Of a DNA stretch of 64,000 nt, positions 1-64,000 are shown piece by piece. Every line of letters begins with the position of its first letter. Position 1 is the stretch's first letter. The stretch covers positions 602,626 to 666,625 of the forward strand of contig NZ_SJPW01000007.1 of assembly GCF_007860125.1 (NCBI RefSeq), in the 5' to 3' direction. This DNA comes from Rubripirellula tenax (GTDB lineage: Bacteria > Planctomycetota > Planctomycetia > Pirellulales > Pirellulaceae). Below the pieces are notes generated by a model. It was not told where the DNA came from. It saw only the letters and a program-made list of their open reading frames with translations, and ran no database searches. The position numbers and the translations under genes are program-made.

Positions 1-137
1 CGGCTCAGCGTGGCTTCACTGACCTCGAGCGTTTGCAGGACTTCGCCAACGCTCTTGCCGGCCGCCAGCATGGCATCCGCATCACGTAGCTTCTTGATGA
101 TCTGTTCGGGTGAATGTCGTCGTCGTTTCTTGCTCAT
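1..137 (-). CDS. IS3-family transposase OrfA, N-terminal part
   Basis: This is the first 45 or so codons of a transposase, cut by the window edge. The ATG is at 137. The peptide starts MSKKRRRHSPEQIIKKL and continues with a DADAMLAAGKSVGEV segment and a VSEATLS end, the standard N-terminal helix-turn-helix of IS3 OrfA proteins (HTH_8/Tnp_1 type). In the family, OrfA binds the inverted repeats, and a programmed frameshift into OrfB makes the full transposase. OrfB is not visible here. Whether the element is intact cannot be judged. Confidence 0.8.
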   Translation of the reverse strand, partial: MSKKRRRHSPEQIIKKLRDADAMLAAGKSVGEVLQTLEVSEATLS

Positions 138-206
138 GGAAAATCCTTCGCCGGAATTGGCTCTAGACTTTCATAACCCCTGGATCAGGTTTTGGGGAGC
201 ATTCCA
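1..206 (-). mobile_element. End of an IS3-type insertion sequence (partial)
   Basis: The element runs off the left edge of the window. It holds the start of an IS3-type OrfA on the minus strand. About 70 bases upstream of that start is a likely terminal inverted repeat. Read on the minus strand from 206 inward it begins TGGAATGCTCCCCAAAACC, and the 5'-TG plus CCCC-AAAA pattern resembles known IS3-family ends. The other end, OrfB and any target-site duplication lie outside the window, so the exact boundary is an inference. Confidence 0.6.
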
Positions 207-371
207 AATTGTCATGCCTGACCAGATGTTGACTGAACCGTGGCGGAATGGCGACAAGCGGTAGTCGTTTCTGGAGACTTTCGCGCTCTCGGATTTTCAG
301 TGCAAAGCATGTCTGAATGCGGGCATCTACATCAGTTTTCGCTTCGATTGATGTTATTTGGCGATGATTTT

Positions 372-427
372 GTAGTGGATCTTGTTAAAGATCCTTGCGG
401 CATCGGATCTTTAACAAGATCCACTAC
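372..427. repeat. Perfect 23-bp-arm palindromic repeat (REP-like)
   Basis: The left arm (372-394) starts GTAGTGGATCTTGTTAAAG, and the right arm (405-427) is its exact reverse complement over all 23 bases. The spacer is 10 bases (TTGCGGCATC). No gene spans it. Perfect arms of this length with a short loop suggest a dispersed extragenic palindrome or miniature element rather than a terminator, since there is no T-run on either side. No second copy was seen in the window. Confidence 0.75.
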
Positions 428-509
428 GAATTGCGGCGAAGCCGCCTTAAGAGAGACAGAAGATAAACTTGCGGGATTGAAAGAGCGCGAGGGGGCGATC
501 ACGCGATAG

Positions 510-755
510 TCATGCAAGGGCCAGCATGTCGATGTAAATGGAACGATCAAGGAACTCTGTTCGATGTTCGATGCAAGGCGTCAGCCCCACCAACATACTC
601 AGTTCTTCTTGGTTGGTCTGATTGGCGTAAGGAGGATCATCGTTCGACCAGTAGTGCTCAACCGGTAGAATAGGATGAACTGCCTCCTGATTTGAACGCA
701 CTTGATCCACCTTTGTGTTTTGGCAGCTGTATCCTGCAACGAAGCGCAATGCCAA
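510..755 (-). CDS. Small hypothetical protein (uncertain)
   Basis: An 81-residue reading frame in an otherwise gene-free stretch between the IS end and the blaI promoter. I recognise no domain. There is no signal peptide, no membrane segment and no clear Shine-Dalgarno site. Composition is ordinary for a soluble protein, with some acidic and polar clusters such as YWSNDDPPYANQ. It may be a remnant of a longer gene broken near the IS element, or a chance frame. Confidence 0.25.
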   Translation of the reverse strand: MALRFVAGYSCQNTKVDQVRSNQEAVHPILPVEHYWSNDDPPYANQTNQEELSMLVGLTPCIEHRTEFLDRSIYIDMLALA

Positions 756-833
756 AATTTTGCACGATTCAGGCGCAAATTCTGAATGAAGAATGCCTCT
801 TTCTATCCACCGTGGTCAACGTCGGCAACGTAT

Positions 834-899
834 TTCTACGAGTGTAGAAGTTCTAGTTGACGACCGCTCTACGGCCTGTTAAATTTTACTGTTGTAGAA
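834..899. promoter_or_regulatory. Two BlaI-type operator dyads upstream of blaI
   Basis: The first dyad is TTCTAC-N4-GTAGAA (834-849), a perfect palindrome. The second is TTTTAC-N4-GTAGAA (884-899), one mismatch from it. Their centres lie at 841.5 and 891.5, exactly 50 bp apart, or about five helical turns, so they sit on the same DNA face. The second ends 20 bp before the repressor start codon. BlaI/MecI repressors are known to bind TACA/TGTA-type dyads as dimers. Autoregulation of the downstream pair is the natural inference. Confidence 0.7.
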
Positions 900-919
900 A
901 TTCTGTTTAAGAGCAACCG

Positions 920-1315
920 ATGGCGAATGCGAACCCTTCCGAATTGGAACTGTTGATCCTAAAAGTGATCTGGGAGCAGTCGCCACTGACTGCGCGTCAG
1001 ATTCGTGAATCGTTGGAAAGCCGAGGGCGGGTTCTGGCACACACCTCGGTCATCACCATGTTGCAGCGGATGGCCGAGAAGAAGCTGGTCGAGCAAGTAT
1101 CGCCAGAGTCCGGCAAAGGCTTTCTCTTCGCACCTCTTGTCGCAGCGGACGAGGTTTCCAACCACATGCTTCGAGATTTGGTTCACCGCGTGTTTGATGG
1201 TTCGGCCGAGGCCGTGGTGGAAAGCCTATTTGATGTTTCCGATCTCAACGAGGAATCACTCAAGCGGCTGCGAAAAACATTCAACCAAAGAATGAGGGAA
1301 CACAAGAATGAGTGA
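920..1315 (+). CDS. blaI: BlaI/MecI/CopY-family transcriptional repressor
   Basis: A 131-residue winged-helix repressor of the Penicillinase_R family. It opens with PSELELLILKVIWEQSPLTAR, the typical first helix, followed by the recognition segment around HTSVITMLQRMAEKKL and a C-terminal dimerisation helix. Family length is about 120-130 residues. In the family, the partner M56 protease triggers cleavage of the repressor and opens the operon. The stop overlaps the start of the downstream M56 gene by 8 bp, so the two are translated together. Two matching operator dyads lie directly upstream (834-899), which supports self-repression. The signal sensed is unknown; most planctomycete pairs of this kind are not linked to beta-lactams. 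Confidence 0.9.
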   Translation: MANANPSELELLILKVIWEQSPLTARQIRESLESRGRVLAHTSVITMLQRMAEKKLVEQVSPESGKGFLFAPLVAADEVSNHMLRDLVHRVFDGSAEAVVESLFDVSDLNEESLKRLRKTFNQRMREHKNE

Positions 1316-3872
1316 TGAAGCATCAAACATTTGGACGCTCTTCGGCGAAGAGTTGGCCGGCAGATTGCTGGTCACCATGTTGCATTTTCTTTGGCAAGCC
1401 GCCGTCGTCGCCGGATTGGCTTGGTTGATGGCCACCGCACTCCGAACAGCGTCGCCCAAAGGACGCTATGCGATGTTCTGCACTGCAATGGCGATCCTTC
1501 CGCTGTTGATGGTAATCACGTTCGCCGTTCAAGATCGCCCGGTTCACAGCCCGTCAATCACATTGACCAGTGACGTGAACCCGGACCACGTTCGAGCGAC
1601 TGCAATCGGCATTACCCCCGACAATTCGGTCCGCGATCAACGAACCAACATTGCCATCGAGGATTTAGCAAACACCGTGAACACGACTGTACTTGGTGGT
1701 TTTCCGCTGTGGGTCCACGATTCGGCAGCGTGGGTTGTCAGCGCGTACCTGTTCGGTGTGTCGTTCTTTCTGGTGCGACTGCTGATTGCCGTATGCGGTG
1801 GGAGTCGGTTGCGTGCCCGTGCCGAAGTGATTCATGATACGGGTCTGTGCCAACAGATCGCCGATCAGGCTCGGCAGTTGCAACTGCGGCGCGTTCCGAA
1901 GGTAGCCTACTGCCAGAACGTCATGGTTCCAACCGTCGTGGGGCTGCTGCGTCCAATGATTCTGTTGCCGACCGCACTTACAACCGGTCTGACGCCCGAC
2001 GATCTCAACGCGATTCTCCGTCATGAGTTTGCTCATATTCGTCGGTTCGACTTGTGGGTGAATTTAGGCCAACGGATTCTTGAGTCGCTGCTGTTTTTTC
2101 ATCCGGCGGTGTGGTGGCTTAGTCGCCGGATCAGCGCCGAGCGGGAGCTTTGCTGCGATGACATGGTCGTTTCATCGGGCTTTCTGTCGATCGACTACGG
2201 GGGAGCGCTACTGCGGATGGCCGAACGGTGCGCCGAAGCTAACCGAGCCAGGGCGATTCAACTTGCTGCGGACGGTCAAGACCGATCACTGCTTGAATAC
2301 CGTATTCAGCGTTTGTTCAACAGTAATGCCAGTTCTCCTTTCCATCTTCATCGTGGCGGATTCGCGGCACTGCTGTTGGTGTTGATGACATTGATCTCGA
2401 TCCCATGCGCAACGATTCGTTTCGCCCAGGCGCAGACGCCCAATGCTTCATCGCCCTTTGCCCCGGCGTCGACAGCGCCAGGACAAGACGAGAATATCGC
2501 GTTCGATTACGCGGACACTGATCCGTTTGGCCAGCCCACACAAACGAAGAACGAAACGGCGGTCCGCGATGCCTTTCCGCCGGGTGTCTTTGGCGATCAA
2601 GATCACGAGTCCACTAAGAAAAAGGTGTTCCAATGGATAGGCCAGGCTCGATCGGGGAATGCCGCCGAACGCGAGGCGATCATTGAGCCCTTGTCACAGT
2701 ACCTCGGCGTATCGAATGAAATTCCAAAGGCGCTGATGCCGCTCACATACGATTCCGACAAACGTGTGCGAACAGCAGCATCGCGAGTCATTTTCATGAA
2801 GGCAGGCGAAATTCGCGGTGAACCGGACGCGATCAAAATCTTGCGATATCGAATGGTCCTGACAATGGTTCGAGAAGACGTCCATGCAAATTTGACGATG
2901 CCGTTCCTGGTCGAATTGATGAAGACGGAGAACGCAAACGTACGGCGTGCGGTTACGAGTCTGGTGGTCCAGATGCTACGTCAGGGCCACAACGAAGTGT
3001 TGGATCAGATCATTGGAGAAAAAGACGACCCCAATATTGTCGACCGGGATGAGTACTACCGAGCCATCGAAGTATTCAACAACGAACGCTCTAAGATCGA
3101 GAGGTTCAAGTTGGAGGCTGCGAAACGTCAGTCATCCACGGTGCCTGGCATGACTGACGGAGATCCGTTCGGAGGCAACACAGGGAAAACGGATCCGTTT
3201 GGTCGCCCCATTTATGCCGACAAGGCTGGAATCGAAGATCCGTTTGGTGTTCCGAAGCCGGATACTCCCAAGGAGGCCGCGAAGAGGGAAGCCAATGATG
3301 CCGCGATCGCGTTTGCAGTCGCTGAAAAGCGAGCCATTGTCGCGGAACTCAGTTCGCCTGAGACGCGAATCAATTTTGCCTTTGATGACGAGACCAGTGT
3401 TCACTTTGTGGGCACTCCGTTGCAGGAAGCTTTGCAAACGATAGGCAAGCAGCATGCGATTCCAATCGTGCTCAATCGGCAAGCCCTGGAAGAGTCGGGC
3501 CTGACACCAGATGTTCCTGTCACAATTTCTCTAGCGAATGTTTCGTTGCGATCCGCGATCAGGCTGATGCTAAGGAGCCTCCAATTGGAGATGATGATTG
3601 AAGACGACGTCTTGCAGGTCACGACGCGGGAGCAGATGCGGTCGACCTCCTTGTCCCGCAAGTACTACATTGGCCAGTTGCCGTACAAAGGTGTCGACAT
3701 TGCTCGCAGCTTGCAGCGAGTGCTCGACGCGACAATGGTTGCCGGAGACGCGAAGCCGGTTGTGGAATATCTCAGCGGCGGCGAAGGCAAGGAAGGAATC
3801 ATTTGGGTTCAGGCCAATGAGGTTGCTCATCGTGAAGCACTTGGAAAGCTGAATTGGCTTTTAAACAAGTGA
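1308..3872 (+). CDS. M56 (BlaR1-like) sensor metalloprotease with HEAT and secretin-like C-terminal domains
   Basis: An 854-residue membrane protein. The N-terminal third has several hydrophobic segments (about residues 20-45, 55-75 and 140-165) and the zinc protease motif HEFAH at 239-243, with E240 as the catalytic acid. Another membrane segment lies near 340-365. The C-terminal part is not the penicillin-binding sensor of BlaR1. It has four DPFG-containing linkers, helical HEAT-like repeats (about 430-600) and a final domain (about 690-854) that resembles the STN/secretin short domain used by planctomycete surface proteins. It forms an operon with blaI (8-bp overlap) and probably cleaves or triggers loss of that repressor. 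The stop codon lies inside the left arm of a palindromic repeat. Confidence 0.85.
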   Translation: MSDEASNIWTLFGEELAGRLLVTMLHFLWQAAVVAGLAWLMATALRTASPKGRYAMFCTAMAILPLLMVITFAVQDRPVHSPSITLTSDVNPDHVRATAIGITPDNSVRDQRTNIAIEDLANTVNTTVLGGFPLWVHDSAAWVVSAYLFGVSFFLVRLLIAVCGGSRLRARAEVIHDTGLCQQIADQARQLQLRRVPKVAYCQNVMVPTVVGLLRPMILLPTALTTGLTPDDLNAILRHEFAHIRRFDLWVNLGQRILESLLFFHPAVWWLSRRISAERELCCDDMVVSSGFLSIDYGGALLRMAERCAEANRARAIQLAADGQDRSLLEYRIQRLFNSNASSPFHLHRGGFAALLLVLMTLISIPCATIRFAQAQTPNASSPFAPASTAPGQDENIAFDYADTDPFGQPTQTKNETAVRDAFPPGVFGDQDHESTKKKVFQWIGQARSGNAAEREAIIEPLSQYLGVSNEIPKALMPLTYDSDKRVRTAASRVIFMKAGEIRGEPDAIKILRYRMVLTMVREDVHANLTMPFLVELMKTENANVRRAVTSLVVQMLRQGHNEVLDQIIGEKDDPNIVDRDEYYRAIEVFNNERSKIERFKLEAAKRQSSTVPGMTDGDPFGGNTGKTDPFGRPIYADKAGIEDPFGVPKPDTPKEAAKREANDAAIAFAVAEKRAIVAELSSPETRINFAFDDETSVHFVGTPLQEALQTIGKQHAIPIVLNRQALEESGLTPDVPVTISLANVSLRSAIRLMLRSLQLEMMIEDDVLQVTTREQMRSTSLSRKYYIGQLPYKGVDIARSLQRVLDATMVAGDAKPVVEYLSGGEGKEGIIWVQANEVAHREALGKLNWLLNK

Positions 3873-3911
3873 GCGAGGAGTCGCGTGAATCCCTCGCTCA
3901 CGCGTCGGGTT
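3869..3911. repeat. Palindromic repeat element overlapping the stop of the M56 gene
   Basis: The right arm (3890-3911) contains CCCTCGCTCACGCGTCGG. The left arm (3869-3879, GTGAGCGAGGA) is a shortened copy of the complement. The TGA stop of the M56 gene lies within the left arm (3870-3872). The same element, with both arms 22 bases long, occurs inside hsdM at 52439-52510. It sits between convergent genes and could act as a bidirectional hairpin. A 16-bp perfect palindrome (TGAATTCGCGAATTCA, 3923-3938) follows. Confidence 0.7.
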
Positions 3912-3957
3912 ACCTTTAGAACTGAATTCGCGAATTCAAAAATTGATTCGCCCCACA

Positions 3958-5922
3958 TCATCTTCCAAGCTTCGTGGTACCTTTGGGGACAAGCCTGATA
4001 TTTAGCTCGTTTACTTTGCCGCTCGGAGCTTTGCCGCTGGGAACTTTGCCACCCTGAAACTTGACGTCGACATCGCGGACATGCGGTGTATGCGGATTGG
4101 GTCGCATTTCCAATGTCGGATGTTTTACGGTCACCATATAGGATCCGGGGATGATGCTTTCCAGCGTCGCGATGCCGTTTTCGTCGGTAATCCCGCTGGG
4201 TGATTCTCGGTACGTCGGTCCGGGTTCGCGGCCCAGCAGCATGTCGCGTGATCGCAGACTGTGGAACAATGGTTGCCCCAGATGGGAATGCCACCGGTGA
4301 TGAGGGCGGGCCATCACATTTGCTCCGGCGACGGGTTTTGATTGGGGATCCAGCAAGCGGACTTTTGCACTGGTCATGGGACGCATTGCAACCGTGACGC
4401 TCTTGTTCTCGTTCCCAAGCTGAATCTTCATCGGCTGTAGGTAGCCTAGGAACATACCTGGCGTGATACCCATTCCCATTCCTTGAACCGCGGTCGCCGA
4501 CGAGATGAATTCATCATCGCAAATCGCAAGCAACTCGACCTCACCGCCTCGAGGCAGAGCGTCAAACTGAAACGTTCCATCAGAACCGACTGGCATCCAA
4601 TCGACCCACTCCGGTCCCCACGTATTCACCTTTCCGCTTTTTCTTCTCAGCGCGCGTTTTACCACGACCATCACGCGGCTATTCCTGACAGGCCGCGGAA
4701 CACTGGAATCCAATTCCCCTGAGAGCATCACGGGGGGATGAATCGGGATCTTGGTGGCCATCACTTGCCGCTGTTTTCGTAGCGGCCGAACGCGGACCAG
4801 ATCGCTGAATCCGATGACTTGCTGGTCGCGAATCTGCGTTAGCCCGATGGCACGATTCCCAAATTGATCGTAGCGAAGCATCGGCGAAAGTAGTCGTCCA
4901 TCGTCTTGGCGACGCCAGATTCCATTGTGTAAGTCGCCAGCATAAATGTCGCTTGTGATGGCTGTTTTCGTGTCATCATCGATCGCATCGACTAAGACGC
5001 GATAGCCTTTGGTCAGCGAGAGTGTGATGACGCCGTTCTCGATGGGAGCGTTGTGTTCGTACCGATAGCAGAAATCAGTATGCCTTACCCGAACGTGAAA
5101 ACTCTTTGTTTCAAAGTTCTCGCCATATCGCTTCTTCAGTCGAAACGTTGCCATCCCTGTCGCATCCGTCAATTTCGGTTCGACATCGGTTGGTTCATTT
5201 CCGCCAAGTCCTCCGTAATATTCTGGATGAACCATCGCTCCAGCAACGGGCTGATTTTTGTAGTTGACGCGAATCGCAACCTCCATCATTTCCGATTCTT
5301 CTGGAACTTTCGCAGGCGTAACGACGGGTTGCTTTGGTGGCTCGTCTGTTGCCGATGCGGCCGAGAGTTGGGACGGTTGATCTGCAGGCGTGGTACCAGC
5401 AACTAGTTCGCGGTATTTGGCTAAGATGCCAGACTCCTCGTCACTCAGTAAACCATGGGCGACAGCCACGCCCTGCCCATCGACCAGCAGATAGTATGGA
5501 AACATTGGTGACGGATAGTTCGCAATCTTTTGCGCGTACCACCCAGAATCTTCGTCAGAAACAAAAGTGGGGTGCAACAGTTTGGTTTGTTTCATGACGC
5601 GGAGCACGTCGTTGGTGTCCGCTTTGGGATGCATTCCAATGACGGTCCCGCCCGAGTTCACAAACTGGCTCAGAGCAGGAACGTCATCCTGGCAGGAACT
5701 GCACCAAGTCGCCCAGAATCGAATCAGATATGGTTTCCCAGTCAGTGCAGGTGGCGTTCCTCCAACCCAATTCGAGTTGGAGGCGCCGGGAAGCCCTGGT
5801 ATTTGCTTGCCAATCATTGCTTCGTATGGCTTTGCATTGCCCTCGACGAATAGTTGATCTTGCAAGCGTATCGCCGGATTGGTCCTTCTCGATCTGGGCA
5901 TCGAGTCGACCGATTTCGTCAT
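3958..5922 (-). CDS. Redoxin-domain protein with carboxypeptidase-regulatory-like repeats, N-terminus doubtful
   Basis: A 654-residue protein. Residues about 36-175 form a TlpA/AhpC-like thioredoxin fold with the active-site motif WATWCSSC (C74, C77). The rest has several beta-sandwich segments like carboxypeptidase regulatory domains, with repeated 'TDATGMATFRL' and 'TDENGIATLESI' type strands. The start is suspect. There is no signal peptide and no Shine-Dalgarno site before the ATG at 5922. A strong AAGGAGG (5958-5964) precedes a CTG at 5950 in another frame, and that frame reads a plausible protein (PHYRYDYDEIGRLDAQIEKD) as far as about 5870. A frameshift or loss of the 5' end is possible. 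Thiol oxidoreductase activity is inferred from the motif only. Confidence 0.7.
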   Translation of the reverse strand: MTKSVDSMPRSRRTNPAIRLQDQLFVEGNAKPYEAMIGKQIPGLPGASNSNWVGGTPPALTGKPYLIRFWATWCSSCQDDVPALSQFVNSGGTVIGMHPKADTNDVLRVMKQTKLLHPTFVSDEDSGWYAQKIANYPSPMFPYYLLVDGQGVAVAHGLLSDEESGILAKYRELVAGTTPADQPSQLSAASATDEPPKQPVVTPAKVPEESEMMEVAIRVNYKNQPVAGAMVHPEYYGGLGGNEPTDVEPKLTDATGMATFRLKKRYGENFETKSFHVRVRHTDFCYRYEHNAPIENGVITLSLTKGYRVLVDAIDDDTKTAITSDIYAGDLHNGIWRRQDDGRLLSPMLRYDQFGNRAIGLTQIRDQQVIGFSDLVRVRPLRKQRQVMATKIPIHPPVMLSGELDSSVPRPVRNSRVMVVVKRALRRKSGKVNTWGPEWVDWMPVGSDGTFQFDALPRGGEVELLAICDDEFISSATAVQGMGMGITPGMFLGYLQPMKIQLGNENKSVTVAMRPMTSAKVRLLDPQSKPVAGANVMARPHHRWHSHLGQPLFHSLRSRDMLLGREPGPTYRESPSGITDENGIATLESIIPGSYMVTVKHPTLEMRPNPHTPHVRDVDVKFQGGKVPSGKAPSGKVNELNIRLVPKGTTKLGR

Positions 5923-5988
5923 AGTCGTACCGATAATGAGGGCGAGTCAGTGCTTTTCCTCCTTGTTCGACGTGATGGGGCGGCGGAA

Positions 5989-6014
5989 AGTGTCATGCGA
6001 ATGGGGACAAACGA
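5989..6014. repeat. Solo copy of the GCGAATGGGG-CAAACGA repeat
   Basis: AGTGTCATGCGAATGGGG followed by ACAAACGA matches, with 22 of 26 bases, the right arm of the palindrome at 7483-7544 read on the minus strand (7525-7550). The copy is bounded by an inverted hexamer, TGTCAT (5991-5996) and ATGACA (6019-6024). It lies between two minus-strand thioredoxin-fold genes. Confidence 0.55.
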
Positions 6015-6104
6015 CACGATGACAGCGTCAGTATCCATCCATGAAACCCGCCAGAACGCACACCTACCGGACCGGCCCTGAAGGGTGCGGGCCGATGCGT
6101 CCGC

Positions 6105-7304
6105 TCAATCTTTGACTGGTTCGTCTTCGGTGTCATCGGGTGCGCCCAGTTGCTCTTCGAGAAGGCGATCGAGCTCTTTGCCTCGCGCTCGCATCGAGAT
6201 CACTTTGCCCGCTTTATCCACCAGAATCGCGGTGGGAATACCTGAGATGCCATAGTGGGTTGCGATGGGGTTGTCCCATCCCATTTCGTCGTCCTGGTCA
6301 CTGATCAGATTGGTCCAGGTTAGTTCCTCTTTGGCAACGTAGTCTTCACACGCTTCGAGTGTTCGGTCTAGGTTGATACCGACGACAGCAAAGCCTTTGT
6401 CGCCATAGATTTCGAGATTCCGTTTCATGTTGGGTACTTCGCCGCGACAGGGTCCGCACCACGATGCCCAGAAATCCACTAAGACGACTTTCCCGCGATA
6501 GTTTTCCCATTCAAAGTCGTCGCCGTCGGTGGTCTTCCCGACCAATTCGATCGGGTTTCCGGGCAAACGGATGCGACGCGCTGCACCAATCATTTTGTCG
6601 GCACGATTGCGGATCATTTCATCGTCCGAGTCCTTCATCCACTTCGCCAATTGTTCATAAAACGAAGCAGCCACATCGATGTTTCCCGAGGCGGCGATCG
6701 ATTCGGCCAACCGGTACGCCAGCGCGAACTGGTTCCGATCCATCGACGACTTCGCAACCATCGTTTCGATTTCGCCGATCAACGCGCGTTGGTCCTGCTC
6801 GCTGGCGTTGCGGGCGCCTTCGATCCGGATCTTTAGCATTTCCGTTTCGGCGAGTTCTTTGATCTCGGGGCGTTCGTCGGCGGCCAATTCGTCGATCAAG
6901 GTTTCAAGACGCTTGCGAGCCTTGGGGTCAAAGCGAACCAGGAAATTCAACGCCGTGATTTCTTCTTGAATCGAATCCGAAAGCAATTCGACATCGACGT
7001 CGTCCAATTTGCGGATCGCTTCGACGGTGTCGACAACGGTGTTCGCTGATTTGGTCACGGTTTCGATCGTTCGTCCTCGCATGCGGGTGACCGCTCGGAT
7101 GTGGGCGACCAGTTCTTCCGCCGTCGCGTTCTCGGGAATGGCATACGGATCGGGTTCTTCCGCCTCGTCGTCCGTTTCCGCCGCCGCATCGGATGGTTTG
7201 TCAGCCGTTGATGCGTCTTGGGCATGAGACGCGTGAACGGCGAAGCCGACGGAAACAATCAGGCAAACCGCAAGAACCGCGGGTGCGCGATAGAGACGCA
7301 ACAT
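6105..7304 (-). CDS. Exported TlpA-like thioredoxin-fold protein
   Basis: A 399-residue protein when started at the ATG at 7304, which gives a clean signal peptide (LYRAPAVLAVCLIVSVGF, cleavage near AHASHA-QD). An AAGGCGG lies 9 bases upstream. Residues about 30-245 are acidic and helical, with no recognised domain. The C-terminal 150 residues are a TlpA/ResA-type thioredoxin fold with WASWCGPC (C283, C286), the usual cis-Pro segment SGIPTAILVDKAGK, and an acidic tail. The likely role is disulfide reduction outside the cytoplasm or on the exported side. A longer frame from 7424 exists but would bury the signal peptide. Confidence 0.85.
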   Translation of the reverse strand: MLRLYRAPAVLAVCLIVSVGFAVHASHAQDASTADKPSDAAAETDDEAEEPDPYAIPENATAEELVAHIRAVTRMRGRTIETVTKSANTVVDTVEAIRKLDDVDVELLSDSIQEEITALNFLVRFDPKARKRLETLIDELAADERPEIKELAETEMLKIRIEGARNASEQDQRALIGEIETMVAKSSMDRNQFALAYRLAESIAASGNIDVAASFYEQLAKWMKDSDDEMIRNRADKMIGAARRIRLPGNPIELVGKTTDGDDFEWENYRGKVVLVDFWASWCGPCRGEVPNMKRNLEIYGDKGFAVVGINLDRTLEACEDYVAKEELTWTNLISDQDDEMGWDNPIATHYGISGIPTAILVDKAGKVISMRARGKELDRLLEEQLGAPDDTEDEPVKD

Positions 7305-7482
7305 AGAAGACCGCCTTAGCGAATGGGCAACGGGACGTGACGGCCGAAAGTCTAGCGGGCGTCGGTACATCGCACAAACTTTTGAGCGAAAAATATCGCG
7401 ACAAGCACTCATGTCGTTGCCCACCCCGACTTATATATTTGCCCACGATGGTGGTCGGCATGATGGGTCGGCAGATGATGTT

Positions 7483-7544
7483 AAGCGAATGGGGGCAAAC
7501 GAATGGGTTGGGACAGGAAATGATTCGCTTGCCCCCATTCGTTT
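7483..7544. repeat. Long imperfect palindrome with 22-base arms
   Basis: The left arm (7483-7504) contains GCGAATGGGGGCAAACGA, and the right arm (7523-7544) contains TCGCTTGCCCCCATTCGTTT. Twenty of 22 positions are complementary, and one of the two exceptions is a G-T pair. The spacer is 18 bases. A related solo copy lies at 5989-6014. It occupies the gap between the DUF4254 gene end (7601) and the TlpA-like gene start (7304), so it may also act as a transcript-end hairpin. Confidence 0.7.
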
Positions 7545-7600
7545 GACACTCAGCGTTGTGACGACGCCATTCGTGCCCGGCTCCTATTTCTTCGCAGCCC

Positions 7601-8209
7601 CTATTTCTTCGCCGCGTAAATCGCCGGGTTCAGCGTCGGGTCGTTGTACATCTTCATCTGACGATACGTCCGGTGTTGCTTGCGTCCCGCGACAATGTCA
7701 TCAAGAAGTTGTTGCAATGAATGTGACAGGTCGGCGTGTTGTTGGGCACACAGATCGATTCGTTGCTGGACTTTGCCGCGATGCGTATCGTCGGCGTCGG
7801 CGCGATCGGCTTGCTCGCGGTAGTGATACAACCGCAACGACATGATCGACAAACGGTCGATCGCACTGCCTGCTGTTTCGGTATTGATCGGGCCGGTGCT
7901 CTCTGGCACGCCGGCTTTACACAATGCTTCGGTCAGCGCGTCATCGATCTTTTCGATCATGTCGTTACGCGCTTGATTGAGTTTGTCGATCGCCCGTTTG
8001 ACGGTTGCGATCTCAGTGTCCGATGCCGATGGGCTTCGCGCTTTGTCTTCTTCATGCCAAAGCCGGTAATTGAACTCGTGCTGTTGGCAAACGAGCGACT
8101 GGATTCCGTCAAACGGATTGTCGATCGGTTCGCGGTGCCAACGATCGACGGCGTCGATCTGCAGTTGAGTCAATTCACGAACATTTGGGAACGCGACGGC
8201 ATCGGGCAT
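7601..8209 (-). CDS. DUF4254 family protein
   Basis: A 202-residue soluble, all-helical protein of the DUF4254 type found in planctomycetes and Bacteroidetes. Visible conserved features are the early LWHEEDKARSP segment, followed by a helix starting IATVKRAID and the C-terminal HRTYRQMKMYNDPTLNPAIY. The function is unknown. The start lies three bases after the ilvC stop, so it is almost surely cotranslated with ilvC. It has no signal peptide. Confidence 0.8.
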   Translation of the reverse strand: MPDAVAFPNVRELTQLQIDAVDRWHREPIDNPFDGIQSLVCQQHEFNYRLWHEEDKARSPSASDTEIATVKRAIDKLNQARNDMIEKIDDALTEALCKAGVPESTGPINTETAGSAIDRLSIMSLRLYHYREQADRADADDTHRGKVQQRIDLCAQQHADLSHSLQQLLDDIVAGRKQHRTYRQMKMYNDPTLNPAIYAAKK

Positions 8210-8212
8210 CGA

Positions 8213-9217
8213 TCAAACTTCCTTTTCTTCGATCCAGTTCATCATGCGGCGAAGGCCGATGCCGATTTGTTCGACACCGTGCAATCGTTCGCGTCGGCGG
8301 GTCGCTTTGAAGAACGGCGCACCAGCCTTGTTTTCCGAGATCCACTTGCGAGCGAATTCTCCGGTTTGGATTTCGGTCAAAATCTTCTTCATCTCGACCT
8401 TGGTTTCGGGCGTGATGATCCGTGGGCCGCTGACATAGTCACCGTATTCGGCCGTATTGGAGATGCTGTAACGCATGTAGCTGAGTCCGCCTTGGTATAG
8501 CAAATCGACGATCAGCTTCAATTCGTGCATGCACTCGAAATACGCCATTTCGGGTTGGTAACCGGCTTCGACCAATGTCTCGAAGCCCGCTTTGACCAAC
8601 TCGCTGACGCCACCGCAAAGCACCACTTGTTCGCCGAACAAGTCCGTTTCGGTTTCTTCGGCGAACGTGGTTTCGATCACGCCGCCACGAGTACCGCCGA
8701 TGCCTTTCGCATACGCCAAGCCGATTTGCTTGGTGGTATCCGATGCGCCTTCACCAAGAGCGATCAAGCAAGGAACGCCGCCGCCCTTTTCGTATTCGCT
8801 ACGGACCAAGTGACCGGGGCCCTTTGGGGCGACCAACAGCGTATCGATGCCGGCCGGTGGTTCAATTTGGCCGAAGTGGATGTTGAAACCGTGCGAGCAC
8901 ATCAGGACATTGCCCTTGGACAAGTTGTCGCGAATGTCGCTCTTGTAGATGTCGCCTTGAACTTCATCGGGAAGCAGGACGTTGATGACATCGGCCGCTT
9001 TGACGGCGTCCGCGATCGACAACGGTTTGAACTTGTGAGAAACCGCCAAGTCATAGTTGGCTGAACCCGGGCGCTGGCCGATCAAGACTTCCACACCGCT
9101 GTCGCGAAGGTTCTGTGCTTGAGCGTGACCTTGCGAGCCGTAGCCGAGAATCGCGACCTTCTTGCCTTTGAGGTGCGAAAGGTCAGCGTCGTTTTCGTAG
9201 TAAATCGTTGCAGCCAT
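8213..9217 (-). CDS. ilvC: Ketol-acid reductoisomerase
   Basis: A class I enzyme of 334 residues, normal length for the short form. It converts acetolactate or acetohydroxybutyrate to the dihydroxy acid in valine, leucine and isoleucine synthesis, with NADPH and magnesium. The start at 9217 ([16 protein letters not shown]) matches the family. The Rossmann loop is [17 protein letters not shown], the substrate segment is [11 protein letters not shown], and the C-terminal knotted domain contains [15 protein letters not shown] and SNTAEYGD. It lies 82 bp downstream of ilvN and 3 bp upstream of the DUF4254 gene. The large subunit gene ilvB is not nearby. Confidence 0.97.
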
Positions 9218-9299
9218 GTCTGAAATATCGGTTTGAGTTTCTGGGGATGGTGAGTGTTTTGAGAACGAGCGTTTCGGGAGCGAGCTTCGTTGGTACTTT

Positions 9300-9908
9300 C
9301 TAGGTAGCGAAGCGAGCTTCGCTATCGTCCGCCGCAGCGGCATCGTTGCCACTGCGGACCATCGCGATTCGTCCCGTTCGTACCAGTTCGGTGATGCCGT
9401 AGGGACGCATTCGTTCGATGAACGCTTGGACTTTGTTTTCGCGACCGCTGATTTCGATCATCACTTCTTCGGGACCGACGTCGACGATTTGGCCTCGGAA
9501 AATATCGACCAGCTCCCGAATCTCGCTGCGACCGGTTCCGGCGGGTGCTTTCACTTTCAGGAGCAGTAGGTCGCGTTCGACAAAGTCTCGGCTGCTGACG
9601 TCGAGTACTCTGACGACCGTAACGATCTTTTCCAGTTGCTTGCCGACCTGTTCAAGAACGTGGTCATCACCGACGACAACGAACGTCATTCGCGACAAAT
9701 TTGGGTCTTCGGTTTCACCCACGGCCAGCGAATCAATGTTGTAGCCGCGTGAAGCGAGCATTCCCGAGATGTGTGCGAGCACGCCGGGAACGTTCTGGAC
9801 GAGGGCCGAGAGAACGTGACGCTGGTTAGATTGAGGCATCAGCGGGGGAAAAACGGGTTCAAGGGGAGGGGAATTCGAGTCGACGGATGAATCGAAGCGT
9901 GGCATCAT
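9300..9908 (-). CDS. ilvN: Acetolactate synthase small (regulatory) subunit
   Basis: A protein of about 202 residues with an N-terminal ACT domain ([20 protein letters not shown], then [15 protein letters not shown]) and the C-terminal ALS_ss_C domain ([33 protein letters not shown]). The small subunit activates the catalytic subunit and gives feedback inhibition by valine. The start is one of two adjacent ATGs at 9908 and 9905. It has a roughly 25-residue N-terminal extension before the ACT domain and an acidic tail. A 9-bp-arm palindrome (9305-9324) overlaps its last codons. The gene heads the ilvN-ilvC-DUF4254 run. Confidence 0.95.
9305..9324. repeat. Short palindrome at the 3' end of ilvN
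   Basis: TAGCGAAGC-GA-GCTTCGCTA is a 9-bp inverted repeat with a 2-base centre, just inside the ilvN stop. It can fold in the ilvN-ilvC transcript and might affect processing between the two genes. No T-run follows, so a terminator is unlikely. Confidence 0.4.
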
Positions 9909-10027
9909 AATTTTGGGGTCTAAATCCAACAAGGGCTACGATTTGCAGTCCTTCGGCGTAGGATAGTCATTCCGCCGTTGCGATCGGGTGATTTGGCGAC
10001 TTTCTGCGTTTGGGGACGTTTCTGTTT

Positions 10028-10831
10028 ATGTCTTTTCGAATCGAATTACCGGCTTATCGAGGTCCCATTGACCTGTTGCTGTACTTGGTCCGCCGTCACG
10101 AGGTCGATTTGACAGAGATGTCATTGGCCAAAATTGTCGACCAATACATCGGTTACATCGATATCCTCCAAGACATGGATTTGACCGATGTGGGGGACTT
10201 CATCGATCTGGCAAGCACGCTGGTGGAACTGAAGAGCCAGGCCGTTTTGCCGAAAATTGTTGACGAATCGGAAGAAGAGGCGATCGACGATCCCCAGACT
10301 GAATTGGTCGAGCGGCTGCTGCAATACAAAGAAATCCGTGACGCCGCGGCCGTCTTGGACGAAATGGGTGGCCGTTGGCAGCAACGTTACGAGCGATTGA
10401 GTGATGATTTGCCCGCTCGACGGGTGGATCTGGGCGATCAGCCCATCGTCGATCTGGAAATCTGGGACTTGGTTAGCGCTTTCGGCCGAATCATGCGAGA
10501 AGCGGGAGGGCCGCCGCAAACCGAAGTCGTTTACGACGATACGCCGATCCACATCTATATGCAGCGGATTCACGAGAGACTTCGCGAGTCGGCACGATTG
10601 CCGCTGTTCGATCTGGTGGAAGGTGGCATTCACAAATCGGCGGTCATCGGCTGGTTTCTGGCCACGTTGGAATTGACTCGCCACCACGGCGCGTCGGTTG
10701 AGCAGTCCGACACAGGCGAACTCTTTGTGGTTCGCACAGACGGTTATTCGGAGTCGCTAAGCGTTAACGAAGTTGACAATTATGGTGCCGAGGAATTCAA
10801 AGCCGCCAACATGCCGGGTATGCCTCGGTAG
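10028..10831 (+). CDS. scpA: Segregation and condensation protein A
   Basis: A 267-residue kleisin that bridges SMC heads in chromosome condensation. The start at 10028 gives MSFRIELPAYRGPIDLLLYL, the standard ScpA N-terminus, followed by VRRHEVDLTEMSLAKIVDQY and a helix containing LASTLVELKSQAVLP. The C-terminal winged helix is present (PLFDLVEGGIHKSAVIGWFL, followed by LATLELTR), with an acidic tail. The partner scpB is not in the window. A longer start at 10010 exists. The gene is followed at 60 bp by the metallohydrolase gene on the same strand. Confidence 0.95.
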   Translation: MSFRIELPAYRGPIDLLLYLVRRHEVDLTEMSLAKIVDQYIGYIDILQDMDLTDVGDFIDLASTLVELKSQAVLPKIVDESEEEAIDDPQTELVERLLQYKEIRDAAAVLDEMGGRWQQRYERLSDDLPARRVDLGDQPIVDLEIWDLVSAFGRIMREAGGPPQTEVVYDDTPIHIYMQRIHERLRESARLPLFDLVEGGIHKSAVIGWFLATLELTRHHGASVEQSDTGELFVVRTDGYSESLSVNEVDNYGAEEFKAANMPGMPR

Positions 10832-10890
10832 GTCGAATTGGTTTCAATGGTCGCCCGAACCCAATTCCGACGCCTCGCATCTTTGTTTTC

Positions 10891-11730
10891 ATGGTCGACA
10901 ATATTCCCCTGGTATCTCATCTGCACGACGGTCTGACGATCGAAGGTTACTCGCGCGCGGCCGTGCAAACCTGTTGGCGGATCAACGAGCTGAAATTGCT
11001 GTTCGACGTTGGCGTGCAACCATGGGACTTCATGGGCACGCCAACCATGTTCATTTCGCATGCTCACTTGGACCACATCGCGGCCTTGCCCGCGTACGTG
11101 TCCCGGCGCCGGATGATGAAAATGGAACCGCCGGTCATCTATCTACCCGATTCGGCCGTCGATACCGCATGGGATATGTTGCAAACGTTTCGCAAACTCG
11201 ACCGTGGCCCGATGCCCTGCGAATTGGTCGGATTGTTGCCCGGCGATGAAACGCACATCAGCCGCGAGTACATCGTGACGGCGCTGCCGACGACACACAC
11301 GATCGATTCGGTTGGATTTGTCGTTCACCAACGAAGGCACAAACTGAAACCCGAATACTTAAGTCTGTCGGGCGACGAGATTCGGCAACTGAAAATGGGC
11401 GGAACCGAAATCACGACAGAAACACGGGTGCCCGTCGTTGCTTACACCGGCGATACGGCGCCCAAGGGACTGGACGACAATCCCGTGTTCTTTGATGCAA
11501 AGGTGTTGATTTGTGAAATGACGTTCGTCGCGCCCGAGCACCGCAAGGACAAAATTCACAAGCACGGCCACATGCACATCGACGATTGGCGGAAGCGGGC
11601 CGATCGATTCAACAATGAATTGGTCATCGCGGGGCACTTGAGCACGCGATACAACGAGTCTCAAGTCAAGCGGTTCGTCAACCAAGTGTTTCCAGACTTG
11701 ATGGACGGTCGATTGAAACTATGGCTGTAA
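10891..11730 (+). CDS. Metallo-beta-lactamase-fold hydrolase, RNase Z-like
   Basis: A 279-residue MBL-fold protein with the metal motif HAHLDH (57-62), preceded by the CWRINELKLLFDVG strand. Later metal-binding segments are TTHTIDSVGF, YTGDT and a final AGHLSTRY. The layout is close to tRNase Z-type hydrolases, but the exosite arm is short and the true substrate is unknown. It lies between scpA and hemW, and its last 10 bases overlap the hemW start. Confidence 0.85.
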   Translation: MVDNIPLVSHLHDGLTIEGYSRAAVQTCWRINELKLLFDVGVQPWDFMGTPTMFISHAHLDHIAALPAYVSRRRMMKMEPPVIYLPDSAVDTAWDMLQTFRKLDRGPMPCELVGLLPGDETHISREYIVTALPTTHTIDSVGFVVHQRRHKLKPEYLSLSGDEIRQLKMGGTEITTETRVPVVAYTGDTAPKGLDDNPVFFDAKVLICEMTFVAPEHRKDKIHKHGHMHIDDWRKRADRFNNELVIAGHLSTRYNESQVKRFVNQVFPDLMDGRLKLWL

Positions 11731-12866
11731 GCGGATTCGACTGGCCGACGCCGTTGTCGGCTTACATCCACGTGCCATTTTGCCGACACCGTTGTGGCTA
11801 TTGCAACTTTAGCGTCGTTGCCGACCGCGACGACTTGATCGCCCGGTATCTCCGGTGCATCGACTGGGAACTGAAACAGCTGGACCAGCCGTCGATCGAA
11901 ACCGTCTTTCTGGGTGGCGGGACGCCGACACATTTGCCGTTGGACGCTTTGAAAACACTGATCGGCATCATCCGTCGACGACTAACATTTGTCGGTGACG
12001 TTGAATTCAGTGTGGAAGCGAATCCCGAGGACATCACGGCCGAGAAACTGAACTGTTTGGTCGATGGCGGAGTCAATCGGATCAGCCTTGGTGTCCAGTC
12101 GTTCGCTGCCGACAAACTCAAGTTGCTCGAGCGAGGTCATTCCGGCGCGAGTGCGGCCGCGGCAATCGAAATGGCGGCGGCGACGATCCCCAACGTGTCG
12201 ATGGATCTGATTTTTTCGGCGCCGGGCGAAACAATGGCTGGTTGGGAAAGTGATTTGAAGCTGGCGTTGTCGTTACCCATCGTCCATTTGTCGACATACG
12301 CGTTGACTTATGAAAAGGGAACAGCGTTCTGGTCGCGAATGACACGAGGCGATTTGAAGACGACGGACGAATCGATCGAAGTCGATATGTACCAGACGGC
12401 TCGGCGGATGGCGGCGGACGCAGGATTGGCCCACTACGAGGTCTCCAACTTCGCAAAGGCAGAGCATCGCTGTCGTCACAACTTGGCGTACTGGGACGGG
12501 CGTGGTTGGTACGCGGCGGGGCCGGGTGCGGCCCGGTTTGTTGGCGGACTGCGCGAAGTCAATCATCGAAGCACGACGACGTATATCAAGCGAATCGAGG
12601 CGGACGATTCGCCGACGGGCGAAAGCGAGGCCGTCACCCCCATTCAATGCGCCCGAGAGCGGGCAGCTTTCGGAATCCGGTTGATGGAGGGAATCGACAT
12701 CGACAGGATTGGCAAAGAAATGGGCGTCGCCCTTCGCGATCATTGCTCCGATGCAATCGATCGTTCGGTTGCCGAAGGATTGTTGGAAGATACCGTCGGA
12801 CGATCGCGGCTGACCGAACGAGGCGTGCTGTTTGCCGACACGGTCGCAACGCGTTTTCTCGGTTGA
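11721..12866 (+). CDS. hemW: Radical SAM heme chaperone HemW
   Basis: A 381-residue radical SAM protein. The Fe-S motif CxxxCxxC is at C21, C25 and C28 (CRHRCGYCNF), followed by the LGGGTPTHLP strand and an NRISLGVQSF segment. The C-terminal HemN_C domain is present. It lacks the N-terminal extension of true oxygen-independent coproporphyrinogen oxidase HemN, and the motif is the HemW form, so HemW is the better call. HemW is thought to carry heme to acceptor proteins. The start overlaps the preceding gene by 10 bp. Confidence 0.88.
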   Translation: MAVSGFDWPTPLSAYIHVPFCRHRCGYCNFSVVADRDDLIARYLRCIDWELKQLDQPSIETVFLGGGTPTHLPLDALKTLIGIIRRRLTFVGDVEFSVEANPEDITAEKLNCLVDGGVNRISLGVQSFAADKLKLLERGHSGASAAAAIEMAAATIPNVSMDLIFSAPGETMAGWESDLKLALSLPIVHLSTYALTYEKGTAFWSRMTRGDLKTTDESIEVDMYQTARRMAADAGLAHYEVSNFAKAEHRCRHNLAYWDGRGWYAAGPGAARFVGGLREVNHRSTTTYIKRIEADDSPTGESEAVTPIQCARERAAFGIRLMEGIDIDRIGKEMGVALRDHCSDAIDRSVAEGLLEDTVGRSRLTERGVLFADTVATRFLG

Positions 12867-12947
12867 AGGAAAGCGATTGCCAGGCCGTGAATTTCCGCCG
12901 ATCCTTGTTCGCGACGCCGCAGCGAGGCAGCACGGCTGAATTCAACA

Positions 12948-14387
12948 TCAACGATTCGTTGCCGCTCGCGCGATTCCCCTGAGCATTCCGGCGAAGACGA
13001 ATTGATGAAGTGGCCAAACCGAGTACCAATACAACAGCCCGAATAGTCCGGCTGGGTCGAATTCAGCGGTCTGACGAATCGTTGAACCGCCTTCGTCGTT
13101 GGCGGTGACTTCGAAGTCGAGCCAGCCGCGGCCGGGCAACTTCATTTGAGCAAACAATCGCAGACGCTGGTCTGGCTCGATTGCTTCGACACGCCAGAAG
13201 TCCAACGCATCGCCGACACGCAATTTCGTGGGATGGGTTCGTCCACGTCGCATTCCGACGCCGCCGATCAACAAATCGATGAAGCCACGAATCTTCCAAA
13301 GCCAGTTCGCATAGTACCAGCCCGTTTCGCCCCCAATTCGTTGGATGGCCGTGAAGGCAATGTGAGGCGCGACGTCCACATCGACTCGTCGCGAGTCAAC
13401 GACGCGACTGCCGAAAACGACGCCGCCCCATTTCGTCACGCGACCAGATGACGACAACGCATCGGACCAACGCGTTTCGATCATCTCTTCGTCTTCGCGT
13501 TGGTTGGCCAATCGAATCGCCTCGCTGATGCCGATCGGTCGAACTTGAAAATCTTGCTTGGCGGTATCGCTGGTGACGACGGTGGGATTGGAGAGCCCTT
13601 CGACCAATTTGCGACCGATTCTCGCATAGACGGGCGTCACCAGCCCCAACCAAAGACTGCTGATCTTGGGTGACAGAAAGGGGACCGGGATCGTCAGGCG
13701 GCGCAGGCCTCGTTGAGCCGCGTATTCATTCATGATCCCGCCGTAGGAAACCGTATCGGGGCCTCCGATTTCATAAATCTTGCTTTCGCCGATCGGTAAG
13801 GTCAGTGCTTCCGTCAAGTACGACAGCACATCGCGAATCGCGATCGGCGAGGCTTTCGTCGAAACCCATTTGGGCCACAGCATCACCGGTAACTTTCGCA
13901 CCAACGCCCGAACGAGCTCGTAAGACAGGCTTCCTGATCCGATGATGATCGAGGCGCGAAACTCGATGACCTGGGCTCCTGATTCCTTCAGGATCTCGCC
14001 GACTTCATGTCGACTCTGAAGATGTTCGGACAGTTTGTCACCGTCGATGCCGAGTCCACCCAAGTAGATGATGCGGCGGACGCCCGCGGCTTTCGCCGTT
14101 ATCGCAAAATTCCGGGCGCCTTCCCGATCGTCGTCACGAAAACCTTCGCCGGTGCCCATCGCGTGGATCAAGTAGTACGCCGTGTGGATTCCCGCCAAAG
14201 CGTCGTCCAGCGTTTCGGGCGCAAGCACATTGCCCAGCACGATTTCGGTGGTGGATGCGCCGCGTTGGCGAAGATTGTCCGGCCGTCGCGCCATGCAACG
14301 AATGGAATGTCCCTGTTCTTCGAGCACTCGTCGCAATCGGCCGCCGACATAGCCGGTCGCGCCAGTCAGCAAAATTGTTTGAGTCAC
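12948..14387 (-). CDS. NAD(P)-dependent SDR-family protein with DUF2867 domain
   Basis: A 479-residue protein. The N-terminal atypical SDR domain has the dinucleotide motif GATGYVGGRL at residues 9-18 and the YLIHAMGTGEGF, IIYLGGLG and EFRASIIIGSGS segments of the YtfG/NmrA-like group. The C-terminal part (about 320-479) matches DUF2867, a SRPBCC-like domain, with FRVEAIEPDQRLRLFAQMK-type strands and the ending LFGLLYWYSVWPLHQFVF. Family members of this two-domain form have no settled reaction. Convergent with hemW. Confidence 0.85.
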   Translation of the reverse strand: MTQTILLTGATGYVGGRLRRVLEEQGHSIRCMARRPDNLRQRGASTTEIVLGNVLAPETLDDALAGIHTAYYLIHAMGTGEGFRDDDREGARNFAITAKAAGVRRIIYLGGLGIDGDKLSEHLQSRHEVGEILKESGAQVIEFRASIIIGSGSLSYELVRALVRKLPVMLWPKWVSTKASPIAIRDVLSYLTEALTLPIGESKIYEIGGPDTVSYGGIMNEYAAQRGLRRLTIPVPFLSPKISSLWLGLVTPVYARIGRKLVEGLSNPTVVTSDTAKQDFQVRPIGISEAIRLANQREDEEMIETRWSDALSSSGRVTKWGGVVFGSRVVDSRRVDVDVAPHIAFTAIQRIGGETGWYYANWLWKIRGFIDLLIGGVGMRRGRTHPTKLRVGDALDFWRVEAIEPDQRLRLFAQMKLPGRGWLDFEVTANDEGGSTIRQTAEFDPAGLFGLLYWYSVWPLHQFVFAGMLRGIARAATNR

Positions 14388-14724
14388 TGTGTTTCAATCG
14401 TTGAACGAAATCATTGAACTTGAGGACTGGGCCGTGCCAGCCACGATGCGATCAGCCAGCCCATAACCGTATCCGCGACCACCGATCCTCGCTTCATCCG
14501 TATCGATCGACACGCGTGAGATCGTAGGCATTCGTCCAGTGAGCGTCCATTTGCCGCTTTAAGCATCGTGCGGAACGGCGATTCCGCGACGTTCGTTCTG
14601 ATTTTCGTGAAACCGCGATCGATTCGACATTAGCGATTAGGCAAAAAGATTTAATTCTGCCGGTTGTGACGGCCGATGAATGGATTGTCTATCCACGTCT
14701 GAGACTGCCATAAGGCTACCGACT
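14388..14724. other. Intergenic region, divergent promoters expected
   Basis: A 337-bp gap between the divergent SDR and Cys-rich lipoprotein genes. It must hold both promoters. I see no hairpin, no repeat and no clear -35/-10 pair that I would defend. The stretch near 14620-14660 is the most AT-rich. Confidence 0.5.
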
Positions 14725-15336
14725 ATGTGTTTTGAGAATCGAATTGTCGCCGCACTTGCTTGTTCGGCTTTGCTTTGGGTCACCGGCTGCGTCGGTCCGA
14801 TGGCGTGCGGCCCCAACGGCGCCTGTGGACCGTTTGCCGTCAATTCGTGCGGTGGATGCGGGGACTGCGAAGGTTGCGGAGAGCTTTACATTGATCCATG
14901 GATCAACGAACCAGCCAACTGTGTCGATCCGTGCGATAAGTGCGGAAATCACAACGGGCAATCGTGTGGTAAGTGTCGGTCGGTCTTTGAGGGCTTTTCG
15001 AACCTTTGGGGTTACCGATGCGATGACGGGTGCGATTCGTGCGGCAGCGCCAGTTGCGGTGGTGGATGTTGTCCGCCTGTCAGCGGTGGTGCTTTGGGCG
15101 GTGGTCCCGGCGATTGCGATGGCGGTTGTGGAAGCTGTGATTCAGGCTGTGGCGGCTGCGATTCGTGTGGCGGCGGACAAGAACCGATGTACATCAGTGG
15201 CCAGGACGTGATGCCGCCCTCGGAGTACGTCGAAAGTTCACCGTCGCGAGCTTACGCACCCAGCCGAACCCGTCAAATCTTCAAAGCTCGCGGCAGCAAC
15301 GTTGCGACGGGCAGCCGATCGGGTACCGAATACTGA
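14725..15336 (+). CDS. Cysteine-rich lipoprotein
   Basis: A 203-residue protein from the ATG at 14725, with a short hydrophobic leader (IVAALACSALLWVTGC) that ends in a lipobox (C22). The mature part has about 23 cysteines, most within the next 125 residues, in CxxC and GGCD-type glycine-rich runs such as CGGCGDCEGC. The last 50 residues have none and are polar with many serines and arginines. No known domain. Cysteine-rich exported proteins are common in Pirellulaceae, whose envelope is partly held by disulfides, so a cell-surface structural role is plausible but unproven. Confidence 0.75.
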   Translation: MCFENRIVAALACSALLWVTGCVGPMACGPNGACGPFAVNSCGGCGDCEGCGELYIDPWINEPANCVDPCDKCGNHNGQSCGKCRSVFEGFSNLWGYRCDDGCDSCGSASCGGGCCPPVSGGALGGGPGDCDGGCGSCDSGCGGCDSCGGGQEPMYISGQDVMPPSEYVESSPSRAYAPSRTRQIFKARGSNVATGSRSGTEY

Positions 15337-15508
15337 CATCGGACGAGCGAGCCGTTCGGGTCAGTTCAGCCAATCGAGTCTTTCGATTCGAGAAGCCGAC
15401 GCCGGAACGGCTATTTCTAGAGATTTCTTTCGACGAGTGTGCCAAGATAGAACGCGGCGGGCCGAACCATTGATACGGCCCGCTGTTTTCTCGCACCCCC
15501 TGTCGATC

Positions 15509-17203
15509 ATGCCTCGCCTAAAACGCCTAATGTCATCCGCAGTCCGGTGGGGATGGTTCGGGTTACTGGTGCTCTTCGCATTTGGCTATCTCGTTGCCGG
15601 GCTGTCGCAGCCCACCGGTAACGCGCCGATTCCTGATCCGTCGAACCCTGATCCGTCGAAGCAATCCGTTGCGGACATGTCGGCATCCGACTCGCTTGGC
15701 TCATCTCGTGCCGAGCTTGATCAAGTCTGGCGAGATTCGCTTGCCGAAAAGGGATTCGCATCCGCGCCGCCCGCCGATTGGTTGACGGTTTGTAGGCGCG
15801 TTTCATTGGCGATGGTGGGTAGCGGTTTGTCGCTCGAAGAGATTCGCGGTTTGGAAGGAATTCCGGAAACGGAACGGGTTCCGCGTCACCTTGCTAACCT
15901 GATGAACGATTCTCGCTTTCATCACTATTGGGGCGAGCGTTGGACGCGGTTCTTGGTGGGTACGGACGAGGGACAGTTCATCGTCTATCGCCGACGTCGA
16001 TTTCGGATCTGGTTGTCCGAGCAGTTTGCGGCCGACGTTCGTTATGACGATTTGGTGCGGCGGCTGATCACGGCCGAAGGACTTTGGACAGACCGTCCCG
16101 AAGTCAATTTTTTGACGTCGACTTTCGACAGCAACGATAACTCGCCGGATCCCGTTCGTTTGGCTGCGCGAACGTCTCGGGCTTTCTTGGGTTTGCGAAT
16201 CGATTGCTTGCAGTGCCACGACGACTTTTTGGGAAACGTCAGCCTGGGCGACATTGACGATCCGCGCGAGGGATTGCAAACGGACTTCCATCAGTTGGCC
16301 GCGTTCTTCACCAGCGCGAAGAACAATGGCTTGCAGGGCGTGAAGAGCGGTAAACCCAAATATCAATACCAGTACCTGAACGCCGAAGAAGAAACCGACG
16401 TCGAACCCGCGGTGCCGTACCAAGCGGGGTTGTTGCCGGCCGACGGGAACGCTCGCGATCGTCTAGCGACTTGGATCACCAGTCCCGAAAACCGGCAAGC
16501 CGCGCGGGCAGCGGTTAGCCATGTGTGGGCGCTCATGTACGGGCGACCGCCGGGCGAATCGGTCGACAACTTGCCGCTCGATTCGACCAGCAACCCGATG
16601 GTCGAGTGGTTGACGGATGACTTTGTCGCCAACGATTTCGATTTGCGTCGGTTGATTCGATTGATCGTTCGCTCGGCGGCGTTCGGTGTCGACAGCCGCG
16701 CTCCGTTCGATGTGACCGATGCGATGGATTCAGCGGGCGCCGTATTTCCGCTGGTACGTTTGCGTCCCGAGCAAGTTGCCGGTTCGATGTTCCAAGCCGC
16801 ACGCATCAAACGCACCGACCGAGAATCGTCGTTGATTCTGCAACTGACCACTTTGACGGGTAACAACGAATTCGTCAGCCGGTATGGAGACATCGGCGAA
16901 GACGAGTTCACGACCGACAGCGTCACCATCACTCAGCGATTGTTGATGATGAACGGCAAAATGTTGCGAGAGTTGACCGAAGACAACCCGGTTCTAAACA
17001 CGACGGCGCACGTCCGCATGTTTTCCGCAGATGACAATGCCGTCGTCGACAGCGTTTACCTTTGCGTGCTCAATCGTTATCCGACGGCGGACGAGCAGGC
17101 TCATTTTGTGAATCGCTTGTCACAATCTAATAACCGTGGAAAAGCGGTCGAGGATGTGATGTGGGTTTTGCTCAACAGCAGCGAACTGGCCTGGAATCAC
17201 TAG
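15509..17203 (+). CDS. DUF1549/DUF1553 domain protein
   Basis: A 564-residue protein. The start at 15509 gives a basic N-terminus and one membrane segment (WGWFGLLVLFAFGYLVAGL). The DUF1549 part follows (VCRRVSLAMVGSGLSLEEI through RWTRFLVGTDE) and holds a CxxCH-type motif, CLQCH at 233-237. The DUF1553 part has SPENRQAARAAVSHVWALMYG and VEWLTDDFVANDFDLRRLIR. These planctomycete proteins nearly always travel with a DUF1501 partner, as here (28 bp downstream). The role is unknown; heme binding by the CxxCH site is often assumed. Confidence 0.9.
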   Translation: MPRLKRLMSSAVRWGWFGLLVLFAFGYLVAGLSQPTGNAPIPDPSNPDPSKQSVADMSASDSLGSSRAELDQVWRDSLAEKGFASAPPADWLTVCRRVSLAMVGSGLSLEEIRGLEGIPETERVPRHLANLMNDSRFHHYWGERWTRFLVGTDEGQFIVYRRRRFRIWLSEQFAADVRYDDLVRRLITAEGLWTDRPEVNFLTSTFDSNDNSPDPVRLAARTSRAFLGLRIDCLQCHDDFLGNVSLGDIDDPREGLQTDFHQLAAFFTSAKNNGLQGVKSGKPKYQYQYLNAEEETDVEPAVPYQAGLLPADGNARDRLATWITSPENRQAARAAVSHVWALMYGRPPGESVDNLPLDSTSNPMVEWLTDDFVANDFDLRRLIRLIVRSAAFGVDSRAPFDVTDAMDSAGAVFPLVRLRPEQVAGSMFQAARIKRTDRESSLILQLTTLTGNNEFVSRYGDIGEDEFTTDSVTITQRLLMMNGKMLRELTEDNPVLNTTAHVRMFSADDNAVVDSVYLCVLNRYPTADEQAHFVNRLSQSNNRGKAVEDVMWVLLNSSELAWNH

Positions 17204-17231
17204 TCATCCATTCACGTTGATAGGCAATACG

Positions 17232-18533
17232 ATGTTCGAACTTTGTGACCCAACCGCTCACCTGTCGCGACGCACCTTGCTGGGCGCCGGCAGCGGTGCG
17301 TTGATGTTGTCGTCGATCGCGCGAACCCTCGCATTGGCCGACGAGCAAGGGAAAACGGATTCCGCAAAGCCTCGCAACGTGATCTTGCTTTGGTGCGAAG
17401 GTGCGCCCAGCCAACTGGAGACGTTCGATCCCCATGTCGGTACGAAGATCGGTGGAGACGTGAAAGCCATCGGAACAACGATTCCGAAGATTCAGATTTC
17501 TGACTTGCTGCCACGCACGGCCGAGATGATGCATCTGACATCGCTCGTCCGTAGCGTCACCAGCAAAGAGGGCGATCATGCCCGCGCGGTTTACAACATC
17601 AAAACCGGGTATCGGCTGGACCCCACACTGCGGCACCCGGCCATCGGCGCCGTGCTGTGTCACGCCGACGACTCGGGAGGCGATATCCCACGTCATATTT
17701 CGATCTTGCCCGGGCAATTGCCGGGACGCGGCGGTTACTTGGGCGCGGCGTATGACGCTTTCAAAATCAATGATCCGGCAGGGCCCGTTCCCGACATCAC
17801 GCGGCGTGTGGATGAAGAACGCTTCGATCGCCGAGTCGCTGACCTGTACGACGTCGTGGAGAAAGAGTTTCGCCGCGGCCGACTGCAAAAAATGGAGACC
17901 GATCGAACGCTTCACCAAACCGCGACCGATGCGGCCCTGCGGATGATGTCCAGCGAACAATTGGGGGCGTTTGACGTTTCCGACGAACCCAAGGCGGTGC
18001 GCGAAGCCTTTGGGGACACGCCATTCGGACGCGGATGCTTGGCGGCGACGCGATTGATTGAAGTGGGCGCCCGGTGTGTCGAAGTCACCCTCGGTGGCTG
18101 GGACTCGCACGTCACCAACCACACGCTTCAGTCATCGGCTTGTGAGAAATTGGACCCGGCGCTCGCGGCCCTACTGCAACGACTCGAGGACCGCGATTTG
18201 CTCGATTCAACGCTGGTGGTTTGTGGCGGAGAGTTTGGTCGTACGCCGAACCACAATCCGGCCGAGGGGCGCGACCACTGGCCGCACGGGTTTTCGACTT
18301 TGTTGGCGGGGTGCGGAATCCGCCGCGGCTATGTGCATGGCGCGACATCGCCCGATCCGAAACTCGATCCGGAAAATCCGCTGGCCGACGTTTCACAGCC
18401 GGTCACCGTCGCCGACCTGCATGCAACCATCTTGTCAGTCCTAGGTGTCGACTATTCCGAGGAATTGGACACACCCATCGGTCGACCGCTCAAACGCAGC
18501 GAAGGAACACCGATTGCCTCGATCATGGCTTGA
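17232..18533 (+). CDS. DUF1501 protein with Tat signal
   Basis: A 433-residue member of the alkaline-phosphatase/sulfatase-like DUF1501 family. The N-terminus carries a twin-arginine leader (SRRTLLGAGSGALMLSS), so it is exported folded. Family landmarks are VILLWCEGAPSQLETFDP, YNIKTGYRLDP, VTLGGWDSHVTN, VCGGEFGRTPNHN and GRDHWPHGF, the last holding likely metal-binding Asp/His residues. It forms a pair with the DUF1549/DUF1553 gene. The substrate is unknown. An in-frame ATG at 17217 is possible but less fitting. Confidence 0.92.
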   Translation: MFELCDPTAHLSRRTLLGAGSGALMLSSIARTLALADEQGKTDSAKPRNVILLWCEGAPSQLETFDPHVGTKIGGDVKAIGTTIPKIQISDLLPRTAEMMHLTSLVRSVTSKEGDHARAVYNIKTGYRLDPTLRHPAIGAVLCHADDSGGDIPRHISILPGQLPGRGGYLGAAYDAFKINDPAGPVPDITRRVDEERFDRRVADLYDVVEKEFRRGRLQKMETDRTLHQTATDAALRMMSSEQLGAFDVSDEPKAVREAFGDTPFGRGCLAATRLIEVGARCVEVTLGGWDSHVTNHTLQSSACEKLDPALAALLQRLEDRDLLDSTLVVCGGEFGRTPNHNPAEGRDHWPHGFSTLLAGCGIRRGYVHGATSPDPKLDPENPLADVSQPVTVADLHATILSVLGVDYSEELDTPIGRPLKRSEGTPIASIMA

Positions 18534-18859
18534 CCCCTTCGATTCGTCAGCGGCAGTGTCCCAGACTTGCAGGGCTGATCAGTTTTCCAACTTTGGCAAC
18601 GATCCAAGACAATTCGAACTACCTAGTTTCAACAACTGATTTCTCTTGCCCCGACTTGCCAGTCGCCTCGGCCGTCTCGCTGATGTAGCTTAAAGTGCCG
18701 TGGATAGGCGCGCACGACGACCAGTGCATACAACTTTTCGCGTCGAAGGCTTGCCTTTGATGGCCAAGTTTCGTATCGATTAGATTCTCGGCGGCTCCGA
18801 AAAGACGGTCCGCCAACCGTTCGACATCCCACCTGCCTGTAATCAGGAACCCCCACCCG
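18534..18859. other. Intergenic region without visible feature
   Basis: A 326-bp gap between the DUF1501 gene and the cyclophilin gene on the same strand. It should hold the cyclophilin promoter. I find no convincing hairpin, repeat or small gene in it. Confidence 0.5.
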
Positions 18860-19471
18860 ATGCTCAACCGACTCTCGTTCTGCTTTGCCGCTGCGCTCGC
18901 TGTTGTCTCCTGGATCCCAAATTCGGCCCACGCCGAGGATCCGATTTTGGTAGAGATCGATACGAGTGAAGGGGCGATCATCCTGGAATTGGACAAGGAA
19001 AATGCGCCGCTGACGGTCGCAAATTTCTTGGAGTACATCAAGAAGGGGCATTACGCCGGCACGATCTTTCACCGCGTGATTCCCGATTTCATGATTCAGG
19101 GCGGCGGAATGGACGCTTCGATGAAGGAAAGGGACACGCTTCCGCCGGTTAGAAATGAAGGCGCGAACGGACTGAAAAACGACGAATACACCGTCGCGAT
19201 GGCTCGAACTGGGGATCCGCACAGCGCCACGAGCCAGTTTTTCATCAATACCGGTAAAAATAATGGTTTTTTAAACCGTTCGGACCCGCGATCCGATGGT
19301 TACGGGTACGCAGTGTTTGGAAAAGTCTTTGATGGCAAAGAAGTCGTCGACAAAATTGAGGCCAAACAGACGCGTTCGGTGCCTGTTCCGGGTGCCGGTT
19401 TGATGGAGGATGTCCCGGTCGAACCGATCACAATCAAGGGTGTGAAGGTCATGTCGGGGGCTGCGGAGTAG
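18860..19471 (+). CDS. Exported cyclophilin-type peptidyl-prolyl isomerase
   Basis: A 203-residue protein with a signal peptide (RLSFCFAAALAVVSWIP, cleavage near SAHA-ED) and a complete bacterial cyclophilin domain. Landmarks are ENAPLTVANFLEYIKKGHY, GTIFHRVIPDFMIQGGG (with the catalytic-region Arg), ATSQFFINTGKN and YAVFGKVFDG. It speeds cis-trans proline isomerisation, here in an exported compartment. It stands alone, followed by the tRNA-Thr region. Confidence 0.93.
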   Translation: MLNRLSFCFAAALAVVSWIPNSAHAEDPILVEIDTSEGAIILELDKENAPLTVANFLEYIKKGHYAGTIFHRVIPDFMIQGGGMDASMKERDTLPPVRNEGANGLKNDEYTVAMARTGDPHSATSQFFINTGKNNGFLNRSDPRSDGYGYAVFGKVFDGKEVVDKIEAKQTRSVPVPGAGLMEDVPVEPITIKGVKVMSGAAE

Positions 19472-19665
19472 TTCGCGGCGGGACAAAAGAGGCGGTTCGG
19501 GCTTCTTAAGCTGTTTTTCCCGGCCGCCAGTCGTCCGCCTCTTGACGATATTTGTCGAAATAACCTATTTTTCTCTTTGGCGACGAATTTTGGCACGCGT
19601 GTTTTTTTCGGTTCGATCCGATAGACTTTCGCATTCCAAACAAACTTTGCCAATCTCGTTCGATG

Positions 19666-19739
19666 GCCAGCGTAGCTTCAATTGGCAGAGCAACGCATTC
19701 GTAATGCGTAGGTTGTGGGTTCAAATCCCACCGCTGGCT
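19666..19739 (+). tRNA. tRNA-Thr (anticodon CGT)
   Basis: A complete cloverleaf can be drawn. The acceptor arms GCCAGCG (19666-19672) and CGCTGGC (19732-19738) pair fully. The anticodon stem ACGCA/TGCGT encloses TTCGTAA with anticodon CGT at 19700-19702, and the T arm is GTGGG-TTCAAAT-CCCAC. The anticodon CGU reads ACG (threonine). No CCA is encoded. Confidence 0.93.
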
Positions 19740-19831
19740 TTTTTCGACCGCCGAACTGTGAAGTTCGGCGCCGAGATGCTCCCCATCAATTGCTTTGTAC
19801 GCCCCCCTCAATGGGCAGGAGACTTGTGTCG

Positions 19832-21163
19832 ATGAGTGAAACCGATCTCGACGTTCTCGACCTGAAAGATATGGTTCTGGCCAACAACTCGTTCGGCCCC
19901 GCCGACGTGGGCAAGATCCGCAAGGCGATCTCGGAAAACTATGGCCATTTCGGCGAACTTCGTGACGCCGTCAACGAAATGGACGACGACGATTCGCTTA
20001 GCCCTGCCGGGATGACGAAGAAAGGCGTTTGCGAATTTCTTCTGGGCCGGTTCCGTGAATCGCTGTCAACATTGCAGTCCGCTGATGGCGGCGCGATGGC
20101 GCTGTTCTATCAAGCTCGGTGCCAATTCGAGCTTGGGAAGTTTGAAGACGCAGTTGCGGCTTACGAGAAGTCTCAAACATCGGGCTACAACGACGACCAA
20201 TGCAAAATTGGTATCGCCGAGTGTCATCGCTATGCCGGGCGCGTCGACGACGCTTTGGCGATTTTGGACAATATTTTCGGACCAGCCGAGCAAACGGCCG
20301 ACTACATGTACCAACGGGCCGCTACCGTTGCGGCAGTGGGCGGTCGCATGGAAGAAGCGTTGGCGCTTTACCAACGTGCGGTCAACACCGACGAAAATCA
20401 CGCCGGCGCCCTGTTCGGCCTGGCGCTCGAAAACGACCGCATGGGCAACGACAAGGAAAGCTTGGCGTTGTACGAGCGTGCTGCGAAGACGTTCCCAACC
20501 GGAATCGGCGCTCTGATCAACTTGGGTTTGATCTATGAAGACAACAACAAGTTCGACAAGGCCCAGCTTTGCTACAAGCGAATTCTTGATTGTTACCCCG
20601 ACCATCCGCAAGCACAGCTTTACATGAAGGATGCTGCCGCCACCGGCAACATGCTTTATGACGAAGAAGCCCAACGTCGCAACGATCGCCTGGCACAGAT
20701 TCTGAACATGCCGGTGACGAACTTTGAATTGAGCGTTCGAAGCCGAAACTGCTTGCAGAAAATGGGCATCGACACGATCGGCGATTTGACGCGCACGAGC
20801 GAAGCGGAACTGCTGAGCAGCAAGAACTTCGGTGAAACCAGCCTGTTCGAAATTCGCGAGATGTTGACCAGCAAGGGTTTGAGCCTTGGTCAATTCGCGC
20901 ATGAGAAAAAGAGTAACGATCCGCCGTTGGACACCAGCCACATGTCGGCTGATGAGCAGGCGTTGTTGGATCGCCCGATTTCAGATTTGAATTTGTCGGT
21001 TCGTGCTCGCAAGTGCATGGCGAGACTGCAACTAAACTCGATCGGCGAGCTGATCCGAAAGACGGGCGACGATATGTTGGAGTGCAAGAACTTCGGCGTG
21101 ACTAGCTTGAATGAAGTTCGCGAAAAGCTAACCGACCTCGGTTTGAAGATGCGTGGGGACTGA
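19832..21163 (+). CDS. TPR protein with two RNA polymerase alpha-CTD modules
   Basis: A 443-residue cytoplasmic protein. Start at 19832, with AGGAG 10 bases upstream. Residues about 45-285 are a run of roughly six TPR helical hairpins (for example [20 protein letters not shown] and [20 protein letters not shown]). Residues about 294-350 closely follow the C-terminal domain of the RNA polymerase alpha subunit: [10 protein letters not shown], then [26 protein letters not shown] and KGLSLG. R303 and N306 match the DNA-contacting Arg and Asn of E. coli alpha. A second, more diverged copy (about 382-438) keeps the Arg (R391) but has Lys for the Asn. No alpha N-terminal domain is present. It could bind UP-element-like DNA or RNA polymerase partners. 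The role is unknown. tgt follows after 14 bp. Confidence 0.88.
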
Positions 21164-21177
21164 TCGCCGAACTTTTC

Positions 21178-22314
21178 ATGAGCCAGTTTCAATTTGAACT
21201 CTCACACCGCGACGCGTCCACTTCGGCGCGCCGCGGTGTTTTTTTGACGCCTCACGGCCCGGTCCAAACACCGGGCTTCATGCCCGTTGGTACCCAGGGA
21301 ACGGTCAAAGGCGTCACGATTGATCAGGTCAAGGAAACGGGCGCCCACATGATCTTGGGCAACACGTACCACTTAGCCTTGCGCCCCGGTCATGAAACCG
21401 TGCGTCGGCTCGGCGGACTTCATGGAATGTCCCGTTGGGAAGGTCCGATTCTGACCGATAGCGGCGGCTTCCAAATCTTTTCTCTCGGGGCCATCAACCA
21501 AGTCACCGAAGAAGCGGCCACGTTCCGCAGTCACATCGACGGTGCCGAAGTTCGTTTGACCCCCGAGCATTCAATTGAGATCCAAGAATCGCTCGGCAGT
21601 GATGTCGCCATGGTGCTTGATCACGTCGTTGCGCTGCCTGCCGAACCCGGCGTGGTCGAAGACGCGATGGCGCGATCGATCCGCTGGGCCAAACGTTGTC
21701 TGGAAGCGGCAACCCGGGATGACCAAGCCAAGTTTGCGATCGTTCAGGGCGGGCTAGACGTCGAGCTAAGAATTCAGTGTGCCCGCGAACTGTCATCGAT
21801 GAACTTCGATGGCTACGCAGTTGGTGGCTTGAGCGTCGGTGAAGCGCCATCGGAAATGTATCGCATCACAGCGGCAACGTGTCCGGAACTTCCTGAGGAC
21901 AAGCCGAGATACTTGATGGGTGTCGGAACGCCGATCGACCTGATCGAAAGCGTTGCCCGTGGTATCGATTTGTTCGATTGTGTGATGCCGACGCGTAACG
22001 GACGGAACGGATTGGCGTTCACCGACGAAGGAAAGTTGAAACTTCGAAACGCGATCCACAAAGAAGACACTCGTCCGATCGAAGCCCATTGCCCGTGCTT
22101 GGCGTGCCGCCACAGTCGCGGTTACCTCCGGCACCTCTTCGTCGCTGGTGAGATGTTGGGACCGATTCTGTTGTCGATTCACAACTTGACGTACTACCAG
22201 CGCGTCATGCAGGGTGCCCGCGACGCCATCGAGCAGAATCGTTTCGCCGACTATGCCCGCGAAAAGAAAGCAGGATGGGGAATCGCGGACGTGGCGGAGC
22301 AACCGGGCGCGTAA
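21178..22314 (+). CDS. tgt: tRNA-guanine transglycosylase
   Basis: A 378-residue TIM-barrel enzyme, standard length. It swaps guanine-34 for preQ1 in tRNAs with GUN anticodons, on the way to queuosine. Family markers are [25 protein letters not shown], the catalytic [24 protein letters not shown] and GGLSVGE, and the catalytic-Asp region [13 protein letters not shown]. The zinc site is CPCLAC with a later His ([11 protein letters not shown]). It probably shares a transcript with the TPR/alpha-CTD gene (14 bp apart). No other queuosine genes are near. Confidence 0.97.
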
Positions 22315-22364
22315 GATGCAAGCGTGTCGGCGCGATGCAGACCGCTGGAAGGCACCTACGCTTC

Positions 22365-23258
22365 TTAATCGGCGATGTATTCGACGAGCGTCTTTTTCGG
22401 AACGGGCAACTTCAATAGCGGTGCAAAATCGGCAGTCGATTGGTCGACGGTCGCGAACAACTCAGCAAGTTGAGCGTCGGTTTGGCCGGTCAGTTGTTTG
22501 AACCCGGCGACGAACTCGGCTTGTTCTTGCCAATGGTCGTCACAGCAGGACGGCAGCAGCGATGCCAATGCGACACAGGCGGGGCCCTGTTGTTCTTTTC
22601 CGCCGGCCAGCAATTCATCAAGATGCGTGTGCTGAGCGATCAGGGTGACAAACTCCTCGGGCAGGTTCCAACGCGACGCCAACATGGCGGCCGCATCGGC
22701 GTGATCCCATCCAAACAGCTCTTTTTCTAGACCGCTCAAGCGACGTCCCTCAGCGGCACGGCGCGTAACCAACGACTCGTATTCGGCGGGGAGCTCTTTC
22801 AACAAAAGCGGGATGGCCATGTCTTGCAGCAGCGCGCCGGCAAACAGATCCTCGGCCGACGCAAGCTTCAGCGATCGACCGACCATCCGAGCGAACAAGG
22901 CGCGTCGTAGCGAGTCTTGCCAAAGCGACTTCAAGTCGAACGGGCCAAACGTCGGATTGGGAATGACGCTGAAGACGGCGTTCCACAGTGCGAAGTTGGT
23001 GATCGCTCGCGTTCCCACAAGCGTCAACGCTTGCTGGACGCTCATGATTTCGCGGCTGAAACCGAAGTACGAAGAGTTGACGAACTTCAAGACTTGGCCC
23101 ATCAATCCGGGGTCCGCTTCGATCGGCTTTGCGAAATCCGATGGACCGCAGTCTTCATTCTGCGATAGTTGCAGGAGCCCGATGGCGCTGTGCGGAAGTG
23201 CCGGCAGTACGTCGGAATGAAATACGTCTTGAAGTGCGGGTGTTGCGGCGGTCGACAT
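22365..23258 (-). CDS. HDOD domain protein
   Basis: A 297-residue protein from the ATG at 23258. The HDOD domain spans about residues 10-215, with LPHSAIGLLQLSQNED, IEADPGLMGQVLKFVNSSYF, ALTLVGTRAITNFALW and FAGALLQDMAIPLLLKEL, a layout typical of the family. HDOD proteins are degenerate HD relatives used in signalling, and the metal-binding HD pair is not clear here. No extra GGDEF or EAL domain. The signal and target are unknown. Confidence 0.85.
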   Translation of the reverse strand: MSTAATPALQDVFHSDVLPALPHSAIGLLQLSQNEDCGPSDFAKPIEADPGLMGQVLKFVNSSYFGFSREIMSVQQALTLVGTRAITNFALWNAVFSVIPNPTFGPFDLKSLWQDSLRRALFARMVGRSLKLASAEDLFAGALLQDMAIPLLLKELPAEYESLVTRRAAEGRRLSGLEKELFGWDHADAAAMLASRWNLPEEFVTLIAQHTHLDELLAGGKEQQGPACVALASLLPSCCDDHWQEQAEFVAGFKQLTGQTDAQLAELFATVDQSTADFAPLLKLPVPKKTLVEYIAD

Positions 23259-23643
23259 AGCGGTCAAACTCTTGTGCGAAAAGTCACGGGACGAGATTGC
23301 CGGATACGATGTTCCCGGCAAGATCCGACTTCTGAAACGTAGGTCGCGCATGGTCCGTTTGACGACGTTTTCTGATTAGCTTTTGTTTCGACTGCCTTCG
23401 ACTTGATGGAATTTGTCGATTATTCCGACGACGACACAAGGTCCGGAGCACCGGCAACGATGGTGTCGGCGTTGCGATCGGGCAACACTCGTCGACATGT
23501 GGCTGCACCGGAGTGTTGCGTTTGCACCACATTCGACGGAGCGACCAGCGATGCGTCCCTGCGAAATCCCGTGTTTTACGGGTTTCGATGCCGATTCGTC
23601 GCTGGCGGCATGTAACGGACCGGGAAGTGCGAAGTGTTCCACG
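23259..23643. other. Divergent intergenic region with a 9-bp inverted repeat
   Basis: The gap lies between the HDOD gene and a plus-strand membrane protein. It contains GCAACACTC (23482-23490) and its exact complement GAGTGTTGC (23511-23519), 20 bases apart. This may be a hairpin or an operator. Part of the region could belong to the downstream gene if that gene starts at an earlier in-frame ATG (23413 or 23551). Confidence 0.45.
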
Positions 23644-24096
23644 ATGGAGTACTTCTCGATTCATCCTGATGACGCCCGCTGGCTTGCCCGCTGGCTGCGA
23701 AACAACGCTTGTGGTGTTGTGGTCTTGGTTGCGCTGTGGGCTGCGATAGCTCACGATCCACCAACACCGGCATCTTGGGTGGGCACGGCGTCGGCGACAT
23801 CCGATACTTCCATCAGCAGTGACGGAGAAAGGGTTGGCGTGCCTTCGACGATCGTTTCCCACCAACCGGTCGGATGGCGACGTACGGCAACGGGCTGGGA
23901 AGACAGTTCCAAGTGGGCGCCGTTGCCACGCCCGTTGGGCCAGTGGATTGCGGCCCAGCAAGATCGCGAACCACTGTGGGCGGCCAGAATTCTGGCAACC
24001 CTTCGTGATACGCCGCCACTGATCTTTGCTCTTTTTCAGATCACCGCCATTACGGCGGTTGTGGCATTTACGGAACGGCGAAAGCAGACCGCCTAG
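23644..24096 (+). CDS. Small protein with two membrane segments, function unknown
   Basis: A 150-residue protein from the ATG at 23644. It has a membrane segment near residues 20-40 (CGVVVLVALWAAIAH), a soluble middle with a tryptophan-rich stretch (VGWRRTATGWEDSSKWAPL) and a second membrane segment near the end (LIFALFQITAITAVVAF). The topology suggests both ends inside and the middle outside. I recognise no family. Earlier in-frame ATGs at 23413 and 23551 would add cysteine-rich sequence. The stop overlaps the stop of the convergent gene by 4 bases. An opposing 306-residue frame over the same DNA looks like a shadow (Arg-rich, no domain). Confidence 0.6.
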   Translation: MEYFSIHPDDARWLARWLRNNACGVVVLVALWAAIAHDPPTPASWVGTASATSDTSISSDGERVGVPSTIVSHQPVGWRRTATGWEDSSKWAPLPRPLGQWIAAQQDREPLWAARILATLRDTPPLIFALFQITAITAVVAFTERRKQTA

Positions 24097-24989
24097 GGAC
24101 GACTGGCTGTTCGTTCGACGCCATCGACTAGGCTCTCGGTCATTCGTGCGCGGTATTCCATCAAGCTGTTGGCGCCTTGAAAGCCGACGACCGTTTCGTC
24201 CCAATTGAGTTGCTTGCTGATCATGCGACCGGCGTCGACGTCGAATCGGATTTCACCGTTGCTGAGTTGTTGGACCACTTGGGCGCGAACGCTTTCGTCG
24301 TCGATCGGTGTCAGCGGTTCGCTACGAATCGACAGCGTAGCGACGCCCGTTTGAACCTTTTCCAGCGTGAATAGTTCGCGGATCTTGATGATCTTGACGT
24401 CACCGGCTTCGGTTCGTGCCTTGACCTCGCGTGGCACCGACCAAGACGCACCGATGGCGACCGGCTCGTCCGGAAGTGCGATGGAAAGTGATCCCATTCC
24501 GAGGGTAGCCTTGGTGCCACCGAAGTCTTCACGGTTGGTTTCTTGGCCGCGTGGATTGATGGTGATCGTTGAAAGCTTTTCGCCAATCTGTTCGGCAACC
24601 TTCTCGAAAACCGCGACGGGCTTTTCACCACTGGTGCTGTCCCAGCGAAGCTCTTCGTTTTCGCCTTGTTGCTGTGTCATCGCGACGGAATCGACGTAGT
24701 GCTCAAACGTCATTCCGTCCGCCTTGGCATCTGTAACGTTCCAGTGGCGCTGGCTGGTCGTGTGGACGTTCGAAATTTCTTCGGCACCGCGGATACGAGT
24801 TTTCGTCTTGGCGATGTGAGTGACCTCGTAGCGAATTTTCTCGCCCGGCTTCAAAGAGTAGCGAAGCAAGTACTTCTCACCGGTCGGGGAATCGGACGCT
24901 GGCTCGTCGGCGAAAGTGTGACCCGACAGTGTGGTGCTGCAGCAAACCAAACCAACAACGGCAACCATGGCCCAAAAATTACGATGCAC
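24093..24989 (-). CDS. Exported protein of unknown function
   Basis: A 298-residue protein from a GTG at 24989. This start is preceded by AAGGAG (25000-25005) at good spacing and gives a signal peptide (FWAMVAVVGLVCCSTTLSG, cleavage before DEPAS). The mature part is all-beta in character, with strands such as YLLRYSLKPGEKIRYEVTHI and a segment EIRFDVDAGRMISKQLNWDE. This resembles the planctomycete exported proteins annotated as DUF6263-like, but that match is from memory. A longer frame from 25118 lacks a ribosome site. Confidence 0.65.
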   Translation of the reverse strand: MHRNFWAMVAVVGLVCCSTTLSGHTFADEPASDSPTGEKYLLRYSLKPGEKIRYEVTHIAKTKTRIRGAEEISNVHTTSQRHWNVTDAKADGMTFEHYVDSVAMTQQQGENEELRWDSTSGEKPVAVFEKVAEQIGEKLSTITINPRGQETNREDFGGTKATLGMGSLSIALPDEPVAIGASWSVPREVKARTEAGDVKIIKIRELFTLEKVQTGVATLSIRSEPLTPIDDESVRAQVVQQLSNGEIRFDVDAGRMISKQLNWDETVVGFQGANSLMEYRARMTESLVDGVERTASRP

Positions 24990-25136
24990 GAGTGCGGTCT
25001 CCTTACGCGTCAAAACGAATGTTTCACGCTGGGAAAATCGCAGATCGTTGAAACTGTAGCAAGAGCGATCTTGGGATATCACGCGAAGGGTGATGTGTTC
25101 ATTTCTGGACCCAGACAACCGAATGCCGCCGGGTGG

Positions 25137-27065
25137 TCACACTTTGGCGGGGACCGAGTCTCGGCAAGCTTGGGCAATCGCCTCGGGGCTTAGTCCGTGT
25201 TCGTGTAGCAGTTCGCTGCGGTCGCCGTGATCGATGAATCGATCGGGCAACGCACAAACGCGGATGGAACGCGTATCGAGTCGCTGCTCGACGGCCGATT
25301 CGATGAACGCGGATCCGAAACCGCCCATTCTTGCGCCTTCTTCGACCGTGATCACGAACCGTCCCGATACAACCGTTTCACGGACCATGGCTTCATCGAT
25401 CGGTTTGACGAATCGAGCATTGACGACACCGACGTCCAAGTCGCCCTCGAGCAATTCGGCCGCTGCGATCGCTTGCTCTAGCATCGCACCGAATGCGACG
25501 ATGGTGCCGTCGGTTCCTTGCCGGATGACTTCCGATTTGCCAATCTCGATCGGGGCAGGATCGTGATTCAATTGAATCGCCGAGGCTTTGGGGTATCGAA
25601 TACTGCACGGGTGGTCATGGCCCAGTGACGCTTGCAGCATCAATTCGAATTCCGCTGCGTAGCCGGGTGCCATACACACCATGTTTGGGAACACTCGCAT
25701 GTAACCAATGTCGAACAAACCGTGGTGCGTGGGGCCGTCTGGGCCCGTCAAACCAGCTCGATCCAACAAGAACGTGACGGGCAAGTCTTGTAACGCTACC
25801 TCTTGGAAGATTTGGTCGTAGCTACGCTGCAGAAACGTGCTGTAGATGTCCACGATCGGTCGAAGGCCGGTTTTGCATTGTCCGGCAGCGAACGCGACGG
25901 CGTGTGATTCGCAGATGCCGACATCGAAGAATCGGTCCGGAAACTTTTCGCGAACGGGTTCAAGTTTGTTGCCCTGGCACATCGCCGCGGTAGTGATCGT
26001 GACACGCGGATCAGCGGCCATCGCTTTGCGGACGGCATCGCGAGCGTGAAGCGTGTAGGGCGGAAGCCCATCGCTTTTCTGGGTGACCAAATTGCCGGCG
26101 CTGTCTTTGAACGCGGGTGGCGTATGGAAATAGACCGGATCTTCCGCCGCCGGTTTGTATCCGTGACCCTTCTCGGTGACCACGTGCAAGAGAACCGGTC
26201 CGCTGATTTCTCTCGCCATCAACAGATACTTTCGCACCAGCGCAATGTCGTGGCCATCGATCGGTCCGACGTAGCGAATGCCAAGTTCTTCGAACAGCAT
26301 GCCGCCGAGCAATCCGGCTTTGACGCCCTCCTTCATTTGGGCCAGCAAGCGTTCGGCCGGATCGCCGAACATAGGTACTCGGTCAAGCAGTTTGACGACT
26401 TCGCTTTTCAGTCCCGTGTAAAACGGATTACTTCGCAAGCGATCCAGGTAATTTGCGACCGACCCGACCCGCGGGCAGATCGACATTTTGTTGTCGTTTA
26501 AAACGATGGTCAGGTCGTCACCCAACTCACCCGCATTATTCATGGCCTCGAAGACGATTCCGCTTGGGAATGCGCCGTCGCCGATCACGGCGACGGTTCG
26601 ACGGTTTTTTTGGCCACCAATGACGTCGCCGCTGCGCAGTCCCACTGCGGTGCTAACGCTACACCCGGCGTGGCCCGTCATGAACAGGTCGTAAACGCTC
26701 TCGTGCGGATTGGGATACCCCATCAACCCCCCGGCGGTGCGTATCGACGGAAAATCGTGATAGCGGCCCGTCACCAACTTGTGGGGATAAACTTGGTGCC
26801 CGGTGTCCCAAATCAATCGGTCGGTGCGGAAGTCGAATTCGCAGTGAAGCGCCAAGCACAATTCGACGACACCCAAGTTCGACGCGAAGTGGGCCGTCCG
26901 GGTGGCTAGCAGATTGCACAGCACGTCGCGGATCTCGGCTCCAACCGATTCCAGTTGCTCGGGTGTGAACGTCCGAAGCGGCATCGCATCAGTCAAACCG
27001 GCAAGCAACGGATGCTGGCCAAGCGGATGATGGTGCGTGTCTTTTCCAGGGGATGTAGATTTCAT
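25137..27065 (-). CDS. dxs: 1-deoxy-D-xylulose-5-phosphate synthase
   Basis: A 642-residue thiamine-diphosphate enzyme, normal length. It joins pyruvate and glyceraldehyde-3-phosphate in the first step of the MEP isoprenoid pathway. Landmarks are ASNLGVVELCLALH, DTGHQVYPHKLVTGR, the ThDP motif GDGAFPSGIVFEAMNNAG ending in LNDNKMSI, GPIDGHD, the HTPPAFK segment, DRAGLTGPDGPTHHGLFD and the final EEGARMGGFGS. The ATG at 27065 shares its A with the ispA stop (TGATG), so the two genes are translationally coupled. Final gene of xseB-ispA-dxs. Confidence 0.97.
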   Translation of the reverse strand: MKSTSPGKDTHHHPLGQHPLLAGLTDAMPLRTFTPEQLESVGAEIRDVLCNLLATRTAHFASNLGVVELCLALHCEFDFRTDRLIWDTGHQVYPHKLVTGRYHDFPSIRTAGGLMGYPNPHESVYDLFMTGHAGCSVSTAVGLRSGDVIGGQKNRRTVAVIGDGAFPSGIVFEAMNNAGELGDDLTIVLNDNKMSICPRVGSVANYLDRLRSNPFYTGLKSEVVKLLDRVPMFGDPAERLLAQMKEGVKAGLLGGMLFEELGIRYVGPIDGHDIALVRKYLLMAREISGPVLLHVVTEKGHGYKPAAEDPVYFHTPPAFKDSAGNLVTQKSDGLPPYTLHARDAVRKAMAADPRVTITTAAMCQGNKLEPVREKFPDRFFDVGICESHAVAFAAGQCKTGLRPIVDIYSTFLQRSYDQIFQEVALQDLPVTFLLDRAGLTGPDGPTHHGLFDIGYMRVFPNMVCMAPGYAAEFELMLQASLGHDHPCSIRYPKASAIQLNHDPAPIEIGKSEVIRQGTDGTIVAFGAMLEQAIAAAELLEGDLDVGVVNARFVKPIDEAMVRETVVSGRFVITVEEGARMGGFGSAFIESAVEQRLDTRSIRVCALPDRFIDHGDRSELLHEHGLSPEAIAQACRDSVPAKV

Positions 27066-28219
27066 CAGTGTGTGCGCTCCAGTACATAGTCCGCCAGTAA
27101 GGTTAACCGCCATCCGGCGTCACCGAAAACTGACACTCGGCTTTTTGCCGACTCAACCAATTCGTTTGCTTTTTCTTGGGCTCCTGCCAATCCGAGTAAT
27201 CCCGGATAAGTAAGTTTCCCTCGATCAGCGTCCTTTCCGACTCGTTTTCCAACTGTCGCTTCGTCAGCCGTGTGATCCAGAAGATCATCCACAACCTGGA
27301 AAGCCAGCCCCAGATCGCCCGCATACTTTCCTAATATCGCTCGCGAAGCCTCGTCGGCACCCGCTAAAATCGCTCCCAAATCGAGCGAGGCGGCAAACAG
27401 GGCCCCCGTCTTTCGTCGATGGATGGATTCTAGGTGCCCTATCCAAGTGTCCGTATGTGCTGTGCCGGATGCATCCCCATTGTGATCACTTCGCATGCTA
27501 ACTCCACTTTCCGCCGTAACTTGCATTGACATTCGGGTCGTTTCATTTCGCGATTCGGCGGCCAGGTCATCCGCTTGCCCCCCCACCAGACCGGACGCGG
27601 AAGCCGCCTGGGCCAAGCTTCCCATTGCTGCGGCCGCGGCAATTGGGTTCGCCACCCGGGTTGCCAAGTGCCGGAAAGCCTCGGCTTGAAGTGCATCGCC
27701 CGCCAGAATCGCTGTGGCTTCGTCGAACTTGATGTGGACCGTTGGGCGGCCGCGACGAAGGTCATCGTCATCCATCGCCGGCAAATCGTCGTGAATCAGC
27801 GAATAAGCGTGGACCATTTCGACCGCCACCGCGCCAGGCATCAACCGATCGCGGGCAGGGCCACCAAGGTCAACGCCACACGCTTCACCCGACATCAAAA
27901 CCAAGGCCGGCCGCAATCGCTTACCCGGAGCCAACAACGCATATCGCATCGCGGCGGCTAAAACCTCGGGGCAACCCGGACCAAAGTCGCAAGCCTGGTC
28001 GAGCGACATCTCGATCCAAGGCCGTAAATCTTCGATCCCCGATGGCGGCCGCGGAGACGATGGTTGTTGTTTGGCCAATGGTTTGGAGGCGAAGGGGTGG
28101 GAGGAGTTGGGTGGCGGGAAATCGGTGGTACGACGAGCTTGAAGAAAACGCGGATTCGGCAGACTCGGCCCGCAGAGTTTAGAAAAGACCCGGCCGATCG
28201 TCCACAGATTGTTCGTCAT
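27065..28219 (-). CDS. ispA: Short-chain polyprenyl diphosphate synthase
   Basis: About 384 residues when started at the ATG at 28219; the family is usually near 300. The first aspartate-rich motif is HDDLPAMDDDD (143-153) and the second is DDLLD (311-315), with GKRLRPALVL and LAGDALQAEAF also present. This makes farnesyl or geranylgeranyl diphosphate; chain length cannot be read off safely. Two oddities are seen. There is a Pro/Ser-rich N-terminal extension of about 60 residues. There is also an insert (about 223-258) between LAAES and HLESIHRRKTG, where other members have a short loop. The start overlaps the xseB end by 41 bp, and no ribosome site decides it. Confidence 0.9.
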   Translation of the reverse strand: MTNNLWTIGRVFSKLCGPSLPNPRFLQARRTTDFPPPNSSHPFASKPLAKQQPSSPRPPSGIEDLRPWIEMSLDQACDFGPGCPEVLAAAMRYALLAPGKRLRPALVLMSGEACGVDLGGPARDRLMPGAVAVEMVHAYSLIHDDLPAMDDDDLRRGRPTVHIKFDEATAILAGDALQAEAFRHLATRVANPIAAAAAMGSLAQAASASGLVGGQADDLAAESRNETTRMSMQVTAESGVSMRSDHNGDASGTAHTDTWIGHLESIHRRKTGALFAASLDLGAILAGADEASRAILGKYAGDLGLAFQVVDDLLDHTADEATVGKRVGKDADRGKLTYPGLLGLAGAQEKANELVESAKSRVSVFGDAGWRLTLLADYVLERTH

Positions 28220-28628
28220 CGGATCGATTAAGGGGACCATCGGTCCCCTCATCATTTGCTTTCGACGAATTTGCGGATTTTCGACGCGTCGCCGTTTTCG
28301 CGGTACCCGCTTTTGAGGCGCGTCCGCTACCCCCACGGACTTCCATTTCGCCAAGCGATTCGGTGATCGGGTTGCCGTCGGCGTCGAAACCGGACAACAC
28401 GCTGACTCGCTGTTCGGCTGCCGCTAGCAACTGATGACATTGCTTCAAGCGGCGGACGCCCGTTTCGTAGTGACCCAGAGATTCGGTCAAACTCAATTCG
28501 CCACTTTCCAAACTGCCCACGATGGCTTCGACGTCAGCCAATGCGGACTCGAAATCGATGGACGAGTCCTGTTCGACCCCCTCGTCGGTTGCAGCATTCA
28601 CAGACGATTTCACTTTCTTCTTGGCCAT
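28179..28628 (-). CDS. xseB: Exodeoxyribonuclease VII small subunit with basic tail
   Basis: A 149-residue protein. Residues about 24-85 are the XseB helical hairpin (DFESALADVEAIVGSLESG, then LSLTESLGHYETGVRRLK and LLAAAEQRVSVL). The usual family length is about 70-90 residues. The rest is a low-complexity, Lys/Ser/Ala-rich basic tail that ends acidic. The large subunit gene xseA is not beside it. The gene begins the operon with ispA and dxs, a pairing also seen in other bacteria. Confidence 0.88.
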   Translation of the reverse strand: MAKKKVKSSVNAATDEGVEQDSSIDFESALADVEAIVGSLESGELSLTESLGHYETGVRRLKQCHQLLAAAEQRVSVLSGFDADGNPITESLGEMEVRGGSGRASKAGTAKTATRRKSANSSKANDEGTDGPLNRSDDEQSVDDRPGLF

Positions 28629-28798
28629 GGGTCCGATATGCAGCGGGTATTGTTTGACTTTTGCTTCTGCGTGACGTAGTCATTCGATGGTCGCGTTGGT
28701 CCATCGTCGAACCGATGGGCTTTGTTCACGACCAAGACATTCACAAGATAACGATCGTAACGATTATTTAACCAGATCGCCTCCCGCAATCGGTCACC

Positions 28799-29869
28799 AT
28801 GGCTCGGAAGTCACGAAAACAGAATCGAAATTCGCGAACGACTGCTTCTGAGCGAACGCCAGACTCGGTGGTTGAGTCGCCGTCGCCCGTAACGAGCGAT
28901 TCGTCCAGCGGCGAAATCGCCCCGCGGCCTAGCGCAATCACTGGCACGGTTGCCGATTCGGACGCGATCGAGCCCGTCGGTGACCGTCATGCCCTTGATG
29001 ACCGTCATGCCGTCGACGATTCGGCTCAGCTGTTGACGCACGTTTCCAGCCAGATTGATCAACTGCATCAAATGTTCGCGGAGTTGTCCCATCGCGTTGT
29101 TGCGGGCCCCATTGTGAATACGATCGCATCCAACGATGAAGTGGATCAGATTCGATTCGAAGTGGAAGAATTGGCCAGCCGACTGCGTTTGATGGAGGAC
29201 GAGAACGACGAGCTTCGGCAACAAAACGACGACCTTGCTACTCAGCTTGCCAATTCCAACATCCGCAAAACCGTCTCCAACGCTCAATCGAGCACCAGCG
29301 ACGCGCTGACGTGGGACGAACGCAAAGCGTTGATCATGCAGCAAATGGAGTCTGAAACGTTCGACGCCGATGTGTTCGTCGATGAACTTCAGTCAGAGCT
29401 CAGTGAAGCCGCAGAATCGATTTCCGAGACCGAAACGCCGACCGAATTCGTCTCTAAGCTGATCGATCTACTGAATAAACGCGAAGAAGACCTCGCCAAT
29501 CGCAACGCCGAAATCGGCGAGCTGCGGCTATTGCTCGAGCAACCCTGCGAGGTCCGAGATGCCAGCGTTGTCGTTGGTGCTGCCGCGATTGCCCAGTTGG
29601 TTGACGCGGATGAACTGGTGCTTCAGGAACGCAATCGCCTGCAATTGTTGCAAGCCGAGTGGGAAGAAAAATTCCGTCGCAGCGAAATCGAAGCGTCCTT
29701 AGAACGCGCGAAGTTGTCACGCGAACGGCAAGAGCTCTCCAACAAGACCGCCCAGCTGGAGGAACAAATCGAGCACCTCCGGCGAGAAACTCGTCAAACC
29801 GAGGAAACCGGTTCGGGCAATTCGCGACGCTGGTTGGTAAAGCTGGGTCTGAGCGACGACGAATCGTAA
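28799..29869 (+). CDS. Coiled-coil protein of unknown function
   Basis: A 356-residue soluble protein. The first 75 residues are disordered and rich in Ser, Pro and Thr. They contain a local duplication (DRHALDDRHAVDD, encoded by repeats of GACCGTCATGCC near 28981-29010). Long coiled coils span about residues 110-160 (VEELASRLRLMEDENDELRQ) and 265-345 (ERAKLSRERQELSNKTAQLE). No membrane segment or enzyme motif. Its neighbours do not point to a role; it converges on the hybrid kinase gene with a 17-bp gap. Confidence 0.7.
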   Translation: MARKSRKQNRNSRTTASERTPDSVVESPSPVTSDSSSGEIAPRPSAITGTVADSDAIEPVGDRHALDDRHAVDDSAQLLTHVSSQIDQLHQMFAELSHRVVAGPIVNTIASNDEVDQIRFEVEELASRLRLMEDENDELRQQNDDLATQLANSNIRKTVSNAQSSTSDALTWDERKALIMQQMESETFDADVFVDELQSELSEAAESISETETPTEFVSKLIDLLNKREEDLANRNAEIGELRLLLEQPCEVRDASVVVGAAAIAQLVDADELVLQERNRLQLLQAEWEEKFRRSEIEASLERAKLSRERQELSNKTAQLEEQIEHLRRETRQTEETGSGNSRRWLVKLGLSDDES

Positions 29870-29886
29870 CGATCAACCGGTGGCGA

Positions 29887-32754
29887 TTACTCAGCTGTCA
29901 GATCTAAGAAATTGTTCAACGCCCTCAGCATTCTGTTGACTTCTTCGCTCAGCGATTCCAGGATCATCGGTGACGTCGCCAGTGAATCAGCGATGGAGAG
30001 TTCTTCCAACTGCGACGCAAGCTCTGAAACACGCTTGGCGTAAAACAGATTCGAAGATCCTTTGAGCGTATGCGCCGCTCGACGAATCAGCATCGCGTCG
30101 CCATCGGGAACTTCGTTGGCAAGCGTCTCCAAAATGGATTCGCATTCCGGAATAAAGACTTCTGCCAACCGACGCACACCTTGCAATCCACCGGGCACGC
30201 GAATGGCTGCGGCGCGTAAGTCAATCGTTCCGTCAGTCGTCTCGGCAACGGAGTCCCATCGTGTCGTCGTTCGGCTGCCGCTTCCGCCGCTGGTTGTGGA
30301 TCCCGTATTGAACTTGGATGCACCGGTCGAATAAGTGGTCGAATCTGACATTCCCGACAAGCAGGTTTCCTCCGGCGCGAATTGAGCAAGTGTTTCTTGC
30401 AAACGTCGTGGATGGATCGGCTTTGGCAAATGCGCGTCCATGCCAGCGTCCAAGCATGCCTTGGCGTCTTCTTTCATCGCCGCAGCGGTCAATGCGATAA
30501 TGGGAATGTGCTTGCCGGAGGAGCCTTCAGCCGCTCGAATGTGCATGGTCGCTTCGATGCCGTCCATGACTGGCATGTGCATGTCCATCAGGATCAAATC
30601 GAATGGCTCGGCCTTCCATCGTGCGATCGTCTCGCGACCGTCGCTGGCGACAACCGCTTGATGACCGGCGGCTTTCAACAATCCGATCGCAACATGTTGA
30701 TTGGCGAGCCCGTCCTCGGCCACCAAAACGCGAAGCGGCGCGCATTCGACGGGCGCCTCGGTGGCGACGACGGAATGGGGACTTTCCACGTTCATCACGT
30801 GCAGAACCGTATCCAGCAACTCAGACTGAACCACCGGCTTGATCAAATAGCGAGAAATCCCCAATTCGCCGCAACGGTCAATGTCTTCTTGGCGATCAGC
30901 CGATGACAAAATGATCAACTTCGGGGCCGGGCCCTCGCCGAGTGATTGGATCTTTTCGGCCAACTGAAACCCATCCATTTCGGGCATCATGCAATCCAGG
31001 ATGACCATCGAAAACGGTTTGCCTTGATCCCTGGCTTTTTGAAGTTGGTCGATTGCTGCGGCACCGCCATCGACCAAGGTTGGCGAGAGTTGCCACGACA
31101 AAAAGATCTCTTTCAAGATCCGACGATTGGTTTCGTTGTCATCGACGACCAGGACGGGTAGGTCGACCAAGTTTTTCAGCCGGATCTGCGGGCTGACTTC
31201 ACTCGACGGTCCCTTGGGCAACAGGGCTGTAAAAAAGAAGGACGTGCCTTTGCCAACTTCGGATTCCAATGCCAAATGGCCGCCCATCAATTCGACCAAT
31301 TGCTTGGTGATGGCAAGTCCCAACCCTGTGCCGCCAAAACGCCGGGTTGTCGAAGTATCGGCTTGAGTGAACGCTTCCAAAACCGCCGCCTGCTTATCAA
31401 GCGGGATGCCCACACCACTGTCGCTGACTTTGAAATGGACCGGGATCAATGCCGGCATCGTTTCGGAAGACAGATGTGGGGTCACGTCATCGCTGATCCC
31501 TTTACTGACTTCGACAACGATTTCGCCTTCGTCGGTAAACTTGATCGCGTTTCCAATCAAGTTGATCAGGATCTGTCGGATGCGACCGGGATCGCCGATC
31601 ATCCGGTCGGGCACGTCCGACGCAACGCGACATGCCAGTTCCAGTCCTTTTTCATTCGCACGAAGAGCCAGCGTGCGACCCGTTTTTTCGACCAGATCTC
31701 GAATCGAGAACGGGATCGATTCCAGTTCTAGTTTGCGGGCTTCGATTTTCGAAAAATCGAGAATGTCGTTCAGCAGCCGCAGCAGCGAGTCGGCCGAATC
31801 GCGAACCAGTTCGTTGTAGTCGATTTGCTCTGATGTCAGTTGCGTTTGCGATAACAGTTCCGAGATGCCGATGATCGCGTTCATGGGCGTGCGAATCTCG
31901 TGGCTCATGTTTGCCAAGAAATCGCTCTTGGCACGGTTCGCTTGGTCAGCTGCTTTGAGCGCCTTTTCCAAGGCCTCTTGCGAAGCCTTCAAGTCGGTGA
32001 TGTCTCGTGAAATCCCGAAGGTGCCCGTGATCTGATCTTGATCGTCGATCATCGGCATCTTCGTCGACATGCACCAAGTGTCTTCATGGCCCGGCCACGT
32101 TTCGCGTTCCACGCGATCGACCAGCGGAACACGCGTTTCCATGATCCTGACTTCGTCTTCTCGCGCTTGTTCTGCGTGTAGGCCCGTGAATATGTCCGCA
32201 TCGGTAAGGCCGACCGCCGCCTGCGCACTCTCGATGCCAAGCTTTTGGGCCATCGCTTCGCTGATGCGAACGAAGCGACTTTCGCAGTCCTTGAAATAGA
32301 TCGAATCGGGAATGTATTTCAAAAGTGTCGTCAGTAACGCTTTCTCCTTTCGCAACTCTTGTTCGGCGACGATACGATCGGTGACATCCCAGAACATCAC
32401 TTGAATACCGATCGCTTGCCCATCTTGATCACAAATGGGCGTCTTGATCCGTTCGATCCAGGATCGATTGCCTTTGGTATTCGTCGTCAATTCGACGTTG
32501 TGCAGCGGTTTTCCGCTGGCCATGACCGCCAGATCATCCGCCAAGTACTGGCGAGCGATGTCGGGCGGGAAAAGATCAGCGTCCGTTTTGCCTTCGATTT
32601 CTATCAGCGTCGTTTGGCGAAAATCCAAATACGCCTTGTTGGCAAACAGCCGCCGGCCTTCGGAGTCCTTGATCAAAAGGCTAAGCGGCAACGTGTTGAC
32701 CAGCGCTTGATAGGTCGAACGCGATTGCAACAGTTCGGAGGCGTCCGAATCCAT
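29887..32754 (-). CDS. Hybrid sensor histidine kinase (PAS-PAS-HK-REC-REC-HPt)
   Basis: A 955-residue soluble phosphorelay protein with no membrane segment. Domains in order: PAS (about 10-130), PAS (135-258), HisKA with the phospho-His H285 in MSHEIRTP, HATPase (about 385-515, with SDSGVGIP and GGTGLGLAI), receiver 1 (533-655, phospho-Asp D587 in [12 protein letters not shown]), receiver 2 (674-792, D724 in [13 protein letters not shown]) and an HPt domain with H895 ([11 protein letters not shown]). A Ser/Thr/Gly-rich linker (800-845) precedes the HPt. The whole relay is in one chain, similar to BarA/GacS types, but the sensing is cytoplasmic. It lies 27 bp downstream of the receiver-ATPase gene, so the two form an operon. 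Confidence 0.95.
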
Positions 32755-32781
32755 GGCAGTGACTCTAAAGAAGTAAGTGTT

Positions 32782-33678
32782 TTAGCTGCAACGTTTGATC
32801 ATCGTGACTTCGTTGCCGGACTCATTGAAGATCAATTCGTCCGTGAAACTTCTCATCAGAACTAGCCCACGGCCCGACTCGGTGTCCAGGACTTGCGCAT
32901 CTTCGCGGCCTGGCAAATCCGACGTGTTGAAGCCGCGACCTTGGTCACGCACGACGACGCGAATTTCTGCCTTGGAAGCGGTGGCTTCCACGAAGACCAA
33001 TCGATCTTTGTACGGGGCGGTGTTCTTTCGTGTTTCGATCAGGTCCGACGTTGCGTCATCGTAAATGATCGCACGGTGCGGCGGTGTGACGGACGGGCCG
33101 AGTTGCAAGTTGCCTCGGTACATGGCGTTGAGCATGGCATGCTCGACGGCCATTCCAAACCGAACCATGTCGCTGCCGGAAAGCAAATCCATCCCCGACG
33201 CAACTTGGATCAACAACGCAATGGTCGGAGCGATCAATGACGCATCGTTGGGCATCTTGAAATCGAAAGAGTTCTTCTGGAGCGTTGAAATCAACTTCGC
33301 AAAGCTGGCGTCGGTTCGGATCACACCCAGCACTTCAACGATCGTGTCGTTCAGAAGCGATTCGAGGTGATTTTTAGGGACGTAACCTGCGGCCCCTTTC
33401 TGCAGCGCTTTCGATGCCAACTCTTCGCTGCCTCTCGCCGTCACCAAAATCGAAGGAACGTGTTCGTAGTCCAGGCTCATCGCTTTAACGAGTTCTAGGC
33501 CATTCAGCTCAGGCATTTCCAGGTCGGTGATGACAACATCGAAAATGTGTTCGTCTAGAGCACTTAGCGCCAAACGGCCATTCGCCACATGGATGACGGC
33601 ATGCGACGCCTGTTCCAACAACATCCGCATTTCGACGGCTTGAGTAGGCGAGTCTTCGACCAGTAGTACGCGCGCCAT
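32782..33678 (-). CDS. Response regulator with C-terminal HATPase (anti-sigma/RsbW-like) domain
   Basis: A 298-residue protein. The N-terminal receiver (about 1-120) has the acidic pair near E8-D9, phospho-Asp D52 (VITDLEMPELNG), the VTARG switch Ser/Thr region and the GYVPK lysine. The C-terminal domain (about 160-298) is a GHKL ATPase of the RsbW/SpoIIAB kind, with RFGMAVEHAMLNAMYRGN as the N box, VVRDQGRGF as G1 and SGRGLVLMRSFTDE as G2. Such receiver-ATPase fusions act as partner-switch kinases or in output control. It heads an operon with the hybrid kinase, which is the likely phosphodonor. Confidence 0.88.
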   Translation of the reverse strand: MARVLLVEDSPTQAVEMRMLLEQASHAVIHVANGRLALSALDEHIFDVVITDLEMPELNGLELVKAMSLDYEHVPSILVTARGSEELASKALQKGAAGYVPKNHLESLLNDTIVEVLGVIRTDASFAKLISTLQKNSFDFKMPNDASLIAPTIALLIQVASGMDLLSGSDMVRFGMAVEHAMLNAMYRGNLQLGPSVTPPHRAIIYDDATSDLIETRKNTAPYKDRLVFVEATASKAEIRVVVRDQGRGFNTSDLPGREDAQVLDTESGRGLVLMRSFTDELIFNESGNEVTMIKRCS

Positions 33679-33808
33679 TTTGAAACTCTTTCTTCTGGGT
33701 TGGATGAAGTACCTCCACTAAGTACGCATGATACCACCCAGCGGCTAAACGCTGTGCTACCGCCGTCTAAATTTTCAGGACCGCGACATCGCTTCGAAAA
33801 CCGCTATT

Positions 33809-34888
33809 TTAAAGCCCGGGCGTGAAATCGTCTTCGCCTGAAAGCGACAATGCAAACTGGCACAACAGTTCCGCAGCATGGTCGATGTCCAATGTCGAAA
33901 CCACCTCGACGGCCGAGTGCATGTAGCGATTGGGGATCGCCACCAAGCCGGTCGCTACTCCGCCACCGTGGACCTGTAACGCGTTGGCGTCGTTGGAGGC
34001 CGCACGACCAATCGCTGCCAATTGAAAGGGGATCGAATGAGCCCCACACAGCTCGATCAGCCGATCCGCAACTTTGTGATTGATGTTAGGCCCACGAAAG
34101 ATGACGGGACCGCTACCGACACGGATGTCGCCCTGTTTTTGCTTGTCGATCGTGGGACAGTCCGACGCGTGGGTCACGTCGACCGCAATCGCAACCGTCG
34201 GATGGATGCTGCCCGCCGCCGTTTTGGCACCCCGCAAACCAATTTCTTCTTGCACGGTCGTGACCGTGTGTAAGTGACATCGTAGGGGTTGTTTCTTCGC
34301 TGCGATCGCAGCGCGACGCAGCGCTTCGACGACCGTCCACATGCCCGTCTTGTTGTCCATGCCGGGGCCGCTGATTCGATTGTGACGCAGGTCGCGAAAC
34401 TTAAGTTCCAAGGTGACCGGATCACCCACCGAAATAATCGTTTCGGCATCTGCTTTGTCGGTGGCGCCGATGTCCAACCACATGTCATCGATCTTGACGA
34501 CTTGTTCCCGTTCCGACGAGTTCAGCAAATGAATCGGTTTGCGGCTGATCACCGCCGGCACGGGACCAGCATCCGTCCAGATCGTCATCGATTGGCCGAT
34601 CAATTGCTGGGGGTCCCAGCCGCCAATGGTTTGCGCGTACACAAAACCGGAATCGTCAATGTACGAAATCAACATCCCGATCTGATCACAGTGACCTGCG
34701 TACATCAACCGCGGGCCAGTTGTGTCGCCGGCGCTGGCAATCAAGTTGCCGTGCAAGTCGATGCGAACTTCATCAGCAGAGTCGCCGATGTATTCGGCAA
34801 TCAATTTTTGAATGCGTTCTTCGAATCCGGAAGGGCTTGGCGTCGTGATGGCCTGTTCAAGAAAAGTTCGTGCGTTGGCTTCCATCAT
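33809..34888 (-). CDS. M42-family metallo-aminopeptidase
   Basis: A 359-residue protein, the normal length for M42 (PepA/FrvX/tetrahedral aminopeptidases). Metal ligands are seen in order: AGHCDQIG (H66, D68 nearby), GPGMDNKTG, the catalytic glutamate pair in TVQEEIGLRGA, AVDVTHASD, and the final MHSAVEVV. It removes N-terminal residues from peptides in the cytoplasm. Start is one of two adjacent ATGs (34888 or 34885). It stands alone, after a 130-bp gap from the signalling operon. Confidence 0.93.
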   Translation of the reverse strand: MMEANARTFLEQAITTPSPSGFEERIQKLIAEYIGDSADEVRIDLHGNLIASAGDTTGPRLMYAGHCDQIGMLISYIDDSGFVYAQTIGGWDPQQLIGQSMTIWTDAGPVPAVISRKPIHLLNSSEREQVVKIDDMWLDIGATDKADAETIISVGDPVTLELKFRDLRHNRISGPGMDNKTGMWTVVEALRRAAIAAKKQPLRCHLHTVTTVQEEIGLRGAKTAAGSIHPTVAIAVDVTHASDCPTIDKQKQGDIRVGSGPVIFRGPNINHKVADRLIELCGAHSIPFQLAAIGRAASNDANALQVHGGGVATGLVAIPNRYMHSAVEVVSTLDIDHAAELLCQFALSLSGEDDFTPGL

Positions 34889-35653
34889 GCGTACTCGTAA
34901 ACGTTGTTGGTGAGGAGTTGCTGTTTTGCTGAAACAGTCGAAAGTGGGGCAAAATCGTTCGACTGGGCGCTGTGAACCGATTCGCGTCGCAAAAAATGGC
35001 TCTCGGACGCCTCAGAGCGTCACGACTGCGGAAAGTTTTTTTTGATCGACTGCGCCGTCTGGGGCAATCGTAAGCGAGTTCCAGGCGTCTGAATATCATG
35101 GAGATTACGGGCTTTCCGAGACATCTCGCCCGGGCTTGGAGGTGGGTTTGGTTCGGTCAAGACCAAAGAAACCGCTCATACTGCTTGTTCTCAATCAAAC
35201 GCACTAAAGAGTTAGCCCGGTTTTACTCGACACTATGTCTCGGACAGGGATTGCTTTTGCAGTTCTGACGCGAAGGCCTTCTTTTGGGAGGTCGTCCATC
35301 AGAGCGGTAAGATGAATGCAGTGTCCACCCAGGGGGGATTCTGGGAAACGCATTCGGCGGTTTCACGATGATCATTCATCGCGTGGCCACCGGAGGATGG
35401 ATCGGCGAACACAACCGAACATTCCGTAGAGACTTTGAACCGTTTTGCAATGTCGTTCGCGACATTGCGCCGGCTTAGAAGTCTTGAGCGGAGGGTACGG
35501 CTTTGGGCGTGGAACTTCCACAGCATCTGCCCCGCCAACGAAGCAAACGTTTCGTTTTGAACGAGTTTACTAAACAAAACCGCGAGGATCCCGCTAGGCG
35601 AGCGTCGCAAGATGCAAACCGGCTGGCCCGACCCAGCGTAGGACTTTCACACT
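34889..35653. other. Long intergenic region with a UUCG-capped hairpin
   Basis: About 765 bases without a supported gene, before a possible small ORF. Within it, GCAATGTCG (35447-35455), TTCG (35456-35459) and CGACATTGC (35460-35468) form a perfect 9-bp stem capped by a UUCG tetraloop. No T-run follows. Short frames on both strands (for example 35299-35610 minus) are Arg/Ser-rich and look like chance. The region may hold a long leader or an untranslated RNA; it does not show the conserved motifs of RNase P RNA, tmRNA or SRP RNA. Confidence 0.4.
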
Positions 35654-35875
35654 GTGCCTTTGACAGAAGAAAGATCGACTGCCGAACTTCGGCGATCCGA
35701 TCCGACCAAGTCAAGGTATTGGTTTGATGTGACCCACCACATCGAACCGTGGCAACTGATCAGGACCAGTTGTTCAGACGATCGCACCGCGAAGCAGGGC
35801 CTACAGGACAATGGTTACCGACGCACCATTGTTCGAGGGAATAATAAACGAGGCGTTATGGAGTACCTAGCATGA
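35654..35875 (+). CDS. Possible small leader ORF coupled to the HTH-receiver gene
   Basis: A 73-residue frame whose TGA stop overlaps the ATG of the next gene (ATGA at 35872-35875). This is the arrangement used for translational coupling. The peptide has no recognised domain, and the last five codons (MEYLA) could by themselves be a mini-ORF. A GGAG inside it (35860-35863) serves as the likely ribosome site of the next gene. It may be real, or the overlap may be chance. Confidence 0.3.
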   Translation: MPLTEERSTAELRRSDPTKSRYWFDVTHHIEPWQLIRTSCSDDRTAKQGLQDNGYRRTIVRGNNKRGVMEYLA

Positions 35876-36444
35876 AGGTCTTCACAACTGGACAGGTCGC
35901 TAAGATCTGTAAAGTAGCACCCCGGACCGTATCGAAATGGTTCGACTCGGGGCGTTTGAAAGGCTATCGAATTCCTGGATCACAGGATCGCCGCATTCCA
36001 CGAGAATACTTGATCAAGTTTCTCAAGGAGCACGGTATGCCCCTTGGCGACTTGGAAGACGAAGCGATGGCAAAGTGCCTGATCGTCGCCCAAGACCAGG
36101 TGCTGATTGAGAACTTGAAGCGTGAACTTCCGCCCGAGAAAGCGTTCAAAGTGGCAGTCGCCGCGAGCGGTTTCGAGGCTGGAATTCAAGCGGAAAGCTT
36201 CAATCCGGATTGCATCATCGTTGACTTTTCGATTGGCAAGATCGAAGCAGTTCAAATCTGCCAGAACTTGCGCAAGAACATCGATTTCACCGATATCATC
36301 CTGATTGCTCTGTTGCCCGATGACGGACAACCGATGAGCTTTGACCGAAGCAGCATCAACGAGACGTTCAAGAAGCCGTTCGACGCCCACTTGTTGGCCG
36401 AACGCTTGCGAACACTCGTCGGTGCGAAAAAAGAATTGGTTTAG
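35872..36444 (+). CDS. HTH (BldC/excisionase-like) protein with degenerate receiver domain
   Basis: A 190-residue protein. Residues 1-57 are a MerR-like HTH of the BldC/excisionase type (VFTTGQVAKICKVAPRTVSK, followed by WFDSGRLKGYRIPGSQDRR). Residues about 67-188 fold like a response-regulator receiver. They have a possible phospho-Asp D118 (CIIVDFSIGK) and K168 (FKKPFD), but the acidic pair is reduced to AQD and the switch Thr/Ser position reads LIALL, so phosphorylation is doubtful. The order is DNA binding first, receiver second, the reverse of most regulators. A long leader precedes it and a strong terminator follows, so it is a single-gene unit. Confidence 0.85.
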   Translation: MKVFTTGQVAKICKVAPRTVSKWFDSGRLKGYRIPGSQDRRIPREYLIKFLKEHGMPLGDLEDEAMAKCLIVAQDQVLIENLKRELPPEKAFKVAVAASGFEAGIQAESFNPDCIIVDFSIGKIEAVQICQNLRKNIDFTDIILIALLPDDGQPMSFDRSSINETFKKPFDAHLLAERLRTLVGAKKELV

Positions 36445-36514
36445 GTTCGCCAAACCGGGTTGAAAGGATTCGACTCGAATAACGAGCAGAGACCTCTACA
36501 AGAGCCTCGTCGAT

Positions 36515-36554
36515 AGGCGTCTCACATCCCCGCAGATGTGAGACGCCTTTTTTT
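36515..36554 (+). terminator. Rho-independent terminator of the HTH-receiver gene
   Basis: AGGCGTCTCACATC (36515-36528), loop CCCGCA, and the exact complement GATGTGAGACGCCT (36535-36548), followed by seven T. A 14-bp perfect stem with a T-run is as strong as such sites get. It lies 70 bases after the stop codon. Confidence 0.95.
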
Positions 36555-36752
36555 ATGCGCCAACGGTTGGCCTAGCCGATCATTGCCCCGCTCGCGATGG
36601 CTCGTTTCTTTGTCTCCCTTTGCCCGCGGGCGGCCCCACCTGATAGGATACAGATTGCCACTGATGGCTTTCGTTCGCTCTCATCGAACGACTCTAGTAC
36701 GGATCACTCTTTTCCAGATCAAAGTTTTTCCAGATCACAAAGGTGCGCGGCA

Positions 36753-37847
36753 ATGTCGATCAACATTCTAGACCTACTCAAGGGCCAACTCGGTGGCGCG
36801 CTCATTGGGCAGTTGGGCAAACAAGTCGGACTCGATTCAAATCAAGCAAAGTCGGGGATGGACGCGATCCTTCCGTCGATCCTTGGCGGCTTGATGAAGA
36901 AAGCGTCGACGCCACAAGGCGCCGATTCGCTAAACGATATGCTCGACCAGGACGACTACAGCGGTAGCCTGCTCGAAAAATTGCCGGGCATGTTGGGCGG
37001 CGGATCCGACTCGGGCGGGTCCAGCATGATGACGAATCTGGGGATGACCGTCCTGAGTTCGTTGTTCGGCGACAAGGTCGCGTCGATAGCGGGAATGCTG
37101 GCCAAAGTCACCGGCATCGGATCGGATAAATCGACGTCGATGATGGCGCTGCTGGCGCCCCTGGTGATGAGTTTCCTCGGTGCAAAGAAACGTGCCGATG
37201 GCTTGGACGCCGGTGGAATGGCCAGCCTGCTGATGTCGCAGAAAGATTCCGTCGCATCGAGCTTGCCGCCCGGCATGGCGGGCGCTCTCGGCTTGGGCGA
37301 TTTGGGCATCACCGACAAGGCTCCCGCCGCACGACCCGCGCCGGCACCGGCTCAAAAAAGCGGTGGCAGTGGGCTGGCTTGGTTGTTGCCACTGTTGATC
37401 CTAGGCGGCTTGGCGGCTTGGTTCTTGATGTCGCGAGGTAAACCCGATCTTCCGGCGGTCAACGATATTGATCTGGGTGTCGACGTCGGCGACATCACGC
37501 CGGACGTGTCGCTGCCCGACGTCGGTGTCCCCGACCTGACCAGCAACTTGACCGGAATGTTTGACCAGTACAAAGCTACGCTAACGGACGTGACCGACGA
37601 AGCATCCGCGAAGTTAGCTGTTCCGAAGATGGAAGAGTACAACGGGAAACTCGGTGGTATGGCAGAGATGTTCAAGAAGCTTCCCGCAGCGGCGCAGTCG
37701 ACCGTTGGCGGCAAGGCGGAAGAACTGTTGGCACCGATCCAGGCAATTCTTGACAAGCTGTATGCGATCCCGGGCGTCCAAGCCATTTTGGAACCCGTCG
37801 TTACAAGCATGTTGGACAAGGTCAAAGCGTTTGTTCCATCGGCATAG
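36753..37847 (+). CDS. DUF937 domain protein with one membrane segment
   Basis: A 364-residue protein from the ATG at 36753. The N-terminal part (about 1-170) matches DUF937 (LLKGQLGGALIGQLGKQVGL, then DAILPSILGGLMKKA and LFGDKVASIAGMLAKVTGI), with many short helices rich in Gly, Met and Leu. A Pro/Ala linker leads to a membrane segment (LAWLLPLLILGGLAAWFLM, about residues 207-228). The outer part has VD-rich repeats (DLGVDVGDITPDVSLPDVGV) and a helical end. Function unknown. moaC starts two bases after its stop, so the two are probably cotranscribed, although the link is not understood. Confidence 0.85.
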   Translation: MSINILDLLKGQLGGALIGQLGKQVGLDSNQAKSGMDAILPSILGGLMKKASTPQGADSLNDMLDQDDYSGSLLEKLPGMLGGGSDSGGSSMMTNLGMTVLSSLFGDKVASIAGMLAKVTGIGSDKSTSMMALLAPLVMSFLGAKKRADGLDAGGMASLLMSQKDSVASSLPPGMAGALGLGDLGITDKAPAARPAPAPAQKSGGSGLAWLLPLLILGGLAAWFLMSRGKPDLPAVNDIDLGVDVGDITPDVSLPDVGVPDLTSNLTGMFDQYKATLTDVTDEASAKLAVPKMEEYNGKLGGMAEMFKKLPAAAQSTVGGKAEELLAPIQAILDKLYAIPGVQAILEPVVTSMLDKVKAFVPSA

Positions 37848-37849
37848 TC

Positions 37850-38329
37850 ATGAATCGCCCCACCCATTTCGATTCGGACGGGAACGCTCACATGGTGGAC
37901 GTTTCCGGAAAATCGCCGACGGTGCGAGTCGCCGTCGCGTCGGGTGAAGTACGCATGCTCGTCGAGACCGCCGAAATGATTCGCGATGGCTCATCGAAAA
38001 AGGGCGACGCGATTGGCGTCGCCCGCCTGGCCGCGATCCAAGCAACCAAGTGGACACAAATGCTGATTCCGCTTTGTCATTCGATTCCGATCGAATCGGT
38101 TTCCGTCGAATTTGACTGGCTCGAACCTCACCGTCTCTGCTGTACGGCGACGGTCCGGACCACGGGAAAGACCGGCGTCGAAATGGAAGCCATGACCGCT
38201 GTGTCAATCGGATGTTTGACCGTCTATGACATGGTTAAATCCGTCGACCGCGAGGTTTCGATCTGCGAAATCAGGCTGCTTGAGAAAAGCGGCGGAAAGT
38301 CCGGCCACTTCATTCGCGGTGATTCCTAA
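37850..38329 (+). CDS. moaC: Cyclic pyranopterin monophosphate synthase
   Basis: A 159-residue MoaC, standard length. It forms cyclic pyranopterin monophosphate in molybdenum cofactor synthesis, downstream of MoaA. The family signature is complete: MVDVSGKSPTVRVAVASG, LIPLCHSIPIESV, GKTGVEMEAMTAVSIGCLT and YDMVKSVDR, which hold the catalytic Lys and the conserved Glu/Asp. No other moa genes are in the window. Confidence 0.97.
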   Translation: MNRPTHFDSDGNAHMVDVSGKSPTVRVAVASGEVRMLVETAEMIRDGSSKKGDAIGVARLAAIQATKWTQMLIPLCHSIPIESVSVEFDWLEPHRLCCTATVRTTGKTGVEMEAMTAVSIGCLTVYDMVKSVDREVSICEIRLLEKSGGKSGHFIRGDS

Positions 38330-38472
38330 GTTTCAACGCACTCACCCCCCCCAGCCTGCTGCGGGATCAATCTTGCGTTGTCCATCGCGTTCTGCCTACT
38401 TTTAGGTCCCGGGGTCTAGCGGACCCGCGTGTTGACCCCGAAGTTCCAACCTCCAATATCGATGATTACGCC

Positions 38473-41400
38473 ATGGACGGCATGAACAAATCTTTGCGCC
38501 GATGGACCCTTTTGGCATGCACAGCCGTTTCCGCTGTGACAATGGGTTTTTCGACCACCACGATCCGAGCCGACGAAGCCCAGTGGGTATGGGCGAACGG
38601 GCGCACGCTCGCCGATCCTATCCCAACGGGCGAAACCTGCTTGTTTCGCAAGCCGATCAATCTGCGAGTTCCTGCGCAGGGCAAGGTCGAAATTTCGGCG
38701 GACGATGAATACGAGCTATACGTCAACGAGAAATTGGTCGGGCGTGGCAACTCATCACGCCAGATGCAGGAATACGATATCTCGGACCGCTTAGAAGTAG
38801 GCCGCAACGTCATCGCCATTCGCGTCGTCAACTCGAAAGGTACGACCGCCGCGCTGGCCGCACGAGTCGCCGTTCGTCCCGAGAAACAAGAAAAGTGGTT
38901 TACGTTCAGCACGGACCCGTCATGGAAGACCAGCATCGAAAGCGAGCCGATGTGGGAAACGGTTCTGTTCAATGACCGGTTGTGGGGCTCCGCATCTTCG
39001 TTCGGCAAGTTGGGTGACACCGCGCCCTGGGACCGCGACGAAGACGTCGTCGCCGAAACGCAAACCGAACAACGCGAACGCTTTCAGATTCAAAAGGGGT
39101 TCGGCGTCCAACGCGTCCTGGACGACGAAGAAACCGGTTCAATCATCGCGATGACCTTCAACGAATTTGGTCACATCATCTTGTCGCAAGAAGGTGGTCC
39201 GCTGTTGTTGGTACTGGATAAAGACGAAGACGGAATTCCCGAACACGTACGCACGTATTGCGACAAAGTCACTTCCTGCCAAGGTATTTTGGCGCTCAAT
39301 GGCGAAGTCTACGTGACCGGCCAAGGTCCCGATGGCAGCGCCCTGTATCGACTGACTGATGCCGACCGCAACGGCACGCTCGAGCAAGTCAAAACGATCG
39401 TCAAGTTGAAGGGACAGCCCGGTGAACACGGTGCCCACGGCATTCGGCTAGGGCCTGATGGAATGATCTACGTTGTCCTGGGCAGTCACGTGCAAGCGGT
39501 GGGCGAAAAAGGCCCCGGCGAAACACTCGTCGATGCCTACGAAGGCGACTTGTTGCCGCGTTACGAAGACCCGGCTGGACATGGACTGGGCATCAAGGCA
39601 CCGGGCGGAACCGTGATTCGAACCAACGCGGATGGCTCGGTGGTCGAACGCGTCGCGGGCGGCATTCGCAATGCCTATGACCTGGTTTTCCATCCGTCGG
39701 GCGGCATGTTCGTCCACGATGCCGACATGGAAGCCGACGTCGACACGGCTTGGTTCCGGCCGACGGCGCTTTACGACGTGACCGAAGGCGGCGAGTTCGG
39801 CTGGCGAACGGGTTGGGCGAAGTGGCCCGAATACTACTTGGACCGATTGCCCAACTTGTTGGACACCGGTCGCGGTAGCCCCACCGGCGCGGCTTGCTAT
39901 GAACACTACATGTTCCCGGTTCGTTACCAAAACTCGCTGTTCTTAGCCGATTGGTCCGAAGGCCGCATTTTGAACGTGCGGTTGAAACCACGCGGCAGCG
40001 GTTTCATCGCCGACAGCGAAGTGTTCCTAAAAGGTCAGCCGCTGAACGTTACGGACTTGGAAGTCGGTCCCGACGGTGCGTTGTACTTCTGTACCGGTGG
40101 TCGTGGAACGGCCGGCGGTGTCTATCGCGTCGTCTACAAGGGCGAGATTCCCGAACGGATGAAGAACTTGGGCACCGGCATCGCGGCTGCTGTCCGTCAA
40201 CCACAGCTCGAGTCGGCTTGGGCGCGTCAAGAAATCGCATCGATCAAACGAGAGCTCGGCGACAAGTGGGGCCAATTGGTCGCTGGTGTCGCGTACAGCA
40301 ACGATAACCCGTCGCACTACCGAACACGCGCCATGGATTTGATGCAGTTGTTTGGTCCTGTCCCAAGCGAAGACTTGGTTTTGGAATTGAGCAAGGCACA
40401 AAGTGAAGCCGTTCGCGCCAGCGCAGCCCGCTTGATGGGACTGCACCCGGGCAAGCGTAGCGGAAAGCAACTGGTTGCGATGCTTGCCGACAGCGACGCT
40501 CGCGTTCGCCGTGCCGCTTGCGAGGCGATGCTTCGAAGTGGCCAGATTCCAATCAACGCAGATGCCGTCATGCCGCTGCTTGCCGAGGACGATCGCACAT
40601 TGGCGTTCGTTGCAAGACGCGTGATGGAACGGATCGATACGAAAACGTGGCGCGGCGAAGTGCTGGCCAGCCCCGATCCGCGAATCGGTATCGTTGGCAT
40701 GCTGGCACTGATCAACGCCGACCCAAGCGAAGCGACGGCGCTGGAAATTCTGCAGCGGTCGAGTGAATTGATGAAAGACTTTTTAAGCGACGCAGACTTC
40801 GTCGACACGTTGCGTTTGTGCCAAGTCGCATTGCATCGTGGCAAAGTCGATCCGTCGAAAGCGGTTGCACTGGGTCAACAAATTGCGGAGGAGTTCCCCG
40901 CCGGCGACGACCGCATGAATCACGAATTGATTCGACTGTGTGCGTACTTGCAAGCCGATGGCGTCGCCGAACGAGCACTCGACTACATCAACGACCCCCA
41001 GAATCCCGAAGTCGACCGAACGCTGGTGGCGATGTGCGTCCAGTTTCTGTCGCACGACTGGAACGCCCAACAACGCTTCCAGATTTTGAAGTACTACGAG
41101 AACACCGCGAATGCCGTCACGAGTGGATCGCTTTCGATGTACTTGATGGCTGTGACGCGAGATTTCGCACGATCACTTAGCCAAGAGGACGTCCAGGCGA
41201 TCCTTGAACAGGGTGCCGTTTGGCGAAACGCCGCCTTGGCCGCGATCTACAAGTTGCCACGTCCGATTGATGCAAAGACCGCCGAAACGCTTAGGTCACT
41301 GGACGCACAATTGGTCGAAAAACCACAACCGGGTGATATCGAACGTCGGCTGCGGACCGGAATCATCGCGATGTTGGCGACCGCGACGGACGAAGAATCG

Positions 41401-42297
41401 GCGGCCTACCTGCGAAAGCTATGGCGAAGCGAGCCCGAACGGCGTGCCGTGATCGCGATGGCGCTCGCTCAGCGACCCCAAGGAGAAAACTGGGACTACT
41501 TGGTCCGCAGTCTGAACGTGCTCGAGGATGAAACGGCCGAAGAAGTCGTCAAGGCACTTCAAACGGTAAGCGTCGCAACGGACGATCCGATGGCGCTTCG
41601 CCAGCTGATCCTGTTGGGATTGCGCGCCGAAGCGGACGGCGGTGACTTTGAAAACGTCGAACGATTGCTCGAGCATTGGACCGGAATGCAGCGGCCCCCG
41701 ATCGAGAAAAACGCGTCCGGCAAGTTGACGATGCGTCCGTGGCAAAAATGGTACGCCAAGACGCATCCCGACCGACCATCGGCGGAATTGCCCAAGGCTG
41801 ACGAATCTCGCTGGGACTTTGACCAATTGGTTGAATATCTCGACAGCGACAAGGGTCACGCGGGGGATCCCGACTTTGGACGCACTGTGTTCGCGAAAGC
41901 AAAATGTGCGCAGTGTCACCGCGTCGGTGACAACGGCGACTCAATCGGCCCTGTTTTGACCGGGTTGGCAAAACGATTCAGCAAGCGAGAGATCCTCGAA
42001 TCGATCCTCTATCCCAACCACGTCGTCAGCGATCAGTTCGCCAGCAAGAAAGTGTTGACCGTCGATGGCCGAGCACTTGTCGGAATGGTCAGCCAGCTGA
42101 GCGACGGGGCGATCGAAGTTCGTGACTCGAACAACCAAGCCACCTCGGTAAAGGGATCCGAGATCGACCAGGTTCTGCCTAGTACCAGCAGCATCATGCC
42201 CAGCGGCTTGTTGGACGAGTTGACGTTGCAAGAAATCAGTGACCTGATGGCCTACATGGGCGTGATCGCTCCCTTGGAAATCGCGACGCGACCGTAA
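38473..42297 (+). CDS. PVC-type CxxCH heme-binding dehydrogenase-like protein
   Basis: A 1274-residue exported protein. Signal peptide at the start (RRWTLLACTAVSAVTMGFS; start at 38473 or the ATG at 38482). Order of domains: a beta-sandwich (about 35-140, WVWANGRTLADPIPTG); a six-bladed sugar-dehydrogenase-like propeller (about 190-560, with HGAHGIRLGPDGMIYVVLGS and LADWSEGRILNVRL); a long HEAT-repeat helical region (about 590-1080); and a cytochrome c-like domain with CAQCH at 1145-1149 and an EILESILYPNHVVSDQF segment. This order is the planctomycete 'membrane-bound dehydrogenase' family. The substrate is unknown; oxidation of sugars is suspected from the propeller. Confidence 0.92.
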   Translation: MDGMNKSLRRWTLLACTAVSAVTMGFSTTTIRADEAQWVWANGRTLADPIPTGETCLFRKPINLRVPAQGKVEISADDEYELYVNEKLVGRGNSSRQMQEYDISDRLEVGRNVIAIRVVNSKGTTAALAARVAVRPEKQEKWFTFSTDPSWKTSIESEPMWETVLFNDRLWGSASSFGKLGDTAPWDRDEDVVAETQTEQRERFQIQKGFGVQRVLDDEETGSIIAMTFNEFGHIILSQEGGPLLLVLDKDEDGIPEHVRTYCDKVTSCQGILALNGEVYVTGQGPDGSALYRLTDADRNGTLEQVKTIVKLKGQPGEHGAHGIRLGPDGMIYVVLGSHVQAVGEKGPGETLVDAYEGDLLPRYEDPAGHGLGIKAPGGTVIRTNADGSVVERVAGGIRNAYDLVFHPSGGMFVHDADMEADVDTAWFRPTALYDVTEGGEFGWRTGWAKWPEYYLDRLPNLLDTGRGSPTGAACYEHYMFPVRYQNSLFLADWSEGRILNVRLKPRGSGFIADSEVFLKGQPLNVTDLEVGPDGALYFCTGGRGTAGGVYRVVYKGEIPERMKNLGTGIAAAVRQPQLESAWARQEIASIKRELGDKWGQLVAGVAYSNDNPSHYRTRAMDLMQLFGPVPSEDLVLELSKAQSEAVRASAARLMGLHPGKRSGKQLVAMLADSDARVRRAACEAMLRSGQIPINADAVMPLLAEDDRTLAFVARRVMERIDTKTWRGEVLASPDPRIGIVGMLALINADPSEATALEILQRSSELMKDFLSDADFVDTLRLCQVALHRGKVDPSKAVALGQQIAEEFPAGDDRMNHELIRLCAYLQADGVAERALDYINDPQNPEVDRTLVAMCVQFLSHDWNAQQRFQILKYYENTANAVTSGSLSMYLMAVTRDFARSLSQEDVQAILEQGAVWRNAALAAIYKLPRPIDAKTAETLRSLDAQLVEKPQPGDIERRLRTGIIAMLATATDEESAAYLRKLWRSEPERRAVIAMALAQRPQGENWDYLVRSLNVLEDETAEEVVKALQTVSVATDDPMALRQLILLGLRAEADGGDFENVERLLEHWTGMQRPPIEKNASGKLTMRPWQKWYAKTHPDRPSAELPKADESRWDFDQLVEYLDSDKGHAGDPDFGRTVFAKAKCAQCHRVGDNGDSIGPVLTGLAKRFSKREILESILYPNHVVSDQFASKKVLTVDGRALVGMVSQLSDGAIEVRDSNNQATSVKGSEIDQVLPSTSSIMPSGLLDELTLQEISDLMAYMGVIAPLEIATRP

Positions 42298-42428
42298 TCG
42301 CGGGGTCAAGCTGCGGCCAATTGGCTCGGCTTCCCAAGATTTAACGTTGCGGACAGAATAGCGGTCCGGAATCTAGCGGTGCCGACTCGGGCCGCCCCTC
42401 GCTATCTCTCTTCCCATCGGGATCGATC

Positions 42429-44843
42429 GTGGAACGTCGTCTGCTTACGTTCATCGTCTCATCGACGGCGTTTTTCTTGGTTTATATGACGTTGCGAGCA
42501 AAGTTTGCTCCGCAACCGGCTCCTGCGCCGGCTGCCGCAATCGTCGACGAAGCCGAGAATTTGGTGGTCGATCCTGCTGCGCCGGTCGAAAAACCCGATG
42601 CGACTGGCATCGAAACCGACGATTCGGTCGCGGATGGCCAAAAATTTGAAAACAGTGAATCGGAATCCGAACGCAGTACGCAGCCCGAATGGATCACGCT
42701 GGGCTCGATGGCTGCCCAGTCGAACTACTACATGCTGGTCACGATCAACACACGCGGCGGCGGCATCGAGCGGATCGAGCTGACCGAGCGGGACGAAGGC
42801 GGAAAGCTCCGATATCATCGTGTCGACACCCGCGAAGGTTACCTCGGATACTTGGCTGCCGAAGCCGCAACATCCATCGACGGAGTGACCGTCAATGTCG
42901 TTGGTCCCGGCACGCCAGCGGAAATCGCCGGTCTGCAAGTTGGCGACATCATCACTTCCGTCGGCGGTCGCTCGGTAACGAACCGCCAATCACTGCAAAA
43001 CGCACTCGTTGACTCAGTCCCCGGCGACTCGATTGACATCGAAGTCGTTCGCCAGGGCGGGACATCGCCGATGACATTGCCTGCCGTGTTGTCGGAGTAT
43101 CCCCTGGACATCGTGCGATTGGCAAAAGACGGCGGGGCGGACCAAGTCGAAGGAAACCTGTCACGTTCTTCATGCTTGATGTCGCTCAGCCAGGTCAATC
43201 GAAAAAGCATCGGCTTGGGCGAAACCCGCATCGCTGGGTATGAAAGTCCGTCCGAATTGGTGTGGAGCGTTGCCGATCCGGTCGAGGGTGAATCGCCCGC
43301 AGGCCAGTCGTTGAACTTGGATCTAGAATTGTCAGCTTCAGAAATGCAGGCGATCGGCGGAAAGCCCGTGCGTCTGCGTCGAAGCTACGCGATCTCGCCG
43401 AAGGACTATTCAATCGACATGACGTTGCAGGTGGACAACCTGGCCGACGATCCCCAGGATCTGGCTTACCGCATCGAGGGTCCCAATGGTTTGACGCTCG
43501 AGGGTTGGTGGTACAGCAACAAAATCAGCCCCAATTTTTCGGGTGCGGCCGCGCGAGACGTGATCTACAAAACGGCCGCCGAAGGTCACGAACTGATCAG
43601 CGGCTACAACCTGCTAAAAACCGCAAAGAAGACGCCCGCCAATCCTTACGAAGCGATCTTTGCACCCGACCGCGAAGACGCGGCGCGAAGCCTGAATTAT
43701 ATCGGCGTCGATGCCCAGTACTTTGCCGTCGCTTTTATCCCGCCGACGAACGTCGAGTCCCTGACGACGTTCCGCCGCGCAGTCGCCGGCGTCGTGGCGG
43801 ATCCCTTGTCGGTTCCCAAGCACAAAGAGCGGGCCGTCAATGCGTCGTTCGTGCTCGACAGCGTTGTGGCAACGGTTCCCGCTGGCGGTTCGCTGCGACA
43901 GGAAATGCAACTGTTCGCCGGCCCCAAGGATCCCGCAGTCTTGGAGCCCTACGGGCTCGGCCAGTTCGTTTATTACGGATGGTTTGAACGGTTCGCGAAG
44001 CTGCTGGGTAAATTGCTGCACGTTTTGTCGGGGGTTGGCAACTATGCACTAGCGATCATCCTGCTGACCGTCATCGTTCGCGCCGCGATGTTCCCGCTCA
44101 GTCGCAAAGCAGCCGTCAATGCTCAGAAAATGCAAGAGCTTGCACCCGAACTGAAAAAGATCACCGAGCAATACAAAGACGACATGGAAGGGCGAATGAA
44201 GGCCCAGCGTGAATTACAAAAGCGAGTCGGTTTCAATCCGATGGCCGGTTGTTTGCCCATGTTCTTGCAATTGCCGATCTTCATCGGGCTCTACCGCGCC
44301 CTTTCGGTTGACATTGAACTGCGTCAACAGCCTGTTTTCAGTGGCTGGGATTGGGCATCGAACTTGGCTGGTCCGGACATGTTCGCTTACTGGGGCGATT
44401 GGATGATGGACTACTTTGCCGGTCGTGGAACCGGTTGGCTTGGTCCTTACTTCAATATCCTGCCGGTCATCGTCGTGGGGCTATTCCTGGCTCAACAAAA
44501 GATGTTCATGCCTCCGGCGACGGATGAACAGACCGCGATGACGCAAAAAATGATGAACATCATGACGCTGATGATGGGACTCTTCTTCTTCCGAGTCCCT
44601 GCCGGCTTGTGCATCTATTTTATCACCAGCAGTCTGTGGGGCATCGGTGAGCGGATCCTTGTAAAGAAGACGTTGCCCACGAAATCGCACTTCGACGCAG
44701 CGGTTCTAGAGGGTTCGGCGGTGCCGAAGGGTTCTAAGCCTGCGGATCGGAAAGAAACCCTGGCCGACAAAATCAAGAACGCCGTCAACAAACCCGAACC
44801 CACCTTTGACCGCCCCAACAAGCGGAAGCGACCGAAAAAGTAG
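42429..44843 (+). CDS. yidC: Membrane protein insertase YidC with inserted PDZ domain
   Basis: An 804-residue YidC with a GTG start. The first membrane segment ([18 protein letters not shown]) is followed by an acidic linker and the large P1 domain. A PDZ domain is inserted near its start (about 137-218: [19 protein letters not shown], then [10 protein letters not shown] and [13 protein letters not shown]), and the P1 beta-super-sandwich resumes after it. The insertase core (about 530-750) has [19 protein letters not shown] with the conserved groove Arg R551, then [18 protein letters not shown] and the last segments with [14 protein letters not shown]. The C-terminus is basic. It inserts inner-membrane proteins with or without SecYEG. 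The PDZ insert is not in E. coli YidC. Confidence 0.95.
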
Positions 44844-44860
44844 GAATTAAAAGGCAACAG

Positions 44861-44942
44861 GTTTAGGTAACGGGTTTAGGTAACGGGTAACGGGCAGGCC
44901 GATCCGCCAAGGGCATCGTTTTCCTTCCTGTTACCTGTTACC
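44861..44942. terminator. Tandem repeats and inverted repeat between convergent yidC and bcp
   Basis: Two 13-bp copies of GTTTAGGTAACGG (44861-44873, 44874-44886) are followed by a partial third. GGTAACGGGTAACGGG (44879-44894) can pair with CCTGTTACCTGTTACC (44927-44942), all positions Watson-Crick or G-T. The hairpin lies exactly between the two convergent stops, which suggests a bidirectional terminator, although the T-runs are poor. Confidence 0.6.
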
Positions 44943-45409
44943 TACTCCCCGAGTGCGTCTAGGACTTGTTGATCGTGTCCGTCCACGCGGACGCGTTTCC
45001 AGATTTTGGCGACTTTCCCGTCGGCGTCGATCAAAAACGTCGACCGCTGGATTCCCATCGATTTCTTGCCGTACATGTTCTTTTCGCGATAAGCACCGTA
45101 CTTTTCGCTGACCGCGTTGCCGACATCGACCAAAAGCGGGAACGGCAGCGAATATTTTTTACGAAATTTGGCGTGACTCTCCGCCGTGTCGCCACTGATT
45201 CCGAACAGGTGAACCCCCACCGTCTTCAGCTCGTCATAACGGTCACGAAACGCACAGGCTTCTTTGGTACAGCCCGGCGTGTCGTCGCGAGGGTAGAAAT
45301 AGATGACGACAGGTTTTCCCTTTAAATCGCTAAGTTTTACCTTCGTGCCGGTATCGTCGGCCAACGTAAATGCGGGAGCCTTTTTGCCTGGTTCGATCCA
45401 ATCAGCCAT
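44942..45409 (-). CDS. bcp: Thioredoxin-dependent peroxiredoxin (BCP/PrxQ type)
   Basis: A 155-residue protein from the ATG at 45409 (a TTG at 45412 is in frame just before). Active-site segment FYPRDDTPGCTKEACAF has the peroxidatic Cys (C47) and a resolving Cys five residues on (C52), the atypical two-Cys PrxQ form. Later segments GVHLFGISGDTAESHAKF and PFPLLVDVGNAVSEKYGAY are standard. It reduces hydroperoxides in the cytoplasm. Its last codon lies in the hairpin shared with yidC. Confidence 0.95.
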   Translation of the reverse strand: MADWIEPGKKAPAFTLADDTGTKVKLSDLKGKPVVIYFYPRDDTPGCTKEACAFRDRYDELKTVGVHLFGISGDTAESHAKFRKKYSLPFPLLVDVGNAVSEKYGAYREKNMYGKKSMGIQRSTFLIDADGKVAKIWKRVRVDGHDQQVLDALGE

Positions 45410-45553
45410 CAAAAATTCGGAGGGTTAGGGGAGAAAAAAAGAAGCCGTGCAGTTCTAACGCAGGATAGTTGGGTGTCCAGCCAAGTTGGGCTAGCCAGCG
45501 GTTCTATCTCACCGGTGCGTGACAGCCACGTTAAATCTACTAGACTCTCGATT

Positions 45554-46081
45554 ATGAGCGACAATACATCACCTGAAATGAACGATCCGAACGAATCCCC
45601 AAAGGGCCAGATCGACGGCGAACAGTCGTCTGCCGAGTCACCGCAACCGAAGGCGGCGAAGCCTGACAATGTCAATCCGATGGTTCGTCCGTCTCGGGCG
45701 ATTCGGCCACACGGTACCGCCGATGGGCTGAAGTTGGCCACCGAAGCCGCTCGTGTGGCGATCGAAAACAACGGCATGGATGTGATGGTGCTCGACGTAT
45801 GTGCCCAATCCGCCGAGTTCGACTACTTCGTGCTGGCGACGGGAACCAGCCGACGGCAGCTTCACGCGATCAGCGAATTGATCGACGACGCACTTGAAAA
45901 AGGGCTTGGCGATCAACGCCTGGGAATCGAAGGCTACGACGAGAGTCGTTGGATCGTGCTTGATTACGGCAGCGTCGTGATTCACCTGTTCGACGAAGAA
46001 ACGCGTGAATACTACGATCTGGAATCGTTGTGGGCCGACGGCAAACCGATCGCGCTCTCGGATCTCGGCCTGACTTCATAA
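45554..46081 (+). CDS. rsfS: Ribosomal silencing factor RsfS
   Basis: A 175-residue protein from the ATG at 45554. The C-terminal 115 residues are the RsfS/DUF143 domain (DVMVLDVCAQSAEFDYFVLA, then TGTSRRQLHAISELIDDAL, GYDESRWIVLDYGSVVIHLF and YYDLESLWADGKPI). It binds ribosomal protein uL14 and blocks subunit joining when nutrients fall. The 55-residue polar N-terminal extension is unusual for the family (about 105-120 residues). A palindrome (46121-46163) follows the stop. Confidence 0.93.
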   Translation: MSDNTSPEMNDPNESPKGQIDGEQSSAESPQPKAAKPDNVNPMVRPSRAIRPHGTADGLKLATEAARVAIENNGMDVMVLDVCAQSAEFDYFVLATGTSRRQLHAISELIDDALEKGLGDQRLGIEGYDESRWIVLDYGSVVIHLFDEETREYYDLESLWADGKPIALSDLGLTS

Positions 46082-46437
46082 CCCCGCTCGGCTGCAATCA
46101 TTGCCAATCGCGCACTTTGACTAGCCCCGGTTTTCGCGATGAATAACTCGGAACCGGGGCTAGCGCCCAAACGGCCAATCATTGTGAATGCAAGCGGTAC
46201 TCAATCGTCAAACCGCTGACGATTTCTGCTACTCGATAACCGAGTTGACACGGAAAAATTGGGTTTCGTGTCGAATCTGACTGGACCGTCATTGCCGCAA
46301 TGGCCTTTGGCACCTTCTCGCCATCGTATGGAACAAGTGATCAAAGGGCGTGCGAGGTTTTCGACAATCCGCCGAACCGCTAAAACGAATCGAGACTCGG
46401 ACCGATTCCGTCTCAAAAACCGCTTCTAGGTCGCATC
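46082..46437. other. Intergenic region between rsfS and argS
   Basis: A 356-bp gap. The first part holds the 12-bp-arm palindrome at 46121-46163, which may end the rsfS transcript. The rest should hold the argS promoter, but I see no clear motif. Confidence 0.5.
46121..46163. repeat. Palindromic repeat CTAGCCCCGGTT
   Basis: CTAGCCCCGGTT (46121-46132) and its exact complement AACCGGGGCTAG (46152-46163) are separated by 19 bases. It lies 40 bases after the rsfS stop. GC-rich arms with CTAG ends look like a dispersed extragenic repeat; no T-run is present, so it is not a classic terminator. Confidence 0.65.
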
Positions 46438-48417
46438 ATGCACATCCCCCATCTATTGCAACAACGTTTCGTCGACGCACTCCAAGGGCTGACCGACGAT
46501 CCCGATTCGTTTGCGTCCATGATTCGGGCAACCACGGATCCGATTCACGGCGACTATCAATGCAACGCCGCGATGCCGCTTTGCAAACAGATCGGTCAAG
46601 ATGCGCGCTGGGTCGCCGAAACGCTTGTGAGTCGTTTGAAAGTAGCCGACTTTTGCGAAGAGCCCACCGTCGCCGGACCAGGTTTCATCAATCTGAAACT
46701 GCAGGATGCATTCCTGGTTGACCAGTTGAAGAACATGCTCGGTGACTCGCGATGCGGCGTCGCCGAGGTGCCTTCGGCAACGAATATCGTGATCGACTTT
46801 TCTTCGCCGAACGTGGCTAAGCCGATGCACGTCGGACACATCCGAAGCACCGTCATCGGTGACGCACTCGCGAGAACATTAAAGTTCTTGGGTTACCAAA
46901 CGATTACCGACAATCACCTCGGCGACTGGGGGACTCAATTTGGGATCATCATCTACGGTTACAAACATTTTGGTGACCCCGATGTGGTCGATGCAGACCC
47001 CGTTCCGGAATTGTCAAAACTTTATCGCCACGTCAATCAATTGATTGAATACAGGAAAGCTTTGGATGCGGCTCCCAAGATGGAAGCCCAGATCGCCGCC
47101 GCTGAGCAAGAGGTAGTGTCCTCAAAAGCAATCGCCGAACAAGCAGACGCCAAAGAGAAAAAGAAGGCGAATAAATTGCTCGCCGCGGCCCAGCGACGTC
47201 TCGTCACGCTGAATGATGATTTCATATCTATTCAGGGGAAAATTTCTGCCGTTGAGTCCAATGCTGCGTTGCTGGCTGATGCCGAAAAACATAGCACCGT
47301 CGATGTAGCCGTACTGCAAGAAACCGCAAAGTTACATCATGGCGATGAACAGAACCTTGCTCTTTGGATGAAGTTTTTGCCCCACTGCAAAGACGAGATC
47401 AACCGAATCTATCATCGATTAGATGTGCAGTTCGACCACACCCTCGGAGAGAGTTTTTATCACCCGATGCTAGCGGGTGTTGTTGAGAAATTGACATCGA
47501 GCGGTCTGGCATCCACAAGTGACGGCGCCGTGTGCGTATTCCTTGATGGATTCGAAGCGCCGATGATCGTTCAGAAACAGGATGGTGCGTATTTGTATGC
47601 AACCACCGACATAGCAACGATCGAATACCGACTGAAAACGTTTCAACCGTCAGAAATCGTTTACGTTGTCGATACGCGTCAAAGCGAGCATTTCGAAAAG
47701 TTGTTTGCCGCTGCGAAAAAGCTCGGCATGACCGACGCGAAGCTGGTTCACGTCAACTTTGGCACCGTGCTGGGTGAAGACGGGAAACCCATGAAGACGA
47801 GAAGCGGATCTCTGATCGGACTTGAGAGTCTTCTAGACGACGCCGTGGAACGCGCTCGACAAGTCGTTTGCAATCCTGATCGATTGCAATCGTTTGATCC
47901 GCCCATGGACGAAGCCGAGCAACAGGCGATCGCAGAGATCGTGGGAATCGGAGCCATTAAGTTCGCGGACTTAGGACACCACCGAACCAGCGATTATCGG
48001 TTCAGTCTCGACAAAATGGTCGCATTGGATGGAAACACATCAACGTATGTTCAATATTCTTATGCCCGTACTCAAAAGATTTTGGAACGTGCCGAGAAGG
48101 CCGAGTCCGACGTTACTGCGATGGTTCAGCAATACGGTATCGAACTGACGCACCCTGCCGAACGCAGCTTAGCGCTCATGCTGCTGAAATTCGAAGAAGC
48201 ATTGGTCGCTGTTCACAAAGACTACGCGCCAAATTTGTTGGTTGAGTATTTGCTAGAGACCGCAAAGGTCTATTCAAAATTCAATGAGAGCTGTCACGTC
48301 TTACGCGCCGAGTCGGAAGCGATTCAAGCAACGCGATTGATGCTTGTGTGCTTATGTGGACGCGTGTTAGCCCTTGGACTGAATATTCTAGGTGTCGGTG
48401 TCGTGCCGCGTATGTAG
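46438..48417 (+). CDS. argS: Arginyl-tRNA synthetase with coiled-coil insert
   Basis: A 659-residue class I synthetase that charges tRNA-Arg. The N-terminal Add1 domain is present, then the ATP motif HVGH (131-134) in FSSPNVAKPMHVGHIRST, the segment NHLGDWGTQFGIIIYGYKH, VLGEDGKPMKTRSGSLIGL as the KMSK-like loop, and the C-terminal DALR anticodon domain (YVQYSYARTQKIL). Residues about 205-285 are a Lys/Ala/Glu-rich coiled coil within the catalytic domain, absent from short ArgS proteins and explaining the extra length (usual 550-590). Confidence 0.95.
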   Translation: MHIPHLLQQRFVDALQGLTDDPDSFASMIRATTDPIHGDYQCNAAMPLCKQIGQDARWVAETLVSRLKVADFCEEPTVAGPGFINLKLQDAFLVDQLKNMLGDSRCGVAEVPSATNIVIDFSSPNVAKPMHVGHIRSTVIGDALARTLKFLGYQTITDNHLGDWGTQFGIIIYGYKHFGDPDVVDADPVPELSKLYRHVNQLIEYRKALDAAPKMEAQIAAAEQEVVSSKAIAEQADAKEKKKANKLLAAAQRRLVTLNDDFISIQGKISAVESNAALLADAEKHSTVDVAVLQETAKLHHGDEQNLALWMKFLPHCKDEINRIYHRLDVQFDHTLGESFYHPMLAGVVEKLTSSGLASTSDGAVCVFLDGFEAPMIVQKQDGAYLYATTDIATIEYRLKTFQPSEIVYVVDTRQSEHFEKLFAAAKKLGMTDAKLVHVNFGTVLGEDGKPMKTRSGSLIGLESLLDDAVERARQVVCNPDRLQSFDPPMDEAEQQAIAEIVGIGAIKFADLGHHRTSDYRFSLDKMVALDGNTSTYVQYSYARTQKILERAEKAESDVTAMVQQYGIELTHPAERSLALMLLKFEEALVAVHKDYAPNLLVEYLLETAKVYSKFNESCHVLRAESEAIQATRLMLVCLCGRVLALGLNILGVGVVPRM

Positions 48418-48540
48418 TTTGCCAATTGACAACCAGTATAAATTGCCTAACTTAAAGCGGGCATTCATGCTGAACTCGGACTGTTTCGGCAAACTTCCAC
48501 TCAACGCAGACCGATTCTCGGTCGAAAAGGTAAACAGATC

Positions 48541-48918
48541 ATGGCAAAGAAGAAAACCGGCGGACCCAACAAGTCGCAAGCGATTCGTGACTACAGCAAA
48601 GACAACCCAACTCTAAAGCCTAAACAAATTGCTGCGGACCTCAGCAAGAAGGGTGTTGCTGTTAGTGCCGGTTTCGTTAGCACGATTTTGTCGACATCGA
48701 AGCGAAAAAAGAAAGTGGGTCGTCCGGGTCGCCCCAAGGGTTCTGTCAAATCGGTACGCGCCGTCGGACGCCCAACCAAGAAGAAACGAGCAAGCTCGGC
48801 TGGAAGCGGCGATGTTTCGATCGACGCGCTGATGAAGGTGAAGCAATTGGTTGCCGAAATCGGCAGCATTGACGAAGCGAAGTCAGCGTTGTCGGCGCTC
48901 GAAAAGTTGATGCGATAA
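48541..48918 (+). CDS. Small basic DNA-binding-like protein (AT-hook-like)
   Basis: A 125-residue, strongly basic protein. The N-terminal half (about 10-50) looks like a small HTH (SQAIRDYSKDNPTLKPKQIA, then ADLSKKGVAVSAGFVSTIL). The middle has AT-hook-like GRP cores in a lysine-rich context (KVGRPGRPKGS and AVGRPTKKKR). The C-terminal 35 residues form a helix (IDALMKVKQLVAEIGSIDEA). A nucleoid-associated or regulatory role is plausible. I recognise it only as a type found in planctomycetes, with no known function. Two terminators follow it. Confidence 0.75.
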   Translation: MAKKKTGGPNKSQAIRDYSKDNPTLKPKQIAADLSKKGVAVSAGFVSTILSTSKRKKKVGRPGRPKGSVKSVRAVGRPTKKKRASSAGSGDVSIDALMKVKQLVAEIGSIDEAKSALSALEKLMR

Positions 48919-49057
48919 TTCGGCGATGACGGCAGATAATGATTCTGCTGTTGTGGCTGATTTTCGGTCGGGAATGCCCCCAGGGGTTAGCAAAAGCGTT
49001 CATAGGAATGCGGACCTTCATCGGCGGAAAACGCCAGTTCCACACCGAACGAAGCAT

Positions 49058-49084
49058 GGGGATACCATAAGGTGTCCCCTTTTT
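49058..49084 (+). terminator. Rho-independent terminator
   Basis: GGGGATACC (49058-49066), loop ATAA, and GGTGTCCCC (49071-49079) pair over 9 bp with one G-T pair, followed by five T. It lies 140 bases after the small basic protein gene. Confidence 0.8.
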
Positions 49085-49140
49085 CGTTGGACCGCCACGT
49101 TGGGCGGGTTCCGTGTAAACTGGTACACGACCGGTGCAGA

Positions 49141-49162
49141 GGACCGTTGGGGTCCCTTTTTT
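49141..49162 (+). terminator. Second terminator-like hairpin before the kinase gene
   Basis: GGACC (49141-49145), loop GTTGG, GGTCC (49151-49155), then C and six T. The stem is short. It lies 41 bases upstream of the kinase ATG, so it could also act as an attenuator in the kinase leader. Confidence 0.5.
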
Positions 49163-49202
49163 CCGCATTTATTCCCCAGCTATTTGTTGCTCGTGGCCAT
49201 TG

Positions 49203-50705
49203 ATGAGTGATCTGACCCCCCGACAATTCGCACAACGTGCGGCCGATCTTGGACTCGCGGACCGACGTTCGGTCGAACAGGCCGTCAATGAACTTGGCGT
49301 GGGCGACCATACGCTCGACGACATGATCCAGGTGATGCAGCGAAATGGTCTGGTCACAACTCTGCAAACCGAGAAGATTTTAAAGGGCGACCGTAAGGGA
49401 TATTTTTACGGTGACTATAAGGTCCTGTACTTGATTGGTGCCGGTACGTTCGCACGCGTCTATCGCGCCGAAAAAGGTGGCGAAGTCTTTGCGGTTAAAG
49501 TCTTGCGGAAACGGTTTCGCGATGAACTGAGGGAACTGGAGCAGTTCCTGCGAGAGGGTCGGATGGGATTGAGGCTTCGGCATCCTCACATCGTCGATAT
49601 CTTGGAAGTGGTTCCGGACGTGCACAATCCGTTTCTGGTGATGGAGTTTGTTGAAGGGCAAACGCTGCGAGAGTTGGTTCGGATTCGAGGCAAGTTGCCC
49701 GCCGACTTGGCGCTGCGATTGATGTACGAGATTGCCTCGGGTTTGGCGTACGCTTCTTCGCTGGGGATCGCCCACCGTGACTTAAAGTTGTCGAACGTGC
49801 TGATATCGTCCGATGGAAAAGCGAAGTTGGTGGACTTCGGGTTGGCGGCCCTCACGGACCGCAACAACCCTGAAAAAATGGCCGACTGCCCGAATGCTCG
49901 TGCGATCGACTACGCCGCTTTGGAACGCGGTACAGGCGTTCGCAAGGACGATCCTCGTAGCGACGTCTACTTTGCCGGGAACATGCTGTATCACATGTTG
50001 GCGGGAGTACCAGCGTTGACGGAAACGCGTGACCGATTGCAACGATTGAACGTGTCTCGTTTTCAAGAGATTGTGCCGCTTCACGAGCGAGTGCCGGACG
50101 TGCCCGGCATTGCCAACCAAGTGGTGCAGCGGGCGCTCGAATTCAATCCAGACAAACGCATTCAGTCGGCCGCCGCACTGCAAGCAGAGGTTAAAAAGGC
50201 GTTGCAAATCCTTGAAAGTGGAGCCACGCGATCAAATTCGGACAACACGATCTCGTCGACGGATTCGCCGGATGAGGATGAAATTCCGACCAACGAGGGC
50301 GAAGGTTACATCATCATGTTGGTGGAATCCAAAGCGGCGCTACAGAACGCGTTTCGCGAGCGATTGAAGGCGCGCGGCTATCGAGTGCTCGTGATCTCGG
50401 ATCCGAACCGGGCGCTCGATCGATTTTCGCCGGACGATGATCCGCCGGCCGATTGTGTGGTTTTCGGCGCCGCCGAACTCGGATCGTTGGCGGTCGAGGC
50501 TTACAACAAGTTTGGATCCGACGAACACACCGCCGAGATACCGGCACTATTGTTGGTGGACCGTCGACAAACCAGCCTGATTGCGTCTGCTCGTCGATCG
50601 CCGACCCGAAAATTGCTGCCGTTGCCGTTGAAGGTTCGCGAGCTGCGTATCGCGTTGACGCAGTTGCTTTCGGGTGTCGAGCGTCGCCCGCTAGGTACTT
50701 ACTGA
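49203..50705 (+). CDS. Hanks-type Ser/Thr protein kinase with C-terminal pseudo-receiver
   Basis: A 500-residue soluble kinase from the ATG at 49203. Residues 1-65 are a helical domain (LTPRQFAQRAADLGLADRRS). The kinase domain (about 70-345) has the loop GAGTFARVY, Lys K99 (FAVKVL), catalytic HRDLKLSN with D193 and N198, and DFG at 211-213, so it should be active. Residues about 365-490 look like a receiver domain (IIMLVESKAALQNAFRERLK, then GYRVLVISDPNRALDRF), but the phospho-Asp strand reads CVVFGAAEL, with no Asp, so this part is a pseudo-receiver. No membrane segment, unlike many bacterial kinases. Two hairpins precede the gene. Confidence 0.92.
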   Translation: MSDLTPRQFAQRAADLGLADRRSVEQAVNELGVGDHTLDDMIQVMQRNGLVTTLQTEKILKGDRKGYFYGDYKVLYLIGAGTFARVYRAEKGGEVFAVKVLRKRFRDELRELEQFLREGRMGLRLRHPHIVDILEVVPDVHNPFLVMEFVEGQTLRELVRIRGKLPADLALRLMYEIASGLAYASSLGIAHRDLKLSNVLISSDGKAKLVDFGLAALTDRNNPEKMADCPNARAIDYAALERGTGVRKDDPRSDVYFAGNMLYHMLAGVPALTETRDRLQRLNVSRFQEIVPLHERVPDVPGIANQVVQRALEFNPDKRIQSAAALQAEVKKALQILESGATRSNSDNTISSTDSPDEDEIPTNEGEGYIIMLVESKAALQNAFRERLKARGYRVLVISDPNRALDRFSPDDDPPADCVVFGAAELGSLAVEAYNKFGSDEHTAEIPALLLVDRRQTSLIASARRSPTRKLLPLPLKVRELRIALTQLLSGVERRPLGTY

Positions 50706-50847
50706 GGAAATTTTCTCGGAATCTCGGTCAAGTCTCCACACCCCAGGCCCGATAAATACGTCGTATCTGGTACAGATAACAGAAACATGCGGAACTACCG
50801 TTCTTGACTGTTCGTCAGTCTTTCTCTAGTTTCCGCATTATCTAAAC

Positions 50848-50920
50848 GGCGACGTGGCCAAGTGGCTAAGGCGAAGGATTGCAAATCCTTTATTCGTGGG
50901 TTCGAATCCCACCGTCGCCT
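50848..50920 (+). tRNA. tRNA-Cys (anticodon GCA)
   Basis: Acceptor arms GGCGACG (50848-50854) and CGTCGCC (50913-50919) pair fully, with U as discriminator at 50920, as expected for tRNA-Cys. The anticodon stem AAGGA/TCCTT encloses anticodon GCA at 50881-50883. The T arm is GTGGG-TTCGAAT-CCCAC. No CCA is encoded. It marks the left border of the accessory region that holds hsdM. Confidence 0.93.
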
Positions 50921-50935
50921 TCTTTGAGTCAACAG

Positions 50936-50967
50936 AAGCCGGTGTATTTTTACGCCGGCTTTTTTTC
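50936..50967 (+). terminator. Terminator of the tRNA-Cys transcript
   Basis: AAGCCGGTGTA (50936-50946), loop TTTT, TACGCCGGCTT (50951-50961) form an 11-bp stem with one G-T pair. It is followed by a run of T. Confidence 0.9.
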
Positions 50968-51315
50968 ATGGCTGTGTGGTTAGCCCCAATCGACCCAAGC
51001 CTCGCATTCAAAACGATTTGCGTTTCGAGGTTTCCAACTCGCTGTCACGCCACCGCTGACCGGCGTATCTCGCGGCTTCTGAATCTCCGAAAAAAGGAGC
51101 ACCGACCAGCCTTGGACGATGTCCGATTCAGGTGTCGATGTTAAGCCACGTTCGCATCGAGGCCAGCTTCACTTTCCCCAGCATCCGGACTCGTTTGCCA
51201 AACGTTGTCATGAGACGGTCTCCTGCTTGTTTGCTGTGGGGGGGGAGTCTTACGCTGATCCCAATCGATAGGGAACAAGCGATCGCTCGCTGGCGAAAGG
51301 AACGGACAGAACATC
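50968..51315. other. Intergenic region between tRNA-Cys and hsdM
   Basis: A 348-bp gap. It should hold the hsdM promoter. On the minus strand an ATG near 51209, preceded by AGGAG at good spacing, opens a 27-codon frame (MTTFGKRVRMLGKVKLASM, then RTWLNIDT). It could be a micro-protein but has no other support. A run of eight G (near 51238-51246) is present. Confidence 0.4.
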
Positions 51316-52971
51316 ATGGCCAACAACCACTCCGACACCGAAAAACGACTCTGGGATGCTGCCGATGAATTCCGCGCTAACTCCGACCTCAAGTCATCCG
51401 AATACGCTGTACCCGTCCTCGGCCTGATATTCCTTCGGTACGCCGATCATCGGTTCACGATCGCCGAACAGGAACTTGCGGGCAAAGGCACGGGGCGTCG
51501 CAAGATCGGCAAGGAAGACTACCAAGCCAAAGGCGTGATGTACGTGCCGCCTGAGGCCCGGTTCTCACATCTGCTTTCCCTGCCCGAAGGCGAAAACATC
51601 GGCAAGGCGATCAACGAGGCGATGAAGTCGGTCGAGGCCGAAAACGTCGACCTCAAGGGCGTTCTGCCGCGAACCTACACCAAGATCGACAACGCCATCC
51701 TGGTCTCGCTGCTGAAGAACTTCTCTCAGATCGCGATGGATGCCGAAGGCGACACGTTCGGCAAGATTTACGAATACTTCCTTGGCAACTTTGCCCGTGC
51801 CGAAGGACAACGGGGTGGTGAGTTCTTCACGCCGACCTCGCTGGTCAAGCTGATCGTCGAGATCATCGAGCCGTACCACGGACGCATCTACGACCCGGCG
51901 TGTGGATCGGGCGGCATGTTCGCTCAGAGTGCCGAGTTCATCAAAGCCCACCAGAACAATCCCTCGGTGGAAATCTCCTGCTACGGTCAGGAGCGAGTCG
52001 GAGAGACCCGGCAACTGTGCATGATGAACCTTGCCGTGCATTCGCTGTCCGGCGACATTCGCTTGGGGAACAGCTACTACGAAGACCCCCACGACAGTCT
52101 CGGCAAATTCGACTTCGTGATGGCCAATCCCCCGTTCAACGTCGACAAGGTGGATAAGGAGAAGATCAAAGACGATCCCCGCTACCCGTTCGGGATGCCA
52201 CGGCCCGACAACGCCAACTACCTCTGGATACAACGGTTTTACAGCAGCCTCAGCGACACGGGCCGAGCCGGTTTTGTGATGGCGAACTCCGCCGCCGACG
52301 CTCGCCAGTCGGAGATGGAGATTCGCAAGCAACTGCTCCAGTCGCACGCCGTCGATGTGATGGTCGCCATCGGTCCGAACTTCTTCTACACGGTGACGCT
52401 CCCTTGCACGCTCTGGTTCTTTGACAAAGCGAAATCGCAACCCGACGCGTCAGCGAGGGATACCAGCACCAAGGACAAAGCCAGCAAGTCCCTCGCTCAC
52501 GCTTCGGGTTCCGATAATCTCGGTTGGCGGCGCGACAAGGTCCTGTTCATCGACGCCCGGCACACGTTCCGGCAGGTCGACCGGGCACACCGCAAGTTCA
52601 GTCCCCAGCAGATCGAGTATCTGGCCAACATCGTGCGGCTGTATCGGGGTGAGCAGCCTGAGTTCGTGGCGGGTGAAGATGAAGAAGTTCCCGGTGAGGA
52701 ACCGGATTTGAAGGCCACCTTCCCGAAGCTGAAATACGCGGACGTGGCGGGACTTTGCTGGGTCGCCACGTTGGAGGAGATCGAAGCACAGGGCTGGAGC
52801 CTGAATCCCGGTCGGTATGTCGGCGTGGCGGATCGTGAGGAAGACGATTTTGTCTTTGCCGAGCGGCTGGAAGAACTCAACGAAGAGTTGGAGGTCTTGA
52901 ACAGCGAAGCGTCCGAGTTGGAAGAGCGGATTGCGAACAACGTCGCCAAGTTGTTGGAGGAGGCGACGTGA
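51316..52971 (+). CDS. hsdM: Type I restriction-modification system methyltransferase subunit
   Basis: A 551-residue HsdM. The N-terminal helical domain ([20 protein letters not shown]) and the N6-adenine methylase core are complete: [17 protein letters not shown], the SAM motif [11 protein letters not shown] and the catalytic FVMANPPFN. The C-terminal end forms a coiled coil ([19 protein letters not shown]) that meets HsdS. Residues about 375-399 ([20 protein letters not shown] and on) are encoded by a palindromic repeat inserted in frame between LWFFDKAK and [11 protein letters not shown], a surface-loop position. hsdS follows with a GTGA overlap. No hsdR is seen, so restriction is likely absent. 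Confidence 0.93.
52439..52510. repeat. Palindromic element inserted in frame in hsdM
   Basis: The left arm (52439-52460) contains ACCCGACGCGTCAGCGAGG, and the right arm (52489-52510) contains CCTCGCTCACGCTTCGGG. Twenty of 22 positions are complementary, with a 28-base spacer. The total of 72 bases (24 codons) keeps the reading frame. The same right arm occurs at 3890-3911 after the M56 gene. Confidence 0.85.
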
Positions 52972-53723
52972 CGCTTTATCCCAGAATCCGAATCGGCGAC
53001 TTAGTCACGATCAAAGGAGGAAAGCGACTAAGGCCAAACGAGCAGTTCAGTTCCGAACCAACACGACACCCCTACATTCGAGCCAGAGATGTTGGTGAAG
53101 GCATTGTCAAGATTCAGGACGCTGTTTACTTACCGGAAGATGTGGCAAACCGACTGTCACGCTACCGAGTAACCACAGGGGACGTTTGCATAACCATTGT
53201 TGGTGCCAATGTCGGAGAAATGGGAATTGTCCCTCCCAATCTCGACGGTGCGAATCTAACTGAAAACTGTGTGCGGCTGACAAACAATGGAAAGGTGACG
53301 CAAGGTTTCCTGCGATATTCGCTTTTAGGCGACGACGCACAGGGTCAGATGAAAGTATTGGCAGGTGGTGCTGCTCAACCCAAACTTGGTATCTACAAAA
53401 TCGAGACCGTCGAGATTCCGCTTCCGTCAGTTCCGACCCAACGGAAGATCGCTTCGATCCTGTCGGCGTATGACGATCTGATTGAGAACAACAACCACGT
53501 GGTGCACGCGGAGCCAGACTCGCGGTTATCATGCAAATTGAAAATGAACTCGCCCGGTCCGTCGGCCTCGATCGCTTTCCGAATGACCGTTGTCCATCCG
53601 CGGATCGAAACCTCTCGCCACCCGGAGCACCTCAACGAGTTTTTTGATGCAATACCGTTATGTAGTTGTCGACCTGGCGGACGGTGGGAGCTGGCATCTT
53701 TACGGCGACGAAAGCCGTCCTGA
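52968..53723 (+). pseudogene. hsdS: Truncated type I specificity subunit (hsdS fragment)
   Basis: Starts with GTG at 52968, overlapping the hsdM stop, with GGAGGAGG upstream. About the first 177 residues are HsdS: one target-recognition domain (RIGDLVTIKGGKRLRPNEQF, then RHPYIRARDVGEGI and TTGDVCITIVGANVGEMGIV) and the central conserved region (PTQRKIASILSAYDDLIENN). Normal HsdS (about 400 residues) has a second recognition domain. Here the similarity stops near 53492, and the rest of the frame (to 53723) looks random. Half-size HsdS proteins can dimerise, so residual function is possible, but the tail suggests a break. Confidence 0.8.
53500..53566. repeat. Possible attC-like spacer after hsdS
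   Basis: The stretch that begins GTGCACGCGGAGCCAGACT and ends GCCCGGTCCGTCGGCC starts right where the hsdS similarity ends. Its layout (GTGCAC-GGAG at the left, CCGGT-C-GGCC at the right, about 65 bases, AT-rich centre) is like the spacer at 54621-54690. The pairing of the two ends is weak, so the call rests on shape only. Confidence 0.25.
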
Positions 53724-53880
53724 AGTCACAGGGTATTCAGCAGACGAATTGCGGGTCCTTCCTGATCTGTTGGCGGACGGATGGGTGCCGATCCGTGAGA
53801 CGCCGTGCGGATCTTCCGCTGTGGGTGCAATGCGTGGCGGCGTTCGTGCCTTCTGCTTGGTACTGCTTTCAAAGGAATGA
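53647..53880 (+). CDS. Small hypothetical protein
   Basis: A 77-residue protein from the ATG at 53647 (an in-frame ATG at 53590 is less likely). The pattern is a strand (YRYVVVDLADGGSWHLYGD), a helix (SADELRVLPDLLADGWVPIR) and a last strand (AFCLVLLSKE). This compact alpha/beta pattern recurs in planctomycete small proteins I have seen, but no function is known. It lies among unrelated small genes in the accessory region. Confidence 0.6.
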   Translation: MQYRYVVVDLADGGSWHLYGDESRPEVTGYSADELRVLPDLLADGWVPIRETPCGSSAVGAMRGGVRAFCLVLLSKE

Positions 53881-54052
53881 CCTTTCACTGAACCGGTTCC
53901 GGGCCATCTTGCCTGATGCACAACGATGAATGAGCATGGGTTTTGCGGAGCGTAGGGGGAATGCATTTTCATTTTCGTAAAGTTGCTCGTCCGCCACTCT
54001 TCAATGTGTAATACTGTCCGAGTGAGCGCCCGCGCACTACGAGCTTTTTGAA

Positions 54053-54526
54053 ATGCCTTGGACATGCCCATCATGCAACGGTGAGACGGATCTCGGCTAC
54101 AACATCTGCTGGACATGCCGCGCTCCACGACCTGGAAGTGATCCGCGCGCCGAACCGGCGCACGTCAACATGCTCATCACGACAACGCCGTCGTTTTCTA
54201 CGCATTCCATCGACCATTACTTCGGGCCTGTTTTCGGCGAAACCATCTATGGCGCGAACGTGCTGCGAGACTTTTTTGCCGCCGTCACCGACGTAGTCGG
54301 GGGCCGTTCTAGCCAATACGAAACGTTGCTCGTTCGCGGCCGAAACACGGCCATGTCCGAGATGGCCGCACGCGCTACAAAGATGGGTGCAAACGCCGTG
54401 ATTGGGATGCGATTCGACTACTCGACGGTCGGAAACTCGATGCTCATGATCTGTTGCATTGGCACCGCTGTCACGGCCTCCCCATTGACCGGAAAATACG
54501 ACGGATCACCATCATGTCCACCGTAG
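54053..54526 (+). CDS. YbjQ/UPF0145-type protein with N-terminal zinc ribbon
   Basis: A 157-residue protein. Residues 5-22 hold two CxxC pairs (CPSCNGETDLGYNICWTC), a small zinc ribbon. The rest matches the UPF0145/YbjQ fold (ITTTPSFSTHSIDHYFGPVF, then GETIYGANVLRDFF, RNTAMSEMAARATKMGANAV and IGMRFDYSTVG). YbjQ proteins form pentamers of unknown role, sometimes called heavy-metal binding. The ribbon plus YbjQ fusion is less common. It stands alone in the accessory region. Confidence 0.85.
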   Translation: MPWTCPSCNGETDLGYNICWTCRAPRPGSDPRAEPAHVNMLITTTPSFSTHSIDHYFGPVFGETIYGANVLRDFFAAVTDVVGGRSSQYETLLVRGRNTAMSEMAARATKMGANAVIGMRFDYSTVGNSMLMICCIGTAVTASPLTGKYDGSPSCPP

Positions 54527-54620
54527 CGGCGGTGGTTGCGTTCTATCAAGCTCATGTCCCGACAATGTATTGCTTCATCCGGCTGATGCAATGATCACCC
54601 GGCCGGTGGGAAGCCATCGC

Positions 54621-54690
54621 GTGTACCGGAGTGGAGGTTGGAAGGTTTTACGAATTGACCTGGATCGCCGCCACGCTGTGACTGGCTCTG
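54621..54690. repeat. attC-like spacer between cassette-like genes
   Basis: The left end GTGTACCGGAGTGGAGG and the right end CCGCCACGCTGTGAC are imperfect complements (about 10 of 15), with an AT-rich centre of some 35 bases. This layout resembles the attC-like repeats that separate small genes in planctomycete cassette arrays. No integrase gene is in the window. Confidence 0.35.
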
Positions 54691-54727
54691 TTCTTCGCGC
54701 ATCGAACTCTAACCTTAGGTCCGCGGC

Positions 54728-55276
54728 ATGCTAAACGAACGCGACTATATCGACGCGATCACGCAGGGCGACGACGATCGGTTAGCTGAGCTACTCGGAT
54801 CTTGCGCAGGCGATCAACCGCATCTCGCTACGATTGCCGAGAGGCGGCCAACGAACCATTCGATGGGTTTCGGCATGACTCTGCTGCAGCTCGCATCGAT
54901 CAGAAAGCGGAAGAGCGGTAACCCGTCGAAGTTGTTGATCGATCACGGCGCCTGGATCGATCTGCATTCAGCCTGTGGGTTGGGGATGATCGAACGCATC
55001 GAATATTTGTTACAGGATCGCCCGCAAAGCCTGAGTGATCAAGTTGACACATACTTTCCGTTGCAGTTTGCGATCACCGCGGGGCGACCGGATGTCGTTC
55101 AATTACTTGTTGAACACGGCGATGAGGTAAACCGCAACCTCAAAAAGGTCGGGTATTTCGGCTGGGAGGATGACGCGGTCGATCAGGACTCTATCCCGTG
55201 GAGTCCCATTCACATGGCATCGCTTTGGGGCTTCGGGGGTGTGGTCTCTTCAGGGCGCAGTTTGACGGTTGATTGA
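54728..55276 (+). CDS. Ankyrin-repeat protein, probably C-terminally cut
   Basis: A 182-residue protein with three to four ankyrin repeats (MTLLQLASIRKRKSGNPSKL, then LLIDHGAWIDLHSACGLGMI, FPLQFAITAGRPDVVQLLVE and HGDEVNRN). The last repeat starts (WSPIHMASLWGF) but breaks off, and the final dozen residues do not fit the pattern, so the 3' end is probably lost at the junction near 55240. No signal peptide. Confidence 0.75.
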   Translation: MLNERDYIDAITQGDDDRLAELLGSCAGDQPHLATIAERRPTNHSMGFGMTLLQLASIRKRKSGNPSKLLIDHGAWIDLHSACGLGMIERIEYLLQDRPQSLSDQVDTYFPLQFAITAGRPDVVQLLVEHGDEVNRNLKKVGYFGWEDDAVDQDSIPWSPIHMASLWGFGGVVSSGRSLTVD

Positions 55277-55370
55277 GGTGCGTCGGTTTCGCGGCATTGC
55301 GTAACCTCGGATTGGTGTTTCAGAACAAGGGCGTCCCGCGTCACACTGATGTTGCAAAACAAAAAGCGCG

Positions 55371-55886
55371 ATGGACGTCGGTGTCGAGGTCCATTCGATG
55401 AGCAAGGGCTACGACATGATCGGTTGGCGGATGGGGTTCGTATGCGGCCACCCGCGGATCGTATCGGCGTTCGCCGACGTCAAAGACAACTCGGACAGCG
55501 GCCAGTTTATCGCCACGCAAAAAGCCGCTGCCGCAGCACTGGACGACGACGCGATTCCCGAAAACATCCGATCGAAGTACCTCCGCCGCATGAAGAAATT
55601 GGTCGCGGTGTTGAAGGAATGTGGGTTCGAATGCGAAGTCCCCGGCGGGACCTATTTCCTGTACGCCAAGTCACCCTCCGGCACCAAGTCGGGCGAAACG
55701 TTTGCCGCCGCCGAAGACGCGACGCGTCACCTGATCGAACAGTTCGGCATCGTCACCGTGCCGTGGGACGACGCGGGAGCGTTCTTGCGGTTCAGCGTCA
55801 CTTACGTCGCCCCGACCGAAGCCGATGAAGACGTGTTGATGGTCGAAACCAAGAAACGCCTCGGCGATGCCGGGCTCGTTTGGTAG
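55371..55886 (+). pseudogene. 5'-truncated class I/II aminotransferase (LL-diaminopimelate aminotransferase-like)
   Basis: A 171-residue C-terminal part of a PLP aminotransferase that should be about 400 residues. It keeps the PLP-lysine segment SMSKGYDMIGWRMGF, the following GQFIATQKAAAAAL and the end FGIVTVPWDDAGAFLRFSVT, which look like the DapL/aspartate-aminotransferase group. About 240 residues before the lysine are missing; an in-frame stop lies at 55347. The fragment has no catalytic context and is a pseudogene. It marks the right edge of the accessory region. Confidence 0.85.
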
Positions 55887-55918
55887 ACGTACCGGTCAAG
55901 CATCTCGTCGAAATGGAA

Positions 55919-58096
55919 TCAACGATTCCATTCGCCGGCGGTGATCGCTCCGTCACCGTCTTTGTCGATGTTTCTGAACTGACGATCAAAAATGGAATGA
56001 AACTCCTCGCGAGTCAACTTTCCATTTTTGTCCTGGTCCGCGCCGGCAAAAGATGCGTGCGAATGCTCGTCCGGTGTTAGCACGTCATCTCCATTCTTGT
56101 CCTTTTTTGCGAAGCCTTCCGCAAAGTGGCCGATGTACTCGGCATGCGTGATCTGTTGATCCTTGTTGGCGTCCTTTTCGACAAACGAAGTAGCTTGCTT
56201 CGCGTTTGGTTTCTTCTTCGGTTCGCCATTATCATCGGCGACCGAAATCGCTTGGTTCGCAAATCCGCCCTTCGCCTTGCCGGCCTCCGGATAGCTTCGC
56301 AGGAAATTGTTTTCGTCGATAAGATTTAGCAAGTAGTGAGTCGTTCCGCCGGGAAGATCGACCGTCACTTTCATGTTGTCCGTCAGAGTTGCCGGTGCGT
56401 GAAACCATTCCTCGTGTTTTTGGTTTCCGTTCGTCGTGTAGATCAAGTCGCTGCGCACAATCTTCGCGCCGTTCTCGCGAAATGCGAATTCGACGGTGTT
56501 GCCCGTCTTCACATGAGACAGAACCGAGCAAACGCTTTCTTTTCCAGGAAGATCATCGGCACAGTTTGGGTTGTAACTGGGATAGCTGGCATTCATTTCC
56601 GTCAACATGTCCGACAGTTGTCGATTCATCGTCGCTGCTTTTTCGGGCAAGTCGGACGCTAGGTTGATGGCTTCTTCGATATCCACACGCTGCGGAGTAC
56701 CGCCACTGGAATCGTACAGTCGGAACAGTTCCAGTTCCGGTGTCTCGGTGTTTACATGGTCGTAGTTGCGGATCAGCTTGTAGTCTCCGGTCCGGATTGT
56801 GCTCTCCAGTGCGACGCCATGTGGAAAATGCCACATCATCGTGTCTCGCACGCTTCCATCGGCGAATTTTACGAGTCCCCCGTCAGTCGGTTCGTTCAAC
56901 AGTAAAGGTGAAAGATCGCAGCCATCTAGATGCTTTCCAGTTGGAGACTCCGATCCCGTCAACGACAAGATGGTCGGATAAAAATCGAGTCCATTGACCA
57001 TCACATTGGATTGCACACCTTGCTTGATTCCGGGGCCAACGATGAACAATGGCACGCGAGTTCCACCTTCCTTGGCCGAAATTTTTCCGCGGTCCAGTGG
57101 ATTGTTGTCGGTGTATCGTTCGTCGGGTCCGCCTTCCATCCCACCATTGTCCGACGTAAAAATGACGTATGTGTTCTCGCTCAACTTGTGCCCTGGCCAA
57201 CGTGGATCGTCGGTTTCATCCATGTAGTCAATCACTTGGCCGACGTAATGGTCTAGCATTTCGACCATTGCACAGTAGAACGGGTTTAGCTGGCCAGGAA
57301 CTTCTTTTGTATTCGTGCGACGCGGATCGACGCCAAGTTTTTGTACATACTTGTCCAAAAGTGCTTTTGATCGCGTGTGAATTGGCGAGTGGACCAACCA
57401 CGTCGCGTAGTAAAGAAAGAACGGTTCGTCTTTGTTTTGACGCAAAAAGTCGAGGGCGTCTTCGTTGTTTTGGTGGTAAGGGAATCCATCTTTATCCAAA
57501 CGGTACGGATCGTTCGCGTCATCCGTTGCAAATCCGTCGAGGCGATCTTTCGGTGCCGAGTGAGCACCGCGATCCGAACGCGTGAAGTCGAAACCAACAT
57601 CCATCGGTTGGGGGAACGCATGGTGATCGATCGCGATGTGCCATTTACCGACGTGGCCAGTGGTGTAACCGTTGTGACCAAGTGCCTTGGCGAGCGTCAT
57701 TTCGTCGGCCGGCATCCGCCCGCTGTACCACGGATCCATCATGCGAGTGTGTTTGTTCCGTGCCATGGGCGGCGCGCCACCGACCACATGCGTTTTCTGC
57801 GCCCTGGCGGGATGGTTGCCACTCATGATCGCACAGCGACTGGGCGCACACGTCGGCGCGGGCGAGTACGCTTGCCAAAACATCACGCCTCGCTTGGCAA
57901 ACGCATCCAGATGCGGCGTCTCGGTCGGCGAAGGTTCGTCGATGTCGTAGCACTTCACATCCTGCCAGCCCAAATCGTCGGTCAAGATCAACACGACATT
58001 GGGTTTGGGCCTTGGATCGGCCGCACTCAACGAAGAACCCATGGGCCCCAGCGAAGTCAGCAACAGCAGTACGACAAGTGAAAGTAGCGTTTTCAT
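55919..58096 (-). CDS. Exported sulfatase with C-terminal EF-hands
   Basis: A 725-residue formylglycine-dependent sulfatase from the ATG at 58096 (a TTG at 58102 is in frame). Signal peptide (LLSLVVLLLLTSLGPMG), metal Asp pair D40-D41 (LTDDLGWQD), the activation motif CAPSR (83-87) and GKWHIAIDHH, HSPIHTR and TSDNGGMEGGP. After the catalytic part there is a beta-rich domain. Four EF-hand loops then run to the end (DANKDQQITHAEY, DKNGDDVLTPDEH, DQDKNGKLTREEF, DKDGDGAITAGEW). Calcium binding outside the cell is expected. Last gene of the fucosidase-sulfatase run. The Cys needs a formylglycine-generating enzyme encoded elsewhere. Confidence 0.95.
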   Translation of the reverse strand: MKTLLSLVVLLLLTSLGPMGSSLSAADPRPKPNVVLILTDDLGWQDVKCYDIDEPSPTETPHLDAFAKRGVMFWQAYSPAPTCAPSRCAIMSGNHPARAQKTHVVGGAPPMARNKHTRMMDPWYSGRMPADEMTLAKALGHNGYTTGHVGKWHIAIDHHAFPQPMDVGFDFTRSDRGAHSAPKDRLDGFATDDANDPYRLDKDGFPYHQNNEDALDFLRQNKDEPFFLYYATWLVHSPIHTRSKALLDKYVQKLGVDPRRTNTKEVPGQLNPFYCAMVEMLDHYVGQVIDYMDETDDPRWPGHKLSENTYVIFTSDNGGMEGGPDERYTDNNPLDRGKISAKEGGTRVPLFIVGPGIKQGVQSNVMVNGLDFYPTILSLTGSESPTGKHLDGCDLSPLLLNEPTDGGLVKFADGSVRDTMMWHFPHGVALESTIRTGDYKLIRNYDHVNTETPELELFRLYDSSGGTPQRVDIEEAINLASDLPEKAATMNRQLSDMLTEMNASYPSYNPNCADDLPGKESVCSVLSHVKTGNTVEFAFRENGAKIVRSDLIYTTNGNQKHEEWFHAPATLTDNMKVTVDLPGGTTHYLLNLIDENNFLRSYPEAGKAKGGFANQAISVADDNGEPKKKPNAKQATSFVEKDANKDQQITHAEYIGHFAEGFAKKDKNGDDVLTPDEHSHASFAGADQDKNGKLTREEFHSIFDRQFRNIDKDGDGAITAGEWNR

Positions 58097-58163
58097 AGTC
58101 AAGCGTATCGTTCAGTAATGAGAGCCTGTGAGGTTGCCGATGGCGACCAAATCGTGGCGGTTG

Positions 58164-59555
58164 TTAGTAGTTCAGCTTTGCATTCGCAGTTGGTTTTTGG
58201 CGTTCACCCTTCCACCACTCACTGGGCCCCTGTTCTTCGATGTCGGCCCATGTCTTGAAGAGAATCTGTTTCATCTCCTCCGTCTTATCAGGCATCGTTT
58301 CAGCTAGGTCGGTTTCTTCTTTCCAGTCTTTCTGGATTTCGTAAAGTTGGAATTGCGTCAGCGTGTCGTTACCCACGATTTTCCAATCGCCGATCCGCAT
58401 CGCGACCCGATCGTCCGCTGGGGAAACATGCGTCCGCCAGAACAAGGGCACCGTGCGTTGGACCGACGTGCCGGCAAACGCGGGCACCATGCTGACACCA
58501 TCGATCGTTCGATCGGCGGGAATCGGAATCCCGACGATGTCCAATACGGTGGAAAAGATGTCGGTTCCGATCACGGGAACATCGCTGGTCGTTCCCGGTG
58601 CGATGTGACCCGGCCAACGCGCAAGGCCTGGCACCCGGATACCACCTTCATGATCGCTGCGTTTGTGGCCTCGCAAGCCACCTGTCACGCCTCCGAAACC
58701 GGGGACGGGACCGTTATCGGATGTGAAAAACAGCAGCGTATTTTCGCTGACGCCCTGCGCATCCAACGCGTCCATGACCATGCCCAACGCGTTGTCCATC
58801 TGGGTAATGTTGCCCATGTACTTGCTGTTCTTGTGTCCCTTGTACAGTGATTCAAACCGCGTATCCGTTGCAATGGGTGAGTGAGGTTCGTGCACCCAGA
58901 CCGACATTGCAAACGGCTTCGAAGGATCATGCACGTCTTTCAACCAGTGCGCCGCCTCGGCTGCAACCAACTGCGCCGAATAGCCTTGCGTCGCGCCGAC
59001 GGGATCGCCGTTGCGAACAAAGTTATTGGGATTCTTGTGGCTGGGACTCGCGTTGTTGTGCGTGTACATCCAGTAGTCGAACCCATGTTCGCCCGGTTGA
59101 GGAAATTCCGGGTTATTGAAATGCTGGCTCGAGTTGAGGTGCCATTTGCCGACGTGACACGTTTCGTAGCCAGCTTCTTTGAGCAATTCGGGGTACGTGA
59201 TTTCGCTTTCTCGCAGATGGGCGTCGTGAATCCCAGACAAGTGACGCCAGACGCCGTTTCGATACGGAGTCCGTCCCGTCAGGATGGCTGAACGCGAGGG
59301 CGAACAGACGCCACAAGCAGAATAGCACTGCATGAACTTCACGCCCTGCGAAGCCATTCGATCCATGTTGGGCGTCTGAATCAGCTCGTTGCCGTAAGTC
59401 GCCGAGTCGCCCCAACCCATATCGTCGGCCACGAAGATGACGACGTTCGGCTTCGCGGGATCCGCCGGCGACGGTTCGACGGATCGGGCGTGCTCGCAAC
59501 AGCAGGTCAGCAAAACGGCCAGCACCGCGAAACGCAATTGTTTGAATTGACTCAT
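58164..59555 (-). CDS. Exported sulfatase
   Basis: A 463-residue sulfatase. The leader VLAVLLTCCC ends in cysteines and could be a lipobox. The metal pair is FVADDMGWGDS, the activation motif CSPSR is at 84-88 (with GVCSPSRSAILTGRTPYRNG), and CHVGKWHLNSSQHF, EPHSPIATDTR and FTSDNGPVPGFGG follow. It removes sulfate from a sugar polymer. It overlaps the preceding sulfatase gene by 4 bp (ATGA), so the two are cotranslated. Confidence 0.95.
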   Translation of the reverse strand: MSQFKQLRFAVLAVLLTCCCEHARSVEPSPADPAKPNVVIFVADDMGWGDSATYGNELIQTPNMDRMASQGVKFMQCYSACGVCSPSRSAILTGRTPYRNGVWRHLSGIHDAHLRESEITYPELLKEAGYETCHVGKWHLNSSQHFNNPEFPQPGEHGFDYWMYTHNNASPSHKNPNNFVRNGDPVGATQGYSAQLVAAEAAHWLKDVHDPSKPFAMSVWVHEPHSPIATDTRFESLYKGHKNSKYMGNITQMDNALGMVMDALDAQGVSENTLLFFTSDNGPVPGFGGVTGGLRGHKRSDHEGGIRVPGLARWPGHIAPGTTSDVPVIGTDIFSTVLDIVGIPIPADRTIDGVSMVPAFAGTSVQRTVPLFWRTHVSPADDRVAMRIGDWKIVGNDTLTQFQLYEIQKDWKEETDLAETMPDKTEEMKQILFKTWADIEEQGPSEWWKGERQKPTANAKLNY

Positions 59556-60916
59556 TTCTTTTTCCGTTTCTCTGAAAGACTATTTTCGCTCGGCGCCGTC
59601 GGCAACGAGTCCTTCCACGCATCCAATTTTTCGGTCAAACGTTCCATGACCTCAGGATGGCCGGTCGCGACATTGTTCTTTTCGGCCCAGTCGCTTTCCA
59701 AATCGTACAACTCCGCCATCTGCGTTTCTTTGTTGACCAGCAGTTTCCACTTGCCCTCACGGACACCGAGTGAAGGCCATGTGTACTCATGTGAATCGCC
59801 GCCCTTCCATTCCCAGAAAATCGGCTTGGTCCTTGTTACTGGCTCACCTTTGAACGCGGCGAACACGCTTTCGCCATCGGGCGCGAAGTCCTTGGGTAAC
59901 GGCACGCCGGCAACCTCCAGGAACGTCGGCAACAAGTCGACCGCGGTAATCACCGACGTCGAATCGGTTCTTCCGGGCGGCACAATTCCTGGCCAGCGAA
60001 CGATGAACGGCACCCGAATCCCGCCAGCGAAAAGTGCTCGTTTTCGGCCTTTCAATCCGCCGGTTTCGCCGACCGAGTAATAGCCGCCCAAGCCAATTTT
60101 TTCCTTGTCGTGAAATTTCTGTGTCTCATCACGTGTCACTTCGGGGCCGTTGTCGGTCGAGAAAACGACCAGCGTATTCTCGTCGATTTTCAATTCTTTC
60201 AACAACGCGAACACTCGTCCAACACCTTCGTCTGCCTCGGCGATGATGGACGCATAAACTCTTTGCTGTTCGCTCAAATCCTTGAACTGTTCCATGAACC
60301 GATCTTGTGGATAGTGTGCCAAGTGCGCTTCATGAAGCCACAGATTGACAAAGAAGGGTTGGTCCTTGAATTCTCGAATGAACTCAACAGCATGGTCCAC
60401 CGATGCCATGCCATCTTTTTTGATTTCGTTTTTTCCCGACCCGTTGAACGTCGCATAGCGGTCGTAGCCGTAGGCGTCTTCGGACGGTGAGTCAGCGACG
60501 CTGCCGAGATGCCATTTCCCGAAGTGCCCGGTTCTGTAGCCGGCACTTTTCAGCATGCGAGGCAGCATCGGAGCTTGCGGATCGAGCCAGTCGGGCATGC
60601 CCCTTTTGATGTGGGCGCCAATACTTTGGAAGTGTTGGTGGACGCATTGCCTTGCCGGGAACTGACCCGTCATCACGGCAACCCGGCTAGGCGAACAGAC
60701 GGGGCTGTTGACCGTGAAGTTCGCAAAGTCGATGCCCTCGCTCGCCATCCGGTCTAGGTTCGGCGTCTTGCAAAAGGTGCTGCCGTGGATTCCCAAATCG
60801 CCGTATCCCCAATCATCGGCGAATATGAAAATGATATTGGGCTTGGGCGGGTCGTCTGCGGCCAATCCAGTCGTTGCAACAAAGGCGGTGATGATCAAAG
60901 CGAACATTTTATTCAT
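59552..60916 (-). CDS. Exported sulfatase
   Basis: A 454-residue sulfatase with a signal peptide (MFALIITAFVATTGLAA), metal pair FADDWGYGD, activation motif CSPSR at 74-78 (SPVCSPSRVAVMTGQFP), HFGKWHLGSVAD and FSTDNGPEVTRDE. Overlaps by 4 bp with the gene on each side, so it is in the middle of a tightly coupled operon. Different sulfatases in one cluster usually act on different sulfate positions of one polymer. Confidence 0.95.
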   Translation of the reverse strand: MNKMFALIITAFVATTGLAADDPPKPNIIFIFADDWGYGDLGIHGSTFCKTPNLDRMASEGIDFANFTVNSPVCSPSRVAVMTGQFPARQCVHQHFQSIGAHIKRGMPDWLDPQAPMLPRMLKSAGYRTGHFGKWHLGSVADSPSEDAYGYDRYATFNGSGKNEIKKDGMASVDHAVEFIREFKDQPFFVNLWLHEAHLAHYPQDRFMEQFKDLSEQQRVYASIIAEADEGVGRVFALLKELKIDENTLVVFSTDNGPEVTRDETQKFHDKEKIGLGGYYSVGETGGLKGRKRALFAGGIRVPFIVRWPGIVPPGRTDSTSVITAVDLLPTFLEVAGVPLPKDFAPDGESVFAAFKGEPVTRTKPIFWEWKGGDSHEYTWPSLGVREGKWKLLVNKETQMAELYDLESDWAEKNNVATGHPEVMERLTEKLDAWKDSLPTAPSENSLSEKRKKK

Positions 60917-62082
60917 TCTAAATTCCAGTCGATGCGAGCATCGCGATTCGAAAGATCAATCCAAATAGATGCGTGTTGAAAGTCTCGTGTAGCGGTCATG
61001 CCGTCCCACGTCGCAGCGGACTTCGGTGGACCGAGGGGCCGATCGAGTTCGGGGTAGTCGTCAAGCATTCCGTTGATGTCGGTGTATCCCCAGGAATAAC
61101 AGAAGTGTGAACCGGGTTGCGCGCCGATCAGGAAGCATGCGAGCGGAAACGTGATGCGTTGACGGGCCAGTTCAAGCAACTCGGCGTGCGGACGTTTCAT
61201 CATCTCGCGATCAAGCCAGTTGAATCCCGGCCACCCTTTGATGACGACAAACTTTCCCTTCGACGCGGCAATCGCGATGGAATCGATGTCGGCTTTGATG
61301 TCTTCCGCCGACGTCGAATGAAATGCATCGAAGTGTTCAATCATGACGCCATCGATGCCTTCCCAATCAAGGATCTCGCGAAAATCCGTTGCTCGCAAAC
61401 CGTTGACCAAAACAATGCTGTCGGGGCCGAGTTTGCGTTTCGTCATCACGATCATCTCGCGAAGACCCGCGACCACCTCGCTCGCTTTCTTGTCGCCAAT
61501 CTGTTTGGCCAGGCCCGGCGAAATCGCTTGGGGAAGCGCGTCGATGAACACGCCGCCAAGGGGAGCGTCGTGGTTCGCTTTCGCGACGATGTCCGACCAC
61601 CACTGGCGAAACGCTGCGTTGGACGGATCCGGACGCGGCGTACCGGACGGGTGTGTGACGACATCGCCGGCAGCGTTTCGTAGCGTCCATTCCGGTTGAT
61701 ACGATTCATACGCAACATACCCGGGCCAATTGATCATCGCATTCAAATAGAAAAGTACTTTCGCATCAGGATTTTTCGCCACGATCCGCCGCGCCGAGTC
61801 AGCGATGCCGGCTTCGGTGCTTCCGTGGACGCGGGCTCCATGGCTCTTTTCCAGCACGATGAACCGGCTGTGGTTGGCCAGAAAATCAACCTCGCCATCG
61901 GTCAAGTCGGTCGTGCGTTTTCCGAAGTGAATGTTCAGCGGCACACGATCCCAAGTGAACCCGGGGAAAACGGCGGGCTTGGAACTCTCATCGCGCGATG
62001 GTTCGGCCGCTTCGGCGACGCAGGTGCAAACTACTAGCAGTGTGATCCAGGCAACGTTGGGGCCATTCATCAAGTTCGTCAT
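60913..62082 (-). CDS. Putative glycoside hydrolase (GHL15-like)
   Basis: A 389-residue exported protein. A hydrophobic leader (NVAWITLLVVCTCVAEAA) starts it; the ATG could be at 62082 or 62070. The rest reads as a TIM barrel: FIVLEKSHGARVHGSTEAGI, VLFYLNAMINWPGYVAYESY, LGGVFIDALPQAI, SIVLVNGLRATDFREIL and GVMIEHFDAFHST, with Asp and Glu at strand ends where catalytic acids sit. It resembles the 'hypothetical glycosyl hydrolase 15' type, not a proven activity. Coupled by a 4-bp overlap to the sulfatase. Confidence 0.7.
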   Translation of the reverse strand: MTNLMNGPNVAWITLLVVCTCVAEAAEPSRDESSKPAVFPGFTWDRVPLNIHFGKRTTDLTDGEVDFLANHSRFIVLEKSHGARVHGSTEAGIADSARRIVAKNPDAKVLFYLNAMINWPGYVAYESYQPEWTLRNAAGDVVTHPSGTPRPDPSNAAFRQWWSDIVAKANHDAPLGGVFIDALPQAISPGLAKQIGDKKASEVVAGLREMIVMTKRKLGPDSIVLVNGLRATDFREILDWEGIDGVMIEHFDAFHSTSAEDIKADIDSIAIAASKGKFVVIKGWPGFNWLDREMMKRPHAELLELARQRITFPLACFLIGAQPGSHFCYSWGYTDINGMLDDYPELDRPLGPPKSAATWDGMTATRDFQHASIWIDLSNRDARIDWNLE

Positions 62083-62100
62083 GTTGGTTAAGGAAATGCG

Positions 62101-63870
62101 CTATTCGATCGGTTCGAACTCGATCGCTTTCAAGCTGGACGACTTGATGTCTCCATCCACGCATCGGACCGAAACTTTGTAGCGGCCGGGCTCTGGGAAA
62201 TGGATCCAGCCGATGGGAAACGATTGATAGTTGTGCGAGGAGTTTTGTTGGTTCTGGATCTTCTCGCCACCATCGACGGAAACCTCCCACACCAAGCGCC
62301 CCGTTCCTGAGTATGTGAGTGCGACGTTGTATTCGCCTGGCTTGTGAACATCGACATCCCACGACGCGGCGCCACCCTTTTCGAATCCGTGTGCATGGAC
62401 AATGCCCTTCCACTCGCCGAACTTTTCCATCCATCGTTTCGGTGACTTCTCGGCATTGTCAACTTCGGCGAACTCGGCCAGCACTTCCGTCGCGTGTTCA
62501 GGATCAATTGCCCAAACCGGATCCACTTCGGGTTCCGATTCCAATTCTATTTGAATCACCGAAACGAGTTTTTCGGGCGCACTTGGCGGCACGTTGATCA
62601 CGGTCCAGTCGACTTCACGCGACCATTTCAGCGATTCCGGTTGATCGCTTCCCAGTAGTTGAGCCGATTTGATCGACGTCTTCAGGTTGGGCAAGTGAAG
62701 TTTGCCCGATGTGGGCCAATCGAACACGCATAGAAACAGCGTGTTGTCTTTGCGAGTTACATCGCCCCAAGGCAAAGCGTGTTGCCAAGGCGACGCATCG
62801 GTGTTGTAGACGACCTGTGGGTAGCGGTAAATCCAATCGCCCGCATCGGTCAGGGTCTTGGTGGCCCGCGCTGGTACTGCTCCATCGCCTTGCGGGCCGA
62901 TGTTTAGCATGTAAGTTCCGCCGCGTCCGACGCATGCGATCAAGCGGTGAAGGATCTCTTTCGGCGACTTCCAATATTCGTCGTACCAAGCGTACGCCCA
63001 TGAATCGTTGGTGGTATCAACGCTTTCCCACATCCCTTCGATGTTGTGGCGTGGTACTTCCATGTCGCCCAACGTTTGATAGTCACCCAGGTCGTGACCC
63101 GCGCGGCCCGACACCAGCGCTCGTGGTTGGTTCTTGTGAACAAGATCCACGAGTTGCTCGACGTAGTGTTTTGGCATCTTTCCCGGCGTGTCGAACCAGA
63201 CCAACTCGATGGGACCGTATTCGGTGGTGATTTCGTTGACCTGGGGCAAACACTTCTTTTCAAAGTAATCGTCGAAGGTTGCCGGATCTCCGTTCTCGTC
63301 TTCTGTCGGTCCGTTGCCACCGCCGGGAAACGTCCAGTCTTGGTTGTGTGAGTAATAGAACCCAAATCCTAGCCCAGCTTCGCGGCACGCCGCGGCAAGT
63401 TCTTTCATTGGATCCTTCTTCCACGGCGTAGCGTCAACGATATTGAAATCGTTGGCCTTCGATTCATACATCGCGAAGCCGTCGTGATGCTTGGCGGTAA
63501 TGACGATGTATTTCATTCCCGCATCCTTTGCGATGCGAGCGATTTCCTTGGCATCGAACTGGGTGGGATTGAACTTGCCGGCAAGTTGCTTGTAATCGTC
63601 GATGGGAATTCCAGCCATGCGAGGATTCATGATCCATTCGCCGATCCCGTAGTAGGTCTTGCCGTCAACCTCGTTGCCAAGCAGCGAATACAACCCCCAG
63701 TGGATGAACATCGCATAGTTGCCTTCGTCGAACAATTGTCCGCGATCGGCATTTTCGGCGCGGAGCTTGACCACTTGGTCGCCCCACATCTTTTCCATTT
63801 CCTGTGCGTTGGCGGAACCCAGAAACGCAGCAGCGACAATCGCAAGCAGACAACGAGCGTATTCTTTCAT
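62101..63870 (-). CDS. Alpha-L-fucosidase (GH29)
   Basis: A 589-residue exported GH29 enzyme from the ATG at 63870, with AAGAAG seven bases upstream. Signal peptide (CLLAIVAAAFLGSANAQ). The barrel shows YAMFIHWGLYSLLGNE, YIVITAKHHDGFAMYESKA, FGFYYSHNQDWTFPG and ELVWFDTPGK, whose Asp (residue 227) is the usual nucleophile. The C-terminal 160 residues form a beta domain (GIVHAHGFEKGGAASWDVDV) that may bind sugars. Removal of alpha-L-fucose plus neighbouring sulfatases points to sulfated fucans. First gene of the operon; promoter expected between 63871 and the window end. Confidence 0.93.
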   Translation of the reverse strand: MKEYARCLLAIVAAAFLGSANAQEMEKMWGDQVVKLRAENADRGQLFDEGNYAMFIHWGLYSLLGNEVDGKTYYGIGEWIMNPRMAGIPIDDYKQLAGKFNPTQFDAKEIARIAKDAGMKYIVITAKHHDGFAMYESKANDFNIVDATPWKKDPMKELAAACREAGLGFGFYYSHNQDWTFPGGGNGPTEDENGDPATFDDYFEKKCLPQVNEITTEYGPIELVWFDTPGKMPKHYVEQLVDLVHKNQPRALVSGRAGHDLGDYQTLGDMEVPRHNIEGMWESVDTTNDSWAYAWYDEYWKSPKEILHRLIACVGRGGTYMLNIGPQGDGAVPARATKTLTDAGDWIYRYPQVVYNTDASPWQHALPWGDVTRKDNTLFLCVFDWPTSGKLHLPNLKTSIKSAQLLGSDQPESLKWSREVDWTVINVPPSAPEKLVSVIQIELESEPEVDPVWAIDPEHATEVLAEFAEVDNAEKSPKRWMEKFGEWKGIVHAHGFEKGGAASWDVDVHKPGEYNVALTYSGTGRLVWEVSVDGGEKIQNQQNSSHNYQSFPIGWIHFPEPGRYKVSVRCVDGDIKSSSLKAIEFEPIE

Positions 63871-64000
63871 GTTCATTCTTCTTGGAGATGCTCGCACCCG
63901 TTTATTGCGAGAACGGGTGCTCTTTGAATTTGGCGGGCAACAAGCAACGGTTTCAAAATCAAAGGTTATCAGATTGCGACGACGATGTGATGGATCGAAC

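Follow-up and report, generated by a model that had tools for sequence, protein, structure and literature searches.

In the textbook view, sigma factors, activators and the C-terminal domains (αCTDs) of the alpha subunit of RNA polymerase (RpoA) together read bacterial promoters; the N-terminal domain of alpha dimerises and holds beta and beta'. We take the DNA-binding residues of the αCTD to be R265, N268, N294, G296, S299 and E302 (E. coli numbering), and we assume that the acidic pair 259/261 faces region 4 of sigma in E. coli, the contact of the 261 determinant presumably being R603 of sigma70. An αCTD detached from the rest of alpha is represented by NF005841, a 95-position "hypothetical protein" model that we interpret as one αCTD, and an αCTD-like domain is carried by the PglW kinases of BREX, presumably, judging by its name, a defence system. 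Spx regulators control transcription through the αCTD (PMC2801614).

The gene described here comes from Rubripirellula tenax (Planctomycetota) and lies in a stretch of 64,000 nucleotides of contig NZ_SJPW01000007.1, called the window below. Its product, P0001, joins a TPR scaffold to two αCTD modules. Both kinds of domain are known, but a conserved family that would re-use the αCTD in trans is, as far as we found, uncharacterised in the openly licensed literature: no paper describing a TPR/double αCTD fusion was among the matches listed (a weak absence), and for UP elements in planctomycetes the openly licensed full texts yielded a single paper, on an unrelated subject.

Gene, domain architecture and fold

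P0001 comprises 443 amino acids plus a stop codon. The gene, its parts and its nearest features are as follows (window coordinates, strand, feature, basis):

19665..19740, +, tRNA-Thr(CGT), upstream of the P0001 gene (ARAGORN)
19817..19821, +, AGGAG, likely ribosome binding site, 10 nt before the ATG at 19832 (read by eye)
19832..21163, +, TPR / double αCTD ORF encoding P0001 (ORF, Pfam; similar-length homologues in relatives)
19832..20002, +, N-terminal helical region, residues 1-57 (AlphaFold2 model, conservation)
20003..20647, +, TPR region, residues 58-272, six helix pairs plus capping helix (Pfam, model, conservation)
20648..20698, +, hinge and helix between TPR region and module 1, residues 273-289 (model, conservation)
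20699..20893, +, αCTD module 1, residues 290-354 (profile, sequence, fold)
20894..20962, +, variable linker from module 1 to module 2 (model, alignment)
20963..21154, +, αCTD module 2, residues 378-441, R391 kept, K394 replacing N268 (profile, sequence)
21178..22314, +, tgt, queuine tRNA-ribosyltransferase (PF01702, E 1.4e-153; synteny)

The gene is well bounded. Its frame can also be read as a protein of 482 amino acids from an in-frame GTG at 19715; this start was rejected because it lies inside the tRNA-Thr gene. Scans for promoters and terminators returned a single promoter-like match, upstream of the tRNA (mean of 0.9 in shuffled sequences), and a single terminator-like match (mean of 3.3 in shuffles), neither of which was taken as evidence.

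P0001 was modelled with AlphaFold2 on an alignment of 40 family members (mean pLDDT 83.9, pTM 0.56). The model begins with a pair of helices, continues with six TPR helix pairs (residues 58-254) and a capping helix, and ends, after a hinge at residues 274-276 (pLDDT below 50), in two small helical modules joined by a low-confidence linker. With a pTM of 0.56 the placement of the domains relative to each other is tentative. The six helix pairs agree well with the "about six TPRs" of the original prediction, which had been made from the sequence alone; several TPR families score above their Pfam cut-off in P0001, and the top Foldseek matches of the model are TPR proteins. Residues 1-57 are poorly conserved across the phylum (the commonest residue averages 22% in 35 sequences), and the better conserved part of the TPR region consists of the repeats at 151-262 plus the next helix. 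The linker between the modules measures 23 amino acids in P0001 and 12-47 in the 26 genomes compared. Also borne out is the lack of an alpha N-terminal domain: no family of this domain matches P0001 in Pfam at E ≤ 1 (among 25 of 28 matches listed), and the NCBIfam rpoA models, all below cut-off, have their best stretch at the C-terminus, from about position 220-246 on.

PF03118 (RNA_pol_A_CTD) matches P0001 in two stretches with an E value of 1.6e-42 and 143.5 bits (cut-off 23.8), and the two modules, scored singly in the genome, reach 76.3 and 77.9 bits. Our own αCTD model, the seed of which includes both modules of P0001 and which calls a module above 5 bits, gives them 117 and 114 bits, and the weakest module in 25 phylum-wide relatives (loci L089-L113) still scores 22.5 bits. 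Chance similarity was rejected as an explanation, since family sequences that had been reversed or shuffled, 546 in all, scored 6.7 bits at best. Sequence searches against solved chains paired residues 279-355 with the αCTD of E. coli (1coo, E 7e-14) and residues 370-443 with that of B. subtilis (3gfk, E 6e-12). The C-terminal 164 residues were in addition modelled alone (pLDDT 84.8) and compared by Foldseek, and the model superposes on isolated αCTD chains at about 0.7-1.1 Å, the matches not being assigned to either module. They include the Caulobacter αCTD on AT-rich DNA (9zum, 0.7-0.8 Å over 64-65 columns, 51-52% identity), the E. coli αCTD with CAP and DNA (3n4m and 1lb2, 1.0-1.1 Å) and the E. 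coli αCTD with sigma region 4 and UP DNA (3n97, 1.0 Å). At E ≤ 10 there are 284 matches, and the 50 listed are all described as RNA polymerase or αCTD. The original prediction had called both modules αCTD-like, had proposed a structure prediction of this region and had named generic helix-hairpin-helix domains as the reading that would cut the link to alpha. The generic reading was rejected, with PF03118 far above its cut-off and RNA polymerase or αCTD throughout the listed Foldseek matches; the fold is that of the αCTD, the sequences are αCTDs proper, and the link to alpha survives.

Conservation of the modules and spread of the family

In module 1, residues R303, N306, C307, N332, G334, S337 and E340 correspond to E. 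coli R265, N268, C269, N294, G296, S299 and E302 (numbering verified against rpoA of MG1655). All six DNA-face residues are thus present in module 1 of P0001, among them the DNA-contacting Arg and Asn (R303 and N306) that had been read from the sequence as intact. Module 2 keeps an arginine (R391) at the position of R265 and has a lysine (K394) at that of N268, a replacement that the original prediction had not mentioned.

For a comparison of conservation, 26 genomes were used, each of which supplied both modules and its RpoA αCTD; one module 2 row (64 residues) was dropped, leaving 25. Pairs of module 1 sequences are on average 62% identical, pairs of RpoA αCTDs 52% and pairs of module 2 sequences 45%. 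Column by column, the entropy of module 1 lies below that of RpoA at 47 of the 65 positions and above it at 16 (Wilcoxon p 4.8e-4); module 2 shows the opposite balance, with 26 positions below and 38 above (p 0.036). Module 1 is therefore more conserved in these 26 genomes than the αCTD of the same cells' own RpoA. All six DNA-face residues (S or T being accepted at 299) are kept in 23/26 module 1 sequences, 13/26 RpoA sequences and 0/25 module 2 sequences, and an acid stands at both 259 and 261 in 23/26, 10/26 and 6/25, respectively. Module 2, which is very divergent in some lineages, fails the six-residue set in 25/25 rows chiefly through the loss of N268, replaced by K or R in 22/25.

R265, N294, G296 and E302 are invariant across 108 module 1 sequences (near-copies included), which also have a signature of their own, consisting of F260, R267, M273 and E/D297. 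Position 273 is hydrophobic in both modules, with M273 in 105/108 module 1 and L273 in 105/107 module 2 sequences (near-copies included). Most module 1 sequences have T298 together with E/D297 in place of the K-K of E. coli; planctomycete RpoA has T298 as well, but mostly K297. Net charge averages about +0.2 in module 1 and +2.2 in module 2. Since module 1 carries so little net charge its affinity for DNA may be weak, and T298 and E297 would likewise speak against strong DNA binding. One might picture P0001 as a hub that makes protein contacts only, to RNA polymerase or to regulators, with neither module touching DNA, a view to which the loss of N268 from module 2, the low charge of module 1 and the conserved hydrophobic M273 and L273 all lend something. 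The invariance of R265, N294, G296 and E302 in module 1 speaks against it, and we consider it very improbable.

The family is found nearly throughout the sample of the phylum. A protein search of 294 genomes drawn from Planctomycetota gave matches to P0001 at E ≤ 1e-30 in 277. The raw tally at E ≤ 1e-3 (293/294) was not accepted as a measure of universality, since at this threshold generic TPR or RpoA matches are included and make it too high. Among genomes of 90% completeness or more and no more than 5% contamination, 153/155 match at E ≤ 1e-30; the remaining two are G143, with both modules on a contig-edge fragment, and G031, with a 73-aa fragment at a contig end. The 17 genomes with matches weaker than E 1e-30 were re-examined with PF03118, together with G091 (E 1.4e-32). 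Some PF03118 match exists in 16 of these 18, and two modules in one frame solely in G143, where the frame is cut by the contig end; all but G031 and G143 (16/18) are less than 90% complete. G091, an incomplete genome and one of the 277, has a single module in a 113-aa frame, and for this reason the E value alone does not prove the presence of both modules. Of 28 genomes picked for their spread over families, 26 do have both PF03118 stretches in a single frame, as well as a separate, ordinary RpoA with one PF03118 stretch; the two exceptions are G031 (one fragment) and G123 (59% complete, none). Two modules score above 5 bits in 108 of 109 family sequences, a set that contains near-copies (at least five genomes twice) and excludes L031, cut at a contig end; the exception is the G031 fragment, which is RpoA-like. 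A genome scan with patterns from close relatives returned 54 loci, all in Planctomycetota. The P0001 family is close to being a core gene of the phylum. The search of all planctomycete genomes for the fusion that had originally been suggested was carried out on this sample of the phylum, nearly all members of which have it. On plasmids, both query modules fell on stretches of at most 273 bases, i.e., one αCTD, in the 20 of 81 matches listed; the matched gene is named RNA polymerase subunit alpha in records L147 and L149, and L148 has no annotated gene there. A viral scan found no relative of P0001.

In a tree of 79 modules and 65 columns, the 26 module 1 rows all share one branch (99/97), and a second branch (99/88) unites the 26 RpoA αCTDs with that of E. 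coli. Module 2 forms one group only weakly (72% of bootstrap trees), and the inner order of the αCTD tree is not resolved because there are few columns. The position of module 1 apart from the RpoA αCTDs would fit an old duplicate that has been kept separately, and both duplication and fusion probably predate the spread of the phylum.

Such retention bears on the possibility that the free αCTD pair acts as a decoy, occupying UP-like DNA or soaking up activators of the RpoA αCTD and thereby dampening transcription, with the TPRs sensing a signal or setting the location of the decoy. Module 1 closely copies αCTD surfaces, no attached alpha N-terminal domain was found, and a competitor would be expected to have just this form, mimicry without the body of the subunit. 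However, near-universal retention in the sample and a conservation above that of RpoA's own domain fit a positive core function better, and the signature residues of module 1 would be needless for pure mimicry. We therefore regard a competitor as unlikely.

Genomic surroundings and a possible role in transcription

The neighbours of the P0001 gene are tgt and a cyclophilin gene, not a ribosomal-protein operon; the true RpoA of this genome is encoded on a different contig next to an L17-like ORF (L17 by eye). The tgt gene begins 14 bases past the stop codon of P0001 and lies 3' of the P0001 homologue in 49 of 54 close loci, two of the five misses ending within 72 bases. In 16 of 26 phylum-wide loci, one or more members of a ruvA, ruvB, queH, spoIID, tgt, yajC, secDF run follow downstream on the same strand; one of these loci (L103) has the complete run, and 10 of the 26 have no gene of it by tblastn with few reference genes, the method by which neighbours were found. 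Calling neighbours as the longest ORF had missed the target in 8/32 loci, apparently because antisense frames were longer. Of the genes in the run tgt alone was confirmed by Pfam, the others being named by eye. A tRNA-Thr(CGT) gene lies near the P0001 homologue in 17/34 loci examined with ARAGORN (out of more than 80), three times on the opposite strand. Elsewhere in the window, a 218-aa ORF (14680-15336, +) is very rich in Cys and Gly and has a signal-like stretch at its N-terminus.

This neighbourhood indicates housekeeping without pointing to a process. It might be taken to mean that the αCTDs have been put to another use than starting transcription and simply bind DNA or RNA in recombination, in repair or in tRNA and translation functions, while proteins dock on the TPRs; the position of the gene upstream of the ruvA-to-secDF genes in part of the phylum would suit this, as would the αCTD-like domains of PglW kinases. 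Since the run is a common housekeeping context in many bacteria, though, sharing it says little about function, and the sigma-facing acids 259/261, so widely kept in module 1, are needless for pure DNA binding. We find such a use outside initiation rather doubtful.

We favour, with about even confidence, a reading in which the detached αCTD pair on its TPR scaffold is a core transcription cofactor of planctomycetes that acts positively and in trans at promoters. In the manner of a DNA-binding αCTD, module 1 would hold on to A/T-rich DNA in the vicinity of promoters through the minor groove, and its acidic 259/261 surface would be placed to touch sigma region 4 as does alpha's own CTD. Module 2, more basic and with N268 lost, may add to this a contact of its own with DNA or protein, either weaker or of a changed kind. 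A partner, which could be RNA polymerase itself, a sigma factor or an activator, would be bound by the TPR superhelix and in this way brought to promoters or stabilised there. P0001 may thus recruit the αCTD to promoters or mimic it, as the original prediction had proposed, and we infer the positive sign of its effect. An arginine matching R603 of sigma70 is present in three of four RpoD-like sigma factors read from this genome, which has five RpoD-like matches above 228 bits, all of them short of the curated RpoD cut-off of 354 bits:

C8:227314, RpoD-like sigma match (profile score)
C2:332752, RpoD-like sigma match (profile score)
C1:1112292, RpoD-like sigma match (profile score)
C1:1289985, RpoD-like sigma match (profile score)
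C8:429675, RpoD-like sigma match (profile score)

Against a transcription cofactor stands the fact that the downstream neighbours ruvA, spoIID and tgt are not transcription genes. A bolder and clearly more tentative form of the idea would make the αCTD pair a detached general transcription factor that takes over part of the job of the RNA polymerase αCTD at UP-like sites, the TPRs selecting the sigma factor or activator. A bridging factor of this kind would, to our knowledge, be unlike the known bacterial activators and sigma factors. If this were true, part of basal promoter recognition would have moved to a separate factor in planctomycetes, and promoter choice in these bacteria, one of which has several RpoD-like sigmas, would become a testable question. 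Genetic tools exist for Planctopirus limnophila (PMC10632474, PMC11958385), and the first of these papers reports the four core polymerase subunits of this species to be essential.

The genome of R. tenax contains four PF03118 stretches, two in P0001, one in the 331-aa RpoA and one in an ORF of about 133 amino acids. The modules of P0001 resemble the αCTD of RpoA in fold and size, and module 1 also in its DNA-face and 259/261 residues; P0001 differs from RpoA in its tandem αCTDs, TPR scaffold and gene context and in having no detected alpha N-terminal domain. The small ORF belongs to a third αCTD family of about 133-135 amino acids, seen in this genome and two relatives:

L002:1339-1740, +, single-αCTD small ORF (R. 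tenax, C6)
L142:5044-5451, -, single-αCTD small ORF
L141:4533-4934, -, single-αCTD small ORF

These ORFs have stretches such as VRTTNCLE and NFGEKTL in common, and in the tree the R. tenax protein falls with the RpoA αCTDs on a long, unsure branch. Like NF005841/PRK07758 these Pirellulales proteins share with P0001 an αCTD without alpha N-terminal domain, but both have one module and no TPR, and P0001 is not a member of NF005841 (43.6 bits, cut-off 115). The PglW kinases of BREX resemble P0001 in bearing an αCTD-like domain on a large unrelated protein. They differ in their kinase and NERD domains, their one weaker αCTD (45 bits) and the adjoining methylase-like ORF; P0001 scores 27.6 bits against NF033442 (BREX PglW, cut-off 990) and has no kinase or NERD domain in Pfam (among 25 of 28 matches listed). 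Two PglW-like large kinase genes were encountered, and beside each lies an ORF of methylase type, similar to PglX by eye:

L143:4482-8738, -, PglW-like large kinase (NERD, kinase and PF03118 by Pfam)
L144:4152-8714, -, PglW-like large kinase (PF03118, 41.8 bits; rest by eye)

Spx-type regulators (1z3e, 3gfk), finally, have in common with the role favoured here a control of transcription by way of the αCTD, but Spx binds an αCTD, whereas P0001 itself carries αCTDs.
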